Positions 1 through 26,849 of a stretch of 26,849 bases of DNA are shown here, one piece after another (positions within the stretch are counted from its first letter, which is position 1; each line of letters starts with the position of its first letter). The notes under the pieces are model-generated. The model was not told the origin of the DNA, ran no database searches, and saw only the letters and a program-made list of their open reading frames with translations. Origin of the DNA: a virus; the IMG/VR virus record IMGVR_UViG_3300020183_000388, positions 1 to 26,849 of that record. One strand, given 5' to 3'. Position numbers and translations under genes: made by a program.

Positions 1-68
1 AACCTCAAAAAAAGAATGAAGAAAGAATTACTCTAGCATTCAACATTATTACAAATGATGCCTTTTGA
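1..68 (+). CDS. Partial CDS, C-terminal end of a possible 2OG-Fe(II) oxygenase
   Basis: Reading frame 3 is open from the window edge to a TGA at 66-68 and encodes about 21 residues ending in ERITLAFNIITNDAF. The pattern ERI-(S/T)-(L/I)-(A/S)-FN resembles the last strand of many small phage 2OG-Fe(II) oxygenases (RISISFN-like). Only this strand is visible, so the assignment is tentative. The stop lies inside the start of the next gene (ATG at 55 or 58), so translation of the two is probably coupled. The other two forward frames close at once (TGA at 17-19, TAG at 34-36). Confidence 0.4.
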   Translation, partial: PQKKNEERITLAFNIITNDAF

Positions 69-651
69 TACATATAAGACCTATTTGGCACTTAAAAATC
101 ATTTTACCAAACCAGAATATGATTATCGAAAATACTGTGGAAAAGTAAGAGCAAATCTACAGTCATTTTATAAGCGTAGAGATCGTTTTTGGTTTGAGAA
201 GATTTCAAGAAACAAAGATGATAAAGAAGTTATTGAGTTCTTTGTCTCAAATTTTGTATCTGTAGATGATCCATCGACTCTGTGGATTGGTAGTATTATC
301 AGAGAGGGTGAAAAGAATTATACAGATTGGAAAAAAAGAACTCAATCACTGACTTACATTTTTAAAGAAGAATCGGAAAACTTCTTCAAAAATCATAAAT
401 TTGAAGAAGTTTTTGATTGTTCTAAGTCACATCCACCAGTGTTAAAAAGTTTCCTGAGCGGGAACATTAGCCTTGAAACACTGGTCATCTATGATAAAAT
501 ATTTCTGTTCGGGAAGACCTTTGATAAAAAACTCAAAGACCCTGTGTGGGAAACCGTCAGTTTAAAACTGAAGAAATATAATCCATTTCTAAATATTGAT
601 GTATTCCGATATCGCAAGATTTTAAAGGAAATTATTTTAGGAGAACCATGA
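55..651 (+). CDS. gp59: gp59-like loader of the gp41 replicative helicase
   Basis: This 198-aa protein is close to the 217 aa of T4 gp59. It is basic and helical, with the N-terminal PFDTYKTYLALKNHF and a C-terminal half rich in aromatic and basic residues (LKKYNPFLNIDVFRYRKIL), as in gp59 homologues of cyanophages. In T4, gp59 binds fork DNA and gp32 and loads helicase gp41 for replication and recombination. The order 59-33-32 is the T4 order and strongly supports the call. Two adjacent ATGs (55 and 58) could start it. Neither has a clear Shine-Dalgarno, but both lie within the end of the upstream gene, which suggests coupling. The stop overlaps the gp33 start by 4 nt (ATGA). Confidence 0.85.
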   Translation: MMPFDTYKTYLALKNHFTKPEYDYRKYCGKVRANLQSFYKRRDRFWFEKISRNKDDKEVIEFFVSNFVSVDDPSTLWIGSIIREGEKNYTDWKKRTQSLTYIFKEESENFFKNHKFEEVFDCSKSHPPVLKSFLSGNISLETLVIYDKIFLFGKTFDKKLKDPVWETVSLKLKKYNPFLNIDVFRYRKILKEIILGEP

Positions 652-983
652 GTTTTTTTGAATCTGAAGTTGTTCGCGCAGAAATGGCAGAAATTTCTGA
701 ATTACAAGAACAAATTTACCAAAGTGTATTTAAGTTCTCTATAATGTCAAAAGAACAGCGAATTGAGCATGTCGATTTGCTTCAAAAGTTATTAGATAAG
801 CAAAAAATTCTTTATACCCGTTTGAGTTTATCTGATGATCTCGAAGCAAAAAAAATGAAAGAAAAAATTTCCGAATCTGCTGCAATGATGGGTCTTTCTC
901 CCAATATTGATATGTCAATTATTTTTAACAACATGAGTCGATTGATTGAATCGATGCGTGAGAGAATTGACAAAGCAGACTGA
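648..983 (+). CDS. gp33: gp33-like late-transcription co-activator, DUF1825-like
   Basis: This 111-aa helical protein is nearly the length of T4 gp33 (112 aa) and sits between 59 and 32, where gene 33 lies in T4. In T4, gp33 binds the RNA polymerase beta flap and links the sliding clamp gp45 to late promoters read with sigma factor gp55. The sequence, however, reads like the cyanobacterial DUF1825 family: MSFFESEVV at the start, a central Q-rich helix, RLSLSDD at about 58-64, and MKEKISESAAMMG near 70-82. The start has a good Shine-Dalgarno (AGGAG just upstream) and overlaps the gp59 stop. The late promoters elsewhere in the window would be its targets. The positional call is strong; biochemical equivalence is inferred. 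Confidence 0.75.
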   Translation: MSFFESEVVRAEMAEISELQEQIYQSVFKFSIMSKEQRIEHVDLLQKLLDKQKILYTRLSLSDDLEAKKMKEKISESAAMMGLSPNIDMSIIFNNMSRLIESMRERIDKAD

Positions 984-995
984 ATCCTATAGAAT
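967..995 (+). promoter_or_regulatory. sigma70-type promoter for gene 32
   Basis: TTGACA at 967-972, a 17-nt spacer, then TAGAAT at 990-995 (5 of 6 matches to TATAAT). The -35 box is inside the end of gp33 and the -10 box is just after its stop. A start near 1002 would give a leader of roughly 37 nt with a GAGG ribosome site at 1030-1033. This allows host-polymerase transcription of gp32 independent of 59-33. Confidence 0.65.
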
Positions 996-1038
996 AACGG
1001 AGTACTCACAGGCCAAATCTAACTAATACGAGGTACAA

Positions 1039-1971
1039 ATGTCTAATTTTGCTGCTCTGAAAAAGCAATCTGGCTCACTCACTGCCAAACTTGTGAAAGA
1101 AGTTGAAAAAATGAGTTCTGCATCAGGCAATGCTGATGAACGTTTCTGGAAACCAGAGATGGATAAGACTGGCGTAGGTTCTGCAATTATCCGTTTTCTT
1201 CCAGCACCTGAAGGAGAAGATCTTCCTTGGGTGAAACTGTATAGTCATGCATTCCAAGGCTCTGGTGGTTGGTACATTGAAAACTCTCTGACGACTCTGG
1301 GTCAGAAAGATCCTGTTTCGGAATATAACCGCGAACTGTGGAACAGCGGTAGTGAAAAGGATAAAGAAACTGTTCGTAAGCAAAAGCGCAAACTGAACTA
1401 CTACAGCAACATCTATGTTATAAAGGATCCTGCAAATCCTGCTAATGAAGGTAAGGTATTCCTGTTCAAGTTTGGTAAGAAGATCTTTGATAAGATTCTG
1501 GCTGCGATGCAACCTGAATTCGAAGACGAAGAACCAATCAATCCCTTTGATTTCTGGCAAGGTGCAAATTTTCGCCTGAAGATTCGTAAGGTTGATGGAT
1601 ATTGGAACTATGATAAGTCGGAGTTTGATTCTTCTGCTGCTCTTCTGGATGATGACGATGCACTGGAAGCAATTTGGAAGAAAGAGAATTCTCTTTCTGC
1701 TCTGGTCGCTTCTGATCAATTCAAGTCCTATGATGATCTTGATAAGCGTCTGAAGATGGTTCTTGGTCAGAAGAGTGCTGCTCGTGCTGTTGCTGAACAA
1801 GAAGAAGAGTATGAGTCCTATACTCAACCAGTTTCCAAAGAGGAAGGCGTAATGGAAGAACTTGAGGAATCTTATCGCAAGGCAAAATCACCTTCTCTTC
1901 CGAATCTTTCTTCAGATGATGAAGACGAAGATGATGCTCTGAAGTATTTTCAAAAACTTGTTGATGACTGA
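1039..1971 (+). CDS. gp32: gp32 single-stranded DNA-binding protein
   Basis: This 310-aa protein aligns by eye with T4 gp32 (301 aa). It shows a basic N-terminal arm, GSAIIRFLPAP (about 47-57), SHAFQGSGGWYIE, a core with YYSNIYVIKDPANPANEGKV and FGKKIFDKI, WQGANFRLKIRKV, FKSYDDLDKRL, and an acidic tail (SSDDEDEDDALKYF) that in T4 recruits partner proteins. gp32 coats ssDNA cooperatively in replication, recombination and repair. Unusually, there is no cysteine anywhere in the protein. The T4 zinc-site region reads NSLTTLGQKDPVSEYN, so the His/Cys3 zinc site is absent. A GAGG Shine-Dalgarno precedes the start. Its stop codon abuts the stop codon of the convergent gene 53 with no gap. Confidence 0.95.
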   Translation: MSNFAALKKQSGSLTAKLVKEVEKMSSASGNADERFWKPEMDKTGVGSAIIRFLPAPEGEDLPWVKLYSHAFQGSGGWYIENSLTTLGQKDPVSEYNRELWNSGSEKDKETVRKQKRKLNYYSNIYVIKDPANPANEGKVFLFKFGKKIFDKILAAMQPEFEDEEPINPFDFWQGANFRLKIRKVDGYWNYDKSEFDSSAALLDDDDALEAIWKKENSLSALVASDQFKSYDDLDKRLKMVLGQKSAARAVAEQEEEYESYTQPVSKEEGVMEELEESYRKAKSPSLPNLSSDDEDEDDALKYFQKLVDD

Positions 1972-2646
1972 TTATTCGTAGATCTTAATATTATCACCCC
2001 TCTTCAAGGTGGAGCTCACATATTGATCTCCACCTTTTTTGTATGGCATAATAGAATCTAAATCATTAAACAGAATATTCAGATAAATTGGTTTCAGTAA
2101 AAAGATATTTCTCTTACCATCCTCTATTTTTACTTCATAATCATAGTTTGTCACTTGAGTCGTAATATTTGTTCTTGTGATTTGTTGTTGTAAATTAGTA
2201 TCATAATAAGACACTGAGTAATTAGAAGGAACTTGCAGGCCTGCAGGAACAATTACAATATCATTTTCATTCTTAACTTCGATGGTTTCATAATGATGAA
2301 CTTCACTGTATAATAGGTTGTAAGATCCATATTTTGCCAACATGACCTTATCAAATGCCACTTGTGGTAAAGGCCATTCACTTTGAATATTGAGGATATT
2401 ATTTGAAAGAAGGACTATCCAATCAAGTGTCGAATCATCATAAGTTTTGAATGCAACTTGGTCTGGTCTTTCGTCACCAATGATCTGATACTTTGTGAAA
2501 AATGTCAGATTTCCAAAGATGTCATCACGAATCTTTCCACGCTTGAATAAGTTTTTGACTTCAACATAATCAGAAATATTCTGTTCGTCAGCATTTCTAC
2601 TGACATATTCTAAGTTTGGAACGAGTCTGAAATATGGTCTTGCCAT
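1972..2646 (-). CDS. gp53: gp53-like baseplate wedge protein
   Basis: This 224-aa protein is a little longer than T4 gp53 (196 aa). Gene 53 homologues have an N-terminal gp53 domain in which a basic stretch is followed by (R/E)RP(E/D)-x-(V/L)A and then WI/WV-L-L. Here GDERPDQVAFKTYDD and LDWIVLLSNNI at about 56-84 match T4 KGSPRPEELANAIYG and YWVLLMCND. In T4, gp53 joins wedges to the hub during baseplate assembly. It is the last gene of a leftward block gp4-unknown-gp48-gp53 and starts 1 nt after the gp48 stop. The last 70 or so bases also carry the gp32 terminator on the other strand, which constrains the C-terminal sequence (GGDQYVSSTLKRGD). Confidence 0.85.
   Translation of the reverse strand: MARPYFRLVPNLEYVSRNADEQNISDYVEVKNLFKRGKIRDDIFGNLTFFTKYQIIGDERPDQVAFKTYDDSTLDWIVLLSNNILNIQSEWPLPQVAFDKVMLAKYGSYNLLYSEVHHYETIEVKNENDIVIVPAGLQVPSNYSVSYYDTNLQQQITRTNITTQVTNYDYEVKIEDGKRNIFLLKPIYLNILFNDLDSIMPYKKGGDQYVSSTLKRGDNIKIYE
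2006..2040 (+). terminator. Rho-independent terminator for gp32, inside gene 53
   Basis: AAGGTGGAG (2006-2014) pairs perfectly with CTCCACCTT (2028-2036). The stem extends past one C/T mismatch by TCA/TGA around a 5-nt loop, and a run of six T follows (2035-2040). It acts on plus-strand transcripts leaving gp32. It lies in the 3' coding part of the oppositely oriented gene 53, because there is no intergenic space. Confidence 0.85.
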
Positions 2647-2647
2647 C

Positions 2648-3577
2648 TTAGTAACCTATTGGATGTGGTTTCTTCGGATCATAATCATCTGAAGTGATTG
2701 GGACGATTTCTTGGAATTGCATTGAAATATTGTATGAAACCATTGTGGCCTCATCATCATCAAAAGTCATATAAGAACCAAGAGGTGTATAATCTACATT
2801 AAATACTTGTAGAGCACATGCTTTAATTTGTCCAATTGAATCATGAGGAACGCCTGCGCCCGATAATGAATGTTGGTATTGTATATTAAACACATAAGGT
2901 GATTTTAAAAATACCTGACTGGTTGCTCTAACTGCCATATATTTTTTAAAATATTTTATAATTTGCTTTACTCTGTCTGCTTCTTTTTTAGATCTTGGAG
3001 ATAATTTGAATTGAAATTGAAAAGGTCTTAAAGTTGGGCCTTTAAAAAGTAATTCTAAATTTGGATTGAGAACACTTCCAGTCACTCTTGAAAGAAGACC
3101 TTGAACACCAACTGCTTGTTCTGCAAGTGCTAATTGTCCAGCACCAACAAGGCCTCCAATCGCATAGTCTCCTTTGTATAATGCTTTGTATAATGCTTCT
3201 ATCTCATTATTTATTCCTGTAGCACCTTTCTGCATAAAATTTAATGACGCATTCGCTAGATATCTTTGTATCGAATTTAATTCAGCACCTCCCCATTCAA
3301 CAGCATTTGTATCAGAAATTCCGGATTGAATTGGTAAATACACTGCCTCTGCTACCTCTGTAGATGGCAGAGGATTTTTTATTTGTAATGCTGCGGTTCC
3401 TTTTTTAATATTTGTTATGTCAGTCTTTTTTAATTCAGCAGCTGCAAACCTTATCCGATCTTGCTTTTCATCCATATCAAATGGATAACTTAAAATACCA
3501 GAATTGATAGGTTTTTCAACCTCAACCGTAGCTAATACTGGATCTGAAGGTGGTTCTGGTTGAGTTGCTACTGCCAT
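2648..3577 (-). CDS. gp48: gp48-like baseplate tail-tube cap/junction protein
   Basis: This 309-aa protein compares with 364 aa in T4 gp48. The diagnostic segment is GPTLRPFQFQFKLSPRSKKE followed by ADRVKQIIKYFKKYM (about 180-215), which matches T4 VFTWDLTPRSTEDLMAIINIYQYF. The N-terminal SGILSYPFDMD is also typical of tail-tube initiators in other myoviruses. In T4, gp48 sits on the finished baseplate and, with gp54, starts polymerisation of the gp19 tube. A tail-tube-like fold is expected from family knowledge. The gene is in the leftward late block, 14 nt from the upstream 115-aa gene and 1 nt from gp53. Confidence 0.82.
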   Translation of the reverse strand: MAVATQPEPPSDPVLATVEVEKPINSGILSYPFDMDEKQDRIRFAAAELKKTDITNIKKGTAALQIKNPLPSTEVAEAVYLPIQSGISDTNAVEWGGAELNSIQRYLANASLNFMQKGATGINNEIEALYKALYKGDYAIGGLVGAGQLALAEQAVGVQGLLSRVTGSVLNPNLELLFKGPTLRPFQFQFKLSPRSKKEADRVKQIIKYFKKYMAVRATSQVFLKSPYVFNIQYQHSLSGAGVPHDSIGQIKACALQVFNVDYTPLGSYMTFDDDEATMVSYNISMQFQEIVPITSDDYDPKKPHPIGY

Positions 3578-3591
3578 TACAGGTTTTTTAA

Positions 3592-3939
3592 TTATTTAGT
3601 TACATATTTAGCAAAATTTAATGTCCTCAAATAGTCAATTTCATCCTTATTAATGACATATAATCTTCCAATAATTTCTTCCCAAGTATAATTTCTCGAT
3701 TGTCCCCAATGAAAATTAATACCTTTGAATCCCCATCGTTCGATTGCAGTTACAGCAACTAATGGATGTTCATCATATGTAATGTCATTTGTTTTTGGAA
3801 AATAAACAAAGGTATAGTAACCACCGACATCGGGAACCAATTCGGTTTTAGTAAAGACTTCCATAATATTCATCATAATATCATCAGGAGTTTTTGCATC
3901 CCTAAGTTTTTGTTTTAGTTGGGAAAGTCTATTAGACAT
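3592..3939 (-). CDS. Conserved hypothetical protein (115 aa) between gp4 and gp48
   Basis: I do not recognise a named family. The protein has a short basic N-terminal helix (MSNRLSQLKQKLRDAKT), then a beta-rich core containing GGYYTFVYFPKT, YDEHPLVAVTAIERWGF and GINFHWGQSRNYTWEE, ending in a helix (DEIDYLRTLNFAKYV). No signal peptide, membrane segment or catalytic motif is evident. Its start overlaps the gp4 stop by 1 nt, so it is co-translated with gp4 and probably has a late virion or assembly role. A small head- or baseplate-completion factor is possible but only inferred from position. Confidence 0.7.
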   Translation of the reverse strand: MSNRLSQLKQKLRDAKTPDDIMMNIMEVFTKTELVPDVGGYYTFVYFPKTNDITYDEHPLVAVTAIERWGFKGINFHWGQSRNYTWEEIIGRLYVINKDEIDYLRTLNFAKYVTK

Positions 3940-4382
3940 TACTTGATTCCTAATTCGTCTTCTGTAATGATTTTGAATTCAAGCATATGATCTTTACAAA
4001 ACTCATTCGCAGCCTTCCACTTTGCTTGGTTGGTTGCATAAGTATAAACTTCATTGATATAAGATTTGGTTGTTCTTGATCTTGATTTTGGCGGAACCGT
4101 TTGTTTCTTTGGTTTGATTTCGATGATATACTTTTTAATTCTACCGTCACTTTCTTTGACTTTAATGATGAAGTCTGGGAAATAAGTTCTCACTTTTTTC
4201 TTTACGGGATCATAATATTTGATACGTATTTCTTCAGAACCCCAAGCAATAATACTTTCATTCATGTCACACCATCTGCAGAATTTTCTTTCCCAACTAC
4301 TTCTACAAATAATATTGTTTGAATCGCCTTGATACTTTTGTGGATAGGAAGGAATGTATCGACTCTTTATACTTTCTGCCAT
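3939..4382 (-). CDS. gp4: gp4-like head-completion protein, PD-(D/E)XK nuclease fold
   Basis: The 147-aa length matches T4 gp4 (about 150 aa), which is needed to complete DNA-filled heads before tail joining. The sequence has the layout of a TnsA/PD-(D/E)XK nuclease: E31 in RSSWERKF, D70 in RTYFPDFII, then E88-x-K90 in YIIEIKPKK. All candidate catalytic residues are present, so nuclease activity on protruding DNA ends is plausible. It is the first gene of the leftward block and lies 31 nt downstream of a perfect late promoter. The neighbouring gp53 is also next to gene 4 in T4, which supports the call. Confidence 0.85.
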   Translation of the reverse strand: MAESIKSRYIPSYPQKYQGDSNNIICRSSWERKFCRWCDMNESIIAWGSEEIRIKYYDPVKKKVRTYFPDFIIKVKESDGRIKKYIIEIKPKKQTVPPKSRSRTTKSYINEVYTYATNQAKWKAANEFCKDHMLEFKIITEDELGIK

Positions 4383-4412
4383 TATATCGACTACATAATA
4401 TATCAGTAAAAT

Positions 4413-4420
4413 TATTTATA
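4413..4420 (-). promoter_or_regulatory. T4-type late promoter for gp4-gp48-gp53 block
   Basis: The minus strand reads TATAAATA here, a perfect match to the T4 late consensus. It is 31 nt upstream of the gp4 start, in the 39-nt gap between divergent genes. It would be read by host polymerase with gp55/gp33. No equally good plus-strand motif is visible for the divergent gp54 gene. Confidence 0.75.
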
Positions 4421-4421
4421 G

Positions 4422-5192
4422 ATGGCTGCGCCAATACCCCTTTCAACGTCTTTAAGTAAAGTCAAGTCGGCGTTGTTGAGGCCTGCCCTAACTTCAAATT
4501 ATCAGTGTTGGTTTGATCCCCCTCTAGATATAGTGAATTATATTACTACTAAAAAAGATCTTCCTTACACAATTGATACTCAAGAGCAATTAAGTCTTTC
4601 TTGTTCCGAAGCATCTCTTCCCGGTTCATCATTGATGACGAATGAAATCAATGATGATTATACTGGTGTGACTGAACGATTAGCATACCGCAGACAATAT
4701 GATGACCGCGCAGAATTCACGTTTTATGTAGATCATGCTGATAAAAATGGTTATAAAGTAATTTGGTTTTTTGAACAATGGATGCAGTACATTATGAATG
4801 AACAAGATGCAACTGGGGTAAATAAACCAAATTTTAATTATAGAGTTAGATTTCCAGATTCAAATGAAAAAGGCAAAGGAACTGGATATCGCTCACCAGG
4901 TATCTACATTAACAAATTTGAAAGAGACTTTAAAGGATATTACTTAAGTTACAAACTTTTGAAAGCATATCCAGTTACCATAAATTCAATGCCAGTGTCT
5001 TATGAGTCTTCTGATTTATTGAGATGTACGGTTTCTTTTACTTATACTCGATACACCGTAGAAAGAAAAATAATTACTGCTCCAGTCGTTTTTACTGACG
5101 GAGCAGGTAATCCATCAGCACCTGGTAATGAAATTTTTGGATTCCAAGGACCACCACCACCAGGAACTACGACTGCTCAACAACCACAATAA
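4422..5192 (+). CDS. gp54: gp54-like baseplate tail-tube initiator
   Basis: This 256-aa protein compares with 320 aa in T4 gp54. The tail-tube-type core runs from about residue 60: SLSCSEASLPGSSLMTNEI, TERLAYRRQYDDRAEFTFYV, then GYKVIWFFEQWMQYI. It parallels T4 gp54 (KMPENRLSYET, RELDPLVISFRM, NYRAMQDWVNSVQ). The C-terminus is a Pro/Gly/Gln-rich tail. In T4, gp54 joins gp48 on the baseplate to seed the gp19 tube and sheath. A gp19 paralogue is the main alternative. Length, extra tail and the adjoining baseplate genes favour gp54. No clear Shine-Dalgarno precedes the ATG. Confidence 0.75.
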   Translation: MAAPIPLSTSLSKVKSALLRPALTSNYQCWFDPPLDIVNYITTKKDLPYTIDTQEQLSLSCSEASLPGSSLMTNEINDDYTGVTERLAYRRQYDDRAEFTFYVDHADKNGYKVIWFFEQWMQYIMNEQDATGVNKPNFNYRVRFPDSNEKGKGTGYRSPGIYINKFERDFKGYYLSYKLLKAYPVTINSMPVSYESSDLLRCTVSFTYTRYTVERKIITAPVVFTDGAGNPSAPGNEIFGFQGPPPPGTTTAQQPQ

Positions 5193-5195
5193 ATA
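5188..5195 (+). promoter_or_regulatory. Late promoter (AATAAATA) upstream of gp26
   Basis: NATAAATA motif whose internal TAA (5190-5192) is the gp54 stop codon. It lies 28 nt upstream of the gp26 start and would open the long tail operon that runs to 16648. Confidence 0.55.
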
Positions 5196-5222
5196 ATCAC
5201 AACTGAAGTTCTATAGGTCATT

Positions 5223-5942
5223 ATGCCTTTACCAAAAATTAGCACTCCAACTTATGAGTTGGATTTGCCATCTACAGGACAAACAATCAAATATCGTCCA
5301 TTTCTTGTAAGAGAAGAAAAACTACTTGTTCTTGCATTAGAATCTGAGGATTCGAAGCAGATTACAAATGCAATCAAGACAGTTATCAAAAACTGTATCG
5401 AGACAAAGAATATCAAGGTTGAATCTCTTCCAACATTTGATATTGAATATCTTTTCCTCAATATTCGCGGTAAGTCTGTTGGAGAAGAGATTGAAGTCAA
5501 TATTATTTGTCCAGACGATGGGGAAACATCGGTTCCCGTAAAAATCAATATTGATGAAATTCAAGTTGAAAAGAATCCAGACCATAAGAAGCAAATTAAA
5601 GTTGATGCTTCTATCATGATGGAGATGAAATATCCATCACTGGATCAATTTATCAAAAACAACTTTGATTTATCTGGTAACAACGCAGTTGATCAATCGT
5701 TTGATTTAATTGCATCTTGCGTTGATAAGATCTACACTGAGGATGAGGTATGGACTGCTGCTGATGTAACGAAGAAAGAGATTGCAGAATTCTTAGATCA
5801 AATGAACTCTGCACAGTTCAAAGAAATTGAAGCATTCTTTGAAACAATGCCCAAACTCAGTCATAAGATTCAAGTTACAAATCCAAAAACTGAAGTTGAA
5901 AGTGAAGTTGTTCTGGAAGGGCTATCATCTTTTTTCGCGTAG
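5223..5942 (+). CDS. gp26: gp26-like baseplate hub assembly / tail-assembly chaperone protein
   Basis: This 239-aa protein compares with 208 aa in T4 gp26 and belongs to the T4 baseplate-protein family. It starts MPLPKISTPTYELDLPSTGQ and has IKYRPFLVREEKLLVLALES near 23-42, a conserved block in this family. A small cysteine-containing beta unit follows (IICPDDGETSVPVKI), then helical segments with FLDQMNSAQFKEIEAFFETM. In T4 it helps assemble the central hub. Its position directly before tape-measure-like genes is that of lambda gpG. The last codons contain a T TTT TTC slip site, and the ORF in the -1 frame continues with the gp51-like segment, so a 300-aa fusion is likely. Confidence 0.8.
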   Translation: MPLPKISTPTYELDLPSTGQTIKYRPFLVREEKLLVLALESEDSKQITNAIKTVIKNCIETKNIKVESLPTFDIEYLFLNIRGKSVGEEIEVNIICPDDGETSVPVKINIDEIQVEKNPDHKKQIKVDASIMMEMKYPSLDQFIKNNFDLSGNNAVDQSFDLIASCVDKIYTEDEVWTAADVTKKEIAEFLDQMNSAQFKEIEAFFETMPKLSHKIQVTNPKTEVESEVVLEGLSSFFA

Positions 5943-5960
5943 GAATGGTCCATATGGACC
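5930..5960 (+). promoter_or_regulatory. Probable -1 programmed ribosomal frameshift signal
   Basis: In the gp26 frame, T TTT TTC (5930-5936) fits the X XXY YYZ slippery rule (X=T, Y=T, Z=C). It is one codon (GCG) before the TAG stop. Ten nt downstream is the perfect 14-nt palindrome GGTCCATATGGACC (5947-5960), able to form a 5-bp GC-rich stem with a 4-nt loop. A -1 slip reads F-F-R-V-G-M and enters the next ORF without meeting a stop. The predicted fusion is 238+3+59 = 300 residues. Confidence 0.65.
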
Positions 5961-6124
5961 TGGAGAGTTACTATCAACTCAACTTTTCGTTAATGCAGTA
6001 TCATAAATATTCATTAACAGAGATTGAAAATATGATTCCTTGGGAAAGAGACATTTATGTTGCTCTTCTTAAGAATCACATAGAGGAAGAGGAACTCAAA
6101 CAACGACAAACTAATGGCCGATAA
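5945..6124 (+). CDS. gp51-like / lambda T-like tail-assembly segment (59 aa, probably made as frameshift extension)
   Basis: This short frame runs from ATG 5945 to TAA 6122-6124 and encodes MVHMDLESYYQLNFSLMQYH..., ending with a charged helix LKQRQTNGR. It contains IPWERDIYVALL, the (W/F)E-x-x-(I/L)Y-x-x-(L/A)L pattern typical of the C-terminal parts of frameshifted tail-assembly chaperones. The ATG has no strong ribosome site of its own (GTAGGA is 1 nt away and overlaps the gp26 stop). It is in the -1 frame relative to gp26 and can be joined by slippage. Its end overlaps the next gene by 11 nt. The name gp51 is positional (T4 51-26 pair); the short length differs from T4 gp51 (249 aa). Confidence 0.75.
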   Translation: MVHMDLESYYQLNFSLMQYHKYSLTEIENMIPWERDIYVALLKNHIEEEELKQRQTNGR

Positions 6125-8153
6125 TCTAAACAACAAAAGAATATCAGCCCTTAGTTTAGTTGGTAAGGATAGGTATGACCAATATGTTCAAGAATTATCA
6201 GCACAGGGAACAATTGCAGGAAATCAATTAAGTCCTTCAGAAAGAAAAGAAGCATTCAAAAAAAGAAATAATAAAGTTGCATTTAAGACTTTTGTAGAGA
6301 AAGTATTACAAAAGAAAGCAGTAGCAACAGCAAGAATTAAACCAATTGGAATTAAAGCACTTCCTGCAGCAGGTGGCGCACTTGTCAAATATACGCCGCA
6401 AGCAGAAACACAAAAATCATCATTTGGTGTCTTAAAGATTTTAAAATCAATTCTTGATACTCTAAAGAATCAGTTTAAGTTTGATAAGAAAAAAGATGCT
6501 GATGATAAGAAAGAAGAAGAAAACGAGAGAAGAAGTAAAAGAGAAAGTGCTCTTGAAGGTGTAAAGAAAATTGGTGGTAAGATTGTTGATAAAGTAATTG
6601 CACCATTCAAAAGTATTTTTGATCGTATTTGGAACTTTATATTCTTTACATTACTTGGTAGAGCATTCACTCAACTGATGAATTGGTTGGGGGATCCAAA
6701 AAATTCTGAGAAAGTTGCAGTTCTTGGTAGATTTTTAAAAGATTGGTGGCCTGCACTTCTTGGATTATACTTCATGCCTTTCAAAGGTTTTATGTTAAAA
6801 ACCCTTGGAAGTATTGCTGGATTTGCTGCAAAATTTGCATTAGTAAATCCTCTTGGTTTATCTGCTTCAGTTGCGCTTGGTGGTGAGTATCTTAGAAGAA
6901 AAGCGGATCCAATCAAACAGAAGATAACTAAAGAATATGCAGAAAAGGAAGCAAAAAGAACTGGAAAAACTCCTGAGCAAATAAAAGAAGAATTAAAAAA
7001 GATAGATGAAAGAAGTCAATTTTTAAGAAGTCTTGGTAATGTTAATGTCAATCCATACGAATATGCATCTGGTGGATTCATTAGTTCAAAAACTGGAATT
7101 AGAATTAGTGGAGCTGGTGCGGATACTCAACTGACAGCGTTACAACCTGGTGAAGTTGTAATGAATGTTCCAACAGTGAAAGCAGTTGGCGCAAATAATC
7201 TTCTTGCATTAAATTCAAAATATGGTGGCCCAAATGCAAACAAACCAAAATTTGCAAATAATATTCAGTTTGCAGATCTTGGTGGAATGGTTGGTCTAAC
7301 TTGGAGACCGGGCACATCTCTTGAATTTAAGGCAAGTGGCCAAGCGGGAGATAATTTAAATCAATATAAGGCTGATCTTATCCTTGGACATGGAACTATT
7401 GGAGGAGGATATAATCCATTATTATTAAATCGGGGACTTGATGCATTAGAAGGCGCAAATTTGCCTCTGACTAAAGAAACGACTATTAACACATCAAACC
7501 CAACAAGAAAAGGTTTTTTTGGAAGTGGTTCCTTCAATATGTCCAGTTTTCAAAACTTTCTTCCAACTATAAATCAAAATACTCCAAGAAAAAAACCACC
7601 CCCAACAGAGGAAACAGGTCCTAGAAATGGAGATACTTCTGTACCACCAGTGACACCGACAGATGGTCGAAGGGATGGTATAATTCCAGTGACACCGACA
7701 GATGGTCGAAGGGATGGTACAATTCCAGTGATGCCGATGATGCCGAATGGTACAAGAAGTGAAAGATTTCAGGGTGGAGGAATGGTTAAAGGTACTACAG
7801 GAATTAAAATTTCTGGAGCAACGGCTGATAGAAGACTTACTGCAGTGCAACCCGGTGAATATATTTTGCCCACAGACACTGTATCAAAACTTGGATCATC
7901 TTTAATTGATAAACTTGTTGCCACGACTGATAGTAATTCAAATCCAACTAAATTTGGAAAAAGAAATCTAAGATATATGCCAACTCCACTTTCAAGAGGT
8001 GGTAAAGGTGGTGTTATGACTCTTCCTCCAATTACTCAATCAACATCAAATAATGTACCTATGGCTACAGCAGGAACGCCAGTTTCACCCTTCTCTGCAA
8101 CTTCTTCCATGAGTGATAGAGGAACTATTGCGGATATTTACGGGATAGTATAA
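6114..8153 (+). CDS. Tape-measure-like tail structural protein 1 (679 aa)
   Basis: The protein has a charged N-terminal third with coiled-coil character (about 120-150, Lys/Glu-rich). Hydrophobic stretches follow at about 170-190 (IWNFIFFTLLGRAFTQLMNW) and 209-255 (WPALLGLYFMPFKGFMLKTL and beyond). Then comes a low-complexity, Gly/Pro-rich C-terminal half. Two copies of a module at about 319-367 and 552-600 share G-I-(R/K)-ISGA-x-AD-x-x-LTA-x-QPGE followed by TV. The pattern GG-x-I/V...A/V-x-PGE is common in the C-termini of phage tape-measure proteins. It also has a 13-residue PVTPTDGRRDG-x-I tandem repeat. Its location immediately after the gp26/gp51 chaperone pair fits a tape measure. The T4 counterpart would be gp29 (590 aa), but I cannot show homology. 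Confidence 0.6.
   Translation: MADNLNNKRISALSLVGKDRYDQYVQELSAQGTIAGNQLSPSERKEAFKKRNNKVAFKTFVEKVLQKKAVATARIKPIGIKALPAAGGALVKYTPQAETQKSSFGVLKILKSILDTLKNQFKFDKKKDADDKKEEENERRSKRESALEGVKKIGGKIVDKVIAPFKSIFDRIWNFIFFTLLGRAFTQLMNWLGDPKNSEKVAVLGRFLKDWWPALLGLYFMPFKGFMLKTLGSIAGFAAKFALVNPLGLSASVALGGEYLRRKADPIKQKITKEYAEKEAKRTGKTPEQIKEELKKIDERSQFLRSLGNVNVNPYEYASGGFISSKTGIRISGAGADTQLTALQPGEVVMNVPTVKAVGANNLLALNSKYGGPNANKPKFANNIQFADLGGMVGLTWRPGTSLEFKASGQAGDNLNQYKADLILGHGTIGGGYNPLLLNRGLDALEGANLPLTKETTINTSNPTRKGFFGSGSFNMSSFQNFLPTINQNTPRKKPPPTEETGPRNGDTSVPPVTPTDGRRDGIIPVTPTDGRRDGTIPVMPMMPNGTRSERFQGGGMVKGTTGIKISGATADRRLTAVQPGEYILPTDTVSKLGSSLIDKLVATTDSNSNPTKFGKRNLRYMPTPLSRGGKGGVMTLPPITQSTSNNVPMATAGTPVSPFSATSSMSDRGTIADIYGIV
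7647..7740 (+). repeat. 39-bp tandem repeat (13-aa unit) in the tape-measure-like gene
   Basis: Two copies at 7647-7685 and 7686-7724 are nearly identical and begin CCAGTGACACCGACAGATGG. A third, truncated copy begins at 7725. The repeat encodes PVTPTDGRRDG-x-I and preserves the frame, so copy number could vary without breaking the gene. Confidence 0.85.
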
Positions 8154-8154
8154 A

Positions 8155-10743
8155 ATGGCAGTCAATACCCAAAAACTTTTACCTCCATCAAAACTGACAA
8201 CAGCAGAAAGAATGTCTGCTTCTTATGACAAGAGAATTGATGATATTCTTAATTTTGAAATAAAAGAAAAACTTATAGATGTTGATAAGTTTTTTAAAAA
8301 AAATATTAAAGATAAGAAAAAAAAGGAAAAAGAAAAGAAAAAAGGAAAGCAGAGAAAAAAGAGAGCAGAAAAAGAAAGGAATTTGGAAACACCTAAAGGT
8401 ATCAAAGGAGTAGAAAAAACAAAATCTTTAATTCCAAAGACTGGAATTTTGGATGCGGTTCAACGATTTGCTACCTTTACATTCTTAGGTTATTTGTTAG
8501 GTAAGTTTGGAGGAGAAACTCCGAAACTTTTAGGAATTCTTAAAAACGTAGGTCCGGTAATTAATACTACAGAAAAAATTATTGGTGGAATTTTTGAAGG
8601 TATTGTTGGATTTATTGATGCTGGATATAAGGCCCACGATCAAATGCGAGCACTCTCCAAAGATATTGGAGGAGAGAAAGCACAAAAAGTTTATGATGAC
8701 TTTAGTTCTAATTTCAATAGATTCTTAAATGCCGTATTAACTTTTGGGTTATCAGAACTCGGTAGAGAAAGTGAAATTCCGCCAGAGAAAAAATCTGGTG
8801 GAGGAATGGTTCGTGGGTATGCAAGAGGGGGTCAATCAACAAGAGGTGGCAGAGTAGTAGGTGGCGCTATTGGAAGAACATTCAAAATACAGAGAGGAGT
8901 TCAAAGGCCACAAAGAGTTCAACCAGAAAAAGTGAGTCCCGGTAAAGATGTTGGTGGCAAATTAAAGATCGAAAAGTTATATCCAAATCCAAAACCAACT
9001 TCTGGAAAACGAACACCAAATCCATACAAAGCACTGACTGGTGTTTCTGAGAGTTTAGATAAAGGTGGGTGGATCGGTGCTTTAATGAGTGCTGGTGTTA
9101 AAGTTGCATTGGGTCAAAAAGTCAATGTAAGAAGAATTGCATCCACAGTTTCGAGTGGCGTTGAATCTTTATCACAGGCACAAGGCAGTAGTTTAGATAC
9201 AGTAAGTCGTTCAATTCTGGGAATGGCTGATGGTGGTCGTGTACCTTTAGAAAAAAATGATCGAATGATGAGTGGTTTGCTTGCAACTTTGATCCAAACC
9301 AGAGTCAACGAAGCACTTAAAAATGTTACTGATGAATTACTTAAAGTTCCTGAAGCAACATCACCAGGAAGGCCTGGTGGAGGCGGAGATCCTGGCGGCG
9401 GTGGTGGTGGAACAAATATTGAGAAGATTAAAATGGGCGATTTTAGTGACGAAGATATTGATGTTCTTGGTAGAATGATTGCAGCAGAGGCAGGTAATCA
9501 ACCTAAACTTGGAAAGGCAGGCGTTCTATCTGTGATTTTAAATCGTTATCGTCTTGCTAAATCTGGTGATCGTGGGTATATGCCACCTGGAAAAAATAAA
9601 GATAATGTAACTTTAAAGGATATCATATATGCTGAAGGTCAGTTTACTCCAATAACAGATGGTAGATTTGATAGAACTTCATCTGCTGCTGGAAAGAACG
9701 CTCTAGATGATGCAATTTCTGCATCTGGAAATGATCCTCAAAAGTTTAAACAAAAACTAATGAAAGATTTAAAGTTGAGTGAAGCTGATGCCGAACTTGT
9801 TGTAAGAGCGACGGCATTCTCTAATCCAAAAATCAGATCAGTAAGACCATTTAATACTCCAGAAGTTGAAGTGGGAGATCATGCATTCCAAGCATCTCCA
9901 TATTCAAGAATAGGATCTTTTCCTGGGGCAATTTCTGCTAACGTTACTAAACTTGAAGGTGAAAGTAAAGTATCAGCAGATATCAAAGATTTTAGAAAAT
10001 TTAGAGCAGCACAATTTGGTGCAAGTGCCGAAAGAAATCCAACAGCAGGAGGTGAATATTATCAAATAAGAGAATTGGGAGTTTATGGTAGAAAAGATTA
10101 TAAAATAAGTCCTCTTGCTGATGACTTGTCATATGAAATTGAAGAGCATTCGGGCGCTGGTCATTATGAAAACCGTGCCTTTGATATTCCAGTTCCAAAT
10201 AGTTCTGCGGAAGGCGATGCAGTTGCTCAATATTGGAGAAGTAAAGGTTATACTGTTATCTGGAAATCTGAGGGACACTACGACCATGTGCATGTGGAAG
10301 TTCCTGCGGATAAAGCAGATCAATTTTTTAAGATAGTTAAAACAGAAAAAACGAAATTAAAAATCAAGAAGAAAAAAGAAGAAAAGACAATAAAATCAAA
10401 TCTTGAGAAGATAGTAAATAGAGTTAAGAAGGAAAAAAAACTTATAGATAAAAGACCTTGGTATGACAAGTTAGGATTGTTTGGTGGTGCAGCTGGAGCA
10501 GCATCCAGAGCATCTATGAGAGCATCAAAAAAACAAGGTGGTGGTTTCGTGGGACCACAAAACAAAAGAAATTATTCCTCACTTTCCATGTATCCATCTT
10601 ACGACGATGGAGGCGGCATGATGGTTGCAATTCAACCAATAATTATTGAAAAACCAGTCGCAACGCCTACAGGAGGAAGTCAAATGATTGCATTCCCAAT
10701 TCCTGTTGGTGTAAATAATAACATGGCCAGTTTAAGTAGGTAA
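8155..10743 (+). CDS. Tape-measure-like tail protein with SleB-type and M15-like peptidoglycan hydrolase domains (862 aa)
   Basis: Order of parts: a Lys/Glu-rich basic stretch (about 45-80); a hydrophobic segment near 100 (FATFTFLGYLLGKFGG); Gly/Arg-rich linkers (GGGMVRGYARGG); a poly-Gly hinge at about 402-420; then two enzyme-like domains. At 430-580 is a Hydrolase_2/SleB-like domain with AAEAG (candidate catalytic Glu), VLSVILNRYR, EGQFTPITDGR and GDHAF. At about 634-718 is an M15-peptidase-like domain with HYENRAFD (H-x6-D) and GHYDHVHVEV (final H-x-H), the expected zinc ligands. It is probably a virion wall-opening enzyme acting on the host peptidoglycan during DNA entry. The start is 1 nt after the previous stop. 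Enzyme activity is inferred from motifs. Confidence 0.7.
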   Translation: MAVNTQKLLPPSKLTTAERMSASYDKRIDDILNFEIKEKLIDVDKFFKKNIKDKKKKEKEKKKGKQRKKRAEKERNLETPKGIKGVEKTKSLIPKTGILDAVQRFATFTFLGYLLGKFGGETPKLLGILKNVGPVINTTEKIIGGIFEGIVGFIDAGYKAHDQMRALSKDIGGEKAQKVYDDFSSNFNRFLNAVLTFGLSELGRESEIPPEKKSGGGMVRGYARGGQSTRGGRVVGGAIGRTFKIQRGVQRPQRVQPEKVSPGKDVGGKLKIEKLYPNPKPTSGKRTPNPYKALTGVSESLDKGGWIGALMSAGVKVALGQKVNVRRIASTVSSGVESLSQAQGSSLDTVSRSILGMADGGRVPLEKNDRMMSGLLATLIQTRVNEALKNVTDELLKVPEATSPGRPGGGGDPGGGGGGTNIEKIKMGDFSDEDIDVLGRMIAAEAGNQPKLGKAGVLSVILNRYRLAKSGDRGYMPPGKNKDNVTLKDIIYAEGQFTPITDGRFDRTSSAAGKNALDDAISASGNDPQKFKQKLMKDLKLSEADAELVVRATAFSNPKIRSVRPFNTPEVEVGDHAFQASPYSRIGSFPGAISANVTKLEGESKVSADIKDFRKFRAAQFGASAERNPTAGGEYYQIRELGVYGRKDYKISPLADDLSYEIEEHSGAGHYENRAFDIPVPNSSAEGDAVAQYWRSKGYTVIWKSEGHYDHVHVEVPADKADQFFKIVKTEKTKLKIKKKKEEKTIKSNLEKIVNRVKKEKKLIDKRPWYDKLGLFGGAAGAASRASMRASKKQGGGFVGPQNKRNYSSLSMYPSYDDGGGMMVAIQPIIIEKPVATPTGGSQMIAFPIPVGVNNNMASLSR

Positions 10744-10747
10744 CGCA

Positions 10748-12070
10748 ATGACTGCAAATATTCAAGCAGGTCCTGGTGAAGGCCAGATTAATATCTTTGA
10801 AATTGTATCTAATTACACTAAAAAAGGAACTGATATTAAAAATGGTATCATTGAACTCATATATTATGAGAGTATTTTAGACCATACAGTGAGAGCAACT
10901 GCAACACTCACCGATACTGGTTATCGAACTGCTGGTGCTGGGGCAGCTGCTGTTGAAGATAGTGATGTTAATTTGACCGTGGGTGAAAAGATAAATTTAA
11001 AGATCACTGATGGTTATGGAACTCAATTATATTTTGATGAGGAACTTGATAACCCCTTTAGACTTTTGCAAGCAAGAAATATACAAGAAAGTGTCAATAA
11101 AATTGTTTATACAATCGACTTAACTTCAACTGAATATCATACAAACGATGCGCTGAAAGCAAGAGTTGTAAAGAGATATGATGGCAAAATTCCAGATAAT
11201 GTAAAGAGTATTCTTCAAAATACTCTCCAGACTAAAAAAGAAATTGATGTCGATGCTGGATTAAATTCTCTTAACTTCACTGGTAAGAGCGAAAAACCAT
11301 TCTATCTTTGCACTTGGTTAGCAAAGAGATGTGTCCCAGATATTCAAAATTCAAAAGGAAAATTAGCAGGTTATTTGTTTTATGAAACTGCAGATGGATT
11401 TAAGTTCAAATCAATCGATAAACTTTTTCAACAAAAACCAAAAAGAAAACTGATCTTCAACAATTTAATTGGCCAAGTTCCACCAGGTTATGATGGAAAG
11501 ATTTTAGATTATTCCTTTGATTCTACATTTAATTTAAAAAAACTTCGTGCAACTGGTGCAATCGGTCAGGCAGAGACAAGGACATTTAATCCTTTGTCTC
11601 ATGAATATGGCAATAAGAATAAAGTGAATTCAAATATTCAATTCAATGAAACAAATACTGGAGGAACTGAGCGGATCAAGTACGGAGATGATCAAAATGA
11701 AACGACAAAAAGATATGTTAAGAATTTGGATGTTGGTGTGCTTCCAACAGGTAAAAAATTGGATGAACAACTGCAGAAGTCTAAGGAGTTGAATTTTGAT
11801 GTCGATGAAGTTCTCATTCAATCTGCAATGAGATATAATAGTCTGTTCGCAATCAAACTCTCTGTTATGATTGCTGGCGACTTCGATATTCATGCTGGAG
11901 ATTTGATTCACTGTGACTTTCCAGAGGTATCTTCAAACGAAACGACTTCTTATAGCAAGAAGAAAAGTGGTATATATATGGTAGCAGATATAGCTCATCG
12001 TATCACGAAGAACAATTGTTTTACATCACTAAATTTGGTTAGAGATTCAATCGGAAGGAAACCGTTCTAA
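10748..12070 (+). CDS. gp27: gp27-like baseplate hub protein
   Basis: This 440-aa protein compares with 391 aa in T4 gp27. It is beta-rich and begins with INIFEIVSNYTKKGTDIKNG followed by LIYYESILDHTVRATATLTD. That beta-barrel opening is typical of gp27/gpD-type hub proteins. Later parts include PFYLCTWLAKRCVPDIQNSK, GYLFYETADGFKFKSIDKL and a final DIHAGDLIHCDFP...YMVADIAHRITKNNCFTSLNLVRD, the shape of a hub barrel end domain. In T4 the gp27 trimer carries the gp5 spike and connects to the tube. It is followed, after one small gene, by the gp5-like gene, consistent with a hub pair. The call rests on pattern and position. Confidence 0.7.
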   Translation: MTANIQAGPGEGQINIFEIVSNYTKKGTDIKNGIIELIYYESILDHTVRATATLTDTGYRTAGAGAAAVEDSDVNLTVGEKINLKITDGYGTQLYFDEELDNPFRLLQARNIQESVNKIVYTIDLTSTEYHTNDALKARVVKRYDGKIPDNVKSILQNTLQTKKEIDVDAGLNSLNFTGKSEKPFYLCTWLAKRCVPDIQNSKGKLAGYLFYETADGFKFKSIDKLFQQKPKRKLIFNNLIGQVPPGYDGKILDYSFDSTFNLKKLRATGAIGQAETRTFNPLSHEYGNKNKVNSNIQFNETNTGGTERIKYGDDQNETTKRYVKNLDVGVLPTGKKLDEQLQKSKELNFDVDEVLIQSAMRYNSLFAIKLSVMIAGDFDIHAGDLIHCDFPEVSSNETTSYSKKKSGIYMVADIAHRITKNNCFTSLNLVRDSIGRKPF

Positions 12071-12071
12071 C

Positions 12072-12287
12072 ATGGAAAAATCATTACAACAACACATCAA
12101 CGATGACAGAGACGAATTAGATAATCCTAATACAAATTCTCAACGTCGTCGTCATATCGAAGATGAACTGGATGCTCTGGAAGCATATCAAGTCAATCAT
12201 CCTGATGAGGATCATGATCCAACACATTTAGAATTATATTGTGACACACATCCAGATGCTTTAGAATGCAGGATTTATGAGGAATGA
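12072..12287 (+). CDS. Small acidic hypothetical protein (71 aa) between hub genes
   Basis: I do not recognise a function. It is a highly charged helical N-terminal half (MEKSLQQHINDDRDELDN, RRRHIEDELDALEAYQ) and a His/Asp-rich C-terminal half with two cysteines (LYCDTHPDALECRIYEE). The start is 1 nt after the gp27-like stop, and the stop overlaps the gp5-like start (ATGATG). This tight packing between two hub genes suggests a co-translated assembly factor or minor virion part. The cysteines and histidines could bind metal, but no classical zinc-finger spacing is seen. Confidence 0.75.
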   Translation: MEKSLQQHINDDRDELDNPNTNSQRRRHIEDELDALEAYQVNHPDEDHDPTHLELYCDTHPDALECRIYEE

Positions 12288-14575
12288 TGTCATTTTTTAA
12301 CGAACATTCAGGATCAATACCAGGAATTCTTTGGCAAGGTCAAATTGTCGATGATTCAACTTGGAAAGGCAATATACCTTCCAAAAAATGGCAAGATCCC
12401 AATCAAATTCCTGGATTTGGATTTCGATATAAAGTTAGAATATTTGGTAGAGACACCTCAAATACAAGCGAACTTCCAGATAGCCAACTAGAAATGGCTA
12501 CTATCATATATCCAGTCACTGGAGGATCTGGAGGCGCCGGAGGTTTCCAAACTCCAAACTTAAGAAAAGGAACATTTGTTGTTGGTTATTATGCTGATGG
12601 AATTGATGGAAGAGAACCCGTTATTCTTGGTGCCGTTGCAAATAATGATCAAGTAACATTATCACAAAAAATTCCTCAATCAGGATTTACTCCATTTAGT
12701 GGTTATATTGGAGAAAAGGTCCCACTTTATTCTATTCCTTCTGGAGGTAGTGCTGCAGTTGGAGGCCCATTACCTAAAGAAGCATGTTTGACATATGAGA
12801 CTTGGCTATCGGTTGAGGATCAACTGATGGAAGAAGATGGAAAGAAAACAACTTCTTTGAAGTCTCCAAAAAGATGTAAAGCATCTGATACAGATGAAAC
12901 TAAAACCAAACTTGAGAATCTGATTAAAGATATTAATGAGGCACAAAAAGCAGTCAATTCTTGGACATCAGTTGTAGATAAGCCCATCAAATATAAAGGA
13001 CAACAACTAAGTCTTGAAGAATATGTTGCCGTAAAACTTCAAGAAGCACAAAAACAAATTTCAAAATCAATTAAAGGAACTGTAGAGGGAATTAGAAAAT
13101 ATACAAAAGAAAAGGCAAACGAAAAATTTAAAAAAACATATATCACTACACCACCAAATGAATTACCTGCATTAAAGAAAAAAATTAAAACAACGGACAA
13201 ATTACTTGATAAAATTTTTGATCAAATCATTGATAAATTACCTTCAATGATTTTTAAATTTTTAAATAATATGTTTGCCAAGGGTGCTGGAAAACTTATC
13301 AATGTTCCTCTCTGTGCCACAGAAAACTTTATAGGTGGTTTATTGGGTTCAATTTCTGGATTTATTACGAGTTCAATTAAAAAACTTCTTGCACCAATTC
13401 AAGGACTTGCAAGTTCTGCTTTAGGTCTTGCCAATGATATTCTCGGATTCATTAAAGGTCTCTTAGGTTATTATTGCCCACAGGTCACTTCTTGGAGTTT
13501 TTGGAAAGGAGCTCAGGGTAATATCACTGATACGATCAGCAGCGCACAAAATATCTTCAACAAGGCTCAACAAGTTGCAAGTAAGGTATCAAGTAGTGTT
13601 AATCCAGATAATTTTAACTTCGATTTCAATGTCAATGATTTATTAAATCCATTTGCATGTAATACAAATCCTAAACCATGTGGTCCTCCAAAGATCAAGT
13701 TTGTTGGAGGAAATCCAAAAGTTGCCGCCGCAGCTAATGCAATTATTAGTGCCACTGGTCAAGTAATTGGTGCTGATCTTGTTTCAAAAGGTGTTGGGTA
13801 TCTTTCAACTCCTGCAGTTAAAATTGTAGATGACTGTGGTAAAGGAAAAGGTGCAAAAGTAATTGCAATTATGAAAAAAGATGATAAAAATGAAGATGGT
13901 GAAGATTCATTAAAAGTTGATAAACTTATAATTGAAGATACGGGAAATGATGATTACTTACAAAAATTTGATGGAAGCACTGGTGGAGATGGTAAAGTAT
14001 TTGCTAAAGTATGTGATTCTACAATTCAAAAAGCAGACGGGACTTGGGATATTCCATATGAAAAAGGCCAAGAGATGAAGATTGAAATTGGTGACACTGT
14101 TCAATTCCCAGGTCAGCCATCTTATGTTTCAAGTATTGCACAGACCATCAAAGCACCAGGTTGTCCTCCAGAAAATATTATTGAAAATAAAATAATTACA
14201 GACGAGGGAAAACCAATCAACATAGAACAACTGAAGGAGCCAGAAAAATACTTTACCAAACTTTCAATGTGCGAAATTTATATTTCTAATCCTGGTCTAA
14301 ATTATAGTGACAAGGACAAACTTGTTATTGAACCCGCAAATGGTGCAAAAGGTGAATTGGTTCTTGGAGCATTTGGAAGTATTGAGCAAGTTAAACTGAG
14401 TCAATGTGGTGAAGGATATACAGAAACGCCAAATATTTACATTCAAACAGAAAGCGGTTATAATGTAGAATTATTACCAGTATTTACTGTAGAAACCATT
14501 CAAGATATTACTCAAGTTTCACCAGTTGTTCAACAACAACTTATTTCAGTTATTGATTGTGTAGGTAAAATCTAA
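12284..14575 (+). CDS. gp5: gp5-like baseplate hub protein without visible lysozyme domain (763 aa)
   Basis: The N-terminal 130 or so residues match the gp5 OB-fold: PGILWQGQIVDDSTWKGNIP, GFGFRYKVRIFGRDT, QLEMATIIYPVTGG, RKGTFVVGYYADGIDGREPV and ILGAVANN. In T4 gp5 a phage-lysozyme domain follows. None is visible here: there is a Lys-rich helical region, a hydrophobic stretch at about 349-398 (FIGGLLGSISGFITSSIKKL and on), then beta-repeats of the type V-x-x-GVGYLSTPAVKIVDD. Those repeats probably form the stalk or fibrous part. A GAGG at 12279-12282 favours the second of two adjacent ATGs (12287) as the start. The stop overlaps the next start (TAATG). Confidence 0.75.
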   Translation: MMSFFNEHSGSIPGILWQGQIVDDSTWKGNIPSKKWQDPNQIPGFGFRYKVRIFGRDTSNTSELPDSQLEMATIIYPVTGGSGGAGGFQTPNLRKGTFVVGYYADGIDGREPVILGAVANNDQVTLSQKIPQSGFTPFSGYIGEKVPLYSIPSGGSAAVGGPLPKEACLTYETWLSVEDQLMEEDGKKTTSLKSPKRCKASDTDETKTKLENLIKDINEAQKAVNSWTSVVDKPIKYKGQQLSLEEYVAVKLQEAQKQISKSIKGTVEGIRKYTKEKANEKFKKTYITTPPNELPALKKKIKTTDKLLDKIFDQIIDKLPSMIFKFLNNMFAKGAGKLINVPLCATENFIGGLLGSISGFITSSIKKLLAPIQGLASSALGLANDILGFIKGLLGYYCPQVTSWSFWKGAQGNITDTISSAQNIFNKAQQVASKVSSSVNPDNFNFDFNVNDLLNPFACNTNPKPCGPPKIKFVGGNPKVAAAANAIISATGQVIGADLVSKGVGYLSTPAVKIVDDCGKGKGAKVIAIMKKDDKNEDGEDSLKVDKLIIEDTGNDDYLQKFDGSTGGDGKVFAKVCDSTIQKADGTWDIPYEKGQEMKIEIGDTVQFPGQPSYVSSIAQTIKAPGCPPENIIENKIITDEGKPINIEQLKEPEKYFTKLSMCEIYISNPGLNYSDKDKLVIEPANGAKGELVLGAFGSIEQVKLSQCGEGYTETPNIYIQTESGYNVELLPVFTVETIQDITQVSPVVQQQLISVIDCVGKI

Positions 14576-15159
14576 TGGCAAAAGAAAACTATCATGCCAT
14601 AAGATATGGCAATAAAAATGGCGAAATAAAATTTGGCCATATTCATAATGATAATGTCATTTCTTCCGCTATGGTAAGAAGTGGAAAAGACTATCGTCAC
14701 TATATGACATTAGATAGTGAGGGCACACGATCTGGATGGACTCTAAATCGCTGTCCTGGTGTTTATGCAATCAAATGTGCTGACGATGTTTCTGAAGAAT
14801 CAATTGGATTTATTTTAGAGGCAGTCAAGGGCGATATCGTCATCAAAGCAACAGATGGGGATGTAAGAATCGAAGGTAATAATGTTCAAATTATTGCCAA
14901 TGGACACGATAATAAAAATGGTGTCGTAACAATTGAAGGCGATTCTGCTATTAATCTTGTCAGCAAAAATATTGAAATTAATGGAACTGCAACGGCAAGA
15001 TTTTTTTCATCAGGAACTTGCGAAGTCGTTGGAAACAGCATTCTAAATATCTACGGTGGTCTTGCCGCATGTGCAACAGGATCATCTGCAAGTAAAAAAT
15101 CAAAATACAATTCTGACCCAGAAAAATATAATAAATCTGGAGCACCATTTGGAGACTAA
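14575..15159 (+). CDS. Beta-helical virion protein, possible spike/needle component (194 aa)
   Basis: The central part is a run of short alternating strands: GDIVIKATDGDVRIEGNNVQ, VVTIEGDSAINLVSKNIEIN, then ATARFFSSGTCEVVGNSILN. The V/I-x-I-x-x-x-x-x-I/V periodicity is like the gp5 C-terminal triple beta-helix or gpV needles. The N-terminal part (YHAIRYGNKNGEIKFGHIHN) has gp5-OB-like neighbours, and the C-terminus is a disordered Ser/Lys-rich tail. Immediately after a gp5-like gene that lacks an obvious beta-helix, a separate spike subunit is a reasonable inference. Alternatives are a general tail structural protein. No enzyme motif is visible. Confidence 0.65.
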   Translation: MAKENYHAIRYGNKNGEIKFGHIHNDNVISSAMVRSGKDYRHYMTLDSEGTRSGWTLNRCPGVYAIKCADDVSEESIGFILEAVKGDIVIKATDGDVRIEGNNVQIIANGHDNKNGVVTIEGDSAINLVSKNIEINGTATARFFSSGTCEVVGNSILNIYGGLAACATGSSASKKSKYNSDPEKYNKSGAPFGD

Positions 15160-15161
15160 TT

Positions 15162-15941
15162 ATGCAATTTGACAATATAGCAGTAGGAAAAAAATTATAT
15201 GTTGGAGAAGGTTCTCCAGAAGGAGCATTAGGCACTGGCCCTGCAGAAATTCGTGGGTCTGGATATGTTGAAGGGCCCCTTGTTGTTGGAGAACCACACC
15301 CATTCCTTACAGCAACTTTGATGGTTGGCGAAGCAAGTAATACCGATATTCTTAAAGATCCATTTATTCCAGGCACATTATGTGGAGGTGTGAATAATCC
15401 ATACTCATTAGCAGTCAAAGGCCCATCAGCATTTATTGGCCCTGTGGATACATCCGAACAACTCCAAGTTGGAGGCAATCTTCTTGTTCAAGGTAATGTA
15501 ATATCAAATTGTGGAGGTCACGTTCTTTCTGCTAAAAAGAACTTTGACATTCCTCACCCAACAAAAAAAGGGTGGAGACTTCGCCACACTTGTCCAGAAG
15601 CTCCATATAATGATGTTTATATTCGCGGAAGAGTCAGAAACAATACTGAGATTGATCTTCCAGAATACTGGAAAGACTTTGTTGATTGGAAATCAATTAC
15701 AGTTCAATTGACTCCAATCGGTGCTCATCAGCATATTATTATCAAAAGAATTGATGAAACTAAAGTATATCTTCAATCAAATGGAGGAATTCCAATCGAT
15801 TGTTTTTATCATATTTTTGCTGCTCGTGCCGATGGCGAAGATTTAATTCCGGAGTATCAAGGTCAAACCCCAGCAGATTATCCAGGCAATAACGATCAAT
15901 ATTCAATCTCAGGTTACCATTACGACATTAAGGAAAATTAA
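15162..15941 (+). CDS. Tail structural protein with IPHPTK domain, paralogue 1 (259 aa)
   Basis: The first 120 residues are beta-rich with tail-fibre-like units (LYVGEGSPEGALGTG, PLVVGEPHPF, QLQVGGNLLVQGNVIS). From about 128 follows a domain with FDIPHPTKKGWRLRHTCPEA, VYIRGRVRNNTEIDLPEYW, and SITVQLTPIGAHQHIIIK. The same domain is in the next gene, so the pair arose by duplication. This domain recurs in tail proteins of marine T4-like phages; its role is not known to me, and a C-terminal fibre or knob domain is likely. One Cys occurs in the IPHPTK domain (HTCPEA). It is a late gene, 2 nt from its neighbours on both sides. Confidence 0.7.
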   Translation: MQFDNIAVGKKLYVGEGSPEGALGTGPAEIRGSGYVEGPLVVGEPHPFLTATLMVGEASNTDILKDPFIPGTLCGGVNNPYSLAVKGPSAFIGPVDTSEQLQVGGNLLVQGNVISNCGGHVLSAKKNFDIPHPTKKGWRLRHTCPEAPYNDVYIRGRVRNNTEIDLPEYWKDFVDWKSITVQLTPIGAHQHIIIKRIDETKVYLQSNGGIPIDCFYHIFAARADGEDLIPEYQGQTPADYPGNNDQYSISGYHYDIKEN

Positions 15942-15943
15942 TT

Positions 15944-16648
15944 ATGGCTGATACATTTGATTCTAATGGAGAAATTGTATCTCCAACAAAAGTGGATGGA
16001 TTTACTCTCAAACCGGTAGCATCTGGAAAAAACTGCGAAAAATTTGCCGGTGGTTGGGGAAATCAAATGAATGATTTTGAGTATATTTGGTATGGAAATT
16101 TAAATCAAGCAACATATCCTACAGAAGCTTGTACTCCTTATCATCATAGAAGAGCTAAGATTGATTACTTTCATGTCAATAATGATATTACTATTGCTGG
16201 AGATTGCGGAACGGCGAACGTCACTATATTTAAAGGAGCAAGTTTGACTTTGAATGGTATTGTAAGTGCTCATACTGGTTCTTTTGCTGTAAAACCATTT
16301 AATATCCCACATCCAACAAAACCAAACATGAGACTGGTTCATGCATGTTTGGAAGGCCCAGAAAATGGCGTCTATATTCGTGGAAGATTGACAAATAGTA
16401 ATGTGATCGAAGTTCCAGAGTATTGGAGTGGTCTTGTAGATTCAGAGTCAATTACAGTTACTTTAACTCAAATTGGTTCCTCTCAAGATTTAATTGTTGA
16501 TAAAATTGAATGGGGCAAAAAGATTTATATTAAATCTGGTAACGCAAGCAATATTGACTGTTATTATATTGTCAATGCAACCCGTAAAGATGTTGCTCCA
16601 CTTCCAGTGGAAATGGGACAGGATGAAGAGTGGCCCTACAAAGGTTGA
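15944..16648 (+). CDS. Tail structural protein with IPHPTK domain, paralogue 2 (234 aa)
   Basis: Its C-terminal half parallels the preceding gene: FNIPHPTKPNMRLVHACLEG, VYIRGRLTNSNVIEVPEYW, SITVTLTQIGSSQDLIVDKI, NIDCYYIVNA. The N-terminal half is different (GFTLKPVASGKNCEKFAGGW) and holds a beta-repeat (DITIAGDCGTANVTIFKGAS), so the shared domain is attached to different stalks. It is the last gene of the long tail operon. Its TGA stop (16646-16648) lies inside the TTGACA box of the early promoter that follows. Function is inferred as fibre or baseplate decoration. Confidence 0.7.
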   Translation: MADTFDSNGEIVSPTKVDGFTLKPVASGKNCEKFAGGWGNQMNDFEYIWYGNLNQATYPTEACTPYHHRRAKIDYFHVNNDITIAGDCGTANVTIFKGASLTLNGIVSAHTGSFAVKPFNIPHPTKPNMRLVHACLEGPENGVYIRGRLTNSNVIEVPEYWSGLVDSESITVTLTQIGSSQDLIVDKIEWGKKIYIKSGNASNIDCYYIVNATRKDVAPLPVEMGQDEEWPYKG

Positions 16649-16673
16649 CACAATATCTTCATCGTCCTATAAT
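16645..16673 (+). promoter_or_regulatory. Perfect consensus sigma70 promoter opening the early cassette
   Basis: TTGACA at 16645-16650, exactly 17 nt, TATAAT at 16668-16673: a full match to both boxes and the optimal spacing. Initiation near 16680 would leave a leader of roughly 19 nt before the ATG at 16699. It should be recognised by unmodified host RNA polymerase early in infection. The -35 box overlaps the stop codon of the preceding late gene. Confidence 0.85.
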
Positions 16674-16698
16674 ACTAAGGCAATCACAACACAACTCA

Positions 16699-16881
16699 AT
16701 GCAAGATGAATATCTGAGTCGATGCGTCATCGATCCGATCAAGCGATCCATTTATCTCTATTCAAATGAAGGAGCAGAAAAAACAGTTAAATGTGATACT
16801 GTTGAAGAGTTTATGAGTGTTCTGCAGTTTGTTCGAGAAACTGTGGGTGAAGATGTCCTTTCTTATGCAAGTCCTGTATGA
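16699..16881 (+). CDS. Small early hypothetical protein (60 aa)
   Basis: I chose the ATG at 16699, not the in-frame ATG at 16630. The upstream one precedes the promoter -10 box and the expected transcription start near 16680, and its extra N-terminus (MALQRLTQYLHRPI) looks like read-through of non-coding sequence. The protein starts MQDEYLSRCVIDPIKRSIYL and continues with a helical EEFMSVLQFVRETVGED. It looks like a compact alpha/beta protein of unknown function. The stop overlaps the next start as ATGA. First gene of the early cassette. Confidence 0.65.
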   Translation: MQDEYLSRCVIDPIKRSIYLYSNEGAEKTVKCDTVEEFMSVLQFVRETVGEDVLSYASPV

Positions 16882-17033
16882 GACCTGAAACAAGACAGTC
16901 AATGGAGATGTTGTTCCAAGCAAAGTGGAATCTTCCCAAAGCAGCTGCAAATTGTGGATTGACTTCAAAAGAAATGAAAATTACATTTAATGAATACTGT
17001 CGTCTCAATCCACCCACTTATGTGGCGGAATGA
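16878..17033 (+). CDS. Small early protein with helix-turn-helix-like segment (51 aa)
   Basis: ATG at 16878 overlaps the previous stop (ATGA) and the frame closes with TGA at 17031-17033. The sequence starts MRPETRQSMEMLFQAKWNLP and continues KAAANCGLTSKEMKITFNEY. The segment AAANCGLTSKEMKITFNEY has the spacing of a helix-turn-helix (A-x-x-CGLT turn then a recognition-like helix), so DNA binding is possible but only suggested. No named family is recognised. It lies immediately upstream of tRNA-Leu. Confidence 0.6.
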   Translation: MRPETRQSMEMLFQAKWNLPKAAANCGLTSKEMKITFNEYCRLNPPTYVAE

Positions 17034-17040
17034 GTTTTTT

Positions 17041-17123
17041 GGGGCGATGGTGGAATCGGTAGACACACCAGACTTAAAATCTGTTGGGCATTGCCCGTGG
17101 GGGTTCAAGTCCCCCTCGCCCTA
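17041..17123 (+). tRNA. tRNA-Leu (anticodon UAA)
   Basis: 83 nt, with acceptor GGGGCGA/TCGCCCT (first pair G-U), the class II D-arm AATCGGTAGACAC, anticodon stem-loop CAGA-CTTAAAA-TCTG with TAA at positions 34-36, a variable arm GGGCATTGCCC-like, and T arm GGGGG-TTCAAGT-CCCCC. Discriminator base A at 17123; CCA is not encoded. It reads UUA (and UUG by wobble). Confidence 0.95.
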
Positions 17124-17165
17124 TTAGAAGTCACTCTCTAAATATACAAAAGTAGAGCATCTACT

Positions 17166-17435
17166 ATGAAGTACCGCATTGATGCCAGATACGTTTGGTA
17201 CAATCAAGGAACTCAAATTGTTTTAATGTATTTTATAGAAGGTATTCCATTTACTTTTGATGAACTTCCAGACGAATCTATATTTGATCTGGAATTAATA
17301 AATGTGGCAGACAAAGAACGAAGATACGAACCAGATGACTTATACAAAACGTCTCTCTATTTGATTGATGAACAGTGTCATCCTATGTTGTTCGAACTTG
17401 AACTGGAAAATCCAGAAATGTTGCCACAAGATTAA
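17166..17435 (+). CDS. Hypothetical protein between two tRNA genes (89 aa)
   Basis: The protein starts MKYRIDARYVWYNQGTQIVL and continues YFIEGIPFTFDELPDESIFD. It is an acidic, probably alpha/beta protein, ending in the acidic FELELENPEMLPQD. No motif links it to a named family. It is flanked by tRNA-Leu (42 nt upstream) and tRNA-Thr (3 nt downstream), so its transcript must be processed with the tRNAs. A 6-bp hairpin (AGTAGA-GCA-TCTACT, 17151-17165) abuts the start codon and may modulate its initiation or tRNA 3' processing. Function unknown. Confidence 0.7.
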   Translation: MKYRIDARYVWYNQGTQIVLMYFIEGIPFTFDELPDESIFDLELINVADKERRYEPDDLYKTSLYLIDEQCHPMLFELELENPEMLPQD

Positions 17436-17438
17436 TAT

Positions 17439-17510
17439 GCCCTTGTAGCTCAGTGGTAGAGCAATGGTTTTGTAAACCATTTGTCGCAAGTTCAAGTCTT
17501 GTCGGGGGCT
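17439..17510 (+). tRNA. tRNA-Thr (anticodon UGU)
   Basis: 72 nt, with acceptor GCCCTTG pairing with CGGGGGC (two G-U), D-arm GCTC-AGTGGTAGA-GC, anticodon stem ATGGT/ACCAT with loop TTTGTAA (TGT at 34-36), and T arm GCAAG-TTCAAGT-CTTGT. Discriminator T at 17510; CCA is not encoded. It reads ACA and by wobble ACG. Confidence 0.93.
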
Positions 17511-17529
17511 CTGAGTTCTTATAACTCCA

Positions 17530-17688
17530 ATGTCATTAATTTCACAACAAGATCGCATGATGGCCATTGAGGCACTAGAATATTATGTTCAAAAACTTAA
17601 AGACGATAACTGCACTGCTGCCTCTATCACGGCATTCCAAACCCTCCTTAATTGGATCGAGCTGGAGCATTTCAAGCATGAAAATTAA
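17530..17688 (+). CDS. Small hypothetical protein after tRNA-Thr (52 aa)
   Basis: ATG at 17530 to TAA at 17686-17688. The product is helical (MSLISQQDRMMAIEALEYYV, then TAFQTLLNWIELEHFKHEN), with one Cys. No family is recognised. It begins 19 nt after tRNA-Thr and overlaps the next frame by 11 nt (its end shares the GCATGAAAATTAA region), so it is probably co-translated with it. The frame is short, so reality rests on the good fit between genes and helical composition. Confidence 0.55.
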   Translation: MSLISQQDRMMAIEALEYYVQKLKDDNCTAASITAFQTLLNWIELEHFKHEN

Positions 17689-17851
17689 TCTTTGGTACTG
17701 TAAAGATATGAAGCAATGGCGTTGGACATTGACTGATGATAGTCGTCCAATCGTCAAACAAGAATCTGGACAACAACCATATCTTCGTGACGCTATGAAT
17801 GATGTGGCAAATACTGTAGAATACATGATGGAATGTAAACAAGGTGAATGA
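17678..17851 (+). CDS. Small protein immediately upstream of and overlapping the Mom-like gene (57 aa)
   Basis: I chose the ATG at 17678. The longer frame beginning 17585 (MFKNLKTITALLPLS) overlaps the previous gene in full and is unlikely. The product MKINLWYCKDMKQWRWTLTD ... NDVANTVEYMMECKQGE has aromatic strands and a C-terminal helix. It has two cysteines (8 and 53), not a zinc-finger arrangement. Its stop overlaps the next start as ATGA, so translation is probably coupled to the Mom-like gene. This mirrors com-mom of phage Mu in layout, but the sequence is not Com-like. Function unknown. Confidence 0.6.
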   Translation: MKINLWYCKDMKQWRWTLTDDSRPIVKQESGQQPYLRDAMNDVANTVEYMMECKQGE

Positions 17852-18459
17852 AATCTGATTTTTATATTGATAGAGTGAGTAAATCTGATATCAAAGACCT
17901 TCTTTACACTCACCATTATCTAAAAGACGAATCAAAAGATTTCAAGTCTGGTTTCAACTATGGATTATATCGCAAATCATTTACAGACGTTCTTAGATTG
18001 GGGCCCTGTCTTGGTGCTTGCGTCTTTACTGGTCTACCAGTACCTGAAATCGCAGTAGGAGCATTTGGATTAAATCGTGATGAACAACAAGGAATATTTG
18101 AACTCTCAAGACTTTGCGTCGAACCTGTTACGCAGTCACAAGAATATAACATCACTTCTTGGTTTGTATCACGAGCGATTAGACAACTTCGGAAAGATAC
18201 TGAAGTTAAAGCAATCATTTCTTATGCTGATTCAAATCACCATACTGGTATAATTTATCGTGCTTGTAACTTTAAATACGCAGGTCTATCGGATGCAAAA
18301 AAAGATTTCTATTATTCAGACGGAACTAAACACTCTCGTGGAAAAATAAAAGGTTCTGAAGGCAAATGGAAAGATAGAAGTCGCAAACATCGTTATGTAA
18401 TGATCTTTGATAAAAACTTAAATCTCTTGTGGAAAGAACAAAAGTATGGTATAATATAA
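17848..18459 (+). CDS. Mom-like DNA-modification acyltransferase (GNAT fold)
   Basis: This 203-aa protein has landmarks of the Mu Mom family. HHYL near the N-terminus (22-25) is followed by GAFGLN, then FELSRLCVEPVTQSQEYNIT (85-104), SWFVSRAIRQL, KAIISYADSNHHTGIIYRAC (121-140) and NFKYAGLSD. Mom converts adenine in DNA to a carbamoylmethyl-adenine form, which protects phage DNA from restriction. Family members share the LSRL-x-V, (V/I)SYAD and G-x-(I/V)Y-x-A-x-(N)(F/W)-x-Y-x-G pattern. The C-terminal 50 residues are basic (KGSEGKWKDRSRKHRYV), suited to binding DNA. It overlaps the upstream ORF by 4 nt, and a terminator follows within 25 nt. Function in this phage is inferred; an unrelated GNAT activity is the alternative. 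Confidence 0.75.
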   Translation: MKSDFYIDRVSKSDIKDLLYTHHYLKDESKDFKSGFNYGLYRKSFTDVLRLGPCLGACVFTGLPVPEIAVGAFGLNRDEQQGIFELSRLCVEPVTQSQEYNITSWFVSRAIRQLRKDTEVKAIISYADSNHHTGIIYRACNFKYAGLSDAKKDFYYSDGTKHSRGKIKGSEGKWKDRSRKHRYVMIFDKNLNLLWKEQKYGII

Positions 18460-18480
18460 TCTCCGTGTGAAGGAGTGCGG

Positions 18481-18512
18481 AAGAGAAGGTCTAAATAGAT
18501 CTTCTCTTTTTT
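18481..18512 (+). terminator. Rho-independent terminator ending the early cassette
   Basis: AAGAGAAGGTCT (18481-18492) pairs with AGATCTTCTCTT (18497-18508) with one G-U, loop AAAT, and a T-run to 18512. It separates the early cassette from the late fibre gene. Confidence 0.9.
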
Positions 18513-18517
18513 CATGT

Positions 18518-18525
18518 CATAAATA
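18518..18525 (+). promoter_or_regulatory. Late promoter (CATAAATA) for the 1685-aa gene
   Basis: NATAAATA motif between the terminator and the next start, 30 nt upstream of ATG 18556. It would restart transcription with gp55/gp33 after the terminator. Confidence 0.65.
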
Positions 18526-18555
18526 ATCCATAACGGAAACTATAGTTTTAATAAG

Positions 18556-21500
18556 ATGGGTCTCTCACGCTTAGATAATTTTCTGAAATCTGTTCGTGGT
18601 ACAATTTTATATGTTGATCCAAGTAGCATTGATGCAACAGACAATATTCAAAATCAGGGCAATTCATTAGCAAGACCCTTCAGAACAATTCAGAGAGCTC
18701 TTGTAGAATCAGCAAGATTCTCCTATCAGCGCGGGGCCAATAATGATAGATTCGGTAAAACAACAATTCTCGTATATCCCGGCGATCATATCATTGATAA
18801 CCGTCCAGGATGGATTCCAGATGGTGCAAATAATTTCAGAAGAAGAACTGGTGCAACATCAAATGATTTGAGTGAGTGGGGATTAAGCACAGTTTTTGAT
18901 TTAACTGCGGAAAATAATACACTTTACAAGTTAAACAGTATTCACGGTGGGGTAATTGTTCCACGAGGAACTTCTATTGTTGGTATGGATTTGAGAAAAA
19001 CAAGAATCCGTCCAACTTATATTCCAAATCCAGAAAATGATGACATTGAAAGATCTGCAATCTTTAGAATCACGGGTGGTTGCTATTTCTGGCAATTTTC
19101 TATTCTTGATGCAGATCCAAACGGAAACTGCTATAAAGATTATACGAGTAACATTTTTGTTCCCAATTTCTCTCACCACAAATTATCTTGCTTTGAATAT
19201 GCTGATGGTGTAAATGATGTTGATATCAATGATGCATTCTTGACATATAAAACAGATCGAACAGATCTGGATATGTACTATGAAAAGGTTGGGATCTGTT
19301 ATGGATCTATCAGTGGTAGAGAAATCTTTGATGATTATCCATCGACTGATCAAGATTTTGAGCCCGTTATTGACGAATATCGTATCGTTGGCTCAAGAGG
19401 TGCTGAGGTTGGGATTACCAGTATTCGTGCCGGTGATGGAGTTATTGCAACTACAACAATTACAGTGACTCTAGAAGAGTCATTTCCAGAATTGAATGTG
19501 GACACTCCAATCACAATTCAAGGTATTTCCGCAGACGGTTATGATGGCAAATATGTTGTTTATGAATCAATAGATAGCACAACTCTGACCTATAAGGTTC
19601 AAAATGTTCCTGCAAATGCTTTGCCAACAACAGCAGGGGCAACGTTAAATATCAATGTTGATACTGTAACCTCAGCATCACCATATATTTTCAATGTTTC
19701 TGCACGTTCTGTGTATGGAATGTGTGGGATGCTTGCAGATGGTAACAAAGCATCTGGATTTAAATCAATGGTTGTTGCTCAATTCACCGGAATTGGACTT
19801 CAGAAAGATGATAATGCATTTGTCAAATATGATTCTGCAACTGGTCAATATGAGGACTCCACAACCGTTACAAATCTGAGCACAGACTCAAGAGCTATCT
19901 ATAAACCAGCGTATGAAAATTTCCATATCAAAGCAGTTAATGATTCATATATTCAGATCGTATCTGTTTTTGCCATTGGTTATGCAAATCACTTTGAAGT
20001 TGATAATGGTGGAGATTTTTCGATTAATAACTCCAATTCCAACTTTGGAGCAAGAGCTTTAATTGCAAAAGGATTCCGAAAGGATGCATTTGCAAAAGAT
20101 GATATTGGTTATATTACTCATATTATTTCACCACAAGAAAATCAAGCGAGCGAAAAAAATGTATCATTCTTAAGTCTTGACCGTACAAATACCGTAGGAA
20201 TTGGTTCGACCGATAGACTTTACCTATATCAGAAAACAAATCAGAATGATTTACCAGAAAATGTTATTGATGGATACCGTTTTGGTGCAAGAATTGCTGA
20301 TAGATTATATTTACAAGTTACATCAAGTGGTATAAGCACAGAATATTCGGCAAGAATTGTTATGCCGAATACTACAATTTCTTATGAAAAGTCACACACA
20401 GTTGGAAAATCACTTGTTGGAATTAATAGTATTGCATCAAATACAATTACATTAACATCCAATCATACTTTTGCAAATGGCGAAACAATTCGTATAATCA
20501 GTGATAATGGACATCTCCCCGATGGTCTGAATGCAAACCAAATTTACTATGCAATTACTTCTGGAATCGGTGCAAATCAACTTAGGATTGCACAATCTTT
20601 GACAGATGCGATCAATACAAATCCACTCATAATCAATACAAAAGGTGGTGTGCTCAAAGTTGTAAGTAGAGTATCTGATAAGAATTCGGGAGATATTGGT
20701 CATCCTATAGGATTTGATACTACAAACTCACAATGGTATGTAAATGTTGCTTCTGCATCCACAGAAAACACAATTTATTCTCTATTGAATACAACTTATA
20801 CAGAAACAACGACACCAAGAACATATATTAAGAGAACACCAGATAATAGAGGCATAACAGAGACAGTTTATCGTGTTCGCTATGTCATTCCAAAGGATTC
20901 TCCAACGGTTGCAAGACAACCAATTGATGGATATATTTTACAGGTTTCAAATGATACTCTTGGAATTAGTGCAACTGAAATTCAAAAGTATTTCAGTACT
21001 TCTTCCGCAACACTTTCAAACACTACAGAGCTAAGAAATCCGGGATTTATTGCAACCTGCAGTTATAGTTCAGGCACTGCAAGTATTATTACTGAACTTC
21101 CACATAATTTAGTTATTGGATCTCAAGTTGAAATCTTGAATGTCAAGAGTACTAACAATCCTACTGGTATTGCTAATTCATTTTTTAATGGTACATTTAC
21201 AGTCACAGGAATCAGTAGCACAAAGCATTTCAGTTATACTCTTTCTAATAATCCAGGCAATTTCCAAAGTGATGTTAATACAAGAAACATAAATCTTCCT
21301 CACTTCAAGAGAAAAAGAACAAATAACACTTATCAAGTTTATAGAGGTGTTGAATTACAGAAGTATGAGAGTAATGTGCAAGATGGTATCTATCATCTCA
21401 CTTTAGTTGAGAATTCAATTTCACCAACAGTTTCTCCATTTACAAACTTCAAATTATCTCAACCAATTAACAATCTGTATCCACAGACAAATAGAGATAA

Positions 21501-23613
21501 TATCGATTCTGATCCAGAAGCTGCAAAGTGTTTTGCTGTTTCGGGAGAGATTGGTAAAGTTGTCATTAATGATCCACAAAAGAGTTTATCAAGACAAACA
21601 ATTCAAGACCAATTCCTTGACTTAAACGTTGGACTTGGAATTACTGATGTGATTTCTGGTTCAGGCACCACTCATATAATCCACACTACACTGGATCATG
21701 GATTCTCTGGAATTACTTCTGTAGGAATTCAAACTGGTGGTGCAGGATATGATGTTGGAACATATTATAATGCACGTCTTACAAGTTTGAACAGTGGATT
21801 GGGAGTTAATGCCACTGCTGTTGTAACCGTTGGTGCTAGTGGAACTGTCACCGCTGTTAAGATTATGCATGGCGGTTCTTCTTATGTCGTTGGAAACTTG
21901 TGTGCCATCAGTGGTATTGGAACTGTTGGTTCGGGTGCATCAGTTACTGTAGCGAATGTTTATAACCCAAGTCAAGAGGGTTTAAGTATTTCTGGTATTA
22001 CTTCAGATTCTTATGCCGAATACAATAATCTGTATAAGATTATTCATGCCAATAACCCAAAAGAACTTTATGTTCAGTCATCAAATTCAATCGCAGGTTA
22101 TACTACAACTGGTGTAGGAGTTACTGCCGCAGCAGATGCAAGTGTGGTTTCTACAGGAAAAGTTCTTGGAATTTCAACTTTTACATATAATGGAACTACA
22201 CAAGTTGGTATTGTAACTTTCACTGGTGCTCATGGATTTAAGATTGGCAATAAAGTTAGATTTGATGGAGCAGTAAGCATTATCTATAATGGAGACCATA
22301 TTGTAGATGATGTTATCGTCAATTCTACAACAGGTATCAGCACATCATTTAAAATTGTTGGCCTTGGAACCACGGCACCATCCACAGGTGGAACGATTGA
22401 AGTTTATCGTCACGCATTAACTTCTCAAGGTGGACTTGTCACAAAAACAAATGAAAGAACTTCAGGTCGATTAACTGAAATTTATGCTGGAATTACGACA
22501 ACTCTCGCAACAGAGATTACAGCAACTGCTTTAGAATCTTCGCCAATTTATATCACTAATTCTGATGTTCTTGGATTTAAAATTGGAGATTATTTCTCAA
22601 TTGATGATGAAATCTTTAGGATCAGAATAACCCCTGCTGCTGGTGTAATCTATGTCTTTAGATCTGTTCTTGGCACCAATCGCCAAGCACATGCTGTGGG
22701 ATCAATCGTTAGAAAGATCAATCCATTACCAATTGAATTGCGTAGAAATTCTATTGTTCGTGCATCAGGTCATACTTTTGAATATCTTGGATATGGCCCT
22801 GGTAACTATTCTACCGCATTCCCAGAGAAACAAGATCGTTCTCTGTCGGAACGTGATCAATTATTTGCACAATCAATCAAAATTGACGGTGGCATCACCA
22901 TCTATACTGGTATGGATGATCGTGGCAACTTCTACACTGGCAACAAAAAGTTAAACTCAGCAACAGGTCAAGAGGAGATTTATGATACTCCAGTTCCAAC
23001 AATTACTGGAGAAGATATTGGGGAGGGTGGAATTAACATCGGATTTGATGTTCTCTCACCACTTGAGATTAACGTTAATCGTTCAATTCGTGTTGGTGGT
23101 GGTGATGACAAATCACTGGTGTCACAATTTGACGGCCCTATCATCATCAATGAAAAGGTTACATCAAACTCAGATAAAGGAATCGAAGCGAAATCAATTT
23201 ATCTTCAAGGGACTGCTGATGTATCACGCAAAATTACTTTTGACACTCAAATACCAACATCTCAAAGTAATCCTGGTGACATAAGTCTCAATGCAAACCC
23301 AATAAATGGTGGTTACCTTGGTTGGGTTTATACCGATACTAATGATTGGAAAAAATTTGGATTAGTTTCCAAGAGCTCTACTGCGATGGATGTGACTGTT
23401 GATAGTATTGAAATTGGAACTGGAGGTATCATTTATGGTTCTAGTAGTAATGTTGGCATTGGAACAACACTTCCAACTCATAAGTTAAGTGTTTCTGGTG
23501 ATATCAAGGCCGGAGCAAATAGTACTCAAGGTTTGATTCTGACATCACCGAATGGCAATGAATTTAGAGTTACTGTTAACAACTCCGGTGCTTTAGTGAT
23601 AACTTCTGTATAA
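18556..23613 (+). CDS. Very large tail structural protein / fibre-like beta-helix protein (1685 aa)
   Basis: The N-terminus MGLSRLDNFLKSVRGTILYV leads into a parallel-beta-helix-like start (GNSLARPFRTIQRALVESAR, then TTILVYPGDHIID), as in pectin-lyase-fold virion proteins. A long beta-rich body follows, with Thr/Ile/Val repeats and G-x-GY modules (GGAGYDVGTYYNA, HGGSSYVVGN). Near the C-terminus are fibre repeats (NVGIGTTLPTHKLSVSGDIK). Similar N-terminal proteins are common virion proteins of T4-like cyanophages and are likely part of the baseplate-fibre apparatus, possibly contacting the host surface. No chaperone domain is seen at its end. It has its own late promoter. Fibre versus baseplate-wedge role is not resolved. 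Confidence 0.75.
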   Translation: MGLSRLDNFLKSVRGTILYVDPSSIDATDNIQNQGNSLARPFRTIQRALVESARFSYQRGANNDRFGKTTILVYPGDHIIDNRPGWIPDGANNFRRRTGATSNDLSEWGLSTVFDLTAENNTLYKLNSIHGGVIVPRGTSIVGMDLRKTRIRPTYIPNPENDDIERSAIFRITGGCYFWQFSILDADPNGNCYKDYTSNIFVPNFSHHKLSCFEYADGVNDVDINDAFLTYKTDRTDLDMYYEKVGICYGSISGREIFDDYPSTDQDFEPVIDEYRIVGSRGAEVGITSIRAGDGVIATTTITVTLEESFPELNVDTPITIQGISADGYDGKYVVYESIDSTTLTYKVQNVPANALPTTAGATLNINVDTVTSASPYIFNVSARSVYGMCGMLADGNKASGFKSMVVAQFTGIGLQKDDNAFVKYDSATGQYEDSTTVTNLSTDSRAIYKPAYENFHIKAVNDSYIQIVSVFAIGYANHFEVDNGGDFSINNSNSNFGARALIAKGFRKDAFAKDDIGYITHIISPQENQASEKNVSFLSLDRTNTVGIGSTDRLYLYQKTNQNDLPENVIDGYRFGARIADRLYLQVTSSGISTEYSARIVMPNTTISYEKSHTVGKSLVGINSIASNTITLTSNHTFANGETIRIISDNGHLPDGLNANQIYYAITSGIGANQLRIAQSLTDAINTNPLIINTKGGVLKVVSRVSDKNSGDIGHPIGFDTTNSQWYVNVASASTENTIYSLLNTTYTETTTPRTYIKRTPDNRGITETVYRVRYVIPKDSPTVARQPIDGYILQVSNDTLGISATEIQKYFSTSSATLSNTTELRNPGFIATCSYSSGTASIITELPHNLVIGSQVEILNVKSTNNPTGIANSFFNGTFTVTGISSTKHFSYTLSNNPGNFQSDVNTRNINLPHFKRKRTNNTYQVYRGVELQKYESNVQDGIYHLTLVENSISPTVSPFTNFKLSQPINNLYPQTNRDNIDSDPEAAKCFAVSGEIGKVVINDPQKSLSRQTIQDQFLDLNVGLGITDVISGSGTTHIIHTTLDHGFSGITSVGIQTGGAGYDVGTYYNARLTSLNSGLGVNATAVVTVGASGTVTAVKIMHGGSSYVVGNLCAISGIGTVGSGASVTVANVYNPSQEGLSISGITSDSYAEYNNLYKIIHANNPKELYVQSSNSIAGYTTTGVGVTAAADASVVSTGKVLGISTFTYNGTTQVGIVTFTGAHGFKIGNKVRFDGAVSIIYNGDHIVDDVIVNSTTGISTSFKIVGLGTTAPSTGGTIEVYRHALTSQGGLVTKTNERTSGRLTEIYAGITTTLATEITATALESSPIYITNSDVLGFKIGDYFSIDDEIFRIRITPAAGVIYVFRSVLGTNRQAHAVGSIVRKINPLPIELRRNSIVRASGHTFEYLGYGPGNYSTAFPEKQDRSLSERDQLFAQSIKIDGGITIYTGMDDRGNFYTGNKKLNSATGQEEIYDTPVPTITGEDIGEGGINIGFDVLSPLEINVNRSIRVGGGDDKSLVSQFDGPIIINEKVTSNSDKGIEAKSIYLQGTADVSRKITFDTQIPTSQSNPGDISLNANPINGGYLGWVYTDTNDWKKFGLVSKSSTAMDVTVDSIEIGTGGIIYGSSSNVGIGTTLPTHKLSVSGDIKAGANSTQGLILTSPNGNEFRVTVNNSGALVITSV

Positions 23614-23616
23614 ATA
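23609..23616 (+). promoter_or_regulatory. Late promoter (TATAAATA) for the S74 fibre gene
   Basis: Perfect T4 late consensus whose internal TAA (23611-23613) is the stop codon of the 1685-aa gene. The next start, ATG 23648, is 31 nt downstream. Confidence 0.75.
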
Positions 23617-23647
23617 TAAAAAAGTATCGAGGGGAGAGTGAACCTCA

Positions 23648-25333
23648 ATGTCCGTAAATAAGAATTTTATCATTAAAAACGGTCTTGAAGTTCGCAACGG
23701 TTTAATCTTTACTGATGTAGCAAAAGCAAATGTCGGCATAGGTAGCACCAATCTCAGTGTTCTCTATAAGTTTCACGTTGTTGGTGGTATTGGTGCCACC
23801 TCTTTAACTGTAACTGGAGTTACAACTACAACCTCCGCAGTTATTACTACCTCCGCAGTTGTTGGTTCTGCTGTAACAATTAATTCGTCAGGAGTTGGTG
23901 CAAATAATTTAAATGTTAGTGGTATTGTAACATCCTCCTCATATTATGTTGGAACCACAACGGTATTCAATACTGTCAGTGGGCAACTTACTCTTGCTGG
24001 TATTCAGACAATTGATTCAACAACAAAAGCGTCTTTGGAAAGAGAATTAGCTTTAGATCCAAATAACTTTAATAGTTTAAATGTTCAGGGCGGCATATCA
24101 ACTTTAGGTAGTGTTAAAATAACATCTGGAATTATAACTGCCGTAAGTGGTGTGATAACTTATTTTGGTGATGGTTCTGGTCTGACTAACACTTCTCCAG
24201 GTCCAGCAGGGTCTGTAAATAATGTTCAGTATAATAACGGTTCGGTAACCGCAGGTTCAGATAATTTTGTATTCACGGGAACTAATGTCGGCATCGGAAC
24301 CACAAATCCAGGAGCAAAACTTGATGTTGCAGGTGATGTAAGACTTTCTAGTCCTGACGCGGAAATTGAATTCAACACTGGTGGTGCAAGGTTAAAAGGA
24401 AGAAGTAATGCACTTTCTATTCATACTGGTTCTGGATTAGATAGTGAGGCAAGTGAACAGATAAGAATTAATAATACTGGTGTTGGCATAGGAACCACAA
24501 ACCCAACATCAAAACTACATGTTATTGGTGATGGTAGATTTAGTGGTGTTGTCACTGCAACATCTTTTCACGGAGACGGTACAAATATAACAAATGTTGG
24601 TGCAAGTCTGAACGCAGGAAGTGGAACACAAAATATTCTTCTTACTAGTATTACAAGTGGAGTTTTAACTTCAGTTTCAATTGATACAACACAACTGCAG
24701 TGGAATCACAATACTAATACATTAAACACTACAAATATAGATTTAACTGATAACTTATTTGTTACTACTGGCATCTCAAGTCTTAGCGCCACTACTGCTA
24801 CTGCATTAAATGTATCAGGTATTTCAACCTTTGTTGGTATTACCACTAGTACCTCAACTCTCTTTGCAAATCAATTAAGTGTTGCTGGAGTCTCTACCTT
24901 TGCTGGTATAACCACAGTTACTGGTACTACTCTATTTGCAAAACAATTAAATGTATCAGGTATTTCAACCTTTGTTGGTATCGGGACATTCGAATCAACA
25001 TTATTTGCCAATCAGGTAAGCGTAACAGGTATTGTGACAGCTGCAGATTTTAACTCAACATCTGATGCAAATCTCAAACAAGACATTCAAACGTTTAAAA
25101 GTGCATTAGATATCGTATCAGAACTTCGTGGTGTTAGGTTTAACTGGAAGAAAGACAATAAACCATCTGTAGGTGTGATTGCACAAGAACTTGAAGAAAT
25201 TCTTCCTGAACTTGTGAGTGATAGCAGTCCCAAGACAGTTAATTACAACGGCATCATTGGTGTTCTGATTGAAGCAGTCAAGGAATTGTCTGAAGAAGTA
25301 AAATCATTAAAAAATCAAATAAATAATCAATAA
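23648..25333 (+). CDS. Tail fibre with C-terminal S74 intramolecular chaperone domain (561 aa)
   Basis: The shaft is built of short beta repeats, for example LNVSGISTFVGITT, NVGIGTTNPGAKLDVAGDVR, VGIGTTNPTSKLHVIGDGRF and FANQLSVAGVSTFAGITT, typical of trimeric phage fibres. The last 85 or so residues form an S74 peptidase/chaperone domain: STSDANLKQDIQTFKSALDI, LRGVRFNWKKDNKPSVGVIA, QELEEILPELV and VNYNGIIGVLIEAVKELSEE. The Ser-Asp-x-x-x-Lys motif at its start is the usual self-cleavage site. This domain trimerises the fibre and is then released. The long coiled tail EEVKSLKNQIN fits. It follows its own late promoter with a GAGG-like ribosome site. Confidence 0.85.
   Translation: MSVNKNFIIKNGLEVRNGLIFTDVAKANVGIGSTNLSVLYKFHVVGGIGATSLTVTGVTTTTSAVITTSAVVGSAVTINSSGVGANNLNVSGIVTSSSYYVGTTTVFNTVSGQLTLAGIQTIDSTTKASLERELALDPNNFNSLNVQGGISTLGSVKITSGIITAVSGVITYFGDGSGLTNTSPGPAGSVNNVQYNNGSVTAGSDNFVFTGTNVGIGTTNPGAKLDVAGDVRLSSPDAEIEFNTGGARLKGRSNALSIHTGSGLDSEASEQIRINNTGVGIGTTNPTSKLHVIGDGRFSGVVTATSFHGDGTNITNVGASLNAGSGTQNILLTSITSGVLTSVSIDTTQLQWNHNTNTLNTTNIDLTDNLFVTTGISSLSATTATALNVSGISTFVGITTSTSTLFANQLSVAGVSTFAGITTVTGTTLFAKQLNVSGISTFVGIGTFESTLFANQVSVTGIVTAADFNSTSDANLKQDIQTFKSALDIVSELRGVRFNWKKDNKPSVGVIAQELEEILPELVSDSSPKTVNYNGIIGVLIEAVKELSEEVKSLKNQINNQ
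24805..24981 (+). repeat. 36-bp exact direct repeat in the fibre shaft
   Basis: Identical 36-nt copies at 24805-24840 and 24946-24981 (beginning ATTAAATGTATCAGG), exactly 141 nt (47 codons) apart. They encode LNVSGISTFVGI. Between them is a diverged related unit. The exact identity suggests recent duplication or gene conversion within the shaft. Confidence 0.9.
25318..25325 (+). promoter_or_regulatory. Late promoter (AATAAATA) before the first small paralogue
   Basis: NATAAATA motif in the last codons of the S74 fibre gene, 17 nt upstream of ATG 25343. This is closer to its start than the other late promoters in the window. An AGAAAG stretch precedes the ATG as a weak ribosome site. Confidence 0.4.
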
Positions 25334-25342
25334 AAAAGAAAG

Positions 25343-25753
25343 ATGACAATTAAAATTAATGGAACAGATATTATTGATCAAAATAGAAATATTTTAACAG
25401 CTATTTTGAAAAATTATACTGAAACTATACATAATTTAGGTGCTCTTTCTGCCGGTACTACAAACATTAATATGGCAAATGGTACTGTTTTTACAGCAAC
25501 ATTGCCAACATCAGGAACAGTAACCTTTACGTTCACAACTGGTGGTGTGAGCGGTGCTGCAAGTTTTCTATTAATTTTAACAAATGCTGGATCTGGATCT
25601 GCAACTCTTGCATGGCCCGCATCTGTAAAGTACACTGGAGGAACTGTTCCTGATAGAACAACAATTGTAAGTAGAACCGATATATGGTCTTTTAATACGC
25701 TTGATAATGGTTCAAATTGGTATGGAAACATTGCCCTCTTTAACTTCGCATAA
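25343..25753 (+). CDS. Small tail/fibre-associated structural protein, paralogue A (136 aa)
   Basis: The N-terminus MTIKINGTDIIDQNRNIL is a motif often seen at the start of small phage fibre proteins. A beta-rich core follows (TATLPTSGTVTFTFTTGG, SFLLILTNAGSGSATLAWP), then YTGGTVPDRTTIVSRTDIW and NTLDNGSNWYGNIALF. This resembles adhesin-like beta-sandwich modules in marine phage tail genes. It is closely related to the next gene at both ends. No chaperone or enzyme motif. The stop TAA lies in a CATAAATA sequence that runs into the next start. The exact role is not established. Confidence 0.7.
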   Translation: MTIKINGTDIIDQNRNILTAILKNYTETIHNLGALSAGTTNINMANGTVFTATLPTSGTVTFTFTTGGVSGAASFLLILTNAGSGSATLAWPASVKYTGGTVPDRTTIVSRTDIWSFNTLDNGSNWYGNIALFNFA

Positions 25754-25809
25754 ATATGACAATTAAAATTAATGGAACAGATATTATTGATCAAAGTAGA
25801 AATATTTTA
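25343..25809 (+). repeat. Near-identical 5' ends of the two small paralogous genes (54 bp)
   Basis: 25343-25396 and 25756-25809 match in 53 of 54 positions (only A/G differs at the 41st base); both begin ATGACAATTAAAATTAATGG. Beyond that the genes diverge quickly, so the identity is confined to the N-terminal module. Confidence 0.9.
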
Positions 25810-26184
25810 TCTTCTATTTTTAAAAATTACACAGAATCTGCATATAATTTAGGTACAATTGCATCTGGAACAACCATAATTGCTGCATCAAACGGTAATG
25901 TCCAGTACGGAACAATGTCTAATGCAGCGACTACACTCAATCTCAGTGCTTCTGGTATACCATCTTCAGGTGCTTTTACTCTTGTTTTATATTTGACAAA
26001 TCCTTCTTCTACTGGGTCTTTATCTTTAGCCTTCACAGGAGGAACCATAAAATGGCAAGCAAATACAAATGCAGCATCTTCGCTGTTATGGACAACGACT
26101 GCGAATAAAACAAATGTATGGGTTTTTTTAACGCTTGATGCTGGAACAAATTGGTACGGGGCTCTTTCACAAGTAAATCTATAA
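25756..26184 (+). CDS. Small tail/fibre-associated structural protein, paralogue B (142 aa)
   Basis: Same layout as the preceding gene: MTIKINGTDIIDQSRNIL, a beta core (GTMSNAATTLNLSASGIPSS, FTLVLYLTNPSSTGSLSLAF), GGTIKWQ and a C-terminal VWVFLTLDAGTNWYGALSQV. Start and end blocks (NxLG..., TLDxGxNWYG) are shared, while the middle is diverged. It may be an alternative adhesin or a tip module. It begins 2 nt after the previous stop. A perfect late promoter overlaps its own stop codon and serves the next gene. Confidence 0.7.
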   Translation: MTIKINGTDIIDQSRNILSSIFKNYTESAYNLGTIASGTTIIAASNGNVQYGTMSNAATTLNLSASGIPSSGAFTLVLYLTNPSSTGSLSLAFTGGTIKWQANTNAASSLLWTTTANKTNVWVFLTLDAGTNWYGALSQVNL

Positions 26185-26187
26185 ATA
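26180..26187 (+). promoter_or_regulatory. Late promoter (TATAAATA) for the 2OG oxygenase gene
   Basis: Perfect late consensus whose internal TAA (26182-26184) is the stop of the preceding gene. The next ATG (26209) is 21 nt downstream. Confidence 0.75.
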
Positions 26188-26208
26188 TTCAAAAGTTTTA
26201 CTAATATT

Positions 26209-26805
26209 ATGAAAACAAAATATACAGATTTCATTGGAATGTATGAGAATGTATATCCTGATGGATTTTGTCAGCATATGATTGAAGAATTTGAACGTCT
26301 TGACCAATTTGGAATGGTTGGTTCTCGCCAACAAGATGAAAATACGTTAAAAACATCGAAACATGATGATTCGGTAATGTTGAATGTAAGGAATCATCCA
26401 ACTTCATCCTTTGAAGGAGTATCAGCAATAGAAATATTTTTTCAAGGATTGCAAAATTGTTTTGACGAATATGTAAATGAATTTGATATATTAAAAGGTC
26501 CATCTTTAAAATGCAGTTCTGTTAAAATGCAAAAAACAATGCCAGGTGGTGGTTATCATGTGTGGCATCCAGAACAAGGAAATGGTGAGCAAGCTTGGAG
26601 AGGATTGGTCTATTCTTTATATTTGAATTCTTTAGAATCAGATGCCGCTGGAGAAACAGAATTCTTATATCAAAGATGTAGAATTCCACCTAAAGAAAAT
26701 TGTATGATAATATGGCCAGCAGGATTTACACATACGCATCGTGGCAACGTTGTTTATGGGGATAAACCTAAATATATAATAACAGGTTGGTTTTATTACG
26801 ATTAA
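26209..26805 (+). CDS. 2OG-Fe(II) oxygenase (prolyl-hydroxylase-like)
   Basis: This 198-aa protein has the double-stranded beta-helix landmarks of phage 2OG dioxygenases: KMQKTMPGGGYHVWHPEQ with H120-x-E122 (candidate Fe ligands), WRGLVYSLYLN, AAGETEF, then CMIIWPAGFTHTHRGN with distal His 175/177 and a following Arg. KYIITGWFYYD closes the fold. Such enzymes hydroxylate proteins or nucleotides using 2-oxoglutarate and O2; the substrate here is unknown. The gene is among the fibre genes with its own late promoter, so modification of a structural protein or of a late host target is possible. Complete, no truncation. Confidence 0.85.
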   Translation: MKTKYTDFIGMYENVYPDGFCQHMIEEFERLDQFGMVGSRQQDENTLKTSKHDDSVMLNVRNHPTSSFEGVSAIEIFFQGLQNCFDEYVNEFDILKGPSLKCSSVKMQKTMPGGGYHVWHPEQGNGEQAWRGLVYSLYLNSLESDAAGETEFLYQRCRIPPKENCMIIWPAGFTHTHRGNVVYGDKPKYIITGWFYYD

Positions 26806-26811
26806 AAGAAT

Positions 26812-26849
26812 ATGGCATTCGGAGCATCGGGCAAATCAATCATTGGAGG
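26812..26849 (+). CDS. Partial CDS at the right edge, start of another tail/structural gene
   Basis: ATG at 26812 opens a frame (MAFGASGKSIIGG) running off the window. It begins 6 nt after the oxygenase stop, with AAAAGAA upstream. The short Gly/Ser-rich start is compatible with a tail protein; no further identification is possible. Confidence 0.55.
   Translation, partial: MAFGASGKSIIG

Follow-up and report, generated by a model that had tools for sequence, protein, structure and literature searches.

Does the gp26-like gene of a T4-like cyanophage end at its stop codon, or is the small ORF behind it, which public records call 'gp51', the far end of the same gene? The question is raised by an uncultivated virus (IMG/VR record IMGVR_UViG_3300020183_000388), whose 26,849 nt, here called the window, carry T4-like cyanophage structural genes. 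An earlier sequence-only reading had proposed a probable -1 programmed frameshift at the end of gp26, and every comparative test that it named supports the proposal. We consider it highly probable that this is a T4-like cyanophage tail-assembly-chaperone locus, in which a programmed -1 slip on T_TTT_TTC would yield a short (TAC-N) and a long (TAC-NC) product. The neighbouring 'gp51' is very probably the tail of gp26 rather than a separate gene.

The features of the locus are listed in Table 1. In the 0 frame the gp26-like ORF ends with ...TCA TCT TTT TTC GCG TAG, which sets T_TTT_TTC in the classical -1 phase. The ORF matches PF12322 (T4_baseplate, 4.7e-78), the Pfam domain expected of the short product, as well as phrog_150 (baseplate hub, 1.3e-82), and its AlphaFold2 model has a mean pLDDT of 87.2. 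Reading in the -1 frame meets no stop from 12 codons before the TAG up to position 6121, and terminates at 6122-6124. After a shift C5936 would be used twice and the following codon would be CGC (Arg), giving a predicted fusion of 238 aa (0 frame) plus 62 aa (-1 frame), 300 aa in total, with the junction SSFF/RVGMVH. The sequence-only reading had placed T TTT TTC at 5930-5936, one codon before the gp26 TAG, which is correct to the base, and the open run into a 59-aa ORF and the 300-aa fusion that it described are found as well. For the extension, phrog_634 ('baseplate hub assembly catalyst') is hit at 1.2e-28 and the C-terminal part of phrog_150 at 2.2e-6; the latter match suggests that some phrog_150 members carry both parts fused. 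The extension contains the conserved motif LExYYxxNFxLMQxHKYSLTEIENMxPWERDIYvxLL and is predicted to be helical (pLDDT 77).

The ORF that follows matches phrog_35029 (unknown function, 8.7e-60), phrog_8927 (tape measure, 7e-5) and phrog_37649 (1.8e-4); its tape-measure matches among the PHROG profiles are all weak (7e-5 to 2.7e-4). By eye a repeated motif, TGIRISGAGADTQLTALQPGEVVMN / TGIKISGATADRRLTAVQPGEYILP, can be seen in this plus-strand ORF within the stretches that match tape-measure profiles. Directly behind it lies an 862-aa ORF (8155-10743, plus strand) with a cell-wall-hydrolase-like stretch (PF07486 at 5.8e-5, just under the cut-off; phrog endolysin at 2e-9).

Table 1. Features of the gp26-like locus and its surroundings in the window.
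Feature	Position	Strand	Remarks
gp26-like ORF, putative short tail-assembly chaperone (TAC-N), unshifted product	5223..5942	+	239 aa, PF12322
Shine-Dalgarno-like GGAAGGG, probable upstream frameshift stimulator	5915..5921	+	8 nt before slip site
Slippery heptamer T_TTT_TTC	5930..5936	+	X_XXY_YYZ phase of gp26 frame
-1 frame extension, predicted TAC-C domain	5936..6124	+	62 aa post-shift, then stop
0-frame stop TAG	5940..5942	+	one codon (GCG) 3' of heptamer
59-aa ORF within -1 extension, annotatable; cyanophage 'gp51' of public records	5945..6124	+	ATG5945; second ATG5954
Hairpin GGTCC-ATAT-GGACC, probable downstream stimulator	5947..5960	+	10 nt after heptamer
Second predicted stem, weaker evidence	5961..5989	+	directly 3' of first stem
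Next ORF, weakly tape-measure-like	6114..8153	+	679 aa; overlaps end of -1 extension

Among 143 representatives (relatives below 85% identity) the -1 frame is open over 57-75 codons in all 143, in the same phase and with a conserved protein domain. Could this domain be expressed as a gene by itself? Ribosomes would then initiate at ATG5954 (or ATG5945), ordinarily or coupled to the stop, and make a free gp51-like protein of 56-59 aa. The window holds TAGGA (5940-5944) at 9 nt before ATG5954, so a separate free product of the small ORF might be made here as well; the trait is not conserved. Public records annotate the small ORF in this way (gp51 in P-SSM2 and P-HM1, a hypothetical protein in S-SM2), and there are Ackermannviridae-like relatives that lack the heptamer, with TAATG-type overlaps in VAP7 and D492. 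However, no ATG is present within the first 15 codons after the slip in 60/143 representatives, and in 44/143 neither ATG, GTG nor TTG occurs there, before the conserved domain. An ATG with an upstream 4-nt SD match is found in only 16/143. Moreover, the residues between slip and ATG are conserved at the protein level, S-CAM4 and Aeh1 keep heptamer and domain with no gene annotated at the -1 ORF, and two separate genes would leave the heptamer unexplained. Since starts and SDs are missing in many relatives, independent initiation is rejected as the general mechanism, and we judge the two-gene explanation very improbable.

The heptamer itself is widely conserved. It is found in phase in 331 of the 341 loci fetched from relatives (Kyanoviridae, several Straboviridae and unrelated proteobacterial myophages), and a chance origin is therefore rejected. 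All 80 IMG/VR relatives have it 9 nt 5' of a stop with the -1 frame open, and among the relatives the identity of the 0-frame stop varies (TAG/TAA/TGA). In sixteen named phages spanning many genera the slip site reads T_TTT_TTC or T_TTT_TTT, the -1 frame encodes the homologous domain, and the P-site codon stands 6-12 nt before the stop: S-SM2, P-SSM2, syn9, Syn33, P-HM1, S-CAM4, P-RSM6, Ochrobactrum OC, Sinorhizobium phiN3, Pseudomonas Astolliot, Aeromonas G2, Agrobacterium OLIVR5, Vibrio PG216, Stenotrophomonas YB07, Acidovorax ACP17 and Vibrio VmeM-32 (the seed queries PG216 and YB07 gave 2 viral loci each). The same arrangement is seen in Aeh1 (L352:1186-2129), where T_TTT_TTC lies immediately 5' of the gp26 stop and the C domain is encoded by an unannotated ORF in the -1 frame, and likewise in Cronobacter S13 (L353).

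Codon usage at the site is equally strict. Taking 276 distinct CDSs together, TTT occupies the P site and T the base before it without exception (276/276 each), while the A-site codon is TTC in 257, TTT in 12 and TTA in 7. The preceding residue can be Ser, Asn, Asp, Ala, Thr, Gly or His, seven amino acids that are always written with T-ending codons. Elsewhere in the same genes Phe-Phe takes the form T_TTT_TTY in only 4/279 cases. T6 stands at the site in the slip phase in 143/143 representatives; other phases account for 10 near the site, and the remaining gp26 sequence holds in-phase T6 11 times in 96 kb. This conservation reflects constraint on nucleotides and phase, beyond that on the protein alone.

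A conserved T6 run in nearly every relative might also be taken as a sign of transcriptional slippage, in which a U is added or dropped and the frames are joined in mixed mRNAs. Runs of six or seven T are, however, short for polymerase slippage, and those found here are only six or seven long. The X_XXY_YYZ phase kept in 143/143 is not needed by slippage, the A-site TTA of seven CDSs keeps a ribosomal slip heptamer but alters the protein, and an SD-like element with a downstream hairpin fits ribosomes. On phase, run length and the TTTTTTA variants this explanation is judged highly unlikely, even more so than two separate genes. Least credible is protein-level selection on Phe-Phe with the slip site as a functionless by-product: the pair is conserved at the gp26 end and occurs in some T4-type gp26, but codon choice and preceding base are fixed against background usage, T4-type gp26 codes the pair as TTC TTC, TTC TTT or G-TTT TTT, and the open frame is always the -1 frame.

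The 10/341 loci without an in-phase heptamer comprise six T4-type gp26, three Ackermannviridae-like loci and one relative from a Stenotrophomonas phage (L344) with a shorter T run. Around position 1650 the latter carries T5 against the T6 of its sister (L343), a one-base deletion that throws gp26 into another frame and may be either a homopolymer sequencing error or a real variant. The Ackermannviridae-like VAP7, MAM1 and D492 (L092, L098, L099) keep the C domain in an open -1 frame and show GTTTTT, GTTTTC or CTTTTC at the end of gp26, the overlaps of VAP7 and D492 being of the stop-start kind. Weaker one-tRNA slippage or stop-start coupling may be considered as candidate mechanisms for these relatives.

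Besides the heptamer, two further elements deserve attention. Upstream, a Glu-Gly codon pair ends 8 to 9 nt before the slip in the representatives. At this site the pair is SD-like in 111 of the 119 representatives that have it, whereas Glu-Gly pairs at other places are SD-like in 73/126 cases (Fisher p 4.7e-11, with related sequences counted as independent). Also, anti-SD pairing 5-11 nt upstream of the slip is stronger than in synonymous shuffles. In the window, GGAAGGG at 5915-5921 is probably an upstream frameshift stimulator.

Downstream, the sequence-only reading had pointed to a GGTCC-ATAT-GGACC stem 10 nt past the heptamer. It is indeed present (GGTCCATATGGACC, 5947-5960), and the 26,849-nt record has no other copy of it. 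The second stem appears when the segment 5937-5991 is folded to its energy minimum (-13.6 kcal/mol), and a stem in that region is also predicted in several relatives. Taken alone the hairpin of the window is not unusual (z = -1.31 for the 55-nt fold, 19/200 shuffles being as good), so its support is comparative. Of 28 positions compared, the 45-nt segment that begins 10 nt after the slip start has the lowest mean folding z (-1.50 +/- 0.12). The hairpins sit at the same place but differ among clades (for example GCCCTC/GAGGGC in the P-HM1 clade). Covariation of the palindrome is seen in the 48 relatives whose first stem codon is Val or Ile: 97.1% of the cells are paired and 20 cells carry double-sided changes (counts that include related sequences). 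In 0/500 shuffles was the value reached, and slid controls gave far lower ones. The codon combinations include Val GTC/Asp GAC (22 sequences), Ile ATC/Asp GAT (11) and Val GTT/Asn AAC (4); ATC with GAC was never found among these 48. The palindrome stem is absent from Ser-subtype relatives, which appear to rely on one located farther downstream. Given the latter and the different hairpins of other clades, the palindrome is rejected as one universal stem. For the window, the hairpin at 5947-5960 is a probable downstream stimulator. The comparison of junctions in relatives, suggested earlier as a check, finds the heptamer and the ORF phase conserved, along with a hairpin downstream; an independent start is not conserved.

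How does this locus relate to T4, where gp26 and gp51 are separate genes? T4 gp26 and gp51 are paralogues that both match PF12322 and phrog_150, as does the ORF in the window. T4 gp51 consists of a full gp26-like protein plus a C-terminal domain of ~50 aa in a single ORF, so gp51 would be matched by the frameshift product and gp26 by the unshifted one. In an alignment with 13 phages, the predicted fusions run collinearly with T4 gp51, from end to end for the fusion, and the unshifted product follows T4 gp26. The extension in the window and T4 gp51 are both matched by phrog_634, and the C-domain profile aligns with T4 gp51 207-244 at 37% identity (hhalign E 1.6e-4, with a probability of only 50.6). 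The 'gp51-like segment' of the sequence-only reading would be joined in the -1 frame as proposed, but it corresponds only to the C-terminal domain of T4 gp51.

Despite the shared families and the collinearity, the arrangement differs. In T4, and likewise in the T4-type relatives checked, gp26 and gp51 are divergently transcribed, and none of these loci has a heptamer, even where Phe-Phe is kept. The window holds a single locus with the second ORF in the -1 frame and lacks the separate-gene T4-type arrangement. T4 has two genes, one for the short and one for the long form, where this phage would have one recoded gene. We think it fairly likely that this holds more widely: among myophages that are related to T4 but stand outside the T4-type lineages, gp26 together with the small 'gp51' would make up a single frameshift gene whose signal has three parts (an SD-like element, T_TTT_TTY/A and a replaceable, lineage-specific hairpin), representing the older state from which T4 duplicated gp26 and fused the C domain. 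If this is true, many annotated cyanophage 'gp51' would not be genes and Aeh1 would not be without gp51.

Starting from what was observed directly (sequence elements, conservation, phase, covariation and the collinear alignment of T4 gp51 with the predicted fusion), we infer the occurrence and rate of the shift and the chaperone function in this phage. Most ribosomes on gp26 would stop at TAG5940 and release the 239-aa TAC-N. A minority would be held by the SD-like element 8 nt upstream together with the hairpin 10 nt downstream and slip back one base on T_TTT_TTC, the P-site Phe-tRNA re-pairing from TTT to TTT and the A-site Phe-tRNA from TTC to TTT. Reading on in the -1 frame would yield the 300-aa TAC-NC with its ~60-aa helical C-terminal domain. 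If lambda gpG/gpGT is a guide, the coat on the tape-measure protein might hold many copies of TAC-N and few of TAC-NC, and the C domain might recruit the tail-tube protein.

Xu, Hendrix & Duda reportedly described a conserved tail-gene frameshift of dsDNA phages in 2004. In lambda, gpG and gpGT arise through a -1 frameshift, and a frameshift in tail genes is common in dsDNA phages (PMC5009743). The window resembles lambda in having a short ORF with a -1 slip heptamer near its end, a second ORF in the -1 frame and then an ORF that is weakly tape-measure-like; it differs in belonging to a contractile-tail T4-type phage. The likeness is one of gene arrangement. From the collinearity of the fusion with T4 gp51 and the absence of the slip site from the divergent T4-type genes, the locus is read as being of the lambda G/GT type. 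A similar tail-assembly-chaperone locus is found in Vandenendeviridae/Andersonviridae (PMC12846349), with a poly-T -1 frameshift at the end of TAC-N and a -1 C domain before the tape measure. There the motif is GTTTTT, whereas the window has the full T_TTT_TTC, and the likeness again lies in the arrangement. When the TAC-N AlphaFold2 model is compared with the PDB, the HK97 chaperone (2ob9) ranks 5-6 (probability 0.28/0.20, E 0.58/0.69), which is not significant, and neither the TAC-N nor the C-domain profile found a match among PDB sequences. The BFVD fold search returned mainly the same gp26 family.

T4 gp26 and gp51 have been listed as hub assembly chaperones (PMC3004832). The sequence-only reading knew of no description of a frameshift for T4-type gp26/gp51, but poly-T signals in T4-like phages are already in print: PMC12846349 credits Vladimirov et al. 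2022 with poly-T -1 frameshift signals in TAC-N genes of T4-like phages. Vladimirov, Gautam & Davidson 2022 (Virology 566:9-15) reportedly identified the T4-like tail-assembly-chaperone genes. PMC10885494 mentions that some T4-like phages have a short gene and a fused long gene instead of frameshifting. The T4-like case has been reported before, and the present locus is a fresh instance of a mechanism known from lambda. With the general idea in print, the surprise is limited. The SD-like element, the clade-wise exchange of hairpins with covariation and the Aeh1 case may be additions to the published picture.

Cyanophage gp51 was noted to be ~20% of the usual length, with the first ~200 residues absent, and Aeh1 to be without gp51 (Sullivan et al. 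2010, PMC3037559). A frameshift would account for both observations: the 'missing' 200 residues would come from gp26, and Aeh1 has the same site with the unannotated -1 ORF. Consequently, cyanophage gp26 and gp51 might best be annotated as one recoded gene. The two arrangements, frameshift and gene duplication, also offer a natural comparison of how T4-type phages set the ratio of the two chaperones.

A few other genes of the window, all on the plus strand, may be mentioned. Mom is a DNA-modification protein known from phage Mu, and a 203-aa ORF of the Mom family (17848-18459, PF25680 at 3.4e-22) lies within the T4-like cyanophage structural region. Two tRNA genes, Leu (TAA) and Thr (TGT), are located at 17040-17124 and 17439-17511, and an ORF at 26209-26805 encodes a putative 2OG-Fe(II) oxygenase (PF13640, 1.6e-8).

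Follow-up and report, generated by a model that had tools for sequence, protein, structure and literature searches.

A candidate Mom-family DNA-modification gene at the end of an early-type operon in a T4-like cyanophage

The mom locus and its transcription signals

The window (the whole stretch of DNA analysed here, 26,849 nucleotides) is a 26.8-kb virus record carrying T4-like cyanophage genes, among them gp32 (PF08804) at 1039 and gp53 (PF11246) at 1972. Its baseplate, tail and fibre genes are ordered as in the Synechococcus phages S-SM2, Bellamy and SynMITS9220M01, in agreement with the original prediction of a cyanomyovirus. The ORF of interest, mom, begins with ATG on the + strand and has its coding part at 17848-18456 (Table 1). 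The four landmarks from which a Mom-like enzyme had been predicted are all present: HHYL (residues 22-25), FELSRL (84-89), SYAD (125-128) and GIIYRACNFKYAG (134-146); in an alignment they coincide with columns conserved among Mom proteins. Compared with ten close relatives, mom has a dN/dS ratio of approximately 0.16-0.29 in nine cases and a saturated dS in the tenth. mom is a real gene under purifying selection, and the low dN/dS and the Mom-family profile match described below place ORF and landmarks beyond chance.

Table 1. Coordinates of mom and of the features of its predicted operon in the window.
Feature	Coordinates	Strand	Basis
sigma-70-type promoter TTGACA-17-TATAAT, 12/12	16645..16673	+	conserved in relatives
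first operon gene, PF23966 DUF7294	16696..16881	+	Pfam
51-aa ORF, PHROG 1308	16878..17033	+	PHROG
tRNA-Leu (TAA)	17040..17124	+	ARAGORN
89-aa ORF, PHROG 4134	17166..17435	+	PHROG; conserved in relatives
tRNA-Thr (TGT)	17439..17511	+	ARAGORN
52-aa ORF, same operon	17530..17688	+	position conserved in many relatives
57-aa ORF, PHROG 2818, general cyanophage gene	17678..17851	+	PHROG, no zinc ribbon
mom: predicted Mom-family (GNAT fold) DNA adenine-modification enzyme, 203 aa	17848..18459	+	PF25680, PHROG 1384, model vs 8bv8, invariant residues
predicted intrinsic terminator ending mom operon, 13-bp stem and U run	18480..18512	+	RNA fold z -3.2
T4-type late promoter motif CATAAATA	18518..18525	+	pattern scan; matches S-SM2, Bellamy; upstream of tail fibre gene at 18556

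Between the promoter and mom, a distance of 1.2 kb, lie four short ORFs, the 57-aa ORF and the two tRNA genes. A promoter score of at least 10/12 is found in 39 of 40 distinct relatives, approximately 50 nt upstream of the same DUF7294 gene and with spacer sequences that differ among relatives; elsewhere, 38 of 998 stretches of 110 nt reach that score, and the promoter itself may be among the 38. In S-SM2 the operon, which lacks mom, is closed by a hairpin (z -5.1) equivalent to the mom terminator. mom is thus predicted to be the last gene of an operon that has a host-type promoter, conserved among relatives, and a terminator of its own.

The sole late motif near mom lies downstream of the gene and the conserved sigma-70-type promoter upstream of it; a second promoter of the same kind, scoring 11/12, is found at 967-995, just upstream of gp32. 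Because of these three features, early co-expression of mom with the replication genes is plausible. The original prediction had envisaged early expression from a consensus promoter: the promoter is present, perfect and conserved, while expression, and cotranscription over the intervening 1.2 kb, are read from sequence only. Elsewhere in the window the late motif ATAAATA occurs twice at 25319-25800, approximately 430 bp apart and each time followed by a near-identical stretch, ATGACAATTAAAATTAATGGAACAGATATTATTGAT, which suggests that a small late gene has been duplicated in tandem.

The arrangement upstream of mom had also been likened to that of com and mom in phage Mu. A small ORF does overlap the start of mom in the window, by 4 nt (ATGA), as would suit a Mu-like module in which the 57-aa ORF acts as translational activator; the overlap in Mu, however, is 50 nt. 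Mu Com is a zinc ribbon (PF10122), and a Pfam search of the 57-aa ORF found neither a zinc ribbon nor PF10122. This ORF occurs in 82 records of cultured cyanophages, all without the window's mom clade, and a small ORF of the same size occupies the same place in the mom-less loci of Bellamy and S-SM2. Nor is the overlap conserved: in most relatives the ORF does not overlap mom, and in most loci with the window's gene order it ends approximately 14 nt before it. Together these data rule out the 57-aa ORF as Com, and we regard a com-mom module in the window as highly improbable.

Family membership, fold and active site

Mom is a GNAT acting on N6 of adenine (PMC7824862). In a profile search, PF25680 (Mom) matched residues 4-194 of the ORF (E 3.4e-22; 79.5 bits against a cut-off of 27.1); with positions 1-194 of 202 covered, this is a full-length match above the curated cut-off. 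PHROG 1384 (Mom-like DNA modification protein) matched with E 1.8e-32, and authentic Mu Mom (from AF083977) was assigned to the same two families. The Pfam search of the ORF returned no acetyltransferase family other than Mom, and the NCBIfam search of the ORF no match.

Pairwise similarity to Mu Mom is weak: identity is approximately 20-25%, and a single BLASTP comparison gave 25% over 112 residues (E 1e-4). Searching the PDB with the window sequence by itself yielded no significant match, and an alignment profile was needed. A profile from 66 relatives found Mu Mom (8bv8) alone, with E 6.2e-50, a value that overstates how well the clade alone finds 8bv8 because the alignment takes in four Mu-type Moms. 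Two further families, PHROG 559 and PHROG 3339 (named HNH or homing endonuclease), match window positions 18052-18420 (residues 69-191) more weakly, which suggests that some of their proteins carry a Mom-like C-terminal domain.

The AlphaFold2 model of the 203-aa protein (pLDDT 87.3, pTM 0.83) has 8bv8, the crystal structure of Mu Mom, as its best PDB match by Foldseek (E 1.1e-9). Hundreds of GNAT chains match the model, and the same fold would be seen in an ordinary acetyltransferase acting on protein, tRNA or a small molecule and leaving DNA unmodified. However, 8bv8 ranks first by both Foldseek and VIA-align, the latter aligning 177 residues with Z 18.1, while the GNAT chains next in rank reach 13.8. 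Since sequence profile and structure both place Mu Mom clearly ahead of all other GNATs, and Mom is the sole Pfam acetyltransferase family matched, we give an ordinary acetyltransferase very little credence.

The Mom active site was compared in an alignment of the window protein with ten named phage Mom proteins, Mu Mom included. At sixteen positions the window protein, Mu Mom and the nine others have the same residue: H23, Y24, G56, E85, L86, R88, S104, S125, A127, D128, G134, Y137, A139, N141, G146 and H162. Counterparts in the 231-aa Mu numbering include H48, Y49, E98, R101, S114, D139, Y149 and H173. The sequence of 8bv8 departs from Mu Mom at S114, which is replaced by Ala, and the title of the entry names an inactive mutant, S124A. 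Because residue numbers in 8bv8 are those of Mu Mom plus ten (running to 241), S124 of the title is S114, the serine aligned with S104 of the window protein. On the strength of the profile matches, of 8bv8 as the closest fold and of the aligned invariant residues, S104 among them, the assignment to the Mom family of enzymes is supported, as had been predicted from the landmarks.

Relatives, insertion sites and spread

A scan of IMG/VR found at least 587 stretches encoding relatives of the window Mom. Among the best 80 of these, approximately 60 have all or most of the gene order that makes up the window's slot: DUF7294 gene, 51-aa ORF, tRNA-Leu, 89-aa ORF, tRNA-Thr, small ORFs, mom and tail fibre. 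About 19 of the 80 are without this neighbourhood. Two loci read in detail, from other T4-like phages, define a second slot with mom between gp32 and a gp53-like gene, and in the remaining loci of these 19 or so the spacing of neighbouring ORFs is mostly alike. This second slot holds no mom in the window, where gp32 is directly followed by gp53 (junction at 1971/1972). The two slots interleave on a protein tree, requiring at least three to four changes; mom therefore appears to have moved between slots, although this was a quick tree and its branch details are tentative.

In S-SM2, Bellamy and SynMITS9220M01 the last small ORF is 57-101 nt from the fibre gene, whereas in the window 704 nt separate the fibre gene from the 57-aa ORF. 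The sequence that follows mom (GTGTGAAGGAGTGCG, the hairpin with its U run, and CATAAATAATCCATAAC) has similar counterparts in S-SM2 and Bellamy, which lack mom. It follows from this empty-site comparison that mom was either added in the window or lost in the mom-less phages, between the last small ORF and the terminator. Because these cultured cyanophages possess the same locus without the gene, we judge mom to be an accessory gene at the end of the operon.

In some loci ORFs bearing NUMOD3, probably homing endonucleases, abut or overlap the start of mom (L007:3416-3979, L013:3340-4008, L033:227-1006 and L037:647-1363). Because such ORFs are confined to some loci, the others having 2OG-oxygenases or nothing at that place, hitch-hiking with homing endonucleases was rejected as a general route of mom spread. 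Only three relatives were found in bacterial genomes, all in MAG contigs of uncertain origin. One 153-kb cyanophage-like contig encodes two Moms (L165:2519-3190; genome of L007, G001:C1:137108-137704), of which one belongs to the window's clade and the other to that of S-SSM7 and Stickynote.

Mom-like proteins have been annotated in many phages, among them the cultured cyanomyovirus S-SSM7 (YP_004324330). The S-SSM7 protein is likewise of the Mom family and its gene lies beside tRNA genes, but it shares 29% identity with the window Mom, is located near psbA rather than in the tRNA/tail-fibre slot, and branches with the Moms of Stickynote, PMBT2 and a Vibrio phage (phages of Corynebacterium, Enterococcus and Vibrio). 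The nearest cultured relative of the window Mom, with 50% identity, is an ORF of Roseobacter phage CRP-212 (MZ892988, approximately 10345-11274), in which Mom and a MazG-like domain form a single in-frame fusion of approximately 310 aa (L083:3998-4927). The record annotates this gene only as MazG, with a start inside Mom, and so misses the N-terminal Mom part. ORFs of 291-313 aa, similar in length to the fusion, occur in about a dozen IMG/VR relatives (L127-L139), and fusions of Mom domains to endonuclease domains are known from jumbo phages (PMC7824862). The clade of the window Mom is absent from the cultured cyanophage records of the collection, though records very near the window may be missing there; a distant blastn of one clade member gave no match, and none of the papers searched pairs 'Mom-like' with cyanophage or Synechococcus. 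The window Mom is a new clade within an established family. The enzyme as such is already known, but its setting, an early-type gene cluster of T4-like cyanophages without com, the control gene of Mu, is little described.

Proposed function

The best-studied Mom tags adenines in phage DNA, which host restriction enzymes then cannot cut. Mu Mom reportedly binds acetyl-CoA and iron, and is said to make N6-carbamoylmethyl adenine. The window Mom is like Mu Mom (8bv8, AAF01131) in Pfam family, GNAT fold and aligned invariant residues; it differs in sequence and in having no Com zinc ribbon upstream. Mu mom, moreover, has an annotated late promoter, whereas the window gene belongs to a sigma-70 early-type operon of a lytic T4-like phage.

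By analogy with Mu, we consider it very probable that the window encodes a Mom enzyme that modifies phage DNA adenines at N6 with a carbamoylmethyl (methylcarbamoyl) group and is expressed early and free of Com from an accessory gene that occupies two slots in T4-like cyanophages, that of the window and one after gp32. Host restriction endonucleases would then be unable to cut progeny genomes. Transcription would be early, by host RNA polymerase, translation would proceed without the Com activator, and replicating DNA would be modified, as opposed to only late-packaged DNA in Mu.

Because identity to Mu Mom is so low, acyl group and target sequence could differ from those of Mu. A Mom-fold enzyme that modifies DNA differently, with another acyl or aminoacyl group, base or recognition sequence, would accord with that divergence, with the separate position of the clade in the tree, and with conserved stretches specific to the clade and absent from Mu (e.g., KDESKDFKSG, FTGLPVPE and KHSRG). 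The clade does not, however, differ from Mu or from other phage Moms in the catalytic-core columns, and we deem such an enzyme unlikely, N6 carbamoylmethylation of adenine being the preferred reading. The Mu-type site, (C/G)A(C/G)NY, occurs at 0.93 of its expected frequency in the window and at 0.89-0.90 in mom-less relatives. Since depletion is no stronger than in phages without mom, it was rejected as a sign of selection, and the sequence bears no trace of restriction pressure at Mu-type sites.

A broader reading is possible but doubtful: that the window Mom represents a distinct and widespread cyanophage clade, Com-free and driven by early host-type promoters, acting on replicating DNA, possibly with another group or target, and moving between fixed slots.

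Base hypermodification has a precedent in the same T4-like group. In Synechococcus phage S-B43, whose locus is a mom-less counterpart of the window's, CmoA, CmoX and CmoY act in cytosine carboxymethylation by a C5-methyltransferase homologue (PMC12783734). A CmoX-like C5-cytosine methylase was sought in 12 mom-bearing records, which may all be fragments, and none was found.

The apparent independence of Com means that direct expression of this Mom in laboratory E. coli may be possible. With at least 587 relatives in IMG/VR, the data suggest that hypermodified adenine is a common feature of uncultured T4-like cyanophages, the phage group in which cytosine hypermodification has been shown in S-B43. 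The implication would be that cyanophages face real pressure from restriction or from another defence that reads adenines.
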